From assembly GCA_021775555.1 (NCBI GenBank), contig JAJFHP010000054.1:1-60513 (forward strand): a stretch of 60,513 nucleotides of DNA, written 5' to 3'. The stretch is from Hyphomicrobiales bacterium (lineage in GTDB: Bacteria; Pseudomonadota; Alphaproteobacteria; Rhizobiales; Methyloligellaceae). A program made the position numbers and the translations under genes. Below, one piece after another: positions 1 to 60,513 of the stretch; position 1 is the stretch's first letter, and each line of letters opens with the position of its first letter. Under the pieces are notes generated by a model. It was not told where the DNA came from and made no database searches. It saw only the letters and a list, made by a program, of their open reading frames with translations.

Positions 1-30
1 TGGCTCGATCCGCGCATCAGATACGCTTAA
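1..30 (+). CDS. 3' end of an upstream ABC transporter permease (DppB-like), partial
   Basis: The first nine codons read W-L-D-P-R-I-R-Y-A and then stop at TAA. This is the usual C-terminus of the first permease (DppB/OppB type) of peptide/nickel ABC transporters, which normally ends in a DPRIRY-like sequence. The next gene, a DppC-type permease, starts 12 bases downstream after a good ribosome binding site, as expected for a dppB-dppC pair. Only the last 30 bases are in the window, so the call rests on the terminal motif and on context. Confidence 0.75.
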   Translation, partial: WLDPRIRYA

Positions 31-42
31 AGGAACGCCTTG

Positions 43-945
43 ATGGTTACGACATCTGAAGTACGCGTCGAAGCCCAGTTCGAGGAATTGGCGGACAAAC
101 GGCCGTTCTGGTCTGTTGCCGGTGAGTTCACCCGCAAACAACCGCTGGGATCCTTTGGGCTCGGCATTGTGCTGATCATGATATTTGCATCAGTCTTTGC
201 ACACTTCCTGACACCATATGACCCGGAGGCGAACTCGTTCGAGTACATGCTGACCCCGCCCAACTTCGACTTCTGGTTGGGCACGGATCAGTTCGGCCGG
301 GATATTCTGTCGAGGATCATCTATGGCGCGCGCACAGCGCTGTTCGTCGGTTTCACCGCGGCCTTCATCGGCGCCACGATCGGACTTGTCCTCGGCGTTG
401 CCAGCGCATTCTTCGGCGGTAAGTTCGATCTGATCTTCCAGCGCATCATGGACGTGCTGATGGCGTTCCCGCTGATCATCCTGGCGCTGGCCGTTGTATC
501 AATCTTTGGCACGGGCATCCAGAACGTGATTATCGCAATCACCATTCCCTTCATTCCCCGCTGTGCCCGGGTGGTGCGCTCATCGGCGCTTGCGATCCGC
601 GAGATACCCTATATTGATGCGGCCCGCGCCAACGGCTTTTCCAATTCGCGGATCATTCTCCGCCATATGGTGCCCAACGTCATGGCGCCTTTTCTCATCA
701 TGCTCACGGCCTTTGTTGGCCAGGCGATCCTGCTGGAAGCCTCGCTGTCCTATCTGGGCCTGGGCGTTCAGGAGCCCATCCCTGCATGGGGCCTCATGCT
801 CCAGGGCGGTGCTGAAGAATATGTGGAAAGCGCGCCATGGGTGGCGATCTGGCCCGGTGTTGCGATCTCTTTGGCGGTGTTCGGCTTCAACCTGTTTGGC
901 GACGCCATACGCGATACACTCGATCCCAAGCTGCGTTCGCAGTAA
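43..945 (+). CDS. Peptide/nickel-type ABC transporter permease (DppC/OppC family)
   Basis: Inner-membrane permease of a peptide-type ABC importer. The 300-residue product has a short cytoplasmic N-terminus, a first membrane helix near residues 35-57, the DQFGRDILSR loop seen in DppC/OppC proteins, and the EAA-like cytoplasmic loop around residues 191-211 (DAARANGFSNSRIILRH) that contacts the ATPase. Length and order match the OppC family. ATG at 43 is preferred over TTG at 40 because AAAGGAA lies at a proper distance. It follows the end of a DppB-like permease. No ATPase or binding protein is visible, so they presumably lie upstream. Substrate is unknown; the catabolic neighbours allow a small organic ligand as well as peptides. 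Confidence 0.92.
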   Translation: MVTTSEVRVEAQFEELADKRPFWSVAGEFTRKQPLGSFGLGIVLIMIFASVFAHFLTPYDPEANSFEYMLTPPNFDFWLGTDQFGRDILSRIIYGARTALFVGFTAAFIGATIGLVLGVASAFFGGKFDLIFQRIMDVLMAFPLIILALAVVSIFGTGIQNVIIAITIPFIPRCARVVRSSALAIREIPYIDAARANGFSNSRIILRHMVPNVMAPFLIMLTAFVGQAILLEASLSYLGLGVQEPIPAWGLMLQGGAEEYVESAPWVAIWPGVAISLAVFGFNLFGDAIRDTLDPKLRSQ

Positions 946-964
946 CCGGGGTATTGAAGATTTA

Positions 965-999
965 AAAAGGCCGGCGCCCGAGGGTGCCGGCCTTTTTTT
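965..999. terminator. Bidirectional intrinsic terminator
   Basis: An inverted repeat GGCCGGC/GCCGGCC (969-975 and 986-992) is flanked by an A run on the left and a T run (993-999) on the right. It can therefore end transcription from the permease on the plus strand and from the lyase gene on the minus strand, whose stop codon is at 998-1000. Confidence 0.85.
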
Positions 1000-1882
1000 A
1001 TTCCGCCGCCACCTTAGCCGCGGCCGGTGTGTTGTACTTGTCGCGAAGGGAATCCCATTCATCCGCACCAAAGCGGCGGAACGCATCATGCGGGCTCATG
1101 TCGCCGGGCGGTGACGGGAAGACATTGGTTTCCTTCAACTCAGTGAGGAGATTGTCGCAAAGACCAATGACGCTGCGGAACAGGAGAGTTGGCAGAATGG
1201 CCAGCCTGTAGCCCATTTTTTCTGCGTCACCCAGAGCGATTGACGGGGTTTTTCCCCTATGCACCACGTTGAGCAGGCAGGGCCCTTTCACTAGTTCAGG
1301 CACTGCCTTCACCTCATCCAGCGTTTGCGGGGCCTCAACAAAAGCAATGTCGGCACCAGCCTCAAGTGCGGCGTTTGCACGGCTGATGGCTTCGTCAAAA
1401 CCGATGACAGCACGCGAGTCCGTGCGGGCAATGATCATGAAATCCGGGTCGCTGCGGGCATCGACAGCCGCCCTGACCTTGGCCACATAGTCTTCCGCCG
1501 GTATGACTTTCTTGTCGTCCAGGTGCCCGCATTTTTTCGGGAATTCCTGGTCTTCCATGTGGATGGCGGCAACGCCGGCACGTTCATATTCGCGGATCAT
1601 GCGCACAACGTTCAACTCGTTGCCATAGCCGGTGTCAGCATCGGCGATAACCGGAACGTCGACAGAGTTGCTGATCCGCGTGGCATTTTCGACCATTTCG
1701 GTCATAGTGAGCAGGCCGAAATCAGGATACCCCAGGGAGGCGGACGTGCCAGCACCCGTCATGTAAACAGCTGGAAACCCAGCCTGGCTGATCGTTGTTG
1801 CCGTTATGCAGTCATAGGCACCTGGCGCCACTGTCATGTCATCGGTTTCAATCAGCTTCCGGAATGTCTTTCTAGTGCTCAT
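998..1882 (-). CDS. Isocitrate lyase/PEP mutase superfamily lyase (methylisocitrate- or dimethylmalate-lyase-like)
   Basis: A 294-residue TIM-barrel C-C lyase. It carries the superfamily metal-site motif DADTGYG and the KKCGH loop with Cys118, which marks the 2-methylisocitrate lyase/2,3-dimethylmalate lyase branch that cleaves an alkylated malate- or citrate-type acid into pyruvate (or glyoxylate) plus a dicarboxylate. It lacks the loop of true PEP mutases. Downstream on the same strand it ends at the shared terminator; upstream, 64 bases away, lie the two subunits of an aconitase-family dehydratase, which suggests consecutive steps (hydration or isomerisation, then cleavage). The natural substrate cannot be read from the sequence. 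Length is normal for the family. Confidence 0.88.
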   Translation of the reverse strand: MSTRKTFRKLIETDDMTVAPGAYDCITATTISQAGFPAVYMTGAGTSASLGYPDFGLLTMTEMVENATRISNSVDVPVIADADTGYGNELNVVRMIREYERAGVAAIHMEDQEFPKKCGHLDDKKVIPAEDYVAKVRAAVDARSDPDFMIIARTDSRAVIGFDEAISRANAALEAGADIAFVEAPQTLDEVKAVPELVKGPCLLNVVHRGKTPSIALGDAEKMGYRLAILPTLLFRSVIGLCDNLLTELKETNVFPSPPGDMSPHDAFRRFGADEWDSLRDKYNTPAAAKVAAE

Positions 1883-1946
1883 TTCTCGTCTCTCCGCTCA
1901 CCAAAATAAATTCTTATCTTACTTTTACGCTTCTTCTGCTCCTGGC

Positions 1947-2435
1947 TCAACGCCGGTTGGCTTCCAAATAGGGCACCAGCCCGCCAGCGCTCACGATCTC
2001 CATCAAATGGGAAGGAACGGTATCGCAGCTATATGTTTCGTCCCGCGTCAGGTTTTGCACGCTTCCTTTTTCCGGATTGACGCTCAGCTGATCGCCTTGC
2101 GATATGCTCCCCGCGTAAGGGCAAACAAGCGCCAACAGTCCAAAATTGAGCGCATTGCGGTAAAAGATACCGCTGAAGGACGGTGCGATAACTGCCTCCA
2201 CGCCCAGATGGCACAGCGCCTGGGCGGCCTGCTCGCGTGAAGAACCGATCCCGAAATTGCGCCCGCCAACGACAAAATCTCCAGGTCTAACCCGCTGTGC
2301 AAAATCAGGGCTCAGGGCACCCAGGCAATGGCTGGCAATGACTTCAATGCCACTTTTGAGCGTGCCACCCGGCGCCAACTGGTCGGTATCGATATTCTCG
2401 CCAAACACCCATGCGGACCCTCCTTCATTGCTCAT
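1947..2435 (-). CDS. Aconitase-family dehydratase, small subunit (LeuD-like)
   Basis: A 162-residue swivelling-domain subunit of the 3-isopropylmalate/homoaconitate/2,3-dimethylmalate dehydratase group. The substrate-binding loop [13 protein letters not shown] is intact, and [10 protein letters not shown] near the N-terminus is typical of the group. It starts 3 bases after the stop of the large subunit, so the two are translationally coupled. At this size it resembles the stand-alone small subunits of archaeal-type isopropylmalate isomerases and dimethylmalate dehydratase more than the ~200-residue leucine-pathway LeuD of proteobacteria. With a lyase gene next door and no leuA or leuB, a catabolic role is more likely than leucine synthesis. 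Confidence 0.85.
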
Positions 2436-2438
2436 CGC

Positions 2439-3710
2439 TCAGGCTCCTTGCAGGAATTCGCGCGGGTCACGGATTTCGCCCGCGACCGCTGCCGCGGCCA
2501 CGCTATAGGGCGAGCCGAGATAAACTTTAGCCGACTGCGCACCCATGCGACCCTGGAAATTTCGTGAGGTGGAAGAAATGCACACTTCGTCCTCGGCCAG
2601 TACGCCACCACCAAACCCGGCGCAGGCGCCGCATCCTGTGGGCATCATGATCGCGCCCGCCTCCATCAGCTTGGTGAGCGTACCCTCCGCATTGGCCGCC
2701 ATCATGTCCTGGCGTGAGGCCGGAGCGACAAGCAGGCGCGTTCCAGCCGCCACCTGGCGGTCTGCCAATACATCCGCCGCCATGCGCAAGTCTGAGAGCT
2801 TGGCGCCGGTACAGGCCCCGATATAGGCTTGGTCGATATTGACGCCTGAATGCTCGTTCACAGGTGCGGCGTTTGCCGGGCTGTGGGGCGCCGCCACCTG
2901 CGGTTCCAGCTCGTCTGCAGTGAATGAGTGCGTGGCGTGATAGTTGGCATCGTCATCGCTTTGCCAGGGGCTCGCATCCCCCGGATCGCTTCCCGTTGCT
3001 TTGATCCAGTCACAGGTCGTCTCGTCTGCGGCGATTAGACCGGCTTGCGCGCCAAGTTCGGCGGCCATGTTGGAGAGCGTCATGCGCTCTTCCATGTCCA
3101 TCGCGTCCACCAGCGTGCCTGTATATTCGACCGTCCGGTATTCAGCACCCCCAAGCCCCAGACGCGCGCACAGCGCAAGGTTGATGTCCTTGGCGCAGAC
3201 ACCGGGCCGCAGCCTGCCATTCCATTCAAGACGAATGCTTTCCGGCACCCGCAGCCATGTTTCTCCCGTCACCAGCACGCCTGCCATGTCCGTTGAGCCT
3301 ATACCGAACATGTAGCACCCGAACGCCCCGCCCGTTGTTGAATGGCTGTCGCCGCCGACCACGAACATGCCCGGTTTGAGATGCCCGCCTTGTGGCAGTA
3401 CTACATGGCAAATGCCGACCATATCGTAGAAAGCCTTGATGTTGTTCTCACGTGCCCATCGCCGGGTGATGTCGAGAATTTGCGCGCTCTGCGGGTCGAC
3501 CGCGGGAACCCAGTGATCGCTCACCAGAACGATTTTATCTTTGTCCCACACCTGCGCACCGAGGCGCTCAAGGATGGGCGCGATCCGGCGCGGACCGCTG
3601 GAGTCGTGCATCATGGCAAGGTCCACGCGCACAGTCACATTTTCACCGGGGCGCACGACGTCCTTGCCCGCGGCTCGGGCAATCAGTTTTTCAGCCAGCG
3701 TCTGGCCCAT
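2439..3710 (-). CDS. Aconitase-family dehydratase, large subunit (LeuC-like)
   Basis: A 423-residue [4Fe-4S] hydro-lyase large subunit. Cluster ligands are visible as the Cys of GACTGAK and the CxxC of PTGCGACAG; GGDSHSTTGGAFG is the conserved active-site loop. ATG at 3710 is chosen over upstream in-frame TTG/ATG codons because an AGGGG sequence sits about 10 bases before it and family members begin with a GQTLAEKL-like sequence. It is coupled to the small subunit and lies upstream of the isocitrate-lyase-like gene. The 140-base gap to the divergent D-2-hydroxyacid dehydrogenase gene must hold the promoters of both units. The substrate is probably an alkylated malate, which is an inference from the neighbours. 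Confidence 0.87.
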   Translation of the reverse strand: MGQTLAEKLIARAAGKDVVRPGENVTVRVDLAMMHDSSGPRRIAPILERLGAQVWDKDKIVLVSDHWVPAVDPQSAQILDITRRWARENNIKAFYDMVGICHVVLPQGGHLKPGMFVVGGDSHSTTGGAFGCYMFGIGSTDMAGVLVTGETWLRVPESIRLEWNGRLRPGVCAKDINLALCARLGLGGAEYRTVEYTGTLVDAMDMEERMTLSNMAAELGAQAGLIAADETTCDWIKATGSDPGDASPWQSDDDANYHATHSFTADELEPQVAAPHSPANAAPVNEHSGVNIDQAYIGACTGAKLSDLRMAADVLADRQVAAGTRLLVAPASRQDMMAANAEGTLTKLMEAGAIMMPTGCGACAGFGGGVLAEDEVCISSTSRNFQGRMGAQSAKVYLGSPYSVAAAAVAGEIRDPREFLQGA

Positions 3711-3871
3711 TTCCAATGTACCCCTCATCAAAAGCGATTGCGCAGACTAGCATGTTTCGGTCTTGCCCCGGAGTTGAGAAACAGCATCACCCCCGCGATG
3801 ATAGATATCATCTGCGGAACGGTTCAGAATGGCTCAAATTACAAAGCCCCCCACTTTCTTGAGGAATTCAA

Positions 3872-4831
3872 ATGAAGCTCGCCATACTCGATGACTATCA
3901 AAGCGCCGCCCTGACAACCGCAGACTGGAGCACGCTTGGCAGCGATATTGAAATTCACGTCTTCGACAAACATCTTGGCGATGACCTGGAGCACATCGCC
4001 AGGACACTGGAGCCCTTCGATGTCCTCATCGCCATGCGGGAACGCACACCCTTTCCAGCTGAGTTGTTAGAGCTCCTGCCAAACCTGAAATGCCTGGTGA
4101 CGACAGGTATGCGCAACCTGGCGATCGACATGGATGCTGCACGGACACGCGGTATCGATGTGTGCGGAACGGCCATGCTGCCGTACCCGGCGGCGGAACA
4201 TGCGGTGGCGCTGATCATGGACTTGTTCAAGAAAATATCCAGCGAGAACGCGTCGATGCATTCAGGTGGCTGGCAGGCCAATGTGTCGGAAGGTCTGAAC
4301 GGAAAAACGCTGGGGCTATTGGGGCTGGGCAAGCTTGGCGAACGGGTCGCACAATTCGGCAAGGCGCTGGAAATGGAGGTCATCGCCTGGAGCCAAAACC
4401 TCACCCCGGAACGCTGCAATGAATTGGGCGTAAGACAAGTGGATTTCGAAACGCTGTTCAGGCAGTCAGATGTGCTATCCATCCACACGGTCCTGAGCGA
4501 GCGCACACGCAGTCTTGTTGGTGCAAATGAACTCGCTTTGATGAAACCATCTGCCTACCTGGTTAACACCTCGCGCGGCCCCATCGTGGAGGAAACGGCA
4601 CTCATCAACGCCCTGAAGGCGGGTGTTATCGCCGGCGCGGGACTTGATGTCTATGACATTGAACCCCTGCCAAAGGACCACCCTCTTCGCGGTCTTGAAA
4701 ATGCCGTTCTCACTGGCCACACGGGCTATGTCATCAAGGAGCTATACGAGGTGGCTTACGGCGAGGCTGTAGAAGACATTGCGGCTTGGCTGAAGGGCGC
4801 GCCCATTAGGCTGCTTAATGCAGCGGCTTAA
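3872..4831 (+). CDS. NAD-dependent D-2-hydroxyacid dehydrogenase family protein
   Basis: A 319-residue oxidoreductase of the D-isomer-specific 2-hydroxyacid dehydrogenase family, which interconverts a 2-oxoacid and a D-2-hydroxyacid with NAD(P)H. The dinucleotide-binding GLGKLG lies near residue 151. Catalytic Arg sits in NTSRGP (about 234), the acidic residue is Asp in DVYDIEP, and the His is in LTGHTGY (about 282). It is transcribed divergently from the dehydratase and lyase genes and heads a co-oriented row of five genes, so it may process a 2-oxo or 2-hydroxy acid released by that pathway. The start follows GAGGAATTCAA closely. Substrate unknown. Confidence 0.9.
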   Translation: MKLAILDDYQSAALTTADWSTLGSDIEIHVFDKHLGDDLEHIARTLEPFDVLIAMRERTPFPAELLELLPNLKCLVTTGMRNLAIDMDAARTRGIDVCGTAMLPYPAAEHAVALIMDLFKKISSENASMHSGGWQANVSEGLNGKTLGLLGLGKLGERVAQFGKALEMEVIAWSQNLTPERCNELGVRQVDFETLFRQSDVLSIHTVLSERTRSLVGANELALMKPSAYLVNTSRGPIVEETALINALKAGVIAGAGLDVYDIEPLPKDHPLRGLENAVLTGHTGYVIKELYEVAYGEAVEDIAAWLKGAPIRLLNAAA

Positions 4832-4953
4832 CACCGCATAACCTATCGCTACGCGCCACCGCGCTGTAAACTAACGACTAACACTGGAAAGTCAGAGCAG
4901 ATACGCGATCCGGACACGCCTTTCCCCGGGCGTTCATATCCCATGACGAGAGA

Positions 4954-6072
4954 ATGAAGCCCATGTCGCCGTGGCAGAAGTTATTCGGCCCCAAGGATCG
5001 GCGCGGCGCGCTCCTTGTACTGGTGACGCTTGGCATAGGGACATGCGGCGCGGCCATTTATTCCCTCACCCCGATGCCCCTGCCCTGGTTTCTCGGATCT
5101 ATGCTGGGTTGCCTCGCGGCCCTTGCAATCGGCTTCCCGATCCGCACGGCATCTTCGCTCACACTTGTCATGCGTATTGTCCTCGGGCTGGCGATCGGCA
5201 GCGCCTTTTCACCTGAAATGACCAGCCGCGCAGGCGAAATGGCGCTCAGTCTGCTGTTCGTTTTTCCTTACGTGATTTTTCTCGGTCTCATCGGCTATCC
5301 CTATTTCCGGATGTTCTCCGGCTACAACCGGGTCACGTCATTCCTTGCCGCGGTGCCTGGCGGGTTCCAGACCATGGTTGCCATAGGCGAGGATTGCGGC
5401 GCGGATATCAGACGCCTCTCCATCGTTCACTCCACGCGTATCCTCGTGATCGTATTTCTTGTGCCCATCTGGATACAATTCTCCTGTACCACTGACCTCT
5501 CCACGGCCATTGCGCCCGCATCGGCGACATTCTCAGCGCTGAGTCTCAGGGAAGTGCTGATCCTGATTGTGTGCGGTGTCGTGGGTTGCTGGGGCGGCAA
5601 CCGCATCGGCATCTCGGGCGCCGCCATCATCGGCCCCATGCTGGTCAACGGTGCGGTGCATATGCTTGGACTTGCCGAAGCGCGGGTGCCGGTAGAACTG
5701 GTGAATGCCGCCCAGCTCGCCATCGGTATTCATATAGGTTGCCAGTTTGCAGGAATCACCATGCGCGAACTCACCTCCACCGTGAGCATTGCATTTGGCT
5801 ATGCCCTGCTGCTGATTGCCGGGGCGGCGGTATTTACGGTTCTCGTTGTGTGGGCCACAGGCATTGACCAGAATGCTGTGGCGCTGGCCTATGCGCCGGG
5901 CGGGCAGCCGGAGATGAACCTTGTGGCGCTGGTGCTCAACTATGATCCGGCCTATGTCGCACTGCATCACCTGCTGCGCGTGATGGTGATCGTCTTTGGC
6001 GGCCAGATCATCATTTCCTGGTTCGTGGAACTGGAAAAGCGTGAGAATGCCAAGACTGACCGCAAGGCATAG
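4954..6072 (+). CDS. AbrB-family integral membrane protein (old label: putative ammonia monooxygenase)
   Basis: A 372-residue polytopic inner-membrane protein with about ten hydrophobic segments arranged as two repeats. Each repeat carries a Pro-Gly-Gly motif: AVPGGFQTM in the first half and APGGQPEMN in the second. This is the pattern of the AbrB/PF05145 transporter-like family, often mislabelled as ammonia monooxygenase. Function in the family is largely unproven; transport of a carboxylate or other small molecule is plausible because it sits inside a catabolic gene row between a D-2-hydroxyacid dehydrogenase and a dioxygenase. It has no link to the AbrB transcription factor. Confidence 0.85.
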   Translation: MKPMSPWQKLFGPKDRRGALLVLVTLGIGTCGAAIYSLTPMPLPWFLGSMLGCLAALAIGFPIRTASSLTLVMRIVLGLAIGSAFSPEMTSRAGEMALSLLFVFPYVIFLGLIGYPYFRMFSGYNRVTSFLAAVPGGFQTMVAIGEDCGADIRRLSIVHSTRILVIVFLVPIWIQFSCTTDLSTAIAPASATFSALSLREVLILIVCGVVGCWGGNRIGISGAAIIGPMLVNGAVHMLGLAEARVPVELVNAAQLAIGIHIGCQFAGITMRELTSTVSIAFGYALLLIAGAAVFTVLVVWATGIDQNAVALAYAPGGQPEMNLVALVLNYDPAYVALHHLLRVMVIVFGGQIIISWFVELEKRENAKTDRKA

Positions 6073-6126
6073 AAATACCCGTATGCAATTGGCTATACTG
6101 TGCTCAGTGAACGGGAAGGAATGACA

Positions 6127-6990
6127 ATGCCCCAAGCCGCCCAACCCAATGTATCCCCCCAGACCCTCGACATCCGCCCCGTGGCTGGCGCGCTCGGTGC
6201 GGAAATACATGGTGTCGACCTGTCTGCTGAATTGAGCGAAGAGACGGCTGTCGAAATCCGACAAGCCTTACTGGATCATCTCGTCATCTTCTTTCGCGAT
6301 CAGGACATAACGCCCGAACATCACCTGGCCTTTGGCAGGCATTTTGGCGATGTGCTGGAATATCCACTCATCAAGGGTCTAGAGGGATTTCCGGAAATTA
6401 TGACGGTGGTGAAACTGGAAAATGAGAAACTCAATTTCGGCGGCCTGTGGCACTCCGACACCACTTATCTCGAGGAACCACCCATGGGATCCATCCTGGT
6501 GGCGCGCGAGCTACCGCCACAGGGTGGGGACACCATTTTCGCGAATATGTATTTGGCCTACGAGATGCTCTCCGAAGCTATGCAAAAAATGCTCGACCCG
6601 CTCAAGGGTATCAGCGTGTCGAACCTGCCCAAGGTGACGGCCACAAGAGATGAACGTGCAAGGGTATCTGGCACCATTGCACCCGAAACCGTGTTAAAGG
6701 CAACCCACCCGGTGGTGCGCACGCATCCCGAAACGGGCCGGAAGCTGCTTTACGTCAATGGCGGTCATACGCTCAAGTTCGAGGGCATGAGCGAAGAGGA
6801 AAGCGCGCCACTGCTTGAATATCTGTTCGAGCATCAGACACGGCCCGAATTCACATGCCGTTTCGCATGGCAGCCAGGCTCTATCGCCTTTTGGGACAAC
6901 CGCTGCACACAGCACCTGCCCGTAAACGACTACCACGGCTACAAGCGGGTGATGCACCGCATTACCCTGGCCGGCGGTAAACCTGCGTAA
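6127..6990 (+). CDS. TauD/TfdA-family Fe(II)/2-oxoglutarate dioxygenase
   Basis: A 287-residue non-haem iron oxygenase that couples 2-oxoglutarate decarboxylation to hydroxylation of a co-substrate, as in taurine or 2,4-D degradation. Iron ligands are His and Asp of WHSDTTY (about residues 108-111) and the distal His of RCTQHLP (about 262). The Arg in MHRITL would bind 2-oxoglutarate. ATG at 6127 is chosen because GGAAGGA lies 7 bases upstream; an in-frame GTG at 6100 and ATG at 6121 are less well placed. It lies between the AbrB-like transporter and an SDR in the same orientation. Specific substrate not determinable. Confidence 0.9.
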   Translation: MPQAAQPNVSPQTLDIRPVAGALGAEIHGVDLSAELSEETAVEIRQALLDHLVIFFRDQDITPEHHLAFGRHFGDVLEYPLIKGLEGFPEIMTVVKLENEKLNFGGLWHSDTTYLEEPPMGSILVARELPPQGGDTIFANMYLAYEMLSEAMQKMLDPLKGISVSNLPKVTATRDERARVSGTIAPETVLKATHPVVRTHPETGRKLLYVNGGHTLKFEGMSEEESAPLLEYLFEHQTRPEFTCRFAWQPGSIAFWDNRCTQHLPVNDYHGYKRVMHRITLAGGKPA

Positions 6991-7005
6991 TTTTCAGGAG
7001 ACCCT

Positions 7006-7752
7006 ATGACTCGTAAAAACAGAACGGCCCTTATCACGGGCTCGGGAAAAAATATTGGACGAGCCATCGTGCTTGATCTCGCGGGCCGAGGCCTCAACGT
7101 GGTGCTCAATGGTTCCAGCGACAAGACAGCCTGCGAAGCGGTCGCGGCGGAAGCTGAAATGTTCGGTGTCGGAACCCTCATAGCTATGGGCGATGTGGGT
7201 GTTTCAGACGACTGCAAAAGAATTTCTGGCGAGGCTCTGGATAAATTTGGCGCGGTTGATGTGCTGGTAAACAATGCCGCGATACGCCCCACGAGCCCGT
7301 TCCTTGAGATGGACGAAGAAGAATGGAACCGCGTACTCGCGGTCGATATGTCAGCGGCTTTCTGGCTCGCACGCGCCTGCCTGCCCGGAATGATCGACAA
7401 GGGCTGGGGGCGGATCATCAACATCGCCGGTATGAACGCGATCCAGGGATATAATGGCCGCTGCCATGTTTCCGTCGCCAAGCACGCCGCATGGGGAATG
7501 ACCAAGTCATTGGCAAAAGAATTTGGCTCACGAGGCATCTCAGCCAATATTATCTCGCCCGGACCCATAGCCGGAGATCATCCGGACAATCCGGAGATGG
7601 CGGCTCATATCGAATCCCAGAAATCAAAAATCCCGCTCGGACGCCTTGGGCTCAACGAGGAGATTGCGGCCGCAGCAGGCCTGCTTGCCTCAGATGAAGG
7701 CGCGTTCATCAACGGTCAGATGATCCAGGTGAATGGCGGTACACAGACCTAG
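7006..7752 (+). CDS. SDR-family protein with an altered catalytic triad
   Basis: A 248-residue Rossmann-fold protein of the short-chain dehydrogenase/reductase family. The cofactor loop TGSGKNIG and the NNAA motif are present, and the C-terminus NGQMIQVNGG is classical. The usual YxxxK is not: the segment reads HVSVAK, placing Val where the catalytic Tyr should be, and the Ser about 13 residues earlier is also absent (IAGMNAI). It may be a non-canonical reductase using another residue or a binding protein. It starts 15 bases after the dioxygenase gene with an AGGAG site, so the two are co-translated. Confidence 0.88.
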   Translation: MTRKNRTALITGSGKNIGRAIVLDLAGRGLNVVLNGSSDKTACEAVAAEAEMFGVGTLIAMGDVGVSDDCKRISGEALDKFGAVDVLVNNAAIRPTSPFLEMDEEEWNRVLAVDMSAAFWLARACLPGMIDKGWGRIINIAGMNAIQGYNGRCHVSVAKHAAWGMTKSLAKEFGSRGISANIISPGPIAGDHPDNPEMAAHIESQKSKIPLGRLGLNEEIAAAAGLLASDEGAFINGQMIQVNGGTQT

Positions 7753-7767
7753 TAAAGGAACGCAAGT

Positions 7768-8439
7768 ATGGGCAAGAACATTGATATCGCGACCAGCGAT
7801 GGCCATGACCTCACGGGTTACATGGCGGAACCGCAGGGGACGCCGAAAGGGGCCCTGGTCGTGATCCAGGAAATTTTCGGGGTCAACAGCCATATCCGTG
7901 AAGTCGCCGATGGTTTTGCCAGGGATGGGTATCTCGTTCTGGCGCCCGCCATGTTCAATCGGGTCGGGCCTGGCATCGAGCTGGGTTACACACCCGAAGA
8001 CGTTGAAAAGGGCCGCGAGATACGCGCCAAAATCGACCATCAGGATGCAGTGCGTGACATGGAGGCAGCGGTCAACGCACTCAAGGGCCAGCCGGTCGGT
8101 GTTGTGGGCTATTGCTGGGGTGGATCGCTGGCGTGGAACGCGGCCACGCAGCTCGATGGCGTCAGCGCCGCGGTTGGTTATTACGGCGGCATGATCCCGG
8201 ATATGGTGGATGAACAACCGCAACACCCGGTGATGCTTCATTTTGGCGAGGAAGACCAGTCAATCCCGATAGAGGGGGTAGAGATGGTAATGGTGGTTCA
8301 TCCTGACATACCCATCCACATTTACCCGGCCGGGCACGGCTTCAGCTGCGACCATCGCGGTTCATATCACGCCGAAAGCGCCAAGCTGGCACGTGAGCGC
8401 ACGATAGATTTTTTCGCTGAACATTTGGCCGGGAAGTAA
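7768..8439 (+). CDS. Dienelactone hydrolase family protein
   Basis: A 223-residue alpha/beta hydrolase. The nucleophile is the Cys of GYCWGG, the acid is the Asp in GEEDQSIP, and the His is in AGHGFS, matching the Cys-Asp-His triad of dienelactone hydrolases (carboxymethylenebutenolidase). The N-terminal VIQEIFGVN loop is also typical. It starts 15 bases after the SDR stop with AAGGAA, and closes the five-gene plus-strand row. In this setting it would open a lactone or ester intermediate; the true substrate is unknown because there are no ring-cleavage dioxygenases nearby. Confidence 0.9.
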   Translation: MGKNIDIATSDGHDLTGYMAEPQGTPKGALVVIQEIFGVNSHIREVADGFARDGYLVLAPAMFNRVGPGIELGYTPEDVEKGREIRAKIDHQDAVRDMEAAVNALKGQPVGVVGYCWGGSLAWNAATQLDGVSAAVGYYGGMIPDMVDEQPQHPVMLHFGEEDQSIPIEGVEMVMVVHPDIPIHIYPAGHGFSCDHRGSYHAESAKLARERTIDFFAEHLAGK

Positions 8440-8496
8440 ATCAGGTGGCGGTGAAATGCTTCAATAATACCCCGGGATTGGACCCCAGGTTATGAA

Positions 8497-9243
8497 CTAG
8501 GCGTTCTGGATGAGCGCAAATATACCAGCAGCGGGATCTGCTTCCGCAGTCTGTTGATAGGCCGCTATCACGTCCTCGGGGTTGGAAACGAGAGATGCGA
8601 CTAACCCCGGGGCCTGCGCTTCATCAGGGGCACCATCATCTTCCTCGCCCTGACCACGTTCAGCTTCGCGTTTTCTGGACAACTCAACTTGTGCTTTTGC
8701 TCGCTCGCTCTGCGCCTGGCGCGCAACGGCCAGATCCTGCGATGAGGGGTCGGCAGGTGCGAGCGCGGCGCTGATAACGACATCCATTTTCCGGATTGTG
8801 GCTTCCGGATTGCCCTTCACCGGGGAGGAGTCAATTTTCACCTCACCCGATGTTGCATAGCGGTTGCCATCGGGTCCCGTTGTGTACTCATATTTTGGCG
8901 CTTCTGCGTGCGGCCCGCCCGCAGCAGCATGTGCCTGCTCATGAGCCTTGACCTTGGCATCCGTCTCTTTGAGCTTTTGAACATGCCGCTCTTCATCTTC
9001 GCTGAGCGGTTCTCCACTGGCCTTCGTTCCTTTCGAAGGATCGGCAGGCTTGTCCGATGGTTTTTCCGATGAATGAGCTGGCTGAACCCGGGATGACGGC
9101 GAAGGTGCCTTGTCGCCACTTGCGCCGGATTCATCAGTATGCGGATTTATCGATCCGGTGTGGCTAGGGCGTGAGGTCCGATCAAGACTCTCAACTGGAG
9201 ATCTGTACTGGAACTGGGCAGCAGGCCCTACACCACCAATCAT
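8497..9243 (-). CDS. SprA-related/CJM1_0395-type putative metalloprotease
   Basis: A 248-residue soluble protein. The N-terminal ~90 residues are Ser/Pro/Lys-rich and probably disordered. The central part has a KAHEQAHAA helix followed by YEYTTGPDGNRYA and GEVKID, the signature of the SprA-related/CJM1_0395 family, in which HExxH-like histidines suggest a zinc protease. Here the motif reads HEQAH. The C-terminal third is a charged Ala/Glu/Arg-rich helical stretch. ATG at 9243 is the only strong start, though no clear ribosome binding site precedes it. Biochemical function in this family is not established. Confidence 0.75.
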   Translation of the reverse strand: MIGGVGPAAQFQYRSPVESLDRTSRPSHTGSINPHTDESGASGDKAPSPSSRVQPAHSSEKPSDKPADPSKGTKASGEPLSEDEERHVQKLKETDAKVKAHEQAHAAAGGPHAEAPKYEYTTGPDGNRYATSGEVKIDSSPVKGNPEATIRKMDVVISAALAPADPSSQDLAVARQAQSERAKAQVELSRKREAERGQGEEDDGAPDEAQAPGLVASLVSNPEDVIAAYQQTAEADPAAGIFALIQNA

Positions 9244-9412
9244 GGCGCACAAGTTAGGCGGTCATGGTTTCCAGCAAGTTAAATTGTACCCGACCCATAT
9301 AATCACGCTTAAGTGTACAGCATTCCTTGGCGTATGATCTCCATGCACGTCTATTCTTGTTTTTGAACGACCCACAGGACCCCTGATGGCCGGAAAGGGA
9401 TATTGAGACAAC

Positions 9413-10030
9413 ATGGCACACCGATACCTTCTCGTCCTGCGCTTTGCGCTGATCAATATCGTCGCCTTTGCCCTCATTGGTGCAGCCTGGCGGCAGGGTT
9501 GGCTCAAGGGTCTGTTTGAGCCGATGACGGCCATTCTGTCGGGGATCATCTTCGCGGTATTTGCCTACGGGCTGGTGCTCTGCGGGTTCAAGATCTGGCA
9601 GACCTCGCGCGCCATCAATGACATGAAAGCCGGCGGCAAGGCGGCCTCCACCCAGGCCGCACGCTACATGGCCGACGCGCGTGCAAAGAATGCGGAAAGC
9701 CGGTCCATCCAGATCAACATGCTGCGGCTGAAACTCTCTCACCGCATCCAGATTGTGCGCCACATTGCCAACCTGCTGGTGTTTCTCGGTCTGATCGGTA
9801 CCGTGATCGGCTTCATCATTGCATTGTCTGGCGTTAACGCGGAAGCGGTCAGCCAGGCCGATAGCGTGGCCACAATGGTCGCAACTCTTATCCAGGGCAT
9901 GTCGATAGCGCTCTACACAACCCTGCTCGGCGCGGTGTTGAATGTGTGGCTGAATATCAACCACCGCCTCCTCCTGACCGGCACCGTTGATCTCATCTCC
10001 GAAATTGTGGCATTTGGAGAAAAGCGGTGA
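9413..10030 (+). CDS. MotA/TolQ/ExbB-like proton-channel membrane protein
   Basis: A 205-residue inner-membrane protein with two N-terminal hydrophobic segments (about residues 9-27 and 40-60), a charged cytoplasmic loop (about 62-115), and two C-terminal helices. The C-terminal pair VFLGLIGTVIGFIIAL and IQGMSIALYTTLLGAVL matches the core of the MotA/TolQ/ExbB family (PF01618), where these helices line the proton path. The last four bases overlap the GTG start of the next gene, whose single helix looks like ExbD. The family energises outer-membrane or motor processes with the proton gradient; what this module drives is unknown. Confidence 0.8.
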   Translation: MAHRYLLVLRFALINIVAFALIGAAWRQGWLKGLFEPMTAILSGIIFAVFAYGLVLCGFKIWQTSRAINDMKAGGKAASTQAARYMADARAKNAESRSIQINMLRLKLSHRIQIVRHIANLLVFLGLIGTVIGFIIALSGVNAEAVSQADSVATMVATLIQGMSIALYTTLLGAVLNVWLNINHRLLLTGTVDLISEIVAFGEKR

Positions 10031-10656
10031 CACCCTTCGATGAGTTTGAGGACGACACCACGGACACTGTGTTTCGCGACGTTATCCTGCTCACGCTGGT
10101 TGGCTTCGTCGCCATGGTCATCATGCTGCTGCCGCACATCCAGAAGAAAAAGGAGGAGACCGAGGACCACAAGGCGCCGGGCAATGTGATCGTCGAGATG
10201 CACTGGCCGAGCGATATGTTAGTGGATGTTGATCTGTGGGTACGGGCACCCAAATCCACCCCTGTCGGCTTCTGGAACCAGGGCAATGACATCTTTAACC
10301 TGCTGCGAGATGATTTGGGGATAGAAGGCGACGCAACAAATGAGAACTACGAAATCTCATACAGCCGAGGCATCAGGCCGGGTGAGTATATCGTCAATGT
10401 GCATATGTACGGGCTCGTGCCTAAAGGCCTCGTTGTGCCCGTAACGGTGGTTGTCAGCGTGCGCAAGAAATATGATACCGCACAGCAAATCCTCAAGACT
10501 AACGTCAAACTGCGTGAACGAAATCAGGAAGAGACCGCATACAGGTTTCGCCTGACAGCCGAGGGCGATCTGGTGGAGGGCAGCGTCTCAACCCTGCGCC
10601 GCCCGCTCATCACCAGTTTTCGCGCCCGTCGCAACAAGCATTTCAAGGAGAACTAG
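10027..10656 (+). CDS. ExbD/TolR-like single-span protein with a beta-sandwich-like periplasmic domain
   Basis: A 209-residue protein starting at GTG inside the previous stop codon (GTGA overlap). An acidic N-terminus of about 17 residues is followed by one membrane helix. The helix begins FRDVILLTLVGF and aligns with the ExbD helix (FIDVMLVLLIIF), including the key Asp, here Asp18. The periplasmic part does not look like ExbD: it contains DVDLWVRAP, NYEISYSRGIRPGEY and a run of alternating beta-type segments, resembling DUF2135-type sandwich domains. The pairing with the upstream MotA/TolQ-like gene supports a proton-driven complex. Function unknown. Confidence 0.72.
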   Translation: MTPFDEFEDDTTDTVFRDVILLTLVGFVAMVIMLLPHIQKKKEETEDHKAPGNVIVEMHWPSDMLVDVDLWVRAPKSTPVGFWNQGNDIFNLLRDDLGIEGDATNENYEISYSRGIRPGEYIVNVHMYGLVPKGLVVPVTVVVSVRKKYDTAQQILKTNVKLRERNQEETAYRFRLTAEGDLVEGSVSTLRRPLITSFRARRNKHFKEN

Positions 10657-10686
10657 GGTTCGGACCCCAGGCAAGGAGCAAAGGCA

Positions 10687-11205
10687 ATGGATGTCATCTA
10701 CTACATCTTCGCTGCCACCATCGGCACCGCCGCGCTGCTGGCCAGCATCGCTATCTGGGCGCCGCGCAAGACGCCCATCCGTGTATTGGCCCTGGCGGCC
10801 ATGACGCTGTTCCTGCCGATAATCTACGCACAGTTCGTGGGGCTGCTATCAAAGCCAAAACCGGTCGCGTGGGAATGGATGGACCGCGATGTTGACCGTG
10901 CCGAATTGCTCTCCGTCAGCTTCGATGAGGGCAAGGCGATCTATGTGTGGTTGCGCCTCAACGGCATGATCGCGCCGCGTTTTTATTCCCTGCCATGGCG
11001 CCAGCAGACGGCTGAGGACCTGGAGGACGCCATGGAGCAGGCCAACCGAACGCGCTCCAGCGTCATCGTGACAAACCCGTTCTCGAAAAGGTCTTTGGAA
11101 GAACGTGGCGGCATCACCGTCGAGATCATCCCGCCGGCAACCCAGCCAATGAAAAAGCCGACCATCCCGCCGCGGGTATACAATCCGCGCAGTCCGGAAA
11201 TCTAG
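10687..11205 (+). CDS. Hypothetical membrane protein, third gene of the ExbB/ExbD-like unit
   Basis: A 172-residue protein not recognised. Two N-terminal membrane segments (about residues 4-23 and 33-52) are followed by a soluble domain with a Pro-rich C-terminus (PPRVYNPRSPE). AGGAG precedes the ATG. It lies 30 bases after the ExbD-like gene in the same direction and is probably part of the same complex. Its 3' end overlaps the convergent PAP2 gene by 4 bases. Confidence 0.72.
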   Translation: MDVIYYIFAATIGTAALLASIAIWAPRKTPIRVLALAAMTLFLPIIYAQFVGLLSKPKPVAWEWMDRDVDRAELLSVSFDEGKAIYVWLRLNGMIAPRFYSLPWRQQTAEDLEDAMEQANRTRSSVIVTNPFSKRSLEERGGITVEIIPPATQPMKKPTIPPRVYNPRSPEI

Positions 11206-11954
11206 GCGCTCCGGGAACCTGTGTGGTCTGGAATACGAAGTGGTTTGGGGATCAGCTTCAACACCAGACGCACCAATGGCGTGAACAGATTTGTCATGTG
11301 ATAGCAAAGCGGCGTTGCCATGAACCAGCCAATGACGACAAGAGCCGGCACGGCTCCACCCATGACATTATCGGTCAGCCAATGGGCGCCCCCCACGAGG
11401 CGGGGAGCCATGAATATCACCCCCAAAAGAGCTGTTGCCACGACAATCTTTCGCGGAGCAAGGCACCAGAAATAGGTGATAATGCTTATCAATATGAAGG
11501 CGTGGTCCCCCGGGAATGATCGGTTGGAAATATCCTTGGCCCCAAAGCCCGGCATCAGCTGCGAGAGCCGCAGTGCATCGTCATATACCAGTGTCGGGGA
11601 GAGCCGGTGATATTGAAATACGTGCCTGTTCAGGAGATGAGTTGTGAATGGTACGACCATGAGCACAATCGCTAGAGCGCCGAGGGCGGCGCAGAGCCGG
11701 TTTTGTACCTCGCGCGGCTGACCCCAGAGCCACCAGACAAAGATCAGTGCGGTGAGCCCCCCGGACAGAAAATCAACCTGCCGGTTATTGCCCAGCGCCC
11801 AGAACATCTGCCACCAGTACCCCAGGCTCAAAGACCCGTTGATGAGGCGAAACAGGCCTGCATCCAGCATGTCCCACAGATCTCGCGTGACCGGCAGGAA
11901 CCAACTCGCCAGCAGAAGGCAAGCCGCCAGATGAAACCAAATCAGGGTTTTCAC
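11202..11954 (-). CDS. PAP2-family membrane phosphatase
   Basis: A 250-residue polytopic membrane protein with about six helices. The acid-phosphatase motifs are SFPGDHAF (second motif with the catalytic His, Gly-Asp replacing the common Ser-Gly) and RLVGGAHWLTD (third motif with Arg and His). Family members remove phosphate from lipids such as phosphatidate, undecaprenyl pyrophosphate or lipid A. The variant GDHA form is found in lipid-A/Kdo-associated phosphatases, but the substrate here is not determinable. It converges on the ExbB/ExbD-like unit with a 4-base overlap. Confidence 0.88.
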   Translation of the reverse strand: MKTLIWFHLAACLLLASWFLPVTRDLWDMLDAGLFRLINGSLSLGYWWQMFWALGNNRQVDFLSGGLTALIFVWWLWGQPREVQNRLCAALGALAIVLMVVPFTTHLLNRHVFQYHRLSPTLVYDDALRLSQLMPGFGAKDISNRSFPGDHAFILISIITYFWCLAPRKIVVATALLGVIFMAPRLVGGAHWLTDNVMGGAVPALVVIGWFMATPLCYHMTNLFTPLVRLVLKLIPKPLRIPDHTGSRSA

Positions 11955-12034
11955 TCGCCAGCCGGGTTCGGGCAGGCGAGTGCCCCCTACCGGGTCACTC
12001 CGGATTTCAGCTTGTTTTGACAGTAGATCAGCCC

Positions 12035-12814
12035 CTATTGCTTGTAGCCTTGGTCCACCCGATCAAGCTTACGCAGCAACGCCGGCCATTCCTTGACGCC
12101 AATCGGGCGATGGCCACCCGGTGCATTGGCTTCCCGGTTTCGTTCGATCGTGACGCGCTGCACTTCGGCAGGAATTTCCATCGCCTCGGCCCCCGATTGC
12201 TGGAAGGCAAGCTGCATACGGCAGGCGCGCTCAGCGCGGTACATCCACACAAAAGCCTCCGCCACAGTTCGCCCGACAGTCAGCAGCCCGTGGTTGCGCA
12301 GGACAAGCACTCGATTGTCGCCAAGATCGCGCACAAGACGTTCGCGCTCCTCAAGGTCCGTGGCGATGCCCTCATAATCGTGATAGGCGGTGGTGGCTAT
12401 CACCGTCAAAGCGTGCTGGGTCAGGGGCAGCAACCCCTGTTTCTGGGTCGCGACGCCAGTACCCGCCGTCGTGTGGGTATGCATGACGCAGGCGATGTCA
12501 GGACGGGCCATATGTACCGCTGAATGAATGACGAATCCGGCCGGGTTTACGTCATAGTCAGTGGGGGAGAGGATATTTCCCTCCTCATCCACCTTGACCA
12601 GCGAGGACGCTGTAATTTCTTCAAACAGCAGTCCATAGGGATTGATGAGAAACTGGTCCTCCTCACCCGGCACCCGCACCGAGAGATGGGTACCAAGCAG
12701 GTCGGTCCAGCCAAAAAGGTCAACCAGACGGTAAGCGGCTGCAAGATCGACGCGCGCCCGCCATTCGGCCTCGCTTACATGATCTCGGAAATCTTCGGCA
12801 GCAGTCATGACCAT
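12035..12814 (-). CDS. Class II aldolase/adducin-family protein
   Basis: A 259-residue protein of the class II aldolase/adducin head fold. Metal-binding histidines are seen in MHTHTTAG and LRNHGLLTVG. Members include L-fuculose-phosphate aldolase and ribulose-phosphate epimerase; those in catabolic clusters of alphaproteobacteria often lack a proven substrate. A strong GGAGGTAA site precedes the ATG at 12814, with a second ATG two codons later. It is the last gene of a minus-strand row with enoyl-CoA hydratase and CoA-transferase upstream, which suggests acyl-CoA breakdown. Confidence 0.87.
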   Translation of the reverse strand: MVMTAAEDFRDHVSEAEWRARVDLAAAYRLVDLFGWTDLLGTHLSVRVPGEEDQFLINPYGLLFEEITASSLVKVDEEGNILSPTDYDVNPAGFVIHSAVHMARPDIACVMHTHTTAGTGVATQKQGLLPLTQHALTVIATTAYHDYEGIATDLEERERLVRDLGDNRVLVLRNHGLLTVGRTVAEAFVWMYRAERACRMQLAFQQSGAEAMEIPAEVQRVTIERNREANAPGGHRPIGVKEWPALLRKLDRVDQGYKQ

Positions 12815-12838
12815 TTACCTCCGGAGTGCAGGTTAGCC

Positions 12839-13645
12839 CTATCGGCCCTTGAATACGGGTTTGCGTTTTTCCATGAAGGCGCGCCGGCCCTCGATGTAAT
12901 CTTCAGAATCAAAACAGGCCTGCACCATGGCTTCAAGCTCATCCAGCTTTCGGTTATCCGGGTCCGAGTTGATTTCACGTGCCGCACGCTTGATCGCGGC
13001 AATGGTCAGTGGCGCATTCTCACCAATGCGCGTGGTGATATCGCTGACATAATCATCGAGTTCATCATCCGGCACGCAGGCATTCACAAGACCCATCTCA
13101 TAGGCTTCGCGCGCCGGGAACTGCCTGGCTGTGAAGAACATCTCCATGGCGCGCGACACGCCGACAATGTCCGACAACCGTTTCAGCCCGGTAAATCCAT
13201 AGCCCAATCCCAACCTGGCGGCGGGAATGCCAAAGCGCGCGCTCTCGTTGCAAATGCGCAAATCACAGCACATGGCGAGGTTCGCGCCGCCGCCGATGCA
13301 ATAGCCCTGTATGCGGGCAATCGTTGGCTTGGGAAAATTGTAAAGCTTATCATAAGCAGAAGCTGATGCTGCCGCATATGCCGCCACGGCTTCTTTGGTG
13401 GAGCGTTCGGACTCGAACTTGGAAATATCCGCGCCTGATACAAAAGCCTTGCCACCAGCACCGCTCACAACCAGAACCCGGATTTCATCATCCCCGAGAA
13501 ACGAGTCTATCACCGCGCCCATGGCCTGCCACATATCGAGAGAAACCGCATTGTGTCTGGCCGGATTATTGAAAATAACATGGCCAACGGCACCATCCTT
13601 GCGGCCTATCAGCTTGTCGTCAGATTCAGCGATATCCAGCATCAT
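12839..13645 (-). CDS. Enoyl-CoA hydratase/isomerase family protein
   Basis: A 268-residue crotonase-fold protein. The oxyanion-hole segments are SGAGGKAFVSGADIS and RIQGYCIGGGANLAM. Position-specific catalytic Glu residues are not obvious, because the loop after GGGANLAMCCDLRI reads ARFGIPAARLGLG; the group also includes isomerases and decarboxylases. It lies between the aldolase (24 bases downstream) and the CoA-transferase (12 bases upstream), so all three probably form one transcript acting on an acyl-CoA. Length is normal. Confidence 0.9.
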   Translation of the reverse strand: MMLDIAESDDKLIGRKDGAVGHVIFNNPARHNAVSLDMWQAMGAVIDSFLGDDEIRVLVVSGAGGKAFVSGADISKFESERSTKEAVAAYAAASASAYDKLYNFPKPTIARIQGYCIGGGANLAMCCDLRICNESARFGIPAARLGLGYGFTGLKRLSDIVGVSRAMEMFFTARQFPAREAYEMGLVNACVPDDELDDYVSDITTRIGENAPLTIAAIKRAAREINSDPDNRKLDELEAMVQACFDSEDYIEGRRAFMEKRKPVFKGR

Positions 13646-13657
13646 GATGCGCCTTGT

Positions 13658-14845
13658 TCATATGGCGCCCTTGGCGCGCAAGTTCTCGATCTCGTCTTCA
13701 GAGTAACCAAGCGCTCCGAGAATTTCATCGCTGTGCTCGCCGCGCCCTGGCGGAGGCGTCCGAATGCCGCTTTTTGACCGGCTCATGAGAATGGGCTGGC
13801 CGAGATAATTCGTCTCGCCGCGCTCATTCGAAGGACCAGGCCAGCTTAATCCCAGATGCTGGACCTGTGGCAGGGAGAACACCTGGTCGATAGAGTTTAT
13901 CTCGCCACAGGGCACGCCCGCCTCTGTCATCCTGGCGATCCAGTTGACCCCGGTATCCTTCATGATATTCGCTTCGATTAGCTGGTTCAGTTTATCCCGA
14001 TTGTCTGATCTTAAACTGCCATCAGCGAAATCGGGATGGTCAAGCTCCGGATCACCAAGCAGTTCTTTCAGCCGCTCCCACATGGGCTGGCCCGCGCAGG
14101 CAATATTGATATAGCCGTCGGATGTCTTGAACACACCGGTCGGGATACTGGTCGGGTGGTTGTTGCCCGCCTGCTTGGGGACATGCCCGTCCATCAGCCA
14201 GCGCGCGGCCTGGAAATCCAGCATGAACACCTGCGCCTGCAACAGGGACGTCTGCACCCATTGGCCCTCGCCGGAACGCTCGCGCTCCAGAAGCGCCATG
14301 AGGATTGCCTGGGCGCAAAACAGCCCGGCGGTCAGATCAGCGATTGGAATGCCGACCCGCATTGGCCCCTCGCCGGGCTTTCCGGTAATCGACATCAGTC
14401 CGCCCATACCCTGTGCGATCTGGTCGAACCCAGGGCGGTCATAATTGGGGCCATCCTGGCCAAAGCCGGAAATTGAAGCGTAAATCAATCCCTTGTTGAG
14501 GGGTCTGAGATCCTCGTAGCTGATACCCAGCCGAGATTTTACGCCGGGGCGAAAATTCTCCATCACCACGTCAGCACTCGCGGCGAGTTTTTTAAAAACC
14601 TCCACGCCTTCTTCTGATTTCAGATTGATGGTGATGGCGCGCTTGTTGCGGTGCAGGTTTTGAAAATCCGGCCCGGCCCTTGGTCCACCCATACCGCCAG
14701 TATCATCACCGCCAGGTTCCTCAATCTTGATGATATCGGCCCCCCAATCCGCCAGCTGCCGAACGCAGGTGGGGCCCGAACGCACGCGGGTGAGATCGAG
14801 AACCGTATAGGGCGACAGGGGCGAATGAGATGGATCAGGGGACAT
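13658..14845 (-). CDS. CaiB/BaiF-family (class III) CoA-transferase
   Basis: A 395-residue CoA-transferase that moves CoA between organic acids. Catalytic Asp lies in PIADLTAG. The N-terminal VLDLTRVRSGP and the RNKRAITINLK segment are family hallmarks. It is the first gene of the CoA-transferase/enoyl-CoA hydratase/aldolase row and would activate the acid that the hydratase then processes. Length fits the family. Exact acid substrate unknown. Confidence 0.92.
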   Translation of the reverse strand: MSPDPSHSPLSPYTVLDLTRVRSGPTCVRQLADWGADIIKIEEPGGDDTGGMGGPRAGPDFQNLHRNKRAITINLKSEEGVEVFKKLAASADVVMENFRPGVKSRLGISYEDLRPLNKGLIYASISGFGQDGPNYDRPGFDQIAQGMGGLMSITGKPGEGPMRVGIPIADLTAGLFCAQAILMALLERERSGEGQWVQTSLLQAQVFMLDFQAARWLMDGHVPKQAGNNHPTSIPTGVFKTSDGYINIACAGQPMWERLKELLGDPELDHPDFADGSLRSDNRDKLNQLIEANIMKDTGVNWIARMTEAGVPCGEINSIDQVFSLPQVQHLGLSWPGPSNERGETNYLGQPILMSRSKSGIRTPPPGRGEHSDEILGALGYSEDEIENLRAKGAI

Positions 14846-14981
14846 GGAATTTCGAGCTGAAATGAAACCGGGATAACGCCCGCCGATTGAAGGCTATTTG
14901 AGAGACAATCGCAAGCAGTCTCATCCAATTAAGTAGCGCGGAGAGCTGATCCTGGGACCCACCCCTGGCAAGTGATGCAGA

Positions 14982-15536
14982 TCAGGGATTTATCCGCGTA
15001 ATTTTCGACCCTTCAAGGGTCAGATTGTACATCAGGCCCTTATTGTTGAAGACGAACCCGATGATTGGATCGACAACCTTGTCGGTATCAACGCTACCGC
15101 CCACACCAACGGTTATCAGCGCGACAGATCCATCCACACCAACCTTAAACCCGGCCCGTGACCGGAAGCCCGCCAGCGCCGCCGGCGTCATGAACATGAT
15201 GATGACCGAACGCGTCTGCACACCAAACTGGAAGCCAACAGAAGCGCCGATGAGATTATAATAGTCGGTTGTCGCCCCGCGAATATGCATCGCCCCTTCG
15301 CCATATTCACCGCCTATGCCGATGCCTGCCTTGACGATAGAGGGGAAGATGAGAATGGCTTCCGCTTTGTTGGCCAGTTCGCGGCCATTGACTACCGTTT
15401 TGAAAAAATGATCCAGCGTCGCACGCGCATCCGCATCTATTGCGGCTGCTGACGCTGCGCGTGCGGGTTCAGGCGCGCGCAAGCTGATGGCCGTCACGGC
15501 AAGAAAAGCGATGAATAACAATCTAATTACGCGCAT
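14982..15536 (-). CDS. SYLF/Ysc84-domain secreted or lipid-binding protein
   Basis: A 184-residue protein of the SYLF (YSC84/DUF500) family, linked to lipid binding. An N-terminal signal peptide (RLLFIAFLAVTAISLRAP, then ARAAS) indicates export. Typical SYLF segments are ANKAEAILIFPSIVKAGIGIG and GEGAM. ATG at 15536 is chosen because an AGGAGGA site lies a few bases upstream and the signal peptide begins there; the in-frame extension to 15623 has neither. The gene stands alone between the CoA-transferase row and the oxaloacetate-decarboxylase-like gene. Confidence 0.88.
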   Translation of the reverse strand: MRVIRLLFIAFLAVTAISLRAPEPARAASAAAIDADARATLDHFFKTVVNGRELANKAEAILIFPSIVKAGIGIGGEYGEGAMHIRGATTDYYNLIGASVGFQFGVQTRSVIIMFMTPAALAGFRSRAGFKVGVDGSVALITVGVGGSVDTDKVVDPIIGFVFNNKGLMYNLTLEGSKITRINP

Positions 15537-15651
15537 GGCGGGCGTCCTCCTGAAGCGGGGTCGATGTCCGTAACGAATCAAACAGCAGCATAATGGCGAA
15601 AAATGGCCTGATGAAGGACGCATTTACCTGTCAACGACTGCATTCCAGACA

Positions 15652-16515
15652 CTATTTACCGCCAAGAAACTCGCAAATCCAGCGTTCATAATCGACATTG
15701 CGCTTGACCGCATCGCTGAGCGCACTAGATGGCAGCCCCTGTAGATCGGCGGGCTTGGTCCCTTCGCGCAGCGCCTTCATGGTCTCATGCACCGCTTGGT
15801 AACCGGCGGCAATCGGCTGATGTCCCTGCAGGCAAAGCCGCACATTGAGGCCGGAGAGATAATCGAGATCCTGCATATCGGCCGGAGAACCGCCAATGAC
15901 CAGCGGCAGATTCACTTCGCCCGCCACCGCTTCGAGATCCTCGCGCGTCTTCACTCCCACGAGAAAAAGCGCATCGACGCCGGCCTGCTCATAGGCTTTC
16001 ACGCGGGCAATCCCGTCGGCTAGGTCACGCGGTACCATTGAGGTGCGCCCGACAATTGCCATGCCGGTATCGCGGCGCGCCTCGAGTGCTGCTTTCATTT
16101 TGCCTACACCCTCCTCGATCGAGGTGAAGCTCGCGGGACGGGGACTGCCAAATTCCATCGGCAGTTCCGTATCCTCAACCGACATGCCGCAGATGCCGGC
16201 CATCTCGAGTTCCTCGACCGTGCGCATGACATTGAGCGCATTGCCATAGCAATGATCAGCATCAACCATCAGCGGCAATTCGCCTGCGCGGCAGATGCGC
16301 CGGCATTGCTCGGCGAACTCGGTCATGGTGACGACGATATGATCTGGCGCGCCGAGTACCGTTAGCGAGGCGACCGAGCCCGCGAACATCCCCGTCTCGA
16401 AGCCGATATCTTCCGCGATGCGTGCGGAGATGGGATCGAAGACGGAGGCCGGGTGCACGCAGCGGTCTCCTTCCAGAATGGCGCGAAAGGATTCACGCCG
16501 CTGTTTGAAGCGCAT
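15652..16515 (-). CDS. Oxaloacetate decarboxylase-like member of the isocitrate lyase/PEP mutase superfamily
   Basis: A 287-residue TIM-barrel protein. The segments HPASVFDPISARIAEDIGFE, VDADHCYGNALNVMRTVEE and VEDTELP match the oxaloacetate decarboxylase (PA4872-type) branch. The KKCGH loop Cys of lyases is absent, and so is the PEP mutase loop, which favours decarboxylation of a 2-oxo-dicarboxylate. One oddity is Cys in DADHCYG where Gly is usual. It is followed on the opposite-facing side by an aldehyde dehydrogenase gene on the same strand. It is a paralogue, not a copy, of the lyase at 998-1882. Confidence 0.85.
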   Translation of the reverse strand: MRFKQRRESFRAILEGDRCVHPASVFDPISARIAEDIGFETGMFAGSVASLTVLGAPDHIVVTMTEFAEQCRRICRAGELPLMVDADHCYGNALNVMRTVEELEMAGICGMSVEDTELPMEFGSPRPASFTSIEEGVGKMKAALEARRDTGMAIVGRTSMVPRDLADGIARVKAYEQAGVDALFLVGVKTREDLEAVAGEVNLPLVIGGSPADMQDLDYLSGLNVRLCLQGHQPIAAGYQAVHETMKALREGTKPADLQGLPSSALSDAVKRNVDYERWICEFLGGK

Positions 16516-16554
16516 TCTTTTTCTCCATCTGATTTTTGATTTTGTGCCTGGCCC

Positions 16555-18057
16555 TCAGTCCGACCCCGCCACCTTCATGACGAACGGATTTCCGGACCCT
16601 TCAGCGGTATTGATCATGACGCTCTTTGTTTGCAGATATTGCTCAATGGCTTCCTGACCGTTCTCGCGGCCAATGCCTGATTGCTTGTAGCCGCCAAAAG
16701 GCGAAGTGACCGAGACAGCACGGTATGTGTTGATCCACACCGTGCCCGCACGCAGCCGCTTGGCCATGATGGTGGCGCGCTTGAGGTTTTGCGTCCACAC
16801 GCCCGCCGCCAGCCCGTAGACCACGTCATTGCCAATTGCTATGGCCTCTTCCTCGTCCTTGAATTTTATCACCGACAGAACCGGACCGAACACCTCTTCC
16901 TGGGCGATACGCATATCGTTGGTGACATTGTCAAAGATGGTTGGCTTGACGAAGTATTTGCCCCCGCCTTCATCCGCGCCCGCAGGGCCGCCGCCAAGCA
17001 CGCATGTGGCGCCCTCATCCTTGGCGATGCCGATATAGTCCAGCACTTTCTCGTATTGCGGCGGTGTGGTGACGGGGCCCACTTGTGTCTCGGTGAGCTT
17101 CGGGTCGCCCATTCGCGCTTGTGAGGCAACCTCGATGAGTTTTTCCATGAACTCATCATGGATACTTTCCTGAACCAGCAACCGTGAGCCGGCGATGCAG
17201 GTTTGTCCCGAAGCTGCGAAAATGCCGGAGATGGCACCATTTACAGCGTCCTCCAGAATGCAGTCGTCGAACACGATGTTAGGCGACTTGCCGCCCAGCT
17301 CCAGAGAGACTTTCTTCAATCCTTTCGCCGCCAGTTCATAAACCCGGCGGCCGGAAAGCCCGCCACCGGTGAAGGCCACCTTGGCCACTTTCGGGTGAGT
17401 GACGAGCGGCTCTCCCGCTTCCTTGCCGGTGCCCGTCACCACATTTATGACGCCGGGCGGGAAGCCGGCTTCATCTACCAGCTTCATAAATTCCAGCAGT
17501 GAAGCGGAGGTAAATTCTGATGGCTTGATGACACAGGTGCAACCGGCCGCGAGTGCGGGTGCCAGCTTCCAACCGACCAGAAGCAGCGGAGAGTTCCACG
17601 GCACGATCATGGCGCAGACGCCGACAGGCTCGCGCAGCGTGTAGTTGAAGGTGTCGGGCTTGTCCGAGGCGATGACCGTGCCGGTGATCTTGTCGGCCAG
17701 CCCGCCATAGTAATAGTACCACTCGGGAAGATATTTGCATTGCGCCGACATCTCGGAGATGAGCTTGCCATTGTCACGCACCTCGATCTCGGCGAGCATT
17801 TCTGCATTTTCGGCAATGAGATCACCGAGCTTGCGCATCATGCGTCCACGCGCAGTTGCTGTTGTCTCGGCCCAGGTGCCACTGTCCCACGCGTCGTAAG
17901 CGGCATCGACAGCCTTGTTGACGTCCGCCTCGTCGCATTTGGGGATCAGCGCCCATGGCTCGCCCGTATAAGGGTCTTCGCTCTCGAAAGTATTGCCGCT
18001 TTCAGCGTCGCACCACTTGCCGCCAATATGTGTCTGGAACTTCTTCAACTTCGCCAT
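16555..18057 (-). CDS. NAD(P)-dependent aldehyde dehydrogenase
   Basis: A 500-residue enzyme of the aldehyde dehydrogenase superfamily. The catalytic Cys lies in SGQTCIAGSRL and the general base Glu in LELGGKSPN; TGTGKEAGEPL and the C-terminal INTYRAVSVTSPFGGYKQSG are also typical. Similarity in layout is highest to betaine/broad-range aldehyde dehydrogenases. It is the first gene upstream of the oxaloacetate-decarboxylase-like gene on the minus strand, 39 bases apart, and likely oxidises an aldehyde intermediate to the acid. Substrate unknown. Confidence 0.93.
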   Translation of the reverse strand: MAKLKKFQTHIGGKWCDAESGNTFESEDPYTGEPWALIPKCDEADVNKAVDAAYDAWDSGTWAETTATARGRMMRKLGDLIAENAEMLAEIEVRDNGKLISEMSAQCKYLPEWYYYYGGLADKITGTVIASDKPDTFNYTLREPVGVCAMIVPWNSPLLLVGWKLAPALAAGCTCVIKPSEFTSASLLEFMKLVDEAGFPPGVINVVTGTGKEAGEPLVTHPKVAKVAFTGGGLSGRRVYELAAKGLKKVSLELGGKSPNIVFDDCILEDAVNGAISGIFAASGQTCIAGSRLLVQESIHDEFMEKLIEVASQARMGDPKLTETQVGPVTTPPQYEKVLDYIGIAKDEGATCVLGGGPAGADEGGGKYFVKPTIFDNVTNDMRIAQEEVFGPVLSVIKFKDEEEAIAIGNDVVYGLAAGVWTQNLKRATIMAKRLRAGTVWINTYRAVSVTSPFGGYKQSGIGRENGQEAIEQYLQTKSVMINTAEGSGNPFVMKVAGSD

Positions 18058-18158
18058 GCACTCAAACCTCCCTTGCCGCCTTGCGGCTTATAGCCCTAAG
18101 CTTGCGCGGTGGAGGGGAGCGCTGCAAGCTCTTATGATGCGGGATATTGGAGAAACAG

Positions 18159-19139
18159 ATGATGGCAGCTATTCATACTTCGCTCGCCTTGCTTGCAGGG
18201 CTTGTGTGGGCGGTGGTCTCAACGCCCGCTCAAGCCAACGATTCCTCCGCGATCCTGAAATCGGGCGAGTTGCAACTCACTACATCCCCGCACATCGCGC
18301 TTGACCGCGAGGATCTTTATATCAGCGCTAGCGAAGTGCGCGTGCGCTACAGCTTCCGCAACACATCGAAAAGTGATGTGGTAACGCTGGTGGCCTTCCC
18401 CCTGCCTGATATCAATATTGGGGACGACACCGACTACAGCATCAAAGCCAGCGACCCGGCCAATTTCATCGGCTTCAAGGTGCAGGTGAACGGCCAGGGC
18501 GTCACGCCCGCGCTGCAACTGCGCGCGACCCGCTTCGGCGTCGACCAGACGGCGCTGCTCAACCGGCTTGGTATCCCATTACTACCGTTTGCTGAGGATT
18601 TTTACACCCGTCTTGAGAAGATGTCCGGCCCCGCGCGCAAGGAACTTGAAGAAGCGGGTCTCGCCGACTGGGGCACAAGTTTTGGTGCCAACAATGTGCC
18701 CTTGCCGAACCCCCACTGGCGCGCCAGTGCGATCTATTACTGGAAGCAGACATTTGCCGCAGGGGCTGTAACGCAAGTCTCGCACAGTTACCGGCCTGTG
18801 CCGGGTGAGAGCTTTTACTCACCCGAAATCCTGAAAGATCGCACGGTGCAGAGCGCCTATTGCATGGACAAGGGCTTCCTAAAAGCAGCCCGGCGCAAAT
18901 TTGCCAAGACCCAGAATGGTTTTGTGCGCGAGCTGCACTATGTGCTGACAACCGGCGCCAACTGGCTCGGGACAATCGGCGAATTCCACCTCACCATCGA
19001 CAAGGGCAAACCCGGCAACCTTGTGTCGCTGTGTATCGACGGCATCAAGAAAACCGGCCCGACAACCTTTGAAGTGACAAAGAAAGATTTCTACCCCGAG
19101 CAGGATTTAAAAATCCTGATATTGGAGCCGGAGAAATAG
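18159..19139 (+). CDS. DUF4424-family secreted protein
   Basis: A 326-residue exported protein. Residues 1-24 form a signal peptide (ATG, Ala-rich core, PAQA cleavage site). The mature part begins NDSSAILKSGELQLTTSP and has the SEVRVRYSFRN and VVTLVAFPLPDI segments typical of DUF4424, a family of unknown function with predicted beta-rich folds. ATG at 18159 sits 5 bases after GGAGA. It stands alone, divergent from the aldehyde dehydrogenase and converging on the photolyase gene. Confidence 0.85.
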   Translation: MMAAIHTSLALLAGLVWAVVSTPAQANDSSAILKSGELQLTTSPHIALDREDLYISASEVRVRYSFRNTSKSDVVTLVAFPLPDINIGDDTDYSIKASDPANFIGFKVQVNGQGVTPALQLRATRFGVDQTALLNRLGIPLLPFAEDFYTRLEKMSGPARKELEEAGLADWGTSFGANNVPLPNPHWRASAIYYWKQTFAAGAVTQVSHSYRPVPGESFYSPEILKDRTVQSAYCMDKGFLKAARRKFAKTQNGFVRELHYVLTTGANWLGTIGEFHLTIDKGKPGNLVSLCIDGIKKTGPTTFEVTKKDFYPEQDLKILILEPEK

Positions 19140-19163
19140 GGTGAGTGATCAACTCTGCCGACA

Positions 19164-20609
19164 TTAACCCTTGATAGTCTCGTAAGCCGCCAGCGCCCGT
19201 TTGCGCCCCTCACTTAGATCGACAATGCGGTCCGGATAGCTCTCGCCGAGAGAAATCCGTGCCTTTTCCAACTCCGCCTTGGTTGCCTTCCACGGCTCGT
19301 GGATACGATTGTTGGGAAGTTTCGCCAATTCGGGTATCCAGCTTTTCACATAGACCCCTTTGGCATCGAATTTCTTGCCCTGCAGGACAGGATTGAAAAT
19401 GCGGAAATAGGGGGCTGCGTCCGCTCCGCATCCAGCCACCCATTGCCAATTCACTGAATTGCTTGCGAGGTCGGCATCGACCAGCGTATCCAGAAACCAT
19501 TCTGCGCCCTGCTGCCAGGAAATCAGTAGATGTTTCACCAGAAACGATGCCACGACCATGCGCACCCGGTTGTGCATCCAGCCGGTGGAGTAGAGTTCGC
19601 GCATCCCGGCGTCTACTATCGGGTAGCCGGTGCGTGCCTGCTTCCAGGCTTCCAGATTTTCCGCGTCGGTGCGCCAGGGAAATTTTGCATATTCGGGCCT
19701 GAGAGGCGAAGTGACGAGACCTGGTCTGTGGAACAGTAGATGGTGGGAAAATTCACGCCATAAAAGTTGACGCAGAAAATTTTCGGCGCCTGTCTCCAGC
19801 TTGGCGCCCATCGCCGCTGTGGTATACCGCACCGCATTCCAGACATCGTGCGGACTGACTTCGCCGAAATGCAGATGCGGTGAGAGCCGCGATGTTCCAT
19901 CTATGCCGGGAAAGTCACGCGAAGCCTGATACCCCTGAAGGATTTCCTTCACCAGCCAGTCGAGGCGTGCCTGCGCCCCTGTTTCTCCGGGCGTCCATGC
20001 AGCGGCAATGCTGCTTGCCCAGTCAGGCTTGAAGGGTTTCAAGCCCCAGGATTCCAGCTTATCGCTTTCGACACCGTCAGGAACGCGTGGCAGGGCGACC
20101 GGCGCCTTGAGAGTGGTTCCCGGTTCGGCCTCTTTCAGGCATGCCTTGTAGAAGGGCGTGTACTGGCGGTAGGGGTCACCCGATCCGGTCCTGATATCTT
20201 CTGGCTCGAACAGGAGTGCGCCTGAAAAACGACGGCAGCGCACGCCTGCGCCTTCAAGCGCTCCGTGCAGATTGCTTTCCAGCTTAACCGCCCAGGGTTC
20301 ATATCCCCGGCTCCAGAAAATGGCGCCAGCGCCCGTTTCGCGCGCCAGGTCTCCCAAAACCTCCAGTGCCGGACCGCGCGCGAGGACCAGCGATGATCCC
20401 AGTTTGCGCAAATCAGCATCAAGACTTTTCAGGCTTTCATGCAACCACCAGCGGCTTGCCCCGCCACGCGTGCAATGCCCCGGCGTCTCTTCATCATGCA
20501 CATATACAGGGATAACCGGTGCGCCGGTGGCGGCGGCGGCTGAAAGCGCCGCATGGTCATGCAAACGCAGGTCGGCCCGAAACCAGACGATGATAGGCGC
20601 TGCCGCCAT
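19164..20609 (-). CDS. phrB: Deoxyribodipyrimidine photolyase
   Basis: A 481-residue light-driven DNA repair flavoprotein of the cryptochrome/photolyase family. The N-terminal antenna domain begins IIVWFRADLRLHDH. The FAD-binding C-terminal domain contains ENFLRQLLWREFSHHLL, WMHNRVRMVVASFLVKHLL and LASNSVNWQWVAGCGADAAPYFRIFNP, which match class I CPD photolyases. ATG at 20609 follows GAGGGA; the open frame runs further up to 20867 but that extension has no family similarity. It lies 185 bases downstream of the macrodomain gene on the same strand. Confidence 0.93.
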   Translation of the reverse strand: MAAAPIIVWFRADLRLHDHAALSAAAATGAPVIPVYVHDEETPGHCTRGGASRWWLHESLKSLDADLRKLGSSLVLARGPALEVLGDLARETGAGAIFWSRGYEPWAVKLESNLHGALEGAGVRCRRFSGALLFEPEDIRTGSGDPYRQYTPFYKACLKEAEPGTTLKAPVALPRVPDGVESDKLESWGLKPFKPDWASSIAAAWTPGETGAQARLDWLVKEILQGYQASRDFPGIDGTSRLSPHLHFGEVSPHDVWNAVRYTTAAMGAKLETGAENFLRQLLWREFSHHLLFHRPGLVTSPLRPEYAKFPWRTDAENLEAWKQARTGYPIVDAGMRELYSTGWMHNRVRMVVASFLVKHLLISWQQGAEWFLDTLVDADLASNSVNWQWVAGCGADAAPYFRIFNPVLQGKKFDAKGVYVKSWIPELAKLPNNRIHEPWKATKAELEKARISLGESYPDRIVDLSEGRKRALAAYETIKG

Positions 20610-20794
20610 TGTTCCCTCGCATCCCCGCATGAATTGAGAAATTGCCAGCGACCCAGGCGTGATGAAAATGATTCGCGCAGGCCCCGCCAATGCTGAGAAT
20701 TTATTTACGGTGTTTATGTGGTCCTTGACACCTTCGGCAAGTTTAGACGCGGTGACCATGCCCGCATAATATGTGGCCCACGGTGCGGCCCGTA

Positions 20795-21349
20795 TCACAG
20801 AGCATGAGAATAGCCATGTTCCACTAGCGCCGCTTGATGCAATTGCACCGACTCTGCGCCAAAGCAACAGAAGATGATCCTCTCAAGTGGTGTGTCGGAC
20901 CCCATTTCCTCAACCGACCTCACATAATCCAGCACGGCGGCCACCGCGATATGCGCAGCCCGAGGTGCCGGAAACCCGTAAATGCCTGTCGAAATGGCGG
21001 GGAAGGCAATCGAGGTCAGCCTGTGTTCCTCTGCCAGTTTGAGTGAGCTGTCATAGCATTTGTAGAGCAGGCGATCTTCACCCGTCTCACCTCCACCCCA
21101 GACAGGACCGACCGCATGGATGACCCATGGGGCCGCCAGTTTGTATCCCCTCGTAATTCGCGCTTCGCCCGTCGCACAGTCTCCAAGAGTTGCACACTCT
21201 TGCGCCAGTTCCAGCCCTGCCGCGCTGTGAATAGCCCCGCAGACCCCGCCGCCAGGCGCAAGTTGCTGATTGGCCGCGTTGACAATGGCATCGACATCCA
21301 GAGTGGTGATATCGGCCTCGATCACCTGCAGTTTTGCGCCCGCCTGCAT
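20795..21349 (-). CDS. Macrodomain protein, O-acetyl-ADP-ribose deacetylase-like
   Basis: A 184-residue macrodomain hydrolase, removing ADP-ribose-linked acyl groups. Motifs are DAIVNAANQQL, GGGVCGAIHSAAG and ISTGIYGFP, which form the ADP-ribose pocket and catalytic loop of the MacroD-type deacetylases. Length is full. It lies upstream of the photolyase gene on the same strand and divergent from znuC. No partner sirtuin or ADP-ribosyltransferase is nearby. Confidence 0.9.
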   Translation of the reverse strand: MQAGAKLQVIEADITTLDVDAIVNAANQQLAPGGGVCGAIHSAAGLELAQECATLGDCATGEARITRGYKLAAPWVIHAVGPVWGGGETGEDRLLYKCYDSSLKLAEEHRLTSIAFPAISTGIYGFPAPRAAHIAVAAVLDYVRSVEEMGSDTPLERIIFCCFGAESVQLHQAALVEHGYSHAL

Positions 21350-21434
21350 AATCCAATCCTTTCGTTCACTTGTGTACCACGCCCGCTTGATCGGCTAAGA
21401 AGCAATCCTGGACACAAAATGCACAGGATCAAAA

Positions 21435-22205
21435 ATGGCGCTTACGGGGAAAAAATCTGAAAGCCCGCTGATCAAGGGGGAAAAACTGGCCCTGACAGTG
21501 GGTGGCAGGATGGTCGTGGAGCATGTCGACATCGCAATATTGCCCGGAGAAATCGTAACCCTGATTGGTCCCAACGGGGCTGGTAAGACAACGCTGGTGC
21601 GTCTCTTGCTCGGGTTTGTGAACCCGAATGAAGGCATCGTTACCCGAGCGCCGGGCCTGACCATAGGTTACGTGCCACAACGCTTCCTCGTTGACGCCAC
21701 GATTCCGCTGACGGTCGAGCGGTTCCTGAAACTGTCGGGCCGTGGGACGGGGGATGACACGGCCAAACTTCTGGAAGAAGTGGGGGCCGGTCATCTAAAA
21801 GATGCGCAGGTGTCATCGCTCTCGGGCGGCGAGTTCCAGCGGGTCGTACTTGCAAAGGCGCTGATGGGCAGCCCGCAGCTGCTTGTGCTCGATGAGCCGG
21901 TGCAGAATGTCGACTTTTCAGGCGAGGCGGAACTCTACCAGCTGATTGAAACAATCCGGGATGCGCGCGGTTGCGGCATCCTGCTGGTCTCGCACAATCT
22001 GCACGTGGTGCTCGGTGCGAGCGACCGGGTTGTGTGCCTCAACCACCATGTGTGCTGTTCAGGCGTGCCTGAAACCGTCGGCAAGCATCCTGAATATGAG
22101 CGCCTGTTCGGTGCAAAGGCAGCGCAGGCTTTTGCCATCTATTCCCACACCCATGACCATGAGCATGGCCTGTCGGGGGAAATCGCGGACGGTCACGAGC
22201 ACTAG
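21435..22205 (+). CDS. znuC: Zinc ABC transporter ATP-binding protein ZnuC
   Basis: A 256-residue ATPase of a metal importer. Walker A is GPNGAGKTT, the signature is LSGGEFQR, Walker B is LLVLDEP and the switch is SHNL. The C-terminal tail is His-rich (HTHDHEHG, then DGHEH), a feature of zinc-specific ZnuC proteins. AGGA precedes the ATG. The expected partner permease, znuB, is not adjacent but 2.6 kb downstream (24801), separated by two minus-strand genes. No znuA or zur is visible. An inverted repeat (ATCCTG/CAGGAT, 21405-21429) before the gene is probably the ribosome binding site region, not a proven Zur box. Confidence 0.92.
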   Translation: MALTGKKSESPLIKGEKLALTVGGRMVVEHVDIAILPGEIVTLIGPNGAGKTTLVRLLLGFVNPNEGIVTRAPGLTIGYVPQRFLVDATIPLTVERFLKLSGRGTGDDTAKLLEEVGAGHLKDAQVSSLSGGEFQRVVLAKALMGSPQLLVLDEPVQNVDFSGEAELYQLIETIRDARGCGILLVSHNLHVVLGASDRVVCLNHHVCCSGVPETVGKHPEYERLFGAKAAQAFAIYSHTHDHEHGLSGEIADGHEH

Positions 22206-22213
22206 CGCAGTGC

Positions 22214-23191
22214 CTACTCCCAGCCGCTCGGAACGCAGCTGCTTTTCCGATCCCCGGAAATAACCCGGCACAGCAATTCTGCAACTTCCCGGTGACTCGT
22301 CGCCATCATGTGACCGTCGGTACGCTTGCTCTTCTTGCGGATAGCTTCAATATCGATCGTACCGGCCCAGAACCCGGCCTGGCCGTTCACAGAGCAAGGC
22401 AATGGTTTGAGTGAGGGATCACAGTCAGTTTGGGCGGAAGGTTGCAATGTCTTGACGAAACGCCATTTGAGCAAGCCAATCAGCAGAGGGACGTTTTCGC
22501 GTCTGGATATTTCGAGCATCCGATCGGCCTGACGCCTGAACATTTTTATACGCTCCGGTGAATACCTGCTTCCGGTAAGGTTTGGAAACAGGCCGCGCAT
22601 AATCCTCTCCTTGGATTTCTTGTAGAGGAGGTAAAGTTGCGAGGAGGCAAAAGCGGGTGAGAATTTCAAAGGCCCTTCCAGATCATTCTTGTGGAACAGG
22701 TAGAAAATAAAGTCAGCCTTCAAGCTTGGAAGGGTTTTCTCCATATGGTCAGCGACATTTTCAGCATTGTAGCCAGGCGTGCCAAGATTGATGACTTCAA
22801 CCGAGCTGTCGATTTGCTCCATCCGCCGCTGAAACGTGTCCTCAATCGACACGGACCAGCCGAAGGTCTCGCTGTCACCGAATGTGGCAACGCGAAATTT
22901 CTCTGACTTTGGAGGCAAGGGCTTGCTGGAGCGAACCCCCTGAGCATTGACTTGCCAGAGCACCGGTTTTTTCAGCCGCTCGTGCAGTCCGGAAAAAGTA
23001 ACCTGCTTACCGGGCTCGAGCATATAAGTGCGGGAATCCCCATACGGTGCCTGCGTGATGATGGCTTTCAGGTTGCCGATCCCGGGATAGAAAACGCGCA
23101 AGCCGCCCTCCAGCGCAAGCAGGGTTATCGTTACCGAGACAACCGTGAGGGTAAGGCCGAAAAAGAGCTGCTTTATTCCGGGAAAATTCAA
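22214..23191 (-). CDS. SGNH/GDSL-hydrolase-like membrane-anchored protein
   Basis: A 325-residue protein with one N-terminal membrane helix (about residues 9-29) and a periplasmic domain. The nucleophile block VATFGDSETFGW and the terminal DGHMMATSHREVAELL, which resembles the DxH block of SGNH esterases, are visible. The middle block reads YLFHKNDL instead of a clean GxND. It may act on a lipid or polysaccharide ester; the family assignment is reasonable but the substrate unknown. It lies between znuC and znuB on the opposite strand, 8 bases after the end of znuC. Confidence 0.75.
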   Translation of the reverse strand: MNFPGIKQLFFGLTLTVVSVTITLLALEGGLRVFYPGIGNLKAIITQAPYGDSRTYMLEPGKQVTFSGLHERLKKPVLWQVNAQGVRSSKPLPPKSEKFRVATFGDSETFGWSVSIEDTFQRRMEQIDSSVEVINLGTPGYNAENVADHMEKTLPSLKADFIFYLFHKNDLEGPLKFSPAFASSQLYLLYKKSKERIMRGLFPNLTGSRYSPERIKMFRRQADRMLEISRRENVPLLIGLLKWRFVKTLQPSAQTDCDPSLKPLPCSVNGQAGFWAGTIDIEAIRKKSKRTDGHMMATSHREVAELLCRVISGDRKSSCVPSGWE

Positions 23192-23257
23192 GAGCGGGAT
23201 GCCTTTCAGGCTTGAACAGTTCCGGAGAAAAGGGATTGGCTGACCGGCTCGATGATC

Positions 23258-24661
23258 CTACTCGGCGGCCTTGAGGGGGCGCTTGGCGCCCCGCGAGGCG
23301 CGCTCAGCCCCCATCGCTTCAGATTGCATGTGGGCGGGATAGGACATTGCCGTGACCGGGCCAAATTTCTTCAGCAGTTTCTTGATTGCCGTGCGGTAGC
23401 GGTAATGCTGCACTTCGAGCTTGTGGCGCGCAGAATCGAGATAGGTCACGCCATGGGTGACATCGGGTTTGGCGCTCATCTTGTGCTTGGCAAACCATGC
23501 AGCCTTTTCAGGCGCGACCTCTTGGGCAACAACGAAACTGGCGATCAACTGCCCCTGATAATCGGCCAGTTGCCAAAAGCCGCCATCAGCCGGCTGCACA
23601 AGCCCGCAGGCGAAAAGATTGTCCATCTCGCGGTGGCAAATCTGGAGAAACAGTGGCGACGAGCCATCCTCATTTGCAAAATAACTCTTGTCCATGAAGG
23701 GAAACGAGAGGTGGTAACCCGTGGCGTAGACAATGAGATCAACTTCGGTTTCCTCGCCATCGGTGAAAATGGCCTTCTTCCCGTCAAAGCGCGCAATATC
23801 GCGCCGCGGTTTGATCCGCTGGTGCGCCAGGTGGTCGAGATAGGCCGAGGCCGAGTTGGGGAAGGATTCCAGAATCTTGTGGTCTGGTTTGGGCAGACCA
23901 AGGCGCTCATAAGGCCCAACGACCATGAAGATCGCCATGCCGTACAGCCAGCGCAGGAATTTGCGCGGGACAGGCCAGCGCTGGGTCCGGTCCAGCCATT
24001 TGTCCATCGGGCGTCCGAAGATGAATTTGGGCAGGAAGTAATAAGTATGCCGCATGGAATGTTCGACCGAGCGCGACAGATATGCAGCGTCCGCCGCCAG
24101 ATCGCACCCGGTATTGCCCGCGCCGATGATAAGCACGCGCTTGTCGCGCAGCTGATCGCGGGATTTCACTTCGATCGCGTGGAGCGTCTCTCCGGTAAAT
24201 TTTCCGGGATATTCCGGAATTCTCGGGTCCCAGTGATGGCCGTTCGAGACGACCACTCCATCATAGACGCGCGGCCGCTTGTCGCCGGACACGCTCACCA
24301 TCCACTTGTCACCATTCTTCTCGACCTTCTCAACAGCTGTGTTGAAGGTGATGTGGTCATACAGTCCGAAATGTCGCGCATAGGAGCGCACATAGTCGAT
24401 CGCCTGCCCCTTGCTCATGAATTCGGGCGTGCCCTGGGGTGGGTTGAAATCAACATATTTCGACAGGCTGCGAGACGTGTTCAGGCAGATGGTTTCATAG
24501 ACGTGAGACGGGCTTTCGGGGTTCCAGATGCCACCGACATCGGCCTCCTTCTCGAAGCAGTCAAACGGGATCCCGCGCTCGGCGAAATTCTTGACAACCG
24601 CCAGACCACACGCGCCCGCGCCAATCAGGCAATAGCGTTTTGCGCTTTCTGTGCTCACCAT
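23258..24661 (-). CDS. Flavin-containing monooxygenase (FMO/Baeyer-Villiger type)
   Basis: A 467-residue FAD/NADPH monooxygenase. The first dinucleotide motif is GAGACG near the N-terminus; GKFTGETLHAIEV fits the FxGxxxH fingerprint of FMO/BVMO enzymes, and GAGNTGCD is the second dinucleotide motif. It would oxygenate a ketone, amine or sulfide; which cannot be said. The frame is open to 24754 but the family start is ATG 24661 just before the CLIGAG strand. It sits between znuC and znuB on the minus strand. Confidence 0.9.
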   Translation of the reverse strand: MVSTESAKRYCLIGAGACGLAVVKNFAERGIPFDCFEKEADVGGIWNPESPSHVYETICLNTSRSLSKYVDFNPPQGTPEFMSKGQAIDYVRSYARHFGLYDHITFNTAVEKVEKNGDKWMVSVSGDKRPRVYDGVVVSNGHHWDPRIPEYPGKFTGETLHAIEVKSRDQLRDKRVLIIGAGNTGCDLAADAAYLSRSVEHSMRHTYYFLPKFIFGRPMDKWLDRTQRWPVPRKFLRWLYGMAIFMVVGPYERLGLPKPDHKILESFPNSASAYLDHLAHQRIKPRRDIARFDGKKAIFTDGEETEVDLIVYATGYHLSFPFMDKSYFANEDGSSPLFLQICHREMDNLFACGLVQPADGGFWQLADYQGQLIASFVVAQEVAPEKAAWFAKHKMSAKPDVTHGVTYLDSARHKLEVQHYRYRTAIKKLLKKFGPVTAMSYPAHMQSEAMGAERASRGAKRPLKAAE

Positions 24662-24800
24662 TTTCAGCCTTGTTTGTCCATGCCAGCGCTTGCCCCAAGC
24701 GCGCACTTCGCCTATTTCGCAACGACGAATAGCATAAAAGCATATTAGGGTCATATGCCAGATGGAGTGGTGTTCGGTCGCATGTCAGAAGTGAAAAAAT

Positions 24801-25601
24801 ATGATGCTTGATGATTTTCTTCTCAGGTCCATGGTTGCCGGTGTCGGCGTGGCCATCGTTGCCGCACCTTTGGGCTGCTTCATCGTCTGGCGGCGCATGG
24901 CCTATTTTGGCGCGACCATTGCCCATTCGGGCTTGCTTGGCGTGGCCGTCGGACTGCTTCTCGCCATTGATCTGACCATCGGCGTCATTGCCGTCGCCCT
25001 TGCCCTTGGCGCCATCCTGACATTACTGCAGCGCTCGACAACCCTGCCGCAGGACACGATCCTGGGCATCCTGGCCCATGTGGCGCTCGCCGGAGGGCTG
25101 ATCGCGGCCAGCGCGCTCGGTGGTAATCGGTTCGATCTTATGGGCTATCTGTTTGGCGATATCCTGGCCGTCAGTGAGCAGGATATTTTATGGATATACG
25201 GTGGTGGAGCGGCCATCCTGGCAGTCACAGCTTGGATTTGGCGGCCGCTGCTGGCCATTTCCGTCCATGAAGAGCTGGCCCGTGCCGAGGGCGTGAACGC
25301 AACCCGCGCCAGCGCAGTGTTCATGCTGCTGTTGGCCTTTACCGTTGCGCTCGCCATGAAGCTTGTGGGGATATTGCTGATCGCCTCCCTGCTGGTGATC
25401 CCCGCCGCCGCCGCGCGGCCCTTTTCCTCGACGCCGGAGCAGATGGCATTCGTTGCAGCTGGAATGGCAGGTTCAGGCGTCATTGGCGGCATGGCGGCAT
25501 CGCTGTGGCTCGACACCCCGGCAGGACCAACCATCGTCATGGTGCTGGCGCTCATCTTCCTGGTGTCTTTTTTGTGCGGCAGTCTGCGAGCCGCACGCTA
25601 G
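24801..25601 (+). CDS. znuB: Zinc ABC transporter permease ZnuB
   Basis: A 266-residue permease of the manganese/zinc/iron ABC-3 family with about eight membrane helices. The hallmarks include the segment WRRMAYFGATIAHSGLLGVA near the N-terminus and RALMSDVL-like EELARAEGVN in the cytoplasmic loop. It is the expected partner of ZnuC at 21435-22205 but is separated from it by the SGNH-like and FMO genes on the other strand. It is divergent from the FMO gene with 139 bases between starts, so it must have its own promoter. Next gene is ispG, 69 bases downstream. Confidence 0.9.
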   Translation: MMLDDFLLRSMVAGVGVAIVAAPLGCFIVWRRMAYFGATIAHSGLLGVAVGLLLAIDLTIGVIAVALALGAILTLLQRSTTLPQDTILGILAHVALAGGLIAASALGGNRFDLMGYLFGDILAVSEQDILWIYGGGAAILAVTAWIWRPLLAISVHEELARAEGVNATRASAVFMLLLAFTVALAMKLVGILLIASLLVIPAAAARPFSSTPEQMAFVAAGMAGSGVIGGMAASLWLDTPAGPTIVMVLALIFLVSFLCGSLRAAR

Positions 25602-25670
25602 AATGAAGGTTCAATCAACACCCAGGGTGGCAGGATCGAATGCGGATCATTGCCGCTAGAAAGTCGGGCG

Positions 25671-26912
25671 ATGACCAAGTCCCAAAATATCAGACATAGC
25701 ACTACCCTGGTCAGGGTTGGCGGTGTCGAAGTCGGCGCTAAAGCCCCCATTGTCGTGCAGTCCATGACCAACACGGACACCGCCGACGTGAAAGCCACCA
25801 CGGCGCAGGTGTTGGCGCTGGCAAATGCGGGGTCCGAGCTGGTGCGCATTACCGTAGACCGCGACGAGGCGGCAGCCGCCGTTCCGCATATCCGCGATGC
25901 AGTGGCGGCCCATGGTGCTGATATCCCTCTGGTGGGCGATTTTCACTATATCGGCCATAAGCTGCTGGCCGATCATCCGGCCTGCGCCGAGGCGCTCGCC
26001 AAATACCGCATTAATCCGGGCAATGTCGGCTTCAAAAACAAGCGCGACCCGCAATTCTCCGCCATCATTGAGACCGCGCTTCAATATAAAAAACCCGTTC
26101 GTATCGGCGTCAATTGGGGGTCTCTGGATCAGGAATTGCTCACCCACCTGATGGATGAGAACGCCAGGTCTGCCAAACCGATGGAAGCACGCGCCGTGCT
26201 CCATGAAGCAATGGTGCAATCGGCCTTGCTCAGCGCTGAACGCGCGGAGGAGTTAGGACTGGGCGCCGACAGGATCATCCTCTCGGCCAAGGTGAGTGCG
26301 GTACAGGATCTAATCGCAGTTTACACCATGCTCGCGGAGCGCAGTTCCTATGCACTCCATTTGGGGCTCACGGAAGCCGGCATGGGCTCAAAGGGCATTG
26401 TTTCGTCTTCCACCGCGATGGGCATCCTCCTGCAACAGGGTATCGGAGACACAATCCGCGTGTCCCTGACGCCTGAGCCCGATGGCGACCGCACTTTAGA
26501 AGTGCGTGTGGCACAGGACATTCTCCAGGCCCTTGGGCTGCGCACCTTTGCGCCAGAGGTTGCGGCCTGCCCGGGATGCGGGCGCACGACCAGCACAGCA
26601 TTTCAACAACTGGCTCAGGACATCGAGGAGCATTTGCGCAGCTCAATGCCTGATTGGCGAGAGCGCTATCCCGGCGTCGAGGCGCTCAACGTGGCGGTAA
26701 TGGGCTGCATCGTGAACGGGCCCGGCGAGAGTAAACATGCGGATATTGGCATATCGCTTCCGGGCACTGGTGAACAGCCTGCAGCGCCTGTGTTTATTGA
26801 CGGTAAAAAGGCCATGACGCTGCGCGGCAAGAATATTGCCGACGAGTTCAAGATAATCGTGGCTGAATATATCGAGGACCGTTACGGCAATCGCCCGGGC
26901 CAGGGACGCTGA
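25671..26912 (+). CDS. ispG: 4-hydroxy-3-methylbut-2-enyl diphosphate synthase (IspG/GcpE)
   Basis: A 413-residue [4Fe-4S] enzyme of the non-mevalonate isoprenoid pathway, converting MEcPP to HMBPP. The N-terminal TIM barrel begins with [16 protein letters not shown]. Cluster Cys residues are in CPGCGRTTS and [20 protein letters not shown] at 25671 is preferred; an in-frame TTG at 25650 has no better site. It converges with ispA (2 bases apart), so two isoprenoid genes are paired tail to tail. Confidence 0.96.
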
Positions 26913-26914
26913 CG

Positions 26915-27808
26915 TTAATACTCGCGGCGGCTGACGAAGGTTGCTGCTTCTCTCAGCGTATGCGCGCTGTCTCCGAACTTCTCCAGGGAGGCTATGGCTT
27001 CTCCCTCCAGCCGTTCCAGCTCGGCTCTCGCCTCGTCCAGCCCAAGTGCTGCGACAAGGGTCGCCTTGCCTGCTCCGCTATCCTTGCCGGTTTCCTTGCC
27101 GAGTTTATCCGTGTCCCCTGTGACATCGAGCAAATCATCGGCGAGTTGAAAGGCCTGGCCCAGCAAGCGGCCATAGGTCTCCAGGGCTTGCCAGCTCTCT
27201 CCCTCTGCCCGCCCGAGGATTGCGCCGCCGACACAGGCAAACTGGATGAGCGCACCGGTTTTGAGTGCCTGCAGGCGGCGGATGTCGTTCACTTCAAGCT
27301 GCTGGTCTTCGGCCTCAAGGTCGAGAGACTGCCCCCCCGCCATCCCGGCCCACCCGGCAGCGCGCGCAAGGCCCAGGGCAAGCTCACCCCTCACCGATGG
27401 GTCGCCATGAGTTTGCGGTGTGGCTAAAATTTCGAAAGCAAGGGTGAGCAAGCCATCACCTGCAAGAATTGCGGTGGCCTCATTGAAGGCCAGATGCACC
27501 GTTGGCCGCCCACGCCGCAGGGCATCATCGTCCATGGCCGGAAGATCGTCATGAACAAGCGAGTAACAATGCACACATTCGAGCGCCGCCGCCGCATCCA
27601 GGGCATTTTCAGCCCGCACTCCGAATAGTGCTGCACTTTCAATAAGCAACACCGGGCGTAGTCTTTTGCCACCGCCAAGTGCGGCATAACGCATGGCTTC
27701 GGCCAGCTTCTCGGGGGGTGCAACTGGACCTCTTGCGCCGGTGAGATAATCGGCCAGTCGCTGCTCAACCAGCACAGTGGTCTCTGAAATTTTATCCGCG
27801 AATGTCAT
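26915..27808 (-). CDS. ispA: Polyprenyl synthetase, probably farnesyl diphosphate synthase (IspA)
   Basis: A 297-residue all-helical prenyltransferase that condenses IPP with allylic diphosphates. The first Asp-rich motif is DDLPAMDDDALRRGRPT, with two extra residues between the aspartates as in bacterial IspA, and the second is DDLLDVTGD. GGGKRLRPVL binds pyrophosphate. Length fits the short-chain (C15/C20) synthases. It supplies precursors for quinones, hopanoids and undecaprenyl phosphate. The gene ends 2 bases from ispG and is divergent from mtgA. Confidence 0.93.
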   Translation of the reverse strand: MTFADKISETTVLVEQRLADYLTGARGPVAPPEKLAEAMRYAALGGGKRLRPVLLIESAALFGVRAENALDAAAALECVHCYSLVHDDLPAMDDDALRRGRPTVHLAFNEATAILAGDGLLTLAFEILATPQTHGDPSVRGELALGLARAAGWAGMAGGQSLDLEAEDQQLEVNDIRRLQALKTGALIQFACVGGAILGRAEGESWQALETYGRLLGQAFQLADDLLDVTGDTDKLGKETGKDSGAGKATLVAALGLDEARAELERLEGEAIASLEKFGDSAHTLREAATFVSRREY

Positions 27809-27883
27809 CGCGCAACACTAGGTTGAGGAGAGATAAATGTCATGCCCGTTGCTGTGGCAGGATGTGAGAGCTAAAAAGCAACC

Positions 27884-28573
27884 ATGTCTGCCCGCCGCCA
27901 TGTGATTGTGAACTTGCTGGGAAAGATCGCCGCGGCTGTGATCGTTGCCATCTTCGCAGTGATCCTGCTCTACCGTTTTATCAACCCGCCCTACTCCAGC
28001 CTGATGGTGGTAAATGTCCTGGCCGGGCACACCCTCAAGCATCGCTGGGTGCCGCTGAAGAGCATTTCGCCCCATCTGGTGAGCGCCATCGTGACATCGG
28101 AAGATGGCCGCTTCTGTACTCATAATGGCGTCGACTGGAGGGAAATGGAAAATGCCATTGAACGCGCTGAAAAGAGTGGCGATGGGCCGCGCGGCGCCAG
28201 TACAATCCCCATGCAAACGGTCAAGAACCTGTTTCTGTGGCAAAGCCGGAGCTACATCCGCAAGGGGATCGAAATTCCGCTGGCCTACGTGACGAGCGCG
28301 CTGTGGCCGAAACGCCGCATGCTTGAGATTTATCTTAATATCGTGGAGTGGGGTCCGGGCGTGTTTGGTGTGCAAGCCGCCGCACGCCACCATTTTCGCA
28401 CCAGCGCCAGCAAATTGACCCGGCGCCAGGCATCACAACTGGCCGCCGCACTGCCCAATCCCCATGTGCGTAACGCGGGACGGCCCGGACCGAAAACGCG
28501 CAAGCTGGCGAGGCGCATTGAATCGCGTCTGGTGCGGGCTGGAGCCCCGCTCGACTGCATATACGGCAAGTAA
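27884..28573 (+). CDS. mtgA: Monofunctional peptidoglycan glycosyltransferase MtgA
   Basis: A 229-residue GT51 enzyme that polymerises lipid II glycans at the inner membrane. An N-terminal membrane helix (about residues 7-30) precedes the catalytic domain, which has the Glu of TSEDGRFCTHNGVD, GASTIPMQTVKNLFLW, RKGIEIPLAY and EIYLNIVEWG. It has no transpeptidase domain and the length matches MtgA. It is followed by rpmF, a gene order common in alphaproteobacteria. Confidence 0.94.
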   Translation: MSARRHVIVNLLGKIAAAVIVAIFAVILLYRFINPPYSSLMVVNVLAGHTLKHRWVPLKSISPHLVSAIVTSEDGRFCTHNGVDWREMENAIERAEKSGDGPRGASTIPMQTVKNLFLWQSRSYIRKGIEIPLAYVTSALWPKRRMLEIYLNIVEWGPGVFGVQAAARHHFRTSASKLTRRQASQLAAALPNPHVRNAGRPGPKTRKLARRIESRLVRAGAPLDCIYGK

Positions 28574-28725
28574 AAAACCCGCGCACAATCACTGGTATTC
28601 GCGGACAAATATCAGTATAAGGACGCCAAATGGGCTCACCCGCGCCCGTCCTGGACAATTGCCGGGACGTACAGCAGCCTCAAGGGGCGGTGCTGGCAGC
28701 AGGAAAATCACGTAGGAGATGTTTG

Positions 28726-28911
28726 ATGGCTGTTCCAAAGAGTAAAATATCGCGCGCCAAACGTGGCACTCGCAGATCGGCAGACGCGATCAAGTCCGAT
28801 GCATATGTCGAGGACAAGGACAGTGGCGAGCTGCGCCGGCCCCACCATATTGATTTGAAGACCGGCATGTATCGCGGACGCCAGATCCTGGAACCAAAAG
28901 AAGAGTTCTAG
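28726..28911 (+). CDS. rpmF: 50S ribosomal protein L32
   Basis: A 61-residue ribosomal protein starting [18 protein letters not shown], the standard L32 N-terminus. TAGGAGA lies 7 bases before the ATG. It lacks the Cys pair of zinc-binding L32 forms, as is usual in alphaproteobacteria. The frame is open upstream but that extension is not part of the protein. Confidence 0.97.
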
Positions 28912-28938
28912 CACCAACCGACATCCAGGAGAGAAGCC

Positions 28939-29340
28939 ATGATCCTGAGCTTGCCGTTTCTGATTTTATCGGTGATCGCATACAATGTGATCGTGTTCAT
29001 GACAGGCACCCCCTTCGAGACCACCGTCTTTCAGGCGCCGATGCTTTCCGGAGCCCTGTGGCTTTTTACCCTGGGAGACCTGGTGGTGGCAGCGACGCTT
29101 TTCCTGCTGTTCATTGAAATACTCAAGGCCACGCGCACAAGCGGAAATTCACTGGTCGATCATGCCTTGTCGACCATTGTCTTCATCATCTGCATTATCG
29201 AATTCCTGGTAGTGCCCGAGGCAGCGACGTCACTGTTCTTCTTCATCACCTTGATCACGCTGATTGACGTGATCGCCGGATTTTCAGTCACCATCCGCGC
29301 TGCGCGGCGGGACTTCGCGGTCGGTCCGCAGAGTTTTTAA
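28939..29340 (+). CDS. Conserved-looking small membrane protein, function unknown
   Basis: A 133-residue protein with four hydrophobic helices (about residues 4-22, 36-60, 73-93, 95-115) and a basic C-terminus, so probably an inner-membrane protein with both ends in the cytoplasm. Not recognised as a named family. AGGAGAG precedes the ATG. It starts 27 bases after rpmF and may be co-transcribed with it. Confidence 0.8.
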   Translation: MILSLPFLILSVIAYNVIVFMTGTPFETTVFQAPMLSGALWLFTLGDLVVAATLFLLFIEILKATRTSGNSLVDHALSTIVFIICIIEFLVVPEAATSLFFFITLITLIDVIAGFSVTIRAARRDFAVGPQSF

Positions 29341-29353
29341 AAGTTCATTTGAA

Positions 29354-29414
29354 GAAGATTTTTGCCAGACCCGGTTGTTTGGGGACGGGGCCTGGCTTGG
29401 GAGGTCAAATCTTC
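29354..29414. other. Nested inverted repeat downstream of the small membrane protein gene
   Basis: Outer arms GAAGATTT (29354-29361) and AAATCTTC (29407-29414) enclose inner arms GCCAG (29364-29368) and CTGGC (29392-29396). The inner loop is GC-rich and there is no T run, so a rho-independent terminator is uncertain. It could be a structured 3' end shared by the two convergent genes. Confidence 0.35.
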
Positions 29415-29719
29415 AGATCGTGGGTGGGCCGTGCGCGTGGTGCGGATCGCTTGGGTGTATCTGCCCCATATCCCGTGATCGCCGCTTCCAAACGCTGAGC
29501 GCGCTGGGTACGCCGGGCAGGAACTCCATCATATTGCAGGGCGAGATGCGCCAGGAACGCGGACGTGCGGCGATTCGGGTTGGCGCTCAAATTGTGAGGG
29601 CGGCTGGTGGTTGCAGCCCCCTGAACAGTCAACGCACGGCTGGCCTTAATAGGAGCTGGATCATTCTGAGCGCGCCGGTCTGTCTGGCTCCGCCTGCATC
29701 TTGACCTGTTTATTTCCAT
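29405..29719 (-). CDS. Small basic protein, probably a conserved Rhizobiales-type hypothetical
   Basis: A 104-residue basic protein. The segment TSAFLAHLALQYDGVPARRTQRAQRLEAAITGYGA resembles a short motif common in small uncharacterised proteins of Hyphomicrobiales (AFLAQLI...RRRAEP...A..Y). That similarity is from memory, not a search. ATG at 29719 or GTG at 29728 could be the start; neither has a strong ribosome binding site. An overlapping plus-strand frame (29375-29704) has no recognisable content. It could also be non-coding. Confidence 0.45.
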   Translation of the reverse strand: MEINRSRCRRSQTDRRAQNDPAPIKASRALTVQGAATTSRPHNLSANPNRRTSAFLAHLALQYDGVPARRTQRAQRLEAAITGYGADTPKRSAPRARPTHDLKI

Positions 29720-29925
29720 TTTGGACACCTGTTACCGGATCCCTGTTTCATTTTGCAACACTTCAGCCTTTACCTCGCAAGTCTCGGGCCAGTTCCAGCC
29801 CGTTAAGGTTTGCCCATTGTTAAGACTTGTCTCTTAGGCTGAAATCTATTCGAAAGCAGAGCTGCGAAAAGACCGTCACGAGTTTAGTCAACCACATTGG
29901 CGCCGACGATCAAAAGGTCACTCGC

Positions 29926-31734
29926 ATGCCTCGGGGACGCCAAGTGAGTAACGCTCGAAAAACCGGACCATTAGGACTCACAGTCACGCCCGCCCAACCG
30001 GGCAGTGCGTCGGGCAAGCTCGAAAACAAACCCACCGCCGCCACCTCCGGCATTGACCTGCTTGCGGCCCTGAGCGCGGCAGGCGAAACTGGCTACCAGT
30101 GGGATTTCACAAGCGATCATATTGTCTGGGCTGACAATGCCTCCCAGCTTCTTGGAGTGGAAGGGGAGAGCAACCTGCTAACTGGTGCGTCCTTCCACCA
30201 GCTGATCGATTCAGATTTCGCCAACCAGCATTTTGAGGCGATCAGGTCTCCCGGCAACAGCGATGACGGAAACGGAATACCATATTCAATCCAGTATAAA
30301 TTCAGACCCAATGGACGGCGTAATTCCTCGGTATTGTGGATCGAGGATCATGGACGGACCTATGAAGGGCAACTAGGCAAGCCCGCTTATGCTCGGGGCA
30401 TAATCCGAGTTATCAACCAACGCTACCAGGAGGAGCAGCGGCTCCGCCATTTGAGCCGCCATGACGAACTCACCGGACATCTCAACCGGATTGCTCTGAC
30501 AGAAGTGGTCGGCAAGGCGCTCGAAGACCTCAAGCGAGAGCGCGGAAGCGGTGCTTTCATCATGGTGGCGGTAAATAACCTGTCCCATGTGAACGACCTA
30601 TATGGCTTCGATATCGGCGATGAGATGATCCAGATCGTCGGACAGCGCCTGAGGGCGGGATTACGCGACGGCGATGCCATCGGGCGCTACTCCTCCAACA
30701 AGTTCGGCCTGCTGTTGCGGCAAAGCGGGCCTGAGCAGCTTGAGTTCATCACCAAGCGGTTCCACGATTCCATCCATGACTCCGTACTTGAGAGCACGGC
30801 GGGTGCTCTCGCTGCCAGCATTTGCCAGGGCTATGTGTTGTTGCCTGAGCAAGCCTCAAGCGTGCCGGAGATTTTGTCGAAATCGTTAGAGGCGCTGGAG
30901 CGGGCAAAAGCGACACCGGCCAATCCCATTGCCATCCATACTCCGGATGAGAAACGCACCTCCCGCCGCCAGCAGAATATCGAGATGGCTGACCGGATCG
31001 TTCGCGCCCTGAATGAGCATCGTATGCTCCTGGCTCTTCAACCAATTGTCCAGGCAGGCAGCCGGAAGCCAGTGTATTACGAAGCGTTGCTGAGAATGCG
31101 TGAAACTGATGGCACGATCACGCCTGCGGGGGCGTTTATTGAAGTTGCCGAGCAGCTGGGACTCGTGCGCCTGATTGACAACCGGGTTCTGGAGCTCTGC
31201 ATAAAACTGCTCAAGGGCGCGCCAAAATTGCGCCTCTCCCTGAACGTGTCAGGGGAAACGGCGTCGGACCCTGAATGGCTAAACGCCTTGTATGGACTTA
31301 CCAACGGCACCGCGCAACTGACACAGAGGATGATGGTGGAAATCACCGAAACTTCGGCGATCAGGGATGTCGATGAATCGATAAATTTCGTGAAATCCCT
31401 GAAAGAACTTGGCTGTCGAATGGCGATCGACGATTTCGGCTCTGGTTACTCGTCGTTCCGCAATTTGCGCCTGCTGGATTTTGACATGGTCAAACTCGAC
31501 GGTTCGTTTATCCGTGATCTACCCAAGAACCGTGAAGACCAGATCCTGGTGCAAGCCCTGATTGACCTGGCCCGCAATTTCTCAATGGAAACCGTGGCTG
31601 AATGGGTTACGGATGAAGCCACCGCCAAACTGGTCGAGCAGGCCGGCATCACCTACATGCAGGGTTTCTATCTCGGCGAACCGAAACTGGTCGATTTCGA
31701 GCAACGCGCTCCACAAATAAAGCAGGTGAGCTGA
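29926..31734 (+). CDS. PAS-GGDEF-EAL protein: c-di-GMP phosphodiesterase with degenerate GGDEF
   Basis: A 602-residue cytoplasmic protein. A PAS-like domain (about residues 50-165) precedes a GGDEF domain whose signature is replaced by YSSNKFG, so cyclase activity is unlikely. The C-terminal EAL domain keeps the main catalytic parts: EALLRM, the Asn of SLNVSGE, EITETS, DDFGSGYSS, KLDGSF and the Glu of AEWV. It should therefore hydrolyse cyclic di-GMP, with the GGDEF part perhaps sensing GTP. ATG at 29926 follows AAAAGG; the frame is open to a TTG at 29827. It lies alone between small genes and phaR. Confidence 0.87.
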   Translation: MPRGRQVSNARKTGPLGLTVTPAQPGSASGKLENKPTAATSGIDLLAALSAAGETGYQWDFTSDHIVWADNASQLLGVEGESNLLTGASFHQLIDSDFANQHFEAIRSPGNSDDGNGIPYSIQYKFRPNGRRNSSVLWIEDHGRTYEGQLGKPAYARGIIRVINQRYQEEQRLRHLSRHDELTGHLNRIALTEVVGKALEDLKRERGSGAFIMVAVNNLSHVNDLYGFDIGDEMIQIVGQRLRAGLRDGDAIGRYSSNKFGLLLRQSGPEQLEFITKRFHDSIHDSVLESTAGALAASICQGYVLLPEQASSVPEILSKSLEALERAKATPANPIAIHTPDEKRTSRRQQNIEMADRIVRALNEHRMLLALQPIVQAGSRKPVYYEALLRMRETDGTITPAGAFIEVAEQLGLVRLIDNRVLELCIKLLKGAPKLRLSLNVSGETASDPEWLNALYGLTNGTAQLTQRMMVEITETSAIRDVDESINFVKSLKELGCRMAIDDFGSGYSSFRNLRLLDFDMVKLDGSFIRDLPKNREDQILVQALIDLARNFSMETVAEWVTDEATAKLVEQAGITYMQGFYLGEPKLVDFEQRAPQIKQVS

Positions 31735-31802
31735 AGCATTTCATAACACTCGCAGCTGTTGCGCTTGGCTTTATCGGGAGAATATCTAAAGGATTGGCGT
31801 GA

Positions 31803-32438
31803 CTAGTTTGAGCGCTTGGAAATCTGGTCCAGCTTATCCTGCATGGCCGTCATTTCGGCCTTGAGCCTTTCAAGATCGCCGGATTTTTCTTCTGGACGGT
31901 CGCCATCCTGAGGTGTCTGTGAAGTGTTGCTGGACTGTGACGCGGATTGCGCCTTTCCGGTATCATCATTTCCGAGTCCTGAATAGGGGTTGAATATCCC
32001 CAATGCCTTTTCAAAAATCGCAAAATTCTTCTTGGCATGTTCCTGCATGGCATCGAAAGACGGGGCGGTGAACGCACCGGCAAATTGCTTGTGGTACTTG
32101 TCCTGCTCACGGGTCAGCGAGTCGAGACTAAATTCAAGATAGCTTGGAACAATCGCCTCGATACTGTTTCCGTAAAAGCGGATCAGCTGGCGCAGGAAGC
32201 GTATCGGCAGCAAATTCTGACCCTTGCTTTCCTGCTCAACGATAATCTGCGTCAGAACGGCATGAGTAAGATCCTCGCTGGTCTTCGCGTCATGCACGCT
32301 AAAATCACGCTCGGCACGAACCATTTCCGCCAGATCGTCTAGCGTCACGTAGGAGCTGGTATCGGTGTTATAGAGACGCCGGTTGGCGTACTTCTTTATG
32401 ACGACCGGATCGGTCTGCGACTCTGCATCTTTTTGCAC
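31803..32438 (-). CDS. phaR: Polyhydroxyalkanoate synthesis repressor PhaR
   Basis: A 211-residue transcription factor. The N-terminal PHB/PHA accumulation regulator DNA-binding domain contains VIKKYANRRLYNTDTSSYVT and TSEDLTHAVLTQII; the PHB-binding middle segment follows, with QLIRFYGNSIEAIVPSYLE. The C-terminus is hydrophilic with a short coiled coil. PhaR represses phasin and biosynthetic genes until polymer granules titrate it. It starts at GTG with GGAG upstream and is divergent from phaA-phaB, which it probably controls. Confidence 0.95.
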   Translation of the reverse strand: MQKDAESQTDPVVIKKYANRRLYNTDTSSYVTLDDLAEMVRAERDFSVHDAKTSEDLTHAVLTQIIVEQESKGQNLLPIRFLRQLIRFYGNSIEAIVPSYLEFSLDSLTREQDKYHKQFAGAFTAPSFDAMQEHAKKNFAIFEKALGIFNPYSGLGNDDTGKAQSASQSSNTSQTPQDGDRPEEKSGDLERLKAEMTAMQDKLDQISKRSN

Positions 32439-32473
32439 GATGTACTACATCTCCGAGAGGTCATTTTCGGACC

Positions 32474-32519
32474 TTATGCCGCACTGCGAAATAGGTAGCA
32501 TAAGTTTTGTGCATAGCAC
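32474..32519. promoter_or_regulatory. Candidate operator region between phaR and phaA
   Basis: Two inverted repeats lie side by side: TTATGC/GCATAA (32474-32479 and 32498-32503) and GTGC/GCAC (32509-32512 and 32516-32519), with several TGC/GCA words. PhaR proteins are known to bind TGC-rich palindromic DNA, so this is a candidate autoregulatory and phaA operator. No binding evidence is available from sequence alone. Confidence 0.35.
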
Positions 32520-32697
32520 CAGAAATTTCAAGGCCAAGGTAAAGAAGATAAAGGCATGTGCGGGTTTGTCGCAATGTGAGAGTCAAATATGGCGAAGCAA
32601 TCCATGCCGTTTGGGCATTTGGATATACCTCTCAAGGATGGTAATTAATTATAGGAATTTTCTTTATGTAAGGCCTAATTGACCAGGAGATGTTGTG

Positions 32698-33885
32698 ATG
32701 AGTGGCAAAGATGCAATCGTAATTACGGGCGCGGCACGTACGCCGGTCGGGTCTTTTGGTGGGGGCTTGAGTAGTTTACCAGCCCATACACTTGGTCAGG
32801 TCGCGATCGAGGCAGCGCTTTCACGCTCACAAGTGAGTGTTGAAGATGTTTCAGAAGTTATACTCGGGCAAATCCTGACAGCAGGCGCAGGACAAAACCC
32901 CGCCCGCCAGGCCTCTATCGCTGCAGGCATACCGGTCGAAACTCCGGCCTGGGGCATGAACCAGCTTTGCGGCTCTGGCCTGCGCGCTGTTGCGCTTGGC
33001 GCACAGCAGATCCAGGACGGCTCAAGCAGCATCGTTGTTGCTGGCGGTCAGGAAAACATGAGCCAGTCGCCTCACTGCTCGCATATGCGTGATGGTACCA
33101 AAATGGGCGATGTCAAATTCATCGATACCATGATCCGCGATGGCCTTTGGGATGCCTTCAATGGCTATCACATGGGCACCACGGCCGAAAATGTCGCGAC
33201 AAAGTATCAGATCACGCGCGATGAGCAGGATGCATTTGCTGCGGCGTCTCAGAACAAAGCTGAAGCTGCCAGGAAAGATGGCAAGTTCAAGGACGAGATC
33301 GCCGCGGTGACGGTTCCCGGCCGCAAGGGAGACACCATTGTCGAAGACGATGAGTATATCAAGGAAGGCGTCAGCGCAGAGGGCCTCGGCAAGCTCCGTC
33401 CCGCCTTCGACCGTGAAAACGGCACCGTAACAGCAGGCAATGCCAGCGGCATCAATGATGGTGCAGCGGCTGTTGTGCTGATGACAGGTGCGGAAGCAGA
33501 GAAGCGTGGAGCTGCACCACTTGCCCGGATCGTCTCCTGGGCACATGCCGGTGTTGACCCCTCAATCATGGGCACAGGGCCAATTCCCGCCTCGCGTGCA
33601 GCTCTTGAGAAAGCCGGATGGACGACGGACGATCTCGACCTGATGGAAGCAAATGAAGCCTTTGCCGCACAAGCCTGTGCGGTGAACAAGGACCTTGGCT
33701 GGGACACCGAAAAAGTGAATGTGAATGGCGGCGCCATCGCCATTGGCCATCCCATCGGGGCATCAGGCGCCCGGGTGCTCGTGACCCTGCTTCATGAAAT
33801 GCAAAAACGTGATGCCAAGAAGGGCCTCGCGACCTTATGCATCGGTGGCGGCATGGGCGTGGCCATGTGCGTTGAGCGAGGCTGA
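32698..33885 (+). CDS. phaA: Acetyl-CoA acetyltransferase (PhaA/AtoB)
   Basis: A 395-residue thiolase that condenses two acetyl-CoA to acetoacetyl-CoA. The nucleophilic Cys is in [11 protein letters not shown]; the second Cys and His are in [13 protein letters not shown] and [19 protein letters not shown] at 32698 lies 7 bases after AGGAGA; an in-frame GTG is one codon earlier. phaB follows 54 bases downstream, giving the first two steps of polyhydroxybutyrate synthesis. No PHA synthase gene (phaC) is in the window. Confidence 0.95.
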
Positions 33886-33939
33886 TTGGATAGTCGCAAA
33901 CTGAGTTGGTGAATCATAGAGGTTGGGGGGAGGACATTT

Positions 33940-34665
33940 ATGTCTCGAGTGGCAGTGGTTACGGGCGGAACACGTGGTATCGGCGCGGCGATTTCAACCG
34001 CATTGAAAGAAACAGGCTGCACGGTTGCCGCAATATATGGCGGCAATGACGAAGCTGCAGCCAAGTTCAAGGACGATACTGGCATCGCTGTCTACAAATG
34101 CGATGTGAGTGACACGCAAGCCTGTGCCGAGAATTTGGGCCAGATCGAGAAGGATCTGGGCGGGATAGATATTCTCGTCAACAATGCCGGCATCACCCGT
34201 GACACCATGTTTCACCGCATGGATGCTGAAAAGTGGAACGCCGTTATCAACACCAATCTAAACTCCCTGTTCAATATGTGCAGACCCGTCATCGAGGGCA
34301 TGCGTGAACGTAAATTTGGCCGCATCATCAACATCTCGTCGATAAATGGCCAGAAGGGCCAGATGGGGCAAACCAACTATTCAGCCGCCAAGGCAGGAGA
34401 GCTGGGCTTTACCAAGGCGCTGGCTCAGGAAAATGCGTTCAAGGGCATCACCGTCAATGCGATCTGTCCCGGATATATCGGCACAGAAATGGTACGCGCT
34501 GTGCCTGAAGACGTGTTGAATGAAAAAATCCTGCCACTCATACCGGTCGGGCGCCTTGGTGAACCGGAAGAGATCGCGCGCTGCGTCACATTTCTGGCTT
34601 CAGATGACGCGGGTTTCATCACTGGCTCAACCCTGTCCGCGAATGGCGGTCAGGTCATGGTCTGA
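33940..34665 (+). CDS. phaB: Acetoacetyl-CoA reductase PhaB
   Basis: A 241-residue NADPH-dependent SDR reducing acetoacetyl-CoA to (R)-3-hydroxybutyryl-CoA. The cofactor loop is TGGTRGIG, the Asn is in VNNAGITRDTMFHRM, and the triad is intact: Ser in INISSINGQKGQMGQ and Tyr/Lys in NYSAAKAG. GQKGQMGQTNYSAAKAG is specific to PhaB. It follows phaA and is preceded by GGGGAGG. Confidence 0.95.
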   Translation: MSRVAVVTGGTRGIGAAISTALKETGCTVAAIYGGNDEAAAKFKDDTGIAVYKCDVSDTQACAENLGQIEKDLGGIDILVNNAGITRDTMFHRMDAEKWNAVINTNLNSLFNMCRPVIEGMRERKFGRIINISSINGQKGQMGQTNYSAAKAGELGFTKALAQENAFKGITVNAICPGYIGTEMVRAVPEDVLNEKILPLIPVGRLGEPEEIARCVTFLASDDAGFITGSTLSANGGQVMV

Positions 34666-34689
34666 GCCCGCACGCACCGCGGGAGAAGT

Positions 34690-35601
34690 ATGAGCAGGCG
34701 CGCCGCTACCGGCATTGGTTTCATATCCATCCTTCTGTGGTCGCAGCTGGCTGTTTTTACAACATTGTCAGGCGCTGTCCCTCCGCTTCAGCTTGTGGCC
34801 ATGAGTTTCGTTATCGCCGGAGCAATTGGTTTCGCCTATCTACTTCGAAATCCAGCAGGTTTTCGTTCGCTGTCCGCGACACCGCCAGGTGCCTGGGCGC
34901 TTGGTGTCACGGGTTTGTTTGGGTATCATTTTTTCTACTTCCTGGCGTTGCGCACTGCCCCGGCCGTTGAAGCCAATCTCATCAACTATCTCTGGCCTCT
35001 GCTAATTGTACTTTTCTCCGCCCTGTTACCGTCGCGCAGCGAAGAGGGTGGACTGAAATGGTGGCACATCTTAGGTGCAGCGCTTGGGCTGGCGGGCACA
35101 GTCATCATTGTTACAGGTAATTCTGACAATGGCTCTTTGCTCAGTGGTGGCTCCATTCCCTGGTTTGGCTATGGCTCAGCACTTGGTGCGGCCCTTGTCT
35201 GGTCCAGCTATTCGGTGCTGAACCGGCGCTTTGCTGATGTGCCCAGCACAAGCGTTGCAGGTTTCTGCCTTGTGACAGCGATCGCCGCTATGCTGGCGCA
35301 TCTGGGCCTTGAAACCACGGTGTGGCCAGCGAGCAAAATCGAATGGGCGGCCATCGCCGGGCTTGGACTGGGGCCGGTCGGGGCTGCATTCTATTTCTGG
35401 GACTACGGGGTGAAGCATGGAGATATTCGCGTGCTTGGTGCGGCAGCCTACGCCATTCCGTTGCTCTCAACCCTGTCACTTGTAGCCTTCGGGCTCTCCA
35501 GTGCTACAACTGCGCTCTGGTTGGCATGTGTTTTCATCACTCTCGGTGCTGCACTGGCGGCAAAGGATATGCTGTTTCCGTCTGCGGACCAGACCTTGTA
35601 A
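34690..35601 (+). CDS. EamA/DMT-family transporter (YddG-like)
   Basis: A 303-residue polytopic membrane protein with ten predicted helices in two EamA repeats, the drug/metabolite transporter layout. LLWSQLAVFTTLSGAVPPLQL at the start and FYFWDYGVKHGDIR in the second half resemble the YddG-type aromatic amino acid exporters. GGGAGAAG precedes the ATG. It lies 24 bases after phaB, so may share its transcript, but a role in PHA metabolism is not obvious. Substrate inferred only. Confidence 0.87.
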   Translation: MSRRAATGIGFISILLWSQLAVFTTLSGAVPPLQLVAMSFVIAGAIGFAYLLRNPAGFRSLSATPPGAWALGVTGLFGYHFFYFLALRTAPAVEANLINYLWPLLIVLFSALLPSRSEEGGLKWWHILGAALGLAGTVIIVTGNSDNGSLLSGGSIPWFGYGSALGAALVWSSYSVLNRRFADVPSTSVAGFCLVTAIAAMLAHLGLETTVWPASKIEWAAIAGLGLGPVGAAFYFWDYGVKHGDIRVLGAAAYAIPLLSTLSLVAFGLSSATTALWLACVFITLGAALAAKDMLFPSADQTL

Positions 35602-35658
35602 TTATGGATACGCAGCTAGTGGAGCGCTGGCTAGAACAATTTCATATTGAAGGGGGCG

Positions 35659-35693
35659 ACTTCTTATTGATGAGAAGTTTCTGCTTATTTTTT
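35659..35693 (+). terminator. Probable intrinsic terminator after the DMT transporter gene
   Basis: ACTTCT (35659-35664) and AGAAGT (35673-35678) form a stem with an 8-base loop, followed by a T-rich stretch ending in TATTTTTT. It lies 58 bases after the transporter stop codon. The stem is weak (6 bp, A/T-rich). It overlaps the 3' end of the convergent FYDLN-type gene. Confidence 0.55.
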
Positions 35694-35858
35694 ATACCAC
35701 GAACTTGGCCCACGCCTGGTGGACGGTTTGGCTTTTACCACTGGTGGCACAAAAACTGCCTCGCAGAGGGGGCAAACAATAGGATCGTGGTTCAGATCAA
35801 AATACTTCTCTCCGCAATCACTGCAAACCCTCTTTGTTCCACGTTCTGCATTAGACAT
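35685..35858 (-). CDS. Short FYDLN-type zinc-ribbon protein (TIGR02300-like)
   Basis: A 57-residue protein that is shorter than usual gene-finding limits. It reads GTKRVCSDCGEKYFDLN followed by DPIVCPLCE, with two CxxC pairs (Cys12/15 and Cys29/32) forming a zinc ribbon. The GTKR...FYDL...DPIVCP pattern is that of the alphaproteobacterial FYDLN_acid (TIGR02300) family. Those proteins usually carry a long acidic C-terminal tail; here the tail is replaced by a short basic end (PSTRRGPSSWYKK). AAAGGA lies 8 bases before the ATG. Function in the family unknown. Confidence 0.8.
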   Translation of the reverse strand: MSNAERGTKRVCSDCGEKYFDLNHDPIVCPLCEAVFVPPVVKAKPSTRRGPSSWYKK

Positions 35859-35963
35859 GAGATTTTCCTTTGGCTTTATGAGCAGGAATAAACGGAATCA
35901 ATCAAAACCGTGCGCTTGGGGACATGCTCAAAACGTGGGCTCGAAATGGCGTCAATATCGACG

Positions 35964-36269
35964 CTACTGATCCGAGAACTTCATTTTGGGGTATCCCCGA
36001 TCCATCGCATCGCAAAACGCTTGATTGTTCGATTCCCACCACGCGTCAGACAATTCTTGGCCGCTGATGTGGACTGGCCTCTGTGGAGTGCCCTTGTTCG
36101 ACCTTGTTCTGGAGATCGTTTGGGGTCTCTTGTAAACGCCCTGACCCCTCAGGAACTGCTCCATCGTCGATTCCGAAACGCAGCATGCCTTCGCCAGTCC
36201 CAAGATCGACGCACCGCCCTGGTAAAGCCGGAGTATTTCATGGGGATTTTCAGGTTTGAAATGCATCAT
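35964..36269 (-). CDS. Small protein with a helix-turn-helix-like N-terminal half
   Basis: A 101-residue protein. The segment EILRLYQGGASILGLAKACCVSESTMEQFLR (residues about 11-41) has the spacing of a helix-turn-helix domain as in small DNA-binding proteins. The C-terminal half is basic then acidic and not recognised. Start is ATG ATG at 36269/36266; no clear ribosome binding site. It stands alone, so it could regulate nearby accessory genes, but that is only an inference. Confidence 0.6.
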   Translation of the reverse strand: MMHFKPENPHEILRLYQGGASILGLAKACCVSESTMEQFLRGQGVYKRPQTISRTRSNKGTPQRPVHISGQELSDAWWESNNQAFCDAMDRGYPKMKFSDQ

Positions 36270-36387
36270 GGCTACACTCTAACGTATTTGAAGAAAATTA
36301 GCACATGCGTGAATGTTCATAGGAATATTCAACATCGCTATTGCCTGCTCAAGCCCGGAAAGGGGACATTCAGTGCAGAAGTCACTC

Positions 36388-36415
36388 ATATCCGCTAAGT
36401 GCCAATAGCGGACAT
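36388..36415. repeat. Palindromic interspersed repeat, copy A (diverged)
   Basis: Arms ATATCCGCT and AGCGGACAT enclose a short spacer. It matches the family ATGTCCGCTT...AAGCGGACAT seen at five other places in the window, with a single mismatch in the left arm. Confidence 0.6.
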
Positions 36416-36458
36416 TTGCGGGTAATGAATGACGATCGTAATTTTTGTGCTCTGTACT

Positions 36459-37433
36459 CTATGAGCGCACGCACCGGTTCTGTTGCCTGCGGTAAGGCTT
36501 GTCGCAGGCCCAGTCGTTGCCGGAATAATCGAGATGGCCATTCTCGGGTATTTTGACCAGTGTGCAAGCTTGGCCGGACGATTCAAAACCGCGGATGCAT
36601 GTCCATCCGGAACCATAATTGGAGTCCAGGAAGTAGGCATTTTTCGGAACATTGACCGCTTCGCACGTCTTGCCGGACGGTCGAAATCCACGGTTGCATT
36701 TCCAGCCGTCCCCGTATGTTGCATCCACAAAGTAGCCGTTCTCCGGCACGACAACCGCAACGCAGCTGTCATTGGTCGCCTTGAAACCGCGTTCGCATAC
36801 CCAGCCAGATCTGCTTCTAGAGTTGGTGAGGTGCCCATGTGCAGGAACCTTGATTGCGACGCATGTTTCATTGACCGCCTGGTAGCCGTGAGTGCACTCC
36901 CACCCGCCTCTGTAAGACGATGCATCATAGTACCCATTCTCCGGGACCTTGACGGATACGCAGTTATCTTTGACTGCGCGAAATTGCCGCTCGCACTTCC
37001 AGCCATCGCCGGTGGAATTCAGATAACCATCTGCCGGCACCTTGACGAGTTCACATGAGTCGCTCGTCCCATTGAATCCGCGCTCACATTTCCACCCGTC
37101 GCCAGCGGCGTTCATATAGGCGTTCGCAGGCAAAGCGAATGCAATGCAGACCGCGTTATCCTCGCGATATCCGCGGTCACACTCCCAACCTTTGCCGTAG
37201 GAATCCCCGGTTGGAAATGCATTTGCAGGAATGTTGATCGCGGCGCAGGCGCCACCGCTCTCGCGAAACCCGGTGTTGCATTCCCACCCGCTTCCATAGT
37301 GCCTCTCGGTCGCATTCTCGGGCGTTCCTGAGGAACTGGTCTGCGCGAAAACAACGGAAGGCGCAGCTGCCAGGAGTGTGAGCAGTAAAAAGGAATGCAT
37401 GAAAATTTGATACGCGGGTCTAGTTCTATTCAT
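36459..37433 (-). CDS. Secreted protein of nine tandem Cys-pair repeats
   Basis: A 324-residue exported protein with a signal peptide (residues about 1-30, ending VVFAQ). The mature part is about nine units of roughly 31-33 residues, each with the pattern GWxCxRGF...C...VxVPxNGY, the last unit incomplete. Each unit holds two Cys, which probably form a disulfide within the unit. It has no enzyme motif, so it is likely a structural or binding protein in the periplasm or outside the cell. It starts 3 bases after the Mur-ligase-like stop, with its AAGGAA site inside that gene's last codons: the two are translationally coupled. Confidence 0.82.
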   Translation of the reverse strand: MNRTRPAYQIFMHSFLLLTLLAAAPSVVFAQTSSSGTPENATERHYGSGWECNTGFRESGGACAAINIPANAFPTGDSYGKGWECDRGYREDNAVCIAFALPANAYMNAAGDGWKCERGFNGTSDSCELVKVPADGYLNSTGDGWKCERQFRAVKDNCVSVKVPENGYYDASSYRGGWECTHGYQAVNETCVAIKVPAHGHLTNSRSRSGWVCERGFKATNDSCVAVVVPENGYFVDATYGDGWKCNRGFRPSGKTCEAVNVPKNAYFLDSNYGSGWTCIRGFESSGQACTLVKIPENGHLDYSGNDWACDKPYRRQQNRCVRS

Positions 37434-37436
37434 GGA

Positions 37437-38579
37437 TTATTCCTTGGCAGCTAAGCCTGATGTGAATTTCATGTGCGAATTTTTTAATATGGCCCTCGAC
37501 GATATTTCCATATCATCAAAGTGAACAGTTTTTGATTTTAGCACTTGATAGGTTTCATGCCCTTTTCCAGCCAGAATAACGACATCATTTTCTTGTGCTT
37601 TATTGATGATATGTTCTATGGCCATTCGCCTGTCCTGGATTAAAATATGATCGCAGGAATCAGGATCTACGCCGCTCAAAATTTCGGCCATAATTTCTTG
37701 ACTATCTTCTGAGCGCGGATTGTCATCCGTAATCACCAGGAAATCTGCAATATCACTGGCAATTTTACCCATCTTGGGCCGCTTGCCGCGATCTCGATTT
37801 CCACCACAACCAAACAGAACCAAGAGGCGCCCGCCTCTTTCTGTTGCGATGTCTTTGACCGTGCCCAGTACGTTCTGAAGCCCATCTGGAGTATGGGCAT
37901 AATCAACCAGAACCATATAGGACTGCCCTTTATCGACCTTTTCCAAGCGGCCTCTTGGGGAAACACAGGAGGACAATGTTTTACGAATATGTCTTTCGGG
38001 AATACCAATATGGCGAAGGACACTTGCTGCCGCTTTGATATTCAGAAGATTGAAATCCCCCAATAGCTGTGTCGGAAATTCAATCTGTTCTTTTTCAAAG
38101 TTTTTCGGGTAAATCTTGTGGGCGCCACCTTCGCTCATAAAACCCAATTTTGCCATTTGGTAGTGCTCTAAGGTTTTATGATAATCAAGGTGATCCTGAG
38201 TAATGTTTGTCAGCAATTTGACATCAAAATTTGTGCCCAATACCCGCTCCTGACTTATCCCTTCTGACGTTACTTCCATCACGAAATGAGTGCCTCCCTG
38301 GTCCAGGTGAGCTCTCATAAAATTGGAAATATCAGATGGTTCCGGGGTGGATAAGTCGTTGTTTCCTGAATTCAATGTTCCTAGTACAAACGGATTGTAC
38401 CCGGCAGCTTTCAGGACTTCCCCAATTAGGTATGTGACTGTTGTTTTGCCGTTCGTGCCTGTAATGCCAATCACATATAGCTCTTCAGAAGGATGCCTAT
38501 AGGGAGCAGGTGCATATTTGCCAAAAGGGGCTGGGATCACGTCCGTGATTTGTTCAGATTCTTTATATTGAGCGTCCAA
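37437..38579 (-). CDS. Mur ligase-like protein (MurE-type) lacking the N-terminal domain
   Basis: A 380-residue ATP-dependent amide ligase. The ATP site TGTNGKTT, the TNITQDHLDYH motif, the Lys of YQMAKLG (carbamylated in Mur ligases) and DNPRSED, the meso-diaminopimelate recognition motif of MurE, are present. The usual first domain (UDP-binding, about 100 residues) is absent: the protein begins only 60 residues before TGTNGKTT. TTG at 38579 with TAGGAGA upstream is favoured; the open frame extends to 38630. Base composition is clearly more AT-rich than neighbours, indicating transfer. It is probably not the essential MurE but a paralogue ligating another substrate. Coupled to the Cys-repeat gene. 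Confidence 0.78.
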   Translation of the reverse strand: MDAQYKESEQITDVIPAPFGKYAPAPYRHPSEELYVIGITGTNGKTTVTYLIGEVLKAAGYNPFVLGTLNSGNNDLSTPEPSDISNFMRAHLDQGGTHFVMEVTSEGISQERVLGTNFDVKLLTNITQDHLDYHKTLEHYQMAKLGFMSEGGAHKIYPKNFEKEQIEFPTQLLGDFNLLNIKAAASVLRHIGIPERHIRKTLSSCVSPRGRLEKVDKGQSYMVLVDYAHTPDGLQNVLGTVKDIATERGGRLLVLFGCGGNRDRGKRPKMGKIASDIADFLVITDDNPRSEDSQEIMAEILSGVDPDSCDHILIQDRRMAIEHIINKAQENDVVILAGKGHETYQVLKSKTVHFDDMEISSRAILKNSHMKFTSGLAAKE

Positions 38580-38842
38580 AATATCTCCTAATGTGAAATT
38601 CAACGTCCATGCAGGGCAGCTCAAAAGCAAAACTCAGTGCTTTTTCACTAGGCACATCGCCATCGGAAAATACCGGACTGGCGAGCTTGCCCTCCTGATG
38701 GAGTTGTAAGGGAGAATCGCTCCCCTGGATTCTGTTTGCTACGACTTGGGCGCCTGCGTGACTTTGGCCAGCGTTTTTCCGCGAGCGACGGGATGCGCGC
38801 ATCGTATTGGTTAGACGGCTTTTGCACCGGCCAATGGTAAAA

Positions 38843-39160
38843 TCAGTTCTGAACTATTCTCTTTGCCTGCGCCAAGGCATCATTAAGGTTCGTGTAGCGA
38901 AAAGCCCCGAAGTGAAAATAGTCAACCGGGAAGTGCGTAACGCCATATGCCGCCATCTCTATGGCAAGCGCTGTTTCTACTGGTTTGGACCGCTTCTTGG
39001 TTGCCACAGTGTGTTGTGGCTTGTTCTGCGGTTTGCTCTTGTTCGGTCCCGCACGCTTCGATGAAATTATTTTAGCGGGGAGTATATGAAATGCGTTTCC
39101 TTTTCTGGCAATTATTTTTGCCAGCAACATAATTATAAGATATTTATAAGTTTTATTCAA
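38843..39160 (-). CDS. Small protein ending in a conserved FHxGxFRYTNLxDAxAQAKR-like motif
   Basis: A 105-residue basic protein. The C-terminal part (AAYGVTHFPVDYFHFGAF, then RYTNLNDALAQAKR) resembles a motif I associate with short uncharacterised alphaproteobacterial proteins; this is from memory only. The N-terminal 35 residues are hydrophobic and AT-rich coded and may be 5' non-coding. The start codon is therefore uncertain. Function unknown. Confidence 0.55.
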   Translation of the reverse strand: MNKTYKYLIIMLLAKIIARKGNAFHILPAKIISSKRAGPNKSKPQNKPQHTVATKKRSKPVETALAIEMAAYGVTHFPVDYFHFGAFRYTNLNDALAQAKRIVQN

Positions 39161-39290
39161 TTAAATATTTATATAACTAAAGATTATATATAATATAGTT
39201 ATCATAACAATTCACAATTATAAAATATCAATATTATGATAAACATGATGTATTCAATATTTTATTTTGCCCAAATCAACGATGTGTTTG
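39120..39290. other. Strongly AT-rich intergenic segment
   Basis: This stretch is mostly A and T (long runs of TTATA, ATATAA and AATAT), in sharp contrast to the GC-rich surroundings. It contains no supported gene. It may hold promoters for the small gene at 38843-39160 or mark the edge of acquired DNA. Confidence 0.6.
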
Positions 39291-39364
39291 CTTATGTCCC
39301 GCTGGTTGGGAGCGGCACAGGCGCTTTCACCTGCATTTGCGCTGTGATTGGGGACATTAATCCG

Positions 39365-39559
39365 TTATCTTGAGATTTCTTGTTCGAGCGTTGCTTTGGT
39401 CATCTCTATGGTCCCCTGAACATCGAATGTTCGTTGCCCGGCGAGCTCGATCTTTGAAGTGCCCTGCGCATCGCCGTGGCTGATTATGATGACCTGAGTC
39501 GCGTTGACGAAAATGCTTCTGTCTTGCGTGACTTTTTTGAATTCACAATAAATTCCCAT
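39365..39559 (-). CDS. Small soluble protein, unknown
   Basis: A 64-residue protein with alternating beta-type segments (SIFVNATQVIIISHG, TSKIELAG, TFDVQG) and a helical C-terminus. The layout resembles small FlbD-like proteins but no family can be named. GGAG lies 13 bases upstream of the ATG, a loose spacing. It sits in the low-GC part of the window with small minus-strand genes. Confidence 0.5.
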   Translation of the reverse strand: MGIYCEFKKVTQDRSIFVNATQVIIISHGDAQGTSKIELAGQRTFDVQGTIEMTKATLEQEISR

Positions 39560-39770
39560 GACTTATGACTGCTCCAATGAGTTCTTCACTCACATAGGCG
39601 CACGCAAAAGTTTATTAATTGAGCGGCAGGAAAGATTGTGACACGGCAAGCGTTACACGAACCTGCCTGATTTCTCTGTTTGCATGCCGGAGTCCGTTTT
39701 GGGTCAGATGCAGACATTCTGGAGGCTCATGCAAGAACGTCCGCCAGGTGCCAATAATCGCCATGAGCCG

Positions 39771-40676
39771 TCACATGCACAAGCGGCCGGAAGACGCTTC
39801 CAACACCAGAGCCTCCACAGCTGGACGCTCCTGCAGGATTTCGGTGAGGTCACTCTGCGAGGGTGTTCCAACAACTTCGTCAGTCCAGACTTTCAGGTTT
39901 GTTAGCTGATACTCTCCAAAGGTCGTCATCATTGCCACATCAGCGGCATCGCGCCCGCGCACCATGAGAATGCGGCCGATCCGCGGCGTATTGTTGCGCG
40001 GATCGAAGGCGTACCATTCTCCTTCCAGGTAGACTTCGCTCCATGCGCAGAAATCCCCTGCGCTGGGATTTTCGAGACCGATGTCGCTGATATAGCCGCT
40101 TGCGTAGCGCGCTGGTAAATTCATTGCGCGGCAAAAGGCGATAAACAGGTGCGCGAAATCGCGACACACACCAGTACCCTCTCGAAACACATCGACCGCG
40201 GTCTTTGTGGGCCGACCGAACCGGTAGTCGAAGAGTACATTGTTGTGAACCCAGTTCGAGATCGCCTGCACCCGGGCCCAACCAGTTGGCGTGGAGCCGA
40301 AAAGATCCCAGGCCTTGTCAATAAGCTCATCGCTTTCGCAATACCGGCTGGCCAGCAGATATGGAAGCGTCTCAACAGGTAGATCCAGAATTTCATGCTG
40401 GCGCGCATCCCAGTTGAACCTGTCCGTCTCGCCTGTATCCTCAACAATGCAATCGGACCAGAGAACAGTTGAACCATGCGGTGCCTGGATACGAGCGCAA
40501 CGGTTTCCATAAATATCACGATATTCCTCGAGCCTGTTATCAGGCTCAATGTGAATGTGATCTGAGCCAATCATCCGGCGATTGAGCGATGGATGCGGGT
40601 ACAACGCCACGAGCATGGGCGTTGGTTCCGGACAGTCGACCTCTATCTCAAATCCTACGCGAATGAATATTGCCAA
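39771..40676 (-). CDS. Transglutaminase-like family protein with altered catalytic His
   Basis: A 301-residue papain-fold protein. The nucleophile Cys is in GTGVCRDFAHL and the Asp in AFDPRNN. Family members have His in DFHAW between the two, but here the residue is Cys (DFCAWSEVYLEG). The N-terminal domain with VGFEIEVDCPEPTPML is typical of bacterial transglutaminase-like proteins. TTG at 40676 is taken as start because similarity begins there; the frame is open to 40793. It may be a binding protein or a peptidase with relaxed chemistry. Stands alone on the minus strand. Confidence 0.8.
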   Translation of the reverse strand: MAIFIRVGFEIEVDCPEPTPMLVALYPHPSLNRRMIGSDHIHIEPDNRLEEYRDIYGNRCARIQAPHGSTVLWSDCIVEDTGETDRFNWDARQHEILDLPVETLPYLLASRYCESDELIDKAWDLFGSTPTGWARVQAISNWVHNNVLFDYRFGRPTKTAVDVFREGTGVCRDFAHLFIAFCRAMNLPARYASGYISDIGLENPSAGDFCAWSEVYLEGEWYAFDPRNNTPRIGRILMVRGRDAADVAMMTTFGEYQLTNLKVWTDEVVGTPSQSDLTEILQERPAVEALVLEASSGRLCM

Positions 40677-41016
40677 GCCCTTTCGTGTTATTGGCCGGAG
40701 ATCATCCAATCGATTGCCCTTTACGGCAGCTGACTGTAATTGGATGTCACGGGCTATGAAGGCTGGGATACGCCACGACCAACGTATCATCATTGCAGGC
40801 AGGCCGATACAGCTCTAAAGGCTGCCACTTTTTGCGTTGGCATTTACTCCGGGACAACTGCCTGGCCAAAGCACATTTTTTGATCCCTCAAAAATGTCCG
40901 CAAGGGGTCAAGCTCCCGGGCAGACCGGCGCTATTTAATCGGTCCTGAATGGCCTCGGGACGTTCCGATAGGACCTCGCCATATCTGGAAGTCCAGAAAC
41001 TGTGTCGGATGAATTT

Positions 41017-41703
41017 CTACGGAAGCGATATTGCGCCCTGCGTCCTCCTCCACCCACCCAATCCAACAATGAAGGAGTACAAATAGGCGGTAAGGAAGGC
41101 CGCCGTAACCACCGGCGTAACGATGGGAACAAGCCATGCAGCTACCAAGGCGGCATTTACAAGACCAAGCGTTACGGCTGAATTGGCCCGGTCTATGATG
41201 GGATGGCGTATCGGGTACGGCACCAGCATCGAGACTGAATGTAATAAGAATACCGCGATCAAAATGTACTCAGGGTTGAAGTCAAACTGCCCAGCCAAAA
41301 GCAGGACGAACAACATGTGGCGCATGAGTTCGTTCGTTGGAGAGCCTGTTCCCCCGGTTGTCTTGGGATTGAGCCGGGTAACAATACGGACAAGGATCGA
41401 GCCGGCGGCTATCGCGCTCGCGGCGATGAGGAGGCTCCCGAAATGCGCACCGACCGCCAATGCGAGCGCAACGTGGGCGACCGCGTCACAAACGTTGTCG
41501 AGGTCGGCGCCGAACCGACTTCTGATGTTCAACTTGGCGGCCAAAAAGCCATCAAGGTCGTCCATGAAATTGTTGAAAATGATCAAAGGGATCACGTACC
41601 GGTAACCGTCGTCCAGAAAGAGAACCACGAGAGGCAGCACCCCGAAAATGGACGTTGCATTGGCCAGATTCCGATAGATGAAACTTCCCTGTGCCCCGCG
41701 CAT
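41017..41703 (-). CDS. CDP-alcohol phosphatidyltransferase family protein
   Basis: A 228-residue membrane enzyme with about six helices. The metal-binding motif is present as MDDLDGFLAAKLNIRSRFG followed by ADLDNVCDA, which fits DxxDG..A..(x)8GxxxDxxxD with Ala in place of the usual Arg after the first Ala. It transfers a phospho-headgroup from a CDP-alcohol to another alcohol. ATG at 41703 overlaps no other gene but is 2 bases after the methyltransferase stop, so the three genes 43402-41017 are a coupled operon. Headgroup and acceptor unknown. Confidence 0.85.
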   Translation of the reverse strand: MRGAQGSFIYRNLANATSIFGVLPLVVLFLDDGYRYVIPLIIFNNFMDDLDGFLAAKLNIRSRFGADLDNVCDAVAHVALALAVGAHFGSLLIAASAIAAGSILVRIVTRLNPKTTGGTGSPTNELMRHMLFVLLLAGQFDFNPEYILIAVFLLHSVSMLVPYPIRHPIIDRANSAVTLGLVNAALVAAWLVPIVTPVVTAAFLTAYLYSFIVGLGGWRRTQGAISLP

Positions 41704-41705
41704 GT

Positions 41706-42593
41706 TCAAGATGCGTCCTCCCCAAGAACGAAGAAGTGATTCTCCAACATCGGAAAAGCAATGCTCATCGCCTTGGGAACGCGTCTGATCCAGGGGCTCC
41801 CCAGGCGCATCCCGAAATACGTCAAATGCCCGACGGTCCGAAGGGCTTGAAACCGCACCGGCACAGTTTGCTTCCATTTCTCGATCAGTTCGATGCCCAT
41901 TTCCATGAGCACATAGGGCTCGTTCCTTTCGACGTGGCGGACGCTCAATCCGCATTGCTCAAAGATGCGCCTGTAGTCCGACACCGAACGATAGACGACT
42001 TGGTAATCGCCCGTGAGTGCCACGGCCTTGCCCCTGACGGTGGACTCGCGGCAGAGGATCATTCCGCCCGGTTCAATGCATGAAACCAACTTCCGCAACA
42101 AGGTAATCACGTCTCTTTCATTGAGATACATGAGGAGACCGCCGAGGAAGACCAAATCATAGCGGGCATCAGGCTCAAACGTCATGACGTCGCCATGGAT
42201 GGGACTGAGGTTGTGGTAGGGGGCGCATCTCCTTTGCAGGGACTGGAAAAGGGTGCGGCTACCCTCGACTGCCGTCACCAGGGAGAAACGACGCGCGAAG
42301 TTCTCCGCCCAGACCCCGATGCCGCTACCGAGATCGAGGATCGCACCGTCCCGCTTCACCCCACGGGTCAGCCGTTGAACGATCCGGGCTTCCTCCCGGA
42401 AACGGAAATCCCCCGCGCTTGCGGGAAAGCCGAAATCATCCATCATGTACGGTCCGAGGATCGACGCCGTGGCTTTTCCCCAATACCGGTTGACCTTAGC
42501 GTAGTCGATATCAGTCATTCGCGGCACGGGGGGTAACGGGTCTCTTGCCGGGGATTGACGGGGGGTAGACAGTGATGTCTCGATGACGGTCAT
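41706..42593 (-). CDS. Class I SAM-dependent methyltransferase
   Basis: A 295-residue Rossmann-fold methyltransferase. Motif I is ILDLGSGIGVWAENFA, followed by TAVEGS and LGGLLMYLNERD. The C-terminal extension (about residues 190-295) is not recognised. Its ATG overlaps the nucleotidyltransferase stop by 4 bases, and the CDP-alcohol transferase follows 2 bases later. In this setting it probably methylates the headgroup or lipid; a phosphoethanolamine-type N-methylation is an inference. Confidence 0.82.
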   Translation of the reverse strand: MTVIETSLSTPRQSPARDPLPPVPRMTDIDYAKVNRYWGKATASILGPYMMDDFGFPASAGDFRFREEARIVQRLTRGVKRDGAILDLGSGIGVWAENFARRFSLVTAVEGSRTLFQSLQRRCAPYHNLSPIHGDVMTFEPDARYDLVFLGGLLMYLNERDVITLLRKLVSCIEPGGMILCRESTVRGKAVALTGDYQVVYRSVSDYRRIFEQCGLSVRHVERNEPYVLMEMGIELIEKWKQTVPVRFQALRTVGHLTYFGMRLGSPWIRRVPKAMSIAFPMLENHFFVLGEDAS

Positions 42594-43402
42594 AGCCTTT
42601 GTGTCTCACCTCGGTCCATGTCCGGTTTTATTATCATTGCCGCGCGGCGGTTACCCTCGGCCGTCAGAATGCGTGGCAAAATCTCGGCATTGGCGCGCTC
42701 GATGTCGGCGGCGAAATCGATCTCGATCCAAGGCGTGCCGGTGATGTCCTCGAATGCGAAGGTGCTGCTTGGTGAAGTAAGCAGAACATCACGGATAGTC
42801 TCCTCGTAAGGCTCGTGGCGGCGGCCCTGGCGTAAATAAAGCTCGGTCTGAATGATGATCTTCCTGGCCACCTCTTCTGACAGCTTGAAAAAGCCCACCG
42901 ACTCACCGCAGAAATCAAACTCGGCGCTCAGCCATTTACGGAACTCGACGATCTCGCCATCCCGTACACATATTTTGACAGGCTCATCGCCCTGATCGAA
43001 GCCACGATCGAGGAGCAGGCAGTTCTCTTGGCGTGAGTTGATGAGACGCTCTACCACGTCTTCGCTGTAGAGGACGTCAGCATCCATTAGGAGGATCGGG
43101 CCCCCGCGACACAATTCGTCGCGCAGGGTCCACAAGGTGACGATGTTGCCCTCTTCATAATCCTCATTGAACACGGTTCTCACGAAATCCTGTGCCCCCA
43201 GGGCAGCGATCTCCCGCTCGATGTCTTGATGGTGATAGCCGACACCGAGTACCAACTCGTCTATGCCGTGTCGCTTGAGGATTTCGATATGGTATTGCAA
43301 CAAGGATTTGTCGCCGAAGCGCAGCAAAACCTTCGGTGGAGGCTTCGTGGTCGTAAATCCGAGCCGTTCACCGATTCCGGCCGCCAACATAACTACCCTC
43401 AT
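42590..43402 (-). CDS. Nucleotidyltransferase, LicC/PntC-like (CTP:phospho-headgroup cytidylyltransferase)
   Basis: A 270-residue nucleotidyltransferase of the LicC/IspD-like fold. The N-terminal MLAAGIGERLGFTTTKPPPK is the signature loop and Lys, NEDYEEGNIVTLWTLRD resembles the phosphocholine cytidylyltransferase loop, and TPWIEIDFAADIERA and LMDADVLYSEDVV are also typical. It would make a CDP-headgroup (choline, ethanolamine, aminoethylphosphonate or similar). GGAG lies 9 bases before the ATG. It is the first gene of the coupled unit with methyltransferase and CDP-alcohol transferase. Confidence 0.85.
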   Translation of the reverse strand: MRVVMLAAGIGERLGFTTTKPPPKVLLRFGDKSLLQYHIEILKRHGIDELVLGVGYHHQDIEREIAALGAQDFVRTVFNEDYEEGNIVTLWTLRDELCRGGPILLMDADVLYSEDVVERLINSRQENCLLLDRGFDQGDEPVKICVRDGEIVEFRKWLSAEFDFCGESVGFFKLSEEVARKIIIQTELYLRQGRRHEPYEETIRDVLLTSPSSTFAFEDITGTPWIEIDFAADIERANAEILPRILTAEGNRRAAMIIKPDMDRGETQRL

Positions 43403-43827
43403 ACACCATGCTCCACTTCACCGTCCGCTCACGGGACGACGAGTCTGCACCGTGCGCGCTGCCAGGCAGCGTGGCGGGGCGACCTCCCTCGACGAGTTAG
43501 GACAAATTGTTTCAGAAAGACTGGATCAATCTAACCGATCGCGTTCCATTTGGCCAATGGTGGAGCAGTCGAGTGAGCCAAGCAGACCCCTTTACGTTCG
43601 CTAACCGACGGGTGGCCTGGGTTTAGTGGTGGGTGGTAGCGGATGGCACCAGCCTGATCCGATACGGCAACAGGAAGCGTATGATCTCATTATTGAGGGG
43701 TTTGCGCTTGGCCGGTATCTCTGAGGAATGTCCGCTTTGTGCCAGAAGCGGACATTTGACGAGAATATCAATATGGTCGGCCAGTCTATAGAGGTTGGCA
43801 GTATCATCCTGGATTTAAGTACTGCTC
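43403..43827. other. Intergenic stretch with one palindromic repeat, no gene seen
   Basis: About 425 bases between the nucleotidyltransferase start and the CHASE2 gene stop. Short open frames here are low-quality and partly derive from the repeat at 43727-43756. Nothing else is supported; any promoter for the minus-strand lipid operon must lie in the right part. Confidence 0.6.
43727..43756. repeat. Palindromic interspersed repeat, copy B
   Basis: Near-perfect hairpin: arms AATGTCCGCTT and AAGCGGACATT around a short spacer (TGTGCCAG). A clear member of the family at 49897, 51085, 51482 and 51527. Confidence 0.8.
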
Positions 43828-46614
43828 CTAGGCTGCGGAAACTGCAGGTACCGCCGCAGAGAAGCCGGAAGTTAAAGGAGCCTCTTTCGACAGGAATTGC
43901 TGCTCAAATTCCGCCGCCGGCATAGGACGGCTGAAATAGTATCCTTGCCCCTCTTCGCACCCCATGCCTCTCAGAATATCTATTGTATCGGGATTCTCGA
44001 TGCCTTCAGCAATGACTGACATCCCCAGCCGTTTGCTGAGATTTATCGTGGCCTCAATAATTGCTTCATCTTCTGACCCCCTCTGCAGTTCACGAACAAA
44101 GGATTGATCTATTTTCAGTCGATTGAGTGGGAATTTCTTGAGATAGGTCAGGCTGGCATAACCAGTGCCGAAGTCATCAAAAGCGATGTGGACCCCAAGA
44201 TTCTGGATACGTTTAAAAATTTTCCGCACTGCTTCATCATCCTCCAGCAGGATATCCTCCGTGACTTCCAGTTCGAGTAGTGAGGGCGAAATGCCGGTAT
44301 CCTTCAGAACCATCCTGACTGTCTCCGCAAGATCGCCCGACTGAAGCTGCGAGGGCGAGAGGTTCACGCCAATTCGAATGTTATAGCCATTCTGCTCCCA
44401 AATGCGGCCTTGATTACAGGCGGTTGCCAGGACCCAGAACGCCACGTCATCGGAGATCGAGGTTGCATTTACGACCGGCATGAATTCTGCCGGCGAGACA
44501 AGACCTCGAGTGGGGTGCTGCCAGCGGATAAGAGCCTCCGCACCGACCAGCTTACCGTCTGTCAGACTGATTTGCGGCTGATAAAAAAGTTCAAATTCAT
44601 CCCCTTGTGCGGCTAGTCGCAAGTCGACCTCAAGTGTTTTCCGAGCTTCAAGTTCATCCCTGATTCCAGGATCAAAGAAGACGTGGCGGGCACGTCCGGC
44701 TGTCTTTGCGCGATACAGTGCGAGATCAGCATTGGCGAGGAGTTCGTCCGCCGTCTCGCAATGTTCGGGATATATAACCACCCCGATGCTGCATTTAACG
44801 CGTACCCTGCGCTCTCCGAGTGAAATAGGCGTTTTGCTGAACAAAAGGGTTGCCCGTTCCGACAGTTTTTCCGCCCTGTCAGCCACATCGGAACCGCTGA
44901 TCACAATGGCGAACTCGTCACCGCTCAACCGGGCGACCAAGCCGGTACCCTCCACCAAAGCCTTTAATCCCTTGGCGACGGCACACAGCACCTGATCGCC
45001 GCAAGCATGGCCCAGTGTATCGTTGATCTCCTTGAATTTATCGAGGTCCATCAGCAGAACTGCAACATTGCTCTGCTCCGTTTTCGCCTCGGCAAGTTCT
45101 GCATCCAGGTGCTCGTACAGCGTATTTCGATTGGCCAGCCCTGTCAGCGAATCGTACTCCGCCAGGTAGCGTATCCGCTCCTCTTCGCGTTTGCGGACCG
45201 AGATATCCCGCAGCACTGCGCCATACTGGAAGCCGTCTGTTCCCGGCCACCCTGAGAAACAGACCTCAAGCGGAAATGTTTCGCCATTTTTCCGGCGTCC
45301 CTCAAGTTCCATGACCTTGCCACCGGGGGCCTGGAGTGCTCCAACTTCCAAGTCCAGGATCGAAAAGGGATCACCTATAGCGGCACCGTCGTCCACGGTG
45401 CAGATCCTGTCGAGCGACCGACCGATCATTTCCGCCGGTTCGTAACCGAAAATAGTCACTGCCGCAGGATTCCAGACCGTGATCAGGCCGTTCTGGTCGG
45501 CGCATAACAAGCCATCGCCAAGCGACATGGCGATACGCTTAAATCGTTTTTCCGCGACCAAGGCCAATAAACCGCGAAAGTCGATCTCGTCGAGTGCCAT
45601 GGCTACAAGATAAGCGGCGACGGCCACATGCAAGAGCGACGTATCAAGGATAACGGGCAGCTTCGCCTGCAAGAGCGCAGCACCCAATTCAGCCGTGACA
45701 GCCAAGCCGACCAGGATCAGAACCCGCACCCTGGCGGCAAGGCGGCGCCAAAGCGCCACCATGAGAAGCGCTATGATGCCCAGTCCGCCCAGCGTTGCGA
45801 CATCAGAGGAGGTTCGCAGTACGCGGCCTTGCAGGATCGACTCGGCAGCCAGAATCTGCAGCAATGGGCCTGAAATTACATGGCCGTTTGGTACGTTGAA
45901 CCGGTCACCCAGTTCGACCGCTGAACCGCCAATGATGACTTTCTTGCCCTTGAGCATTTTTGATGTGGCGGGATCACCATGCAGGACATCCACATAAGAG
46001 ACAGTCGGTACGGAATCGGATCGAATGCTGAAATCAATTAGAAAGGACTTTTTATTCTTTTCATACTGCCCCGCCAGCAACCCTCCCACCGATGGGAGAA
46101 ATTCCCCATCCAGTAATTCACCAAACGCGTATCGGCGAACCAGTCCATCTGGCTCGACAACGACATTCACGGTCGCCGGCCAAGAGTGTTTTCCAAAGAG
46201 TGGCAAGGGGCGGTTCACATAAATTTTCTTCTCATTTCCGTGCGTCCTCACCAATTGCTTGAATGACGGCAGGACAACCGAGCCACCGGCCTTTTGGAGA
46301 GCCTCACCAAAGGTTTGGTCAAACTCTGGAATCGACGGAGAACTGAAATCAATATCGAAAATTATATCGCTCGCGCCCGAGCTTGCCAGTTTTCCGATCA
46401 GCTCCGCATGAAGCCGCCGGGGCCATGGCCAGACGCCGACCTTCTCAATCGACCGCGGATCGATTGCGACCAGCACAATGTCGCCAGAGGCCTCGCGGGA
46501 ATTCCAGCCGAACCGCGCGTCAGCAAGGACATTATGCAACGCGTTGTGCGCCCCGGTCAGTTGAACCACCGCCAGGACGCACAACACGAAAAGATGTGCT
46601 CGATACTGTTTCAC
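43828..46614 (-). CDS. CHASE2-PAS-GGDEF-EAL membrane protein
   Basis: A 928-residue inner-membrane signalling protein. Residues about 1-270 form a periplasmic CHASE2 sensor (GDIVLVAIDPRSIEKVGVWP, and GKKVIIGGSAVELGDRFN) between membrane helices, followed by three more helices (about 275-345). A PAS domain comes next (DGLLCADQNGLITVWNPAA), then GGDEF with RLSGDEFAIV and DMDLDKFKEINDTLGH-like MDLDKFKEINDTLG, then an EAL domain (GAEALIRWQHP, EVTEDILL, DDFGTGYAS). Both domains look active, so it may make or break cyclic di-GMP. It follows the FecR-domain gene (81 bases) and probably senses a periplasmic signal linked to it. Confidence 0.9.
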   Translation of the reverse strand: MKQYRAHLFVLCVLAVVQLTGAHNALHNVLADARFGWNSREASGDIVLVAIDPRSIEKVGVWPWPRRLHAELIGKLASSGASDIIFDIDFSSPSIPEFDQTFGEALQKAGGSVVLPSFKQLVRTHGNEKKIYVNRPLPLFGKHSWPATVNVVVEPDGLVRRYAFGELLDGEFLPSVGGLLAGQYEKNKKSFLIDFSIRSDSVPTVSYVDVLHGDPATSKMLKGKKVIIGGSAVELGDRFNVPNGHVISGPLLQILAAESILQGRVLRTSSDVATLGGLGIIALLMVALWRRLAARVRVLILVGLAVTAELGAALLQAKLPVILDTSLLHVAVAAYLVAMALDEIDFRGLLALVAEKRFKRIAMSLGDGLLCADQNGLITVWNPAAVTIFGYEPAEMIGRSLDRICTVDDGAAIGDPFSILDLEVGALQAPGGKVMELEGRRKNGETFPLEVCFSGWPGTDGFQYGAVLRDISVRKREEERIRYLAEYDSLTGLANRNTLYEHLDAELAEAKTEQSNVAVLLMDLDKFKEINDTLGHACGDQVLCAVAKGLKALVEGTGLVARLSGDEFAIVISGSDVADRAEKLSERATLLFSKTPISLGERRVRVKCSIGVVIYPEHCETADELLANADLALYRAKTAGRARHVFFDPGIRDELEARKTLEVDLRLAAQGDEFELFYQPQISLTDGKLVGAEALIRWQHPTRGLVSPAEFMPVVNATSISDDVAFWVLATACNQGRIWEQNGYNIRIGVNLSPSQLQSGDLAETVRMVLKDTGISPSLLELEVTEDILLEDDEAVRKIFKRIQNLGVHIAFDDFGTGYASLTYLKKFPLNRLKIDQSFVRELQRGSEDEAIIEATINLSKRLGMSVIAEGIENPDTIDILRGMGCEEGQGYYFSRPMPAAEFEQQFLSKEAPLTSGFSAAVPAVSAA

Positions 46615-46695
46615 TCTTCCCCCGTCCCGCCACCTGCTGCCGTCCAGAGAGAACAGCAGAGCCCCAGGAGGCGGTCTTAACTACTAATGTTGGCG

Positions 46696-47796
46696 TTAGC
46701 TGTTGCCTTTGCCTTTGCCATTGCCATTGCCATTGCCATTGCCATTGCCATTGCCATTGCCATTGCCATTGCCGTTATTGCTTTTGGCTTGGGCTTTGGC
46801 ATGACCATTTGCGTTGCCGTTACCATTTCCCTGGCCATAGGCATTGCCGACACCATTGCCTGGCGTGAGCGCACCGGATTTCCACAAGGTTTTCTTGGCG
46901 GCGTGACCATGCGCGGAATTGGAAACAGTTGCCGAGCGCACCAGTCCCTTCGTGGCTTTATGGGCGTTTAACTTCACTTCGCCGATTGGAGATTTTATGC
47001 GCAGAACGCTATTGCCTCGCCCGGCACGCGCGCGAAGCGCGGTAGAATCCTTGCGGGCCTTCACCGGGCTGGAACCCGCTGCATGGTTCGAATTTCCAAG
47101 AGAACGAACCTTCAGTCCGTTTGGCGTGCCACGCGGTGCGGACAGTCCACTCTTCGGCACCTGAACGCGTTTAACCGATGAGGTCCTTGGCGTACCATTC
47201 TGAATTGGGCTCAGCGTGCCCGAGCCGCTCAGGGACAGGCCACCCTTACCTTGTGCAAAAACCTTCACAACTTGTCCTGGTAGAACAAGTGCGTACTGGC
47301 CGGATTTGAAATCCGCGACTTCAACCTTGCCTCGCAGCACATCAACATTGGTACCGTACTTGTTGACTGATACGCGGAATTGCGTGCCTTTCACCACAGC
47401 AGCAAGATACGGTGTCTCGACCTCGAAATGCTTCACATTGCGTTTTTCCACTTCAAGGAGGATCGAACCGGCCTGCTGAATAATGGTCGTCGACAGTCCT
47501 TCTTTCTTTTCAGTCGGAATACCGATTACTGAATTTGGTGAGATCAGCATGGTCTCTTCGCCGCGCACCAGAAGAACACGGCCATTTCGACCGGTACGGA
47601 TATTGTCGCCAGGCTGCAGCACAGTCTCACTCTTGAGCGAGGCTTTCTGAACGCCGGACGTGGTCACCCATATCTCACCAGAGCTTTTACTGACCTGCCA
47701 GCCTGCATCCCCCGCGATCACGACCGATCCCGTGAAAAAGACAACAACAAATGCTAAAAAAACCTCAGCACATCTCATTATTAAATGATCAAACAT
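46696..47796 (-). CDS. FecR-domain protein with a Gly-Asn repeat tail
   Basis: A 366-residue exported protein. A signal peptide (about residues 1-28) is followed by a FecR domain (about 30-190: PGDNIRTGRNGRVLLVRG, VVKGTQFRVSVNKYG, LRGKVEV). The C-terminal half is Ser/Lys/Arg-rich and ends in a low-complexity (Gly-Asn)n tail encoded by a hexanucleotide tandem repeat. FecR domains of this type sit in the periplasm. It lies upstream of the CHASE2 gene on the same strand and divergent from the TpsB-type gene. Confidence 0.85.
   Translation of the reverse strand: MFDHLIMRCAEVFLAFVVVFFTGSVVIAGDAGWQVSKSSGEIWVTTSGVQKASLKSETVLQPGDNIRTGRNGRVLLVRGEETMLISPNSVIGIPTEKKEGLSTTIIQQAGSILLEVEKRNVKHFEVETPYLAAVVKGTQFRVSVNKYGTNVDVLRGKVEVADFKSGQYALVLPGQVVKVFAQGKGGLSLSGSGTLSPIQNGTPRTSSVKRVQVPKSGLSAPRGTPNGLKVRSLGNSNHAAGSSPVKARKDSTALRARAGRGNSVLRIKSPIGEVKLNAHKATKGLVRSATVSNSAHGHAAKKTLWKSGALTPGNGVGNAYGQGNGNGNANGHAKAQAKSNNGNGNGNGNGNGNGNGNGNGKGKGNS
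46703..46768 (-). repeat. Hexanucleotide tandem repeat (TTGCCA)n inside the FecR gene
   Basis: Nine perfect TTGCCA units (46715-46768) preceded by two TTGCCT units. On the coding strand they encode repeated Gly-Asn pairs (and Gly-Lys at the end). Unit length 6 keeps the reading frame when the copy number changes. Confidence 0.85.
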
Positions 47797-48000
47797 AGTC
47801 GCCTCATACCTGTTTCACACGCATCGCTATCGTGAGACACGTCCGCAATTATTGGTTGAGGCCAATGCTACTCCACACGTTTGAATATCTGCTTAGCGCA
47901 AACGGTCAAATTGCAGCGCCACCATTAACCTTTGGTTAACCATGAAACCTCAGATTGAAAGGTGCAGCAGTCTGCAACTAAACAATTTGGTAAAAAACCA

Positions 48001-49785
48001 ATGGGGCGGGGTTACAAAGTTGGTGATACGTGGCCCGTGCGGCCGCGAAAGAACGTGACCCGGATGACAATCTTTGCATCCGCGCTGATCCTGTCGCATG
48101 CGGGTGCCGGTCCAGCGGCGGCGCAGCAGGCATCGCCACAACAGCGACTTGACCCCAACCAAACTGCGAAAAAATTTGATGCCTTCCAGGCTCAACAAAA
48201 ACGCACCAAGAAGGCAAAAATACAGGTGCCGAGAGCGGCCAGACCGGAAATTCCAGCCGATGACAAGCCGCTTTTCAAGCTCAAGTCCGTCTCTGTTGAA
48301 GGCGCGAGCGTTATATCCCATGACGTGATAGCCGCGACCTATCAACCGTATATCGGGAGGACCGTGTCCAAGGCCGACCTGGCGACGATCACAAGCAAGA
48401 TCAGTGACCTGTATCGCGATGAAGGCTACAGCCTCAGCCGAGCCGTCATACCACCGCAGGACATAAAGGGCGGGCGTATCCAGATTCAGGTGCTCGAAGG
48501 CCATATAGCGGAGATTATTCTGAAGGGAGCGGGTGGCGAGGAATTCGGGATTCGTCCGCTGCTCGATGCTGTCGAAGCTGAGAATCCCTCACGGCTTTCA
48601 ACTCTCGAGCGCCAACTGTTGCTTGTGAACGATATTCCAGGTGTCCACATCGCCGATACGGTTCTTGAAGAGATTGGCGAAGGCACCGGCCGCTTTCGCC
48701 TCATAGTGATCCTGGAGACCTGGCGTATTTTCACGGCGCTTGGCCTAGATAACCGGGGCACGTCCGAAGTTGGCCCCTTGCAAGCCTATATGGCGCCATC
48801 TCTCAATTCATACTTTATTGCTGGGGATACACTCCTCCTCAGCCTGTCGACCATCCCCGATGCGACTAGTGAGCTTGGGTACAGCAGTCTCTCTTACGAG
48901 GTGCCAGTTGGAACTGGTGGTGCCCGGCTTGGCGTCACGGCTTCATATAGCGAAATTCGGCCAGGCGATGAGAGGCAGCAACTCAATACCCTGACCCGGA
49001 CCGAGGGCATTGAGGTCAGGGGAAGTATTGTTCCGCTGCGAACGCGAAAATCATCTCTCTGGTTGTCTGCTGCTGCCGGTCTTAGCAATGTCTCGGAAAG
49101 CGATTCCCTTGGCACAAACTATAGCGACAAATTACGGACCGTGAGCCTGACGGCGGACTATCAGCTGCAGGACGATATAGGCGGCACTAATTTTGTGACC
49201 GCCAGCCTGCGCCACGGAGGCGATATTCTCGGCGGATCGGATAAGGACGATGCTCTGCTCTCCAACAATGATGCTTCAGGAGATTTCACGAAACTCAATT
49301 ATTCATACAATCGCTACCAGAAACTGACCGACATGTGGTCATTGAACTTCTCTGCCGCCGGACAGCTGACATCAACGGCACTGTTGTCGTCAGAGGAATT
49401 CTATATCGGGGGTTCGCAATTTGGTCGCGGATATGACGGCGGCGAGCTTAGCGGAGATAATGGTATTGCCGGCACCGCTGAGTTGCGTTTTGATAACACG
49501 CTGAAGCACAAATTCTTCAAAGGCTATCAACTCTATGGCTTCGTCGACAGGGGTCTGGTCTGGGACTTTCGTGACGGAGAGGATGATGTCACTTCCCTCT
49601 CCTCGGCCGGGGTGGGCGCGCGCCTCTATCTGCACAAGGATCTGCAAGCTGGCATCGAAATCGCTGCGCCGCTGGATTATCGCTCACCCGCTAACGTAGA
49701 CCGCGACTGGCGCGTATTTTTCTCCATCGCAAAATCATTCAAGTTCTGTCCAGGAAGGGGACAAAAGCGCTGTGTCCAGCAGTGA
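48001..49785 (+). CDS. Two-partner secretion transporter TpsB (ShlB/FhaC/HecB family)
   Basis: A 594-residue outer-membrane protein. A signal peptide (with an extended N-terminal region, processed near PAAAQQ) is followed by a POTRA_2 domain (FKLKSVSVEGASVISHDVIA), a second POTRA region (QIQVLEGHIAEI) and a 16-strand barrel. FGRGYDGGELSGDNG is the VRGY-type loop of Omp85/TpsB. It would export a TpsA exoprotein, but no such gene is in the window. Start uncertain: GTG 47962, ATG 48001 and ATG 48064 are possible. Confidence 0.88.
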   Translation: MGRGYKVGDTWPVRPRKNVTRMTIFASALILSHAGAGPAAAQQASPQQRLDPNQTAKKFDAFQAQQKRTKKAKIQVPRAARPEIPADDKPLFKLKSVSVEGASVISHDVIAATYQPYIGRTVSKADLATITSKISDLYRDEGYSLSRAVIPPQDIKGGRIQIQVLEGHIAEIILKGAGGEEFGIRPLLDAVEAENPSRLSTLERQLLLVNDIPGVHIADTVLEEIGEGTGRFRLIVILETWRIFTALGLDNRGTSEVGPLQAYMAPSLNSYFIAGDTLLLSLSTIPDATSELGYSSLSYEVPVGTGGARLGVTASYSEIRPGDERQQLNTLTRTEGIEVRGSIVPLRTRKSSLWLSAAAGLSNVSESDSLGTNYSDKLRTVSLTADYQLQDDIGGTNFVTASLRHGGDILGGSDKDDALLSNNDASGDFTKLNYSYNRYQKLTDMWSLNFSAAGQLTSTALLSSEEFYIGGSQFGRGYDGGELSGDNGIAGTAELRFDNTLKHKFFKGYQLYGFVDRGLVWDFRDGEDDVTSLSSAGVGARLYLHKDLQAGIEIAAPLDYRSPANVDRDWRVFFSIAKSFKFCPGRGQKRCVQQ

Positions 49786-49896
49786 GCCTACATTCAAACT
49801 GGATCTGGTTTCTGTGATCAAAAAAATTAACCTACAGGATAAGTCTGTGGGTCGGCATCCAACATATGCAGCGCGCATAGTTTCAATGATGAGTAG

Positions 49897-49927
49897 AATG
49901 TCCGCTTTGCCCCCGAAAGCGGACATT
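49897..49927. repeat. Palindromic interspersed repeat, copy C
   Basis: Arms AATGTCCGCTTT and AAAGCGGACATT around CGCCCCCG-like spacer. One of the best-conserved copies. It lies between the TpsB gene and the next minus-strand gene, at the 3' ends of both. Confidence 0.8.
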
Positions 49928-49987
49928 TTGGCATCGCCTTCATGCGGCGCGGCCGGGACGTGCAGGTGTGCGAGTTGGAACCGCCAA

Positions 49988-50578
49988 TCAATTGCGCACG
50001 CACTGCCCGTCTTGGAAGACGTAACCGTCAGGACAAGACGGCGCGACAGTCTGCGGACCGTCTGAGCCGGAACCTGCAGGGTTCGAGGTCAGCACATGTT
50101 TTTTGATCAGCCGGAATTCGCGACCGCTGAAATCGTAATAGTGCCGGGCCATCGGTTCTTCTTCGTCGAGCAGGCCAGTCAGGATAAGCAGATCGCTGCC
50201 GCGTTCGAAATCAACCGGATTGATATTCTCGCCTGCTTCGAGCCAGCAGCAAATCGTTCCGGGAAGAAACTGCACGTGGCCTGATCTTGCATTGATGACG
50301 GCGCCCATCAGGCACTGCCCACCGCAGCCCCAGGTTGCGAGAACATGATCCCCGGAGAAATTAATGCCGCCTTTTGCCGCGTTCCTGAGGCGTGTCCGAT
50401 AGGTTCTTGCGTCAGGATGGGATCCAAGGTCCGGTGTTCGCACGCGCCCGGAGTAGGTCGACGCGGGATAGTCCTCAAACCGGGGTTCGGCGTGCGCCGA
50501 ACCGGAACTGGAGGCTGTCCACACGAATGCGAACAGAAAAGAAGTGAATACAATGCTGAGAAATCTGACGGTCATCAT
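49988..50578 (-). CDS. Secreted protein, unknown, with NFxGDHVLATWGCGxxC motif
   Basis: A 196-residue exported protein with a signal peptide (about residues 1-30, HAEPR). The core INFSGDHVLATWGCGGQCLMG is a motif I associate with small proteobacterial proteins of unknown function. The C-terminus CPDGYVFQDGQCVRN resembles the Cys-pair units of the repeat protein at 36459-37433. GGAGGA is at 6 bases from the ATG. Confidence 0.75.
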   Translation of the reverse strand: MMTVRFLSIVFTSFLFAFVWTASSSGSAHAEPRFEDYPASTYSGRVRTPDLGSHPDARTYRTRLRNAAKGGINFSGDHVLATWGCGGQCLMGAVINARSGHVQFLPGTICCWLEAGENINPVDFERGSDLLILTGLLDEEEPMARHYYDFSGREFRLIKKHVLTSNPAGSGSDGPQTVAPSCPDGYVFQDGQCVRN

Positions 50579-50646
50579 GCCGGGTCCTCCTCACCTTACT
50601 CGACACGCGGGGCAGCTGGTGATGAACGTGTTAGCCGCGTTCAGGC

Positions 50647-51000
50647 TCAAACCCCTGTGAAGCATCGGTTAGCGGTATAGGCGCCTTTTACCCCACTCTT
50701 CTTCCACTGTTTTACCCATTTATCCGCCTCTGATTTCAAATCGAACGGGCCTAAAGCGACCACGAACAGCTTCTTTTTATTATTGGGGCTGTTCGATGTT
50801 CTCAAGTCCAGGGCCATAGCAGGCCCATTTGTTTGTTCGGGGCTCCAAGGCAGACTGTTGGCCTTATTTAGCGCGGCGCTTTCGCTTGGATACGCGCCAC
50901 CGAACACATAGTGTCCGCAAACTTGGGTGCCCGCATGTGCGGGTGCCACAATCAATAGACCCGAGATGATGGATGTTACAACTGCTGTGGTTCTGAACAT
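50647..51000 (-). CDS. Small secreted SPOR-like protein, unknown
   Basis: A 117-residue exported protein with a signal peptide (residues about 1-24, ending PAHA). KKLFVVALGPFDLKSEADKWVKQWKKSGVKGAY has the rhythm of a SPOR (peptidoglycan-binding) repeat, but similarity is limited. Two Cys flank the domain. GAGGA lies 9 bases upstream of ATG 51000; an in-frame TTG at 51009 is weaker. It follows the neighbouring secreted gene on the same strand. Confidence 0.65.
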   Translation of the reverse strand: MFRTTAVVTSIISGLLIVAPAHAGTQVCGHYVFGGAYPSESAALNKANSLPWSPEQTNGPAMALDLRTSNSPNNKKKLFVVALGPFDLKSEADKWVKQWKKSGVKGAYTANRCFTGV

Positions 51001-51084
51001 TTTTTCCAATTCCTCTCAGCCCCGATCCGCGACAGGGGATGAGCCTATCAGGATTTTCCGCATTAGGACAAATTGGTGAGCGTG

Positions 51085-51114
51085 AATGTCCGCTTTGGGT
51101 CTTAAGCGCACATT
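51085..51114. repeat. Palindromic interspersed repeat, copy D
   Basis: Arms AATGTCCGCTT and AAGCGCACATT with one mismatch in the right arm. Located between two minus-strand genes. Confidence 0.7.
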
Positions 51115-51149
51115 CTGAGGGGCAATCAGGATTGCAAAGATTGTCTCAA

Positions 51150-51395
51150 TCATTTGCTTTGCTCCCGAGTGAAGCCGCTGGCAATCCAAAAACCGGCGAA
51201 CAGTAGCGCCCATAAGAACGCGGGCACGCCTACAAAGATAGAGGCAAAGTCTCCCAGCTGCGCTGATGTTAGCGACTGCGGGAATAAGCCAGCACCCAAA
51301 AACCAAAGGACGGCCCAGGTAACAGTGCCAGCGACCCACAGGCGGATGAGATCACGACGCCATTGTATTTTTCCAAGGAGGCTCTTGATGTTCAT
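51150..51395 (-). CDS. Small membrane protein, unknown
   Basis: An 81-residue protein with two hydrophobic segments (about residues 18-37 and 48-70). ATG at 51395 follows GGGAGAAG; the open frame extends a further 13 codons without a better signal. Not recognised. Flanked by palindromic repeats on both sides. Confidence 0.65.
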   Translation of the reverse strand: MNIKSLLGKIQWRRDLIRLWVAGTVTWAVLWFLGAGLFPQSLTSAQLGDFASIFVGVPAFLWALLFAGFWIASGFTREQSK

Positions 51396-51481
51396 ATCTT
51401 CTCCCTCCCTAACCCATCGATGTGTGCACCACAACAGAAAGGGGCCCGTGCAATGCTGACGCCTGTATGAGGCGGTTTACG

Positions 51482-51509
51482 ATGTCCGCTTTGGGTCACA
51501 AGCAGACAT
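51482..51509. repeat. Palindromic interspersed repeat, copy E
   Basis: Arms ATGTCCGCTT and AAGCAGACAT with one mismatch; spacer TGGGTCAC. It lies 18 bases from copy F, making a pair. Confidence 0.7.
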
Positions 51510-51526
51510 AAAACCCCTCAGTTAGC

Positions 51527-51555
51527 AATGTCCGCTTTACCCCCGAAAGCGGACC
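51527..51555. repeat. Palindromic interspersed repeat, copy F (partial right arm)
   Basis: Left arm AATGTCCGCTTT is intact; right arm AAAGCGGAC is followed by CTC instead of ATT. The spacer ACCCCCG is nearly the same as in copy C. Confidence 0.65.
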
Positions 51556-51600
51556 TCGGCGCACAACCCCTCAACCCCCTTTATTATTTGAGTTCAGAGC

Positions 51601-52038
51601 CTAGCCAGCATCGTCCCTGGATGGCTCCCAACCCTCGGGCGCCATCTCGAAACCTGCAAATTCAAAACCCGGGGCAACCGTGCAGCCCACAAGTGTCCAT
51701 GCTCCAAGTGAGTGCGCCGATTGCCAATGGTTATTCGGCACTACAGCTTGCGGGCGTTCAGCAACCTTGAGGTCGTTTCCAAGGATAAACGTCTCCGGAT
51801 CGGATCCATCGGGTGCAATGCGCAATTCCAGTGCTGCGCCCGCATACCAGTGCCAGGTTTCGCTGGCATCGACCCGGTGCCAATGCGAGACTTCATCTTC
51901 ACGCAGCAGATAATAGATCACGGTCCCGACGGAACGCCCGGACTCGGTTTTCGCATCTCGAAACGTCTCGCGGAAATGCCCGCCTTCGGGATGCGGTTCG
52001 AGCTCCAGCAGGCGGATGACCTCATCCGCCGAGTGCAT
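51601..52038 (-). CDS. Cupin-domain protein (DUF985 family)
   Basis: A 145-residue double-stranded beta-helix protein of the DUF985/YML079-like cupin group. HPEGGHFRETFR and SHWHRVDASETWHWYAG contain the cupin metal-site-like His residues. Its ATG overlaps the last base of the glyoxalase II stop, so they are co-translated. Function unknown; gloB-DUF985 neighbours are common in alphaproteobacteria. Confidence 0.88.
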   Translation of the reverse strand: MHSADEVIRLLELEPHPEGGHFRETFRDAKTESGRSVGTVIYYLLREDEVSHWHRVDASETWHWYAGAALELRIAPDGSDPETFILGNDLKVAERPQAVVPNNHWQSAHSLGAWTLVGCTVAPGFEFAGFEMAPEGWEPSRDDAG

Positions 52039-52808
52039 CAGGCATTGTCCTTGGCTGCCCGCACCGCGCCGAACACCTCATAGTCCTCAGCGTCTTCCAT
52101 GCCGAGATTGGTGCGAATTTCAGCACTGTCCGGACGCAGGAAAACATTGGTTTCGAGTTCGCGCGACAGCGTGGTGGGGACCGTCGGCTCGCCCTTCGCT
52201 CGCATTTCGCTGATCTCCTGCGCACGCGCCTGAAGCGCCGCATTTCCGGGCTCCACGGTGAGCGCAAAAGCGGCGTTCGACTGGGTATATTCATGGCCTG
52301 AATAGACCACCGTCTCGGGCGGCAGCGCCCTGATCTTGGACAGCGACGTCCACATGGTCTGCGCATCACCCTCGAACACACGTCCGCACCCCAAGGTAAA
52401 CAGCGTATCTCCGGCAAAGCACAAACTGGCCTTGGGGAACCAGTAGGTGATGTGTCCTGCCGTATGACCCGGCGTATCAAACACCTTGGCCGTGAACGCA
52501 CCAAAGTCGTAACTGTCGCCATCACCAAGCAGCACATCAATGCCGGGCACACGATCCGCTTCAGCCCTTGGCCCAACGATGGTGCAGCCTGTCTCTCCCT
52601 TCAGCTCCAAGTTTCCACCCGTGTGATCCGCATGATAATGGGTGGTGAGAATATGGGTGAGGGTCCAGCCCTTCTCCGCCAGGGCCTGCTTGACTGCGCT
52701 GGCTTCAGGCGCATCAATGCTGGCCGTGAGATTGTTTTCCGCGTCATGTATCAGAACGCCGTAATTGTCGCTCAGGCAGGGGAACTGGTGAATTTCTAGG
52801 TTGGGCAT
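52038..52808 (-). CDS. gloB: Hydroxyacylglutathione hydrolase (glyoxalase II)
   Basis: A 256-residue metallo-beta-lactamase-fold enzyme hydrolysing S-lactoylglutathione to lactate and glutathione. The metal site THYHADHTGGN, the FDTPGHTAGHITY His and the YSGHEYTQSNAAFA substrate segment are intact. It would complete methylglyoxal detoxification; no gloA is in the window. Divergent from a methyltransferase, coupled to the cupin gene. Confidence 0.93.
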   Translation of the reverse strand: MPNLEIHQFPCLSDNYGVLIHDAENNLTASIDAPEASAVKQALAEKGWTLTHILTTHYHADHTGGNLELKGETGCTIVGPRAEADRVPGIDVLLGDGDSYDFGAFTAKVFDTPGHTAGHITYWFPKASLCFAGDTLFTLGCGRVFEGDAQTMWTSLSKIRALPPETVVYSGHEYTQSNAAFALTVEPGNAALQARAQEISEMRAKGEPTVPTTLSRELETNVFLRPDSAEIRTNLGMEDAEDYEVFGAVRAAKDNA

Positions 52809-52983
52809 GTCTGGTCCTCAAAAAGCGAAGCGACAGGACGTAAAAGCTGGTCCATTTTCTTCAACATTCAAAAGCAGCGCGCAACCTAGCACCGCTTTAA
52901 TGCAATTCAAATGTCATGCTGCTCTAATGAGAGTTCAGGTCTAGGATCAATGCAGCAACAGGATTTGCGCGGAAAGCACGGCC

Positions 52984-53754
52984 ATGCATATCGATATCAT
53001 CGATCTACGTGAGTTTTATGCCCGTCCGCTCGGAGCGGTGGTGCGGCGGCTGATCGTCCAGCGCCTGCGTGCGCGCTGGAGCGATGTCTCGGCCATGAAT
53101 GTATTTGGTCTGGGATACGCAGCGCCTTATCTGGGCGTTTTCCGAAATGAGGCAACGCGCGTTGGTGCTCTGATGCCGGCCTCTCAAGGCGTCATCGCCT
53201 GGCCCCAGGACAGCGCCCGGCAGGCCGCGCTGGTGCAGGAAGATGATTTGCCCCTGCCTGACAGCTGCGCCGACCGCCTGATCATAGTTCACTCCCTGGA
53301 AACCGTGGAGAACACACGCGCATTGCTGCGCGAGGCATGGCGCGTTCTCGCACCCGGTGGACGGGCGATCCTCATCGTGCCCAATCGCGCGGGCCTGTGG
53401 GCGCGCTTTGAGAGCACCCCCTTCGGGCATGGACGCCCCTATAGCCGTGGTCAGCTCACAAGGCTGCTGCGTGATGCCATGTTCACCCCGCTGGATTGGG
53501 ACCAGGCGCTTTACATGCCGCCATTCAACTGGCCAATCCTGTTACGCGGCGCCATTGCATGGGAGCGCATGGGAGCGATTTTCTGGCCCGGTTTTTGCGG
53601 TATCAACATGGTCGAGGCCACGAAACAGATTTACGCCGCAACACCCGAGCGCAACACTGAAAAGCTGCGCGGCAAGCTCTACCCGGTTCCTGCTGGTTCG
53701 GTTGCCGCTCGCAGCCGGAACACTATCCGTGAAGTTAAAGACTCAACGCGATAA
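52984..53754 (+). CDS. Class I SAM-dependent methyltransferase
   Basis: A 256-residue methyltransferase. Motif I is weak (VFGLGYAAPYLGVF), but EAWRVLAPGGRAILIVPNRAGLWARFESTPFGHGRPYS is the typical post-motif region. Its C-terminal half is a conserved extension of alphaproteobacterial homologues found beside gloB. The last 12 bases overlap the convergent metW. Substrate unknown. Confidence 0.85.
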   Translation: MHIDIIDLREFYARPLGAVVRRLIVQRLRARWSDVSAMNVFGLGYAAPYLGVFRNEATRVGALMPASQGVIAWPQDSARQAALVQEDDLPLPDSCADRLIIVHSLETVENTRALLREAWRVLAPGGRAILIVPNRAGLWARFESTPFGHGRPYSRGQLTRLLRDAMFTPLDWDQALYMPPFNWPILLRGAIAWERMGAIFWPGFCGINMVEATKQIYAATPERNTEKLRGKLYPVPAGSVAARSRNTIREVKDSTR

Positions 53755-54369
53755 CAGGAAGATCGCCTGTTGCCCGAGCAGGTTCTGCATGAAGTCCGGG
53801 ATATTCACGCCCAGCCGCTGACCCTGCGCGTTCAGAGCTACGGAGCGTTCAACCTTCGCATCCAGTTCATCACACATCGCACGAAAATCCTTGATCGTGC
53901 AGAAGTGAATGTTCGGCGTGTCGTACCAGGAGAAGGAGAGGTTTTCCGTCACCGGCATACGCCCGGCAAACATGATTTGTGAGCGAACGCGCCAGTGGCC
54001 AAAATTGGGAAATGACACGATGACGTGCTTGCCGATCCTCAACAACTGTTCCAGCACATCACGCGGGCGGCGCGTGGCCTGGATGGTTTGTGAAAGGATC
54101 GCGAAATCAAATGCATTGTCGGGATAGTTCACAAGGTCCGTGTCAGCGTCCCCCTGCACCACGGAAAGCCCGCGCGCCACGCACTGATTGACGCCGGACT
54201 GCTGAAGCTCGATGCCGCGTGCGTCAACATCTCGCGTCTCTGACAGAATGCGCAAGAGCGTACCATCACCGCAGCCGACATCCAGCACCCGCGATCCGGG
54301 ATGGACCATCTCCGACATCAGCAGGAGATCGACGCGAGTTGCCTGAAGATTGGTACTTTGTATGTTCAT
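53743..54369 (-). CDS. metW: Methionine biosynthesis protein MetW
   Basis: A 208-residue methyltransferase-fold protein. [17 protein letters not shown] is motif I and [33 protein letters not shown] is characteristic of MetW. It partners MetX in homoserine acetylation in alpha- and betaproteobacteria. Its ATG overlaps the metX stop by 4 bases, so the two are coupled and share the SAM-II riboswitch. Confidence 0.93.
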
Positions 54370-55592
54370 CGGGTGCTCAACTCCGCATCAGCCACCTCGT
54401 CCGGTGACTTCAGTCCGCGCTTCCTCGCTGCCGCTGACAGGAACCCGGATACAGCATCAGCCAACTCCGGTTCATCCAGCAGAAAAGCATCATGTCCCTT
54501 GTCCGTATCTATCTCGACAAAGCTGACATTGGCCGCGACTGCGTTCAGCGCCTGCACGGTGGCACGGGATTCTTCGGTCGGGAAAAGCCAGTCGCTGGTG
54601 AAGGAGACACAGCAAAAGCGCGTCTGGGTCCCCTCAAACGCTTTTGACAATTCGCCGTCGTGATCCGCGGCCAGGTCGAAATAATCCATGGCGCGAGTCA
54701 TGTAGAGATAGCTGTTGGGGTCGAACCGGTCGACGAAAGTGTAGCCCTGATGACGCAAATAGCTCTCGACCTGGAAGTCAGCGTCGAACCCGAATGAAAT
54801 CTTTTCACGGTCCTGCAGGTTGCGCCCGAATTTCCGGTGCAATGCATCATCCGACAGATAGGTGATATGTGCTGCCATGCGCGCTACAGCCAAACCCTTG
54901 CGCGGCAGCTTGCCCTCTTCAATGTAGCGCCCGCCGCACCAATCGGGGTCTGCCATGACTGCCTGGCGCCCAACCTCGTGAAAAGCGATATTCTGCGATG
55001 AATGCCGCGCCCCGGTTGCGATGGGAATAGCGGAGAAGACACGGTCCTTGAACGAGGATGCCCATTCGAGCACCTGCATACCGCCCATGGAGCCACCAAT
55101 GACGCTGAAGAGCTGGTCAATGCCCAGGTGATCCAGCAACCGCGCCTCGGCCCGCACCATGTCGGAAATGGTGATGACCGGAAAGTCCAGTCCATAAGGC
55201 TTGCCAGTTTCCGGATTTTCAGACATGGGGCCGGTTGAGCCCATGCAGCCGCCCACATGGTTGGCGCAAATAACGAAGAACCTGTCCGTGTCGATGGGTT
55301 TGCCGGGGCCAACCATGATCTCCCACCAGCCGGCCTTGCCAGTGACGGGGTGGCTGTTTGCGACATGCTGGTCCCCGGTGAGCGCATGGCAGACCAGGAT
55401 TGCGTTGGAGGCGTCTTCATTGAGCACTCCATAGCTCTGGTAGGCCAGGGAAAAGGGTCCAAGCTGCGTACCGCAATCAAGCTCCAGCGGCTCATCGGCG
55501 GGAAACGTTACAAATTTTCCCTCAAGCCCACGCGTTTTTGAGCGCCCATTGACGCCTTCCTGACTGTTTGTTCTTTGATCCACCTGAACCAT
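54366..55592 (-). CDS. metX: Homoserine O-acetyltransferase MetX
   Basis: A 408-residue alpha/beta hydrolase-fold transferase that acetylates L-homoserine, the first step of methionine synthesis. The catalytic Ser is in [13 protein letters not shown], and the His in DKGHDAFLL. Segments [17 protein letters not shown] and [13 protein letters not shown] are typical of MetX. ATG at 55592 lies after ATGAGGCGCGG; the open frame extends to 55628 without a better start. Regulated by a SAM-II riboswitch and terminator upstream. Confidence 0.94.
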
Positions 55593-55626
55593 CCGCGCCT
55601 CATGACCTTGAGGCCAAAGATCCAAC

Positions 55627-55664
55627 AAAAAACCCCGGCCGGGCGATGCGCCAAAACCGGGGGT
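55627..55664 (-). terminator. Intrinsic terminator between SAM-II riboswitch and metX
   Basis: On the minus strand a GC stem CCCCGG...CCGGGG around a loop is followed by TTTTTT (55627-55632 on the plus strand are A). It lies downstream of the riboswitch and before the metX start, so it may be the expression platform for transcription attenuation. An alternative antiterminator is not obvious. Confidence 0.7.
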
Positions 55665-55677
55665 CTAATCTCCGCGG

Positions 55678-55731
55678 CCTTTTAGCGACTTATTTAAAGT
55701 GGCTGCAAGCCGACCGGCCAAATCACCACTG
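55678..55731 (-). promoter_or_regulatory. SAM-II riboswitch (metX leader)
   Basis: Read on the minus strand, GTGGTGATTTG, then CGGCTTGCAGCCAC, TTTAAATAAGTCGCTAAAAGG matches the consensus of the alphaproteobacterial SAM-II (metA-type) aptamer. The GTGG/CCAC pair closes the first stem, and AAGTCGCTAAA is the conserved 3' pseudoknot strand. It would sense S-adenosylmethionine and turn down metX-metW. Confidence 0.9.
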
Positions 55732-55737
55732 GGAGGG

Positions 55738-55767
55738 ATTAAACACGGCTTTTCTCGTCCCGGTCAA
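55738..55767 (-). promoter_or_regulatory. Promoter of metX-metW
   Basis: Minus-strand -35 TTGACC (55762-55767) and -10 TTTAAT (55738-55743) are separated by 18 bases. Transcription would start a few bases later, directly before the SAM-II aptamer. Confidence 0.65.
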
Positions 55768-55865
55768 GGGTTGATGGGAGATGGGGTTAAGGAGGATGTG
55801 GAACTTTCCTTTGATTTCGTGCCTGCCTAAGCCTATTCAAAAGGCCGCGCGCAAGGAGCAGATAC

Positions 55866-56978
55866 GTGAGCGAGAAAACCACACCGACGCCTCAGCCCGG
55901 CATCATGGATATCACCCCATATGTGCCGGGCAAGAGCACGGCCGCTTCACGCAGCCCGGTGATAAAATTGTCGTCCAATGAGACCCCCCTGGGGCCCAGC
56001 CCCAAGGCGCTTGCCGCCTATGGCGAGGTCTCAACGCTTGAGCGCTACCCGAACGGCCAGGCGACGGAGTTGCGACAGGCCATTGCAGATGCTTACGGGC
56101 TGAACCGGGAACGGATCGTGTGCGGTGCGGGATCGGATGAATTGCTGAGCCTTCTGGCGCAGGCCTATCTGGGTGAAGGAGACGAGGCGATTTACACCGA
56201 GCATGGCTTCCTAGTGTACCATATCGTTATTCTCGCCAATGGTGCGACACCGGTGATTGCACCGGAGAAGGACGCTCGCGCCGACGTGGATGCGATCCTC
56301 GATCTGGTGAGCGTAAAAACCAAAATTGTTTTTCTCGCCAACCCGAACAACCCGACCGGAACCTACCTGCCGTTCGACGAGTTGCAGCGCCTGCGCGCCG
56401 GGCTGCCCGATCATGTAATTCTCGTACTCGACGCAGCCTATGCGGAATATGTAAAGCGCAACGATTACGAGGCAGGGCTGGAGCTCGTCGCGACCACCGC
56501 TAACACCGTGATGACGCGCACATTCTCGAAAGTATACGGCCTGGCAGCCCTGCGCATCGGCTGGTGCTATGCACCTGCTGCAATCGCTGATGTACTGAAT
56601 CGCATCCGCGGACCGTTTAACGTGTCTGCTCCGGCAATTGCCGCCGCTGTCGCTGCGATACAGGATGGCGCGCATATGGAGAAGGCCGTCGAGCATAATG
56701 ACAAATGGCTGGCATGGCTGACGGAAAAAATAGGTGCACTCGGGCTTGAGGTTACCCCGAGCGTAGCAAATTTTATCCTCATCCATTTTCCCGATAAAGA
56801 AGGCCAGACAGCCACTGATGCGGATGCAGCGCTGAGTGCAAAGGGGATTCTGCTGAGGCGCGTTGAAGGCTATGGTTTTCCCAATGCGCTGCGCATGACC
56901 ATTGGTACAGAAGATGAAAACCACCAGACCGTTGCGGCCCTTGAAGTTTTTTTGGGCGTGAGCGGGGATGCATCATGA
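55866..56978 (+). CDS. hisC: Histidinol-phosphate/aromatic aminotransferase (HisC family)
   Basis: A 370-residue PLP enzyme of aminotransferase class I/II. The [13 protein letters not shown] start, [10 protein letters not shown], the aspartate of LDAAYAEYV, the lysine of [16 protein letters not shown] and the terminal arginine in [12 protein letters not shown] are HisC features. GTG at 55866 follows AAGGAG. The stop overlaps the tyrA start by 4 bases. In this pairing the enzyme probably also transaminates phenylpyruvate or prephenate in tyrosine and phenylalanine synthesis. Confidence 0.92.
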
Positions 56979-57910
56979 GCGCGCCCCTGTTCAACCGCGT
57001 TGCCCTTGTAGGCCTCGGCCTGATTGGCTCCTCCATTGCCCATGCGGCACGGGCCAATGGCGTGGCCAAAGAGATTGTCGGCACTGCACGCTCTGACAAA
57101 ACCCGTGCGCGGGTAAAAGAGCTGGGCTTCCTTGATCAGGTCATGGAGACCGCTGCCGAGGCCGTCGCGGGAGCTGATCTAGTGATTATCTGCGTGCCGG
57201 TATGCGCCAGCGAGGCGGTTGCCCGTGAAATCGGCCCGCACCTCTCACCCGGTGCAATCGTAACGGATGTCGGGTCAGTCAAAAGCAGCGTGGTGGCGCA
57301 GGTGGAGCCTCATATACCTGATGGCTGTACATTCATTGCCGGGCATCCGGTTGCGGGAACGGAACATTCAGGCCCAGACGCAGGCTTTGCCGAACTGTTC
57401 GAGGGGCGCTGGTGCATTCTCACTCCTGCGGCCAAGGCCACGCCGGAGGCGACTGACCGGTTGCGAGAATTCTGGAGCACGCTCGGGTCCAATGTCGACA
57501 TCATGGACCCGGAGCATCATGACCTGGTTCTGGCCATCACCAGCCATATTCCACATCTCATTGCCTACAACATTGTGGGTACCGTGGCTGATCTGGAAAC
57601 GGACACCCGGTCTGAAGTGATCAAATATTCCGCCAGCGGGTTTCGTGACTTCACCCGCATCGCCGCGTCCGACCCGGCCATGTGGCGTGATGTGTTCCTG
57701 TCAAACAAGGAAGCGGTGCTGGAAATGCTCGGGAGGTTCTCTGAAGACCTGTCCGGCCTCCAGCGCGCAATCAGGCGCGGTGATGGAGAAGCGCTGGAGA
57801 AAATGTTCACCCGCACCCGGGACATCCGCCGCAATATTATCGATGCCGGTCAGGAAACGGAAAGGGCCGATTTCGGACGCGGTCTATCGGGTTCTTCCAA
57901 AAAAGATTAA
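56975..57910 (+). CDS. tyrA: Prephenate/arogenate dehydrogenase
   Basis: A 311-residue enzyme of tyrosine synthesis. The NAD(P)-binding loop [11 protein letters not shown] opens the N-terminal domain; [11 protein letters not shown] and [20 protein letters not shown] are substrate-site segments; [21 protein letters not shown] is the conserved helical region. No chorismate mutase or ACT domain is fused. It starts inside the hisC stop (ATGA). Confidence 0.93.
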
Positions 57911-57996
57911 GTCTTTTTCCGTCATTTTTACCCGACAAACCATTCTTATTCATGCAGGAATGCCTATCTGTCCTAGAAGTGGCAGGGGAGCAGAAT

Positions 57997-58518
57997 TTGT
58001 CTGATCTTTGGGTCTTCGGTTACGGGTCGCTGATGTGGCGGCCGGGCTTTGATCATATGGAGCGCCAGCCTGCGCTGCTGCGCGGAGCACACCGCTCACT
58101 GTGTGTCTATTCCTGGGTGCATCGAGGCACAGAAGACAGGCCCGGGCTTGTACTTGGCCTGGATACCGGCGGCTCCTGCCGGGGAATTGCTTTCCGCGTC
58201 AAATCCTCATTCGCCGATGAAACCATCGAATATTTACGCAGCCGCGAACAGGTGACCATGGTCTACCGTGAGGCGTTTCGCTCCATCCGGCTGCTTGATG
58301 GAACAGAACGAAAAGTTCAGGCGGTATGCTTCCTGGTTGATCGTGAGCATCCCCAATATGCCGGTCGCCTGCCGGTCTCAAAACAGGCCGAGCTCGTGGC
58401 TCACGGGCATGGGCAATCCGGTGACAATGTCGAATATGTAGCCAACACGCTCTCCCATCTTGATGAAATGGGTCTGCGGGAGAACGAGTTGCAACAGGTC
58501 ATGGCGCAACTCGACTGA
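57997..58518 (+). CDS. ChaC-like gamma-glutamylcyclotransferase
   Basis: A 173-residue enzyme of the glutathione-degrading ChaC family, releasing 5-oxoproline and Cys-Gly. WVFGYGSLMWRPGF near the N-terminus and FLVDREHPQYAGRLP with the catalytic Glu are the key motifs. TTG at 57997 follows AGGGGAG at 6 bases and places FGYGSL near the N-terminus as in homologues; the frame is also open from ATG 57952, which lacks a ribosome binding site. Confidence 0.88.
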   Translation: MSDLWVFGYGSLMWRPGFDHMERQPALLRGAHRSLCVYSWVHRGTEDRPGLVLGLDTGGSCRGIAFRVKSSFADETIEYLRSREQVTMVYREAFRSIRLLDGTERKVQAVCFLVDREHPQYAGRLPVSKQAELVAHGHGQSGDNVEYVANTLSHLDEMGLRENELQQVMAQLD

Positions 58519-58579
58519 GTGCCCGCAATATACTTTCAAACAGATTGAAGATGGTCAGTGAATGCCTTGTCGAAGCGCT

Positions 58580-59035
58580 TCAGGCGCAGACGGCTTCCGG
58601 CTCGTCATTGGCCGGCGCAAAGCTGCGCGGTGGCGCCGTGCGGCCCAGTTGACGCGCCGATAAATCAGCCTCGGCGCTTGCGCGTTCACGAACAGTTTCC
58701 GAGAGGAAATGAATGTGAATCTCGTTTGCGCCCAGCGAGGCAGCCCTGCGACGCAGATGCGCGAGATTGAGGCTGTCGGCATTGGAGACCGTCTGGCCGA
58801 TATCCAGCGGACGGCGCGTACCGTCACGATCGCACTGCACAAGGATATAATTGACCTTGGGCATCAACGGGCAATCGACGAGCGGGAAAACTGTGTGCAG
58901 ATAGCGCTGGCCCGATGCGCCGCGCCAATAATGGAACGGCTGCGTGACCTGCGCCTCGCGGCACACCAGCGCCGGCTCATTGGCCGGAATGGGCGCGTTG
59001 CCCTCATTTGCTGCTGTAATGGTCATCATCATCAT
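58580..59035 (-). CDS. Conserved alphaproteobacterial hypothetical protein
   Basis: A 151-residue soluble protein. FHYWRGASGQRYLHTVFPL, KVNYILVQCDRDGTRRPLDIG and LGANEIHIHFLSETV recall a small family of alphaproteobacterial proteins of unknown role; this is from memory. It begins MMMM, so the exact start is uncertain. It stands alone between ChaC and GNAT genes. Confidence 0.78.
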   Translation of the reverse strand: MMMMTITAANEGNAPIPANEPALVCREAQVTQPFHYWRGASGQRYLHTVFPLVDCPLMPKVNYILVQCDRDGTRRPLDIGQTVSNADSLNLAHLRRRAASLGANEIHIHFLSETVRERASAEADLSARQLGRTAPPRSFAPANDEPEAVCA

Positions 59036-59198
59036 GTGTCAGACTGATTCGTTTTCGTTAACCCTGAAATAGGGTCGATATGCAGAATTTCAAGCGGAAT
59101 TGTGACGATTGACTCTTAAAAGAGAACAAATATAGAACATTCTTGCGCTCGCTGTCAAATGATCTGCCGAAACTGCATTTTTTGATAAAGTAGAATCC

Positions 59199-59642
59199 AT
59201 GCCAGAAACCAATCCAGCCATACGCGATATGACACCGGACGATGTCGAGGCCATTATGCCGCTGATGATCCAGCTCGGTTACGAAGTGAATATCGGCGAA
59301 TTGAAGCGCCGCTATGAGAGCATTCGCTCCATGGCGGGGCACACCCTGCTGGTGGCCGATCTTGACGGGCATATTGCCGGTTTTTGCCACATGTTCTCGC
59401 GCCCGGCACTGGAAAAACCTCCCGAGGCCATACTGCAGGCCCTGGTCATCGATACAGAGTCGAGACAGGACGGTATTGGCCGCACGCTTGTCGACGCCGT
59501 GGAAGCCCGGGCGAAGAGAGAAGGATTTACCTCCGTCTCCCTGTCCTCGCAGGTTAATCGTGAAGACGCTCACGCTTTTTATGCGAATCTCGGCTATGAA
59601 CGGGTCACGACGACCAGCCTGCTCCGCAAATCGTTGGGGTAA
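59199..59642 (+). CDS. GNAT-family N-acetyltransferase
   Basis: A 147-residue acetyl-CoA-dependent transferase. IAGFCHMF and ALVIDTESRQDGIGRTLVDAVEARAKREGF form motif A with the Q/RxxGxG/A-like CoA site, and HAFYANLGYERV is the typical C-terminal motif. Substrate unknown. The next gene is another GNAT, 26 bases downstream. Confidence 0.9.
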   Translation: MPETNPAIRDMTPDDVEAIMPLMIQLGYEVNIGELKRRYESIRSMAGHTLLVADLDGHIAGFCHMFSRPALEKPPEAILQALVIDTESRQDGIGRTLVDAVEARAKREGFTSVSLSSQVNREDAHAFYANLGYERVTTTSLLRKSLG

Positions 59643-59668
59643 TATCCAACAATCTGAAGCCCGCACAG

Positions 59669-60247
59669 ATGAATTCATACCCGACATCAGCCCCCATCAA
59701 GATCGTGACCGAGCGGTTCGAGTTGCGCTCGCTCACCGCAGCGGACATCTCGCCGCGCTGGATCGCGTGGCTGAACGATCCGGAAATATTGACGCCCCTC
59801 AACGCGCCACCCTGCAACCACACTGTGCAGTCCCTCGCCAGCCAGCTCACCGGTTACGACAACTGGAATCACTATCACGTTGGCGTCTTCGATCTCGCCA
59901 CCAAGCTGCATATTGGTGTGCATGAAATGAACCTCAACCGCGAGGAACGCCTGCTGCAAACCAACGTGCTGATCGGCGAGAGGAAATGGTGGGGCAACGA
60001 CGTTGTCCTTGAGACGCGCGGCGCGCTGCTCGATTATTTCTTCTTCGAGCAGAATATCGAAAAGGCCTATGGCATGCCGCTGGCGCGCAACTTTCCGATG
60101 ATCTTCAACTACAAGTCACAGGGGTGGACGCTGGATGAAATCATGCGGGATAATCTTGTGTCGATAACGACAGGCGAGAAGCTCGATCAGTATCGTTTCG
60201 TCATGATGCGTGACGACTGGGCCGAACTGCGTGGGAGAAAGCCATGA
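59669..60247 (+). CDS. GNAT-family acetyltransferase (RimJ-like)
   Basis: A 192-residue acetyltransferase with ERFELRSLTAADIS at the N-terminus and WWGNDVVLETRGALLDYFFFE in the CoA-binding part, like the RimJ/aminosugar N-acetyltransferase branch. Its 3' end overlaps the acyl carrier protein start by 4 bases, suggesting the two act together, possibly on a glycan or an ACP-bound acyl group. Substrate unknown. Confidence 0.82.
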   Translation: MNSYPTSAPIKIVTERFELRSLTAADISPRWIAWLNDPEILTPLNAPPCNHTVQSLASQLTGYDNWNHYHVGVFDLATKLHIGVHEMNLNREERLLQTNVLIGERKWWGNDVVLETRGALLDYFFFEQNIEKAYGMPLARNFPMIFNYKSQGWTLDEIMRDNLVSITTGEKLDQYRFVMMRDDWAELRGRKP

Positions 60248-60468
60248 GCGCGCATGGAACAGCACGCGATCTCATCGCCCACGCCCTGGATATCGGTACC
60301 GACATGGTGCCGCCCGATGCCCGCCTCGATGAGTGGGAGCTGTGGGACAGCTTCTCCCATGAGCAGATCCTGACAGAGCTGGAAAAGACGCTGGGGCGTA
60401 AACTTGACCCGGCGGAAGTGATCGAGATCGAAAGCGTTGAGGATATCGACAAAATCCTCAGCGCCTAG
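60244..60468 (+). CDS. Acyl carrier protein
   Basis: A 74-residue four-helix carrier protein. WDSFSHEQIL contains the phosphopantetheine Ser (Ser36) in a DSF context instead of the DSL of fatty-acid ACP. The gene overlaps the GNAT upstream. A stand-alone ACP with a GNAT partner suggests a secondary-metabolite or surface-glycan cluster starting here and running out of the window. Confidence 0.85.
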   Translation: MSAHGTARDLIAHALDIGTDMVPPDARLDEWELWDSFSHEQILTELEKTLGRKLDPAEVIEIESVEDIDKILSA

Positions 60469-60513
60469 AAGACTGCCACGCATCAAGCGTCACCATGTGA
60501 AGGCCAAGGGAAC

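Follow-up and report, generated by a model that had tools for sequence, protein, structure and literature searches.

The window, by which we mean the whole 60,513-nucleotide stretch of Hyphomicrobiales DNA analysed here, carries a three-gene operon for a nucleotidyltransferase (NT), a methyltransferase (MT) and a CDP-alcohol phosphotransferase (PT). This operon is a chimera, in which NT and its upstream DNA match operons that pair NT with a LicD gene (NT-LicD operons) and MT-PT match a separate unit. We give about an even chance to the reading that the trio would activate an aminoethyl phosphate or phosphonate headgroup with CTP, N-methylate it and then transfer it to a lipid alcohol, LicD having been replaced by MT-PT.

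Layout and conservation of the operon

The three genes are the following:
42590-43402, minus strand: NT, 270 aa, predicted CTP-dependent nucleotidyltransferase of the PntC/LicC kind
41706-42593, minus strand: MT, 295 aa, class I SAM-dependent methyltransferase, probably amine-directed
41017-41703, minus strand: PT, 228 aa, membrane CDP-alcohol phosphotransferase of a rare subfamily

NT and MT overlap by 4 bases (ATGA) and the PT start codon (ATG at 41703) lies 2 bases past the MT stop, PT ending at 41017, so that the spacing reported in the first-pass annotation (genes overlapping or 2 bases apart) was correct. The 312-aa version of PT in the ORF list is merely the longest mechanical start.

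A second genome (locus L003) has NT, MT and PT in identical order, with 93.4% DNA identity to window positions 40911-43755 by BLASTN, which makes the arrangement more than chance. When the whole window was compared with 16.8 kb of this locus, the sole match beyond 40911-43755 was a 29-base repeat. All three genes are under purifying selection, judging from dN/dS values between the two loci of 0.13 for NT, 0.18 for MT (residue 27 onward) and 0.23 for PT. The full trio is known from these two genomes only. Promoter and terminator scans gave no excess over shuffled sequence (1 candidate against a mean of 1.5, and 4 against 3.2, respectively) and are therefore uninformative on the transcript, and G+C content gave no signal of transfer (56.2% in the cassette, 56.0% in the window).

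PT belongs to the CDP-alcohol phosphotransferases (Pfam CDP-OH_P_transf, 37.4 bits, cut-off 22). Residues D48, D51, G52, A55, G65, D69 and D73 of the motif D..DG..AR..G...D...D are invariant in six sequences, and the usual Arg after A55 is replaced by Ala, or by Lys in L051; the PT of L050, which has an in-frame stop, was left out of alignments A2 and A3. A housekeeping role for PT as PgsA or PssA, raised by the first-pass annotation against its own reading, finds weak matches to both models, but these lie far under the cut-offs (30.5 bits against 107 for PssA, 28.7 against 109.1 for PgsA). A separate PgsA-like gene (91.3 bits of 109.1) is present elsewhere in the genome, and a 297-genome sample of the order held no close copy of PT in other genomes, the best other match having an E value of 8.4e-6. 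We regard a housekeeping identity as refuted in substance.

MT and PT are both rare. PT occurs at four loci among 385 genomes of the class (a second draw across the class, started from genome G303, yielded the same sample), and MT adjoins it at all four, which supports the conclusion that MT and PT belong together. In a phylum sample of 398, MT was found in the window's own genome only. Relatives of MT at loci L052 and L054 adjoin NT and PT genes, and genome G411 has an MT relative (56% identity) lined up with a different NT, a CobD-like PLP enzyme and a different CDP-alcohol transferase. The taxonomic orders to which G411 and G323 (a genome discussed below) belong contain only 4 and 1 genomes, respectively.

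Chimeric origin

In all 16 other close NT loci found (L004-L019, from uncultured Alphaproteobacteria; L020, at 27% identity, was not counted) NT is followed by a LicD gene (PF04991), and the NTs are 64-88% identical to that of the window. The nearest of these operons share with the window both the upstream DNA and the start of the second gene, which in them encodes a membrane-anchored LicD protein, whereas in the window MT and then PT follow. The tight packing from which the first-pass annotation inferred one pathway is thus no proof in itself, since the close relatives of NT mostly go with another partner, LicD; MT and PT, by contrast, are linked at four of four loci. The features that define the chimera are:
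42571-42580, minus strand: crossover, in the first codons of MT (identity profile and BLAST ends)
42581-42593, minus strand: MT codons inherited from the 5' terminus of the LicD gene that was displaced (N-terminal comparison)
43403-43755, minus strand: upstream region common to the window, L003 and NT-LicD loci (BLASTN)
43727-43756, no strand assigned: one copy of a palindromic repeat that is dispersed in the window, lying where the shared stretch ends upstream

Identity to the NT-LicD loci L004 and L006 is 9/10 bases in both 42600-42591 and 42590-42581 and drops past 42580, while identity to the MT-PT loci L050 and L053 is 2/10 in 42580-42571 and 8/10 from 42570. The MT N-terminus, MTVIETSLS in the window and MTGIEVSLS in L003, resembles that of LicD (MTGIEASP in L006, MTGIDVSLST in L007). 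Upstream, the BLASTN matches end at 43755 (L003), 43743 (L004), 43756 (L006, second piece) and 43633 (L005), and the repeat AAGCGGACATT, present in 14 copies in the window at no more than one mismatch (1.14 expected), forms an inverted pair at 43727-43756. The second genome has the same chimera without shared surroundings. Phage origin was considered and rejected, with one distant NT match (26.3%, Cobetia phage) among 50,697 phage records. NT matched 43 plasmid records, 17 at 42-49% identity and 26 at 29.4% or less; neither MT nor PT matched in the plasmid collection, and plasmid origin was set aside.

Such an exchange raises the question of whether NT and MT-PT serve separate pathways and are joined only through recombination, as the constant LicD partner of the other 16 NTs and the presence of MT-PT in L050 and L053 without a working NT alongside would suggest. 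We consider this improbable, since the start-stop overlap survived the exchange, the trio is intact in two genomes without common surroundings and dN/dS is low (0.13-0.23) across all three genes. Moreover, MT-PT loci have upstream what appears by eye to be a decayed NT end, and the MT relatives of L052 and L054 have NT and PT genes as neighbours. We favour a scheme in which the LicD of an NT-LicD operon would have been swapped for MT and PT, the NT that originally went with these two having decayed or disappeared. The first-pass annotation had allowed that its three genes might belong to different pathways in relatives, and for NT they do differ in partner; yet LicD also uses CDP-headgroups, as does PT, which explains how NT could switch from one to the other. 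This use by LicD is stated for choline in the accessible text of PMC10434233.

Putative substrates and source of the headgroup

NT carries the NTP-transferase fold with a LAAGxGxRL and lysine motif (Pfam NTP_transf_3, 44.5 bits, cut-off 27, and alignment), and its best solved relative is Treponema PntC-AEPT (6pd1), followed by LicC (1jyk). In two trees NT shares a clade with the cytidylyltransferases encoded by 2-aminoethylphosphonate (AEP) lipid clusters, with support of 98/99 and 100/99; the program flagged long branches, and the second tree was built without seven distant rows. The phosphonolipid parallel of the first-pass annotation was therefore apt. These relatives, 42-47% identical to NT, adjoin genes for PEP mutase, phosphonopyruvate decarboxylase, AEP transaminase and a CDP-alcohol transferase. 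Residues D107 and E200 occupy two positions that in Treponema PntC and in LicC line the pocket for the amine. They are common to all 23 clade members and form a mixed pair, D107 being LicC-like and E200 PntC-like (Asp/Asp in LicC, Glu/Glu in PntC). The same pair also occurs outside the clade, in L091 and L095. The latter, a Mesorhizobium locus with a PLP enzyme, NT, CDP-alcohol transferase and GHMP kinase, hints at an amino-alcohol route, which we set aside as having no bearing on the clade of the window's NT.

MT is a Methyltransf_25 protein (49.3 bits, cut-off 27) that gave a full match to none of the named families. Its four best PDB matches are phosphoethanolamine N-methyltransferases (5wp5, 5wp4, 6wlf and 4krg), and its RES and YR stretches align with domain 1 of the Arabidopsis enzyme. 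The structure model, partly usable at pLDDT 76, retrieved many N-methyltransferases by Foldseek, unspecifically and from no one family. On these grounds MT probably acts on an amine. The PT model (pLDDT 47) is unusable, and the proposed acceptor thus rests on family knowledge.

In the mechanism that we propose, NT would join CTP to a small phosphonate or phosphate with an amine group, AEP or its near-isostere phosphoethanolamine being the likeliest candidates, MT would add a methyl group from SAM to the amine before, on or after activation, and the membrane-bound PT would shift the headgroup from its CMP carrier to a lipid hydroxyl, so that the product would be a phosphonolipid or phospholipid with an N-methylated headgroup. 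The scheme of CTP activation, methylation and alcohol transfer proposed in the first-pass annotation fits the three families.

Scores for PEP mutase stayed under the cut-off of 319.55 bits in three genomes, namely that of the window, which is 97.5% complete (117.3 bits), that of L003 (116.6) and G411 (30.5), and the enzyme was found in only 4 of 16 LicD-type genomes, the completeness of which is not stated. Two window ORFs with PF13714 (998-1882 and 15652-16515) resemble methylisocitrate-lyase relatives, not PepM, and no PepM, phosphonopyruvate decarboxylase or AEP transaminase occurs among the ORFs around the trio. With no PEP mutase in the genome, AEP would need uptake. In genome G323, MT and PT form a pair that lacks a functional NT beside it, and a full AEP cluster elsewhere in that genome includes an NT of the window's clade, at 46.5% identity. 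A literature search for a serine-phosphate decarboxylase gave nothing.

The missing PEP mutase would also suit a choline-type (Kennedy) route, in which MT converts phosphoethanolamine to phosphocholine (a step known from plants and nematodes), NT turns this into CDP-choline and PT makes phosphatidylcholine or puts phosphocholine on another alcohol. The solved relatives of MT and the LicC-like D107 point the same way, but the AEP-lipid clade is the nearest to NT outside its own, E200 is PntC-like where LicC has Asp, and no ORF of the operon was recognised as a choline kinase or as LicB-like. We judge this route unlikely.

Relation to known CDP-headgroup pathways

As in the window, a same-clade NT adjoins a CDP-alcohol phosphotransferase in the AEP phosphonolipid clusters of Mycetohabitans, Burkholderia, Cupriavidus and Roseomonas. 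The window differs from them in having no PEP mutase, decarboxylase or transaminase beside NT, in having MT, and in a PT of another subfamily (37% identity over 46 residues to the PT of L084, which is not close). Clusters of this kind, with NT and a CDP-alcohol transferase, are described for Nostoc and Burkholderia in the accessible part of PMC5987646. The Lic-1 pathway (LicA-LicB-LicC-LicD) likewise has a LicC-like enzyme that uses CTP to activate a phospho compound with an amine group; the window's genome, by contrast, has no LicD (0/1) and a membrane CDP-alcohol transferase instead. The plant and nematode phosphoethanolamine N-methyltransferases are the best solved sequence relatives of MT, but MT has one domain, is remote from them (56 bits at best) and adjoins NT and PT.

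A CDP-amino-acid route, with phosphothreonine or phosphoserine as the substrate of NT, N-methylation by MT and transfer to a sugar or lipid by PT, would draw on a phosphoserine-type metabolite that is at hand in any cell. The flagellar glycan clusters CD0241-CD0244 of Clostridioides and PA1088-PA1091 of Pseudomonas share its logic. The accessible text on these clusters gives them, like the window, NT, an N-methyltransferase and a user of the CDP-headgroup, in their case another phosphotransferase (PMC10714395, PMC11833859); the same text has a sugar on flagellin as acceptor, a TagF-like transferase and a proposed phosphothreonine headgroup. The window has a CDP-alcohol transferase in place of the TagF-like enzyme and no phosphatase-like fourth gene among ORFs 40911-43755, and we hold this route to be improbable.

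Our literature search did not meet the combination of NT, MT and PT, and the first-pass annotation was fair in not recognising the trio; the pairs of NT with a CDP-alcohol transferase and of NT with an N-methyltransferase are nevertheless known from the accessible portions of the cluster reports cited above. The style of chemistry and each half of the logic are thus known, the combination looks new, and that first interpretation is overall partly supported. Methylated AEP occurs in animal phosphonolipids, as ceramide N-methylaminoethylphosphonate of soft coral, and trimethyl-AEP is an intermediate in Streptomyces, as far as the accessible text of PMC10608786 and PMC9296572, respectively, extends. 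More speculatively, and with a probability that we put well below even, the product may be an undescribed bacterial lipid with an N-methylated AEP headgroup, the AEP being scavenged, activated by an NT from a glycan-decorating operon, methylated and used to cap a membrane lipid. This lipid is possibly an isoprenoid, because in related genomes the AEP genes have hopanoid genes for neighbours.

If the proposed pathway is right, CDP-headgroup pathways would be built of exchangeable parts, and one recombination within a few codons would make an activating enzyme that had served a glycan transferase work for a lipid transferase, bringing in a headgroup methyltransferase simultaneously. It would also point to a lipid with an N-methylated phosphate or phosphonate headgroup in an uncultured bacterium that lacks PEP mutase.

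Three coupled genes and a rare pair within them

The first-pass annotation had described three coupled genes here, and these were confirmed, each assigned to its family by Pfam above cut-off:

42590-43402, minus strand: nucleotidyltransferase (NT), 270 aa, NTP_transf_3
41706-42593, minus strand: class I methyltransferase (MT), 295 aa
41017-41703, minus strand: CDP-alcohol phosphotransferase (PT), 228 aa

NT and MT share a 4-base ATGA overlap, and the PT start codon follows the MT stop after a gap of 2 bases. By Pfam, the flanking genes are unrelated to the trio: one side has a gene for a transglutaminase-like protein, the other a gene for a CHASE2-PAS-GGDEF-EAL protein and one for a FecR protein.

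MT and PT form an uncommon pair. Among 385 genomes of the class, 4 gave an MT match (E up to 1e-12; three copies in genome G303), and in a phylum sample of 398 the only genome with a match was that of the window. PT turned up in 3 of the 385, at four loci (the window, L050, L051 and L053), always with MT directly upstream; the L050 copy, from G303 (7% contaminated), has an in-frame stop. G411, the fourth MT genome, carries MT (56% identical) behind another NT, a CobD-like PLP enzyme (172.8 of 290.55 bits) and a CDP-alcohol transferase that resembles PssA. A remote MT (35%) at L052 in G303 points towards an NT gene and a CDP-alcohol transferase gene in convergent orientation. In the CDP-alcohol phosphotransferase motif of six PT sequences the acidic and glycine positions are invariant, and the usual Arg is Ala, or Lys in L051. 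The possibility that PT is the housekeeping PgsA or PssA was rejected, as it scores far below both cut-offs and the genome has a separate PgsA-like gene (91.3 of 109.1 bits) on a different contig. Some PT match occurs in 118 of 297 genomes of the order, the best non-self one (E 8.4e-6) being at the level of other superfamily members.

A crossover between two gene sets

The three families and the MT-PT linkage support the earlier proposal that the trio forms one pathway of CTP activation, methylation and transfer to an alcohol, but close relatives of NT at 16 loci (L004-L019) are paired with LicD instead. There, NT is followed by a gene for a LicD protein whose N-terminal part is hydrophobic, matched by PF04991 in 16/16. 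The two ORFs as listed have a 4-base overlap at 12 loci (L004-L012, L016, L017, L019); at the other 4 the mechanical ORF start is longer. The window matches these loci over NT and upstream DNA (L004, 42581-43743; L005, 42580-43633; L006, 42572-43581; 85-87% identity), and MT-PT loci over MT, PT and some downstream DNA (L050, 40939-42570; L053, 40957-42564; 82-86%). By ten-base identity counts the affinity switches between 42580 and 42571, and the first MT codons are those of the LicD start (MTGIE.S). Judged by eye, the sequence upstream of MT in L050 and L053 looks like a decayed NT end.

A less likely reading is that the crossover united two pathways by chance, for which the LicD partnership of NT speaks. 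On the side of a working unit, locus L003 carries the same chimera in DNA that differs from that around the window's copy except for a 29-base repeat, and the genes are under selection, with dN/dS between the two copies of 0.13, 0.18 and 0.23.

A dispersed palindrome, AATGTCCGCTT...AAGCGGACATT, has 14 hits with at most one mismatch in the window against 1.14 expected. It also lies near the cassette in L003 (7601), L004 (9854) and L050 (7624-7660), and therefore may mark recombination points. Copies in the window are:

43727-43756, palindrome copy
49897-49927, palindrome copy
51085-51114, palindrome copy
51481-51537, palindrome copy

At three loci a PehA-like protein of the sulfatase family comes after the NT-LicD pair and may hydrolyse the headgroup ester (family scans cover the L009 and L013 proteins only):

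L009:10117-11700, PehA-like protein
L013:10156-11724, PehA-like protein
L015:5020-6579, PehA-like protein

Candidate substrates

The best solved relative of NT is Treponema PntC-AEPT (6pd1, E 2.9e-14), followed by LicC (1jyk, E 6.4e-11) and then inositol-phosphate cytidylyltransferases. A scan of 84,980 genomes, by a method that detects close relatives only, gave 18 NT loci, 17 at 64-96% identity and one Selenomonas protein at 27%. Plasmid records gave 43 matches, 26 at ≤29.4% and 17 at 42-49%. Among the latter are Mycetohabitans and Roseomonas records whose annotations name PEP mutase, phosphonopyruvate decarboxylase, 2-aminoethylphosphonate (AEP) transaminase and a CDP-alcohol transferase; the same genes were found by tblastn at unannotated Burkholderia and Cupriavidus loci, and in Rhizobium rhizogenes NT accompanies a dioxygenase and a LicD gene. 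In two trees, both with a long-branch warning from the program, the NTs of the window, of the LicD-type loci and of AEP phosphonolipid clusters form one clade (support 98/99 with 23 rows, 100/99 with 24), which leaves PEP mutase-fused and rhizobial PEP mutase-linked NTs outside.

Glu104 and Glu196 of PntC lie close to the AEP amine, and LicC is reported to have Asp at both positions (PMC6697681). Aligned with solved relatives, NT has D107 and E200 there, and thus one LicC-type and one PntC-type residue. The D/E pair occurs in 23/23 clade rows of the first tree, AEP-lipid enzymes included, and in two rows outside it (L091, L095), and therefore fits an aminoethyl headgroup; it does not tell AEP, phosphoethanolamine and larger amines apart.

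Phosphoethanolamine N-methyltransferases take the first four places among the solved relatives of MT (E 3e-14 to 2.3e-7; the fifth relative, 3.2e-6), and no NCBIfam model came near its cut-off. The matches of its AlphaFold model (pLDDT 76, built from 7 sequences) span many class I methyltransferases; target TM-scores are highest, about 0.8, for N-terminal amine methyltransferases, with phosphoethanolamine methyltransferases at ranks 8 and 10. An amine is a plausible methyl acceptor. In the preferred reading NT would be a CTP:aminoethyl-phospho(no) cytidylyltransferase, MT a headgroup N-methyltransferase and PT the transferase to a lipid alcohol; methylation may come before, during or after activation.

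A choline route is one less likely rival; no description of the trio was found in a survey of bacterial phosphorylcholine genes spanning Lic-1, PmtA, Pcs and acylation routes (PMC10434233). A CDP-amino-acid route, another such rival, finds parallels in CD0241-0244 and PA1088-1091, reported to combine an NT and an N-methyltransferase with a TagF-like transferase, and for which CDP-threonine forms have been proposed (PMC10714395, PMC11833859; PMC8861647). Phosphonolipid clusters with an NT and a CDP-alcohol transferase are known (PMC5987646); no description of NT, MT and CDP-alcohol transferase together was found in searches of open-access papers.

In L095:2990-7612 (Mesorhizobium mediterraneum plasmid) genes for a class I/II PLP enzyme, NT, CDP-alcohol transferase and GHMP kinase follow one another, and L054 has a comparable PLP-NT-CDP-alcohol transferase set with MT; these perhaps make lipids with headgroups from phosphorylated amino acids.

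Headgroup supply

PEP mutase over cut-off was absent from the genomes of the window (117.3), G411 (30.5) and L003 (116.6). It was present in 4 of 16 LicD-type genomes (completeness unstated), once with an internal stop; one more reached 268 of 319.55 bits. In G303 a contig end cuts the gene, which comes near the cut-off (298 bits over 207 of 284 positions). G323 has PEP mutase above cut-off (390 bits), an MT-PT pair and a separate AEP cluster whose NT belongs to the same clade as the window's (46.5% identity), a co-occurrence that is the best link of MT-PT to AEP.

Two PEP-mutase-superfamily ORFs in the window (998-1882 and 15652-16515), below all cut-offs, look like methylisocitrate-lyase relatives; the first adjoins aconitase-like large and small subunits.

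In G323, L096:1-17001 holds NT, PEP mutase, phosphonopyruvate decarboxylase and AEP transaminase among hopanoid genes (squalene-hopene cyclase, HpnG, HpnH, HpnL-like), and ORF 11516-14809 encodes a fusion of the hopanoid transporter HpnN with a CDP-alcohol phosphotransferase domain. This gene set suggests a phosphonate-capped hopanoid; a terpene-phosphonate is reportedly already suspected in Acetobacteraceae (PMC8776678). At L097 (G303) HpnN and a CDP-alcohol transferase lie close to each other and to the PEP mutase fragment, and at L085 (Roseomonas marmotae plasmid) AEP genes adjoin ispH, a polyprenyl synthetase, an MMPL transporter and a VacJ lipoprotein. The window's own organism would either need imported AEP or use phosphoethanolamine.
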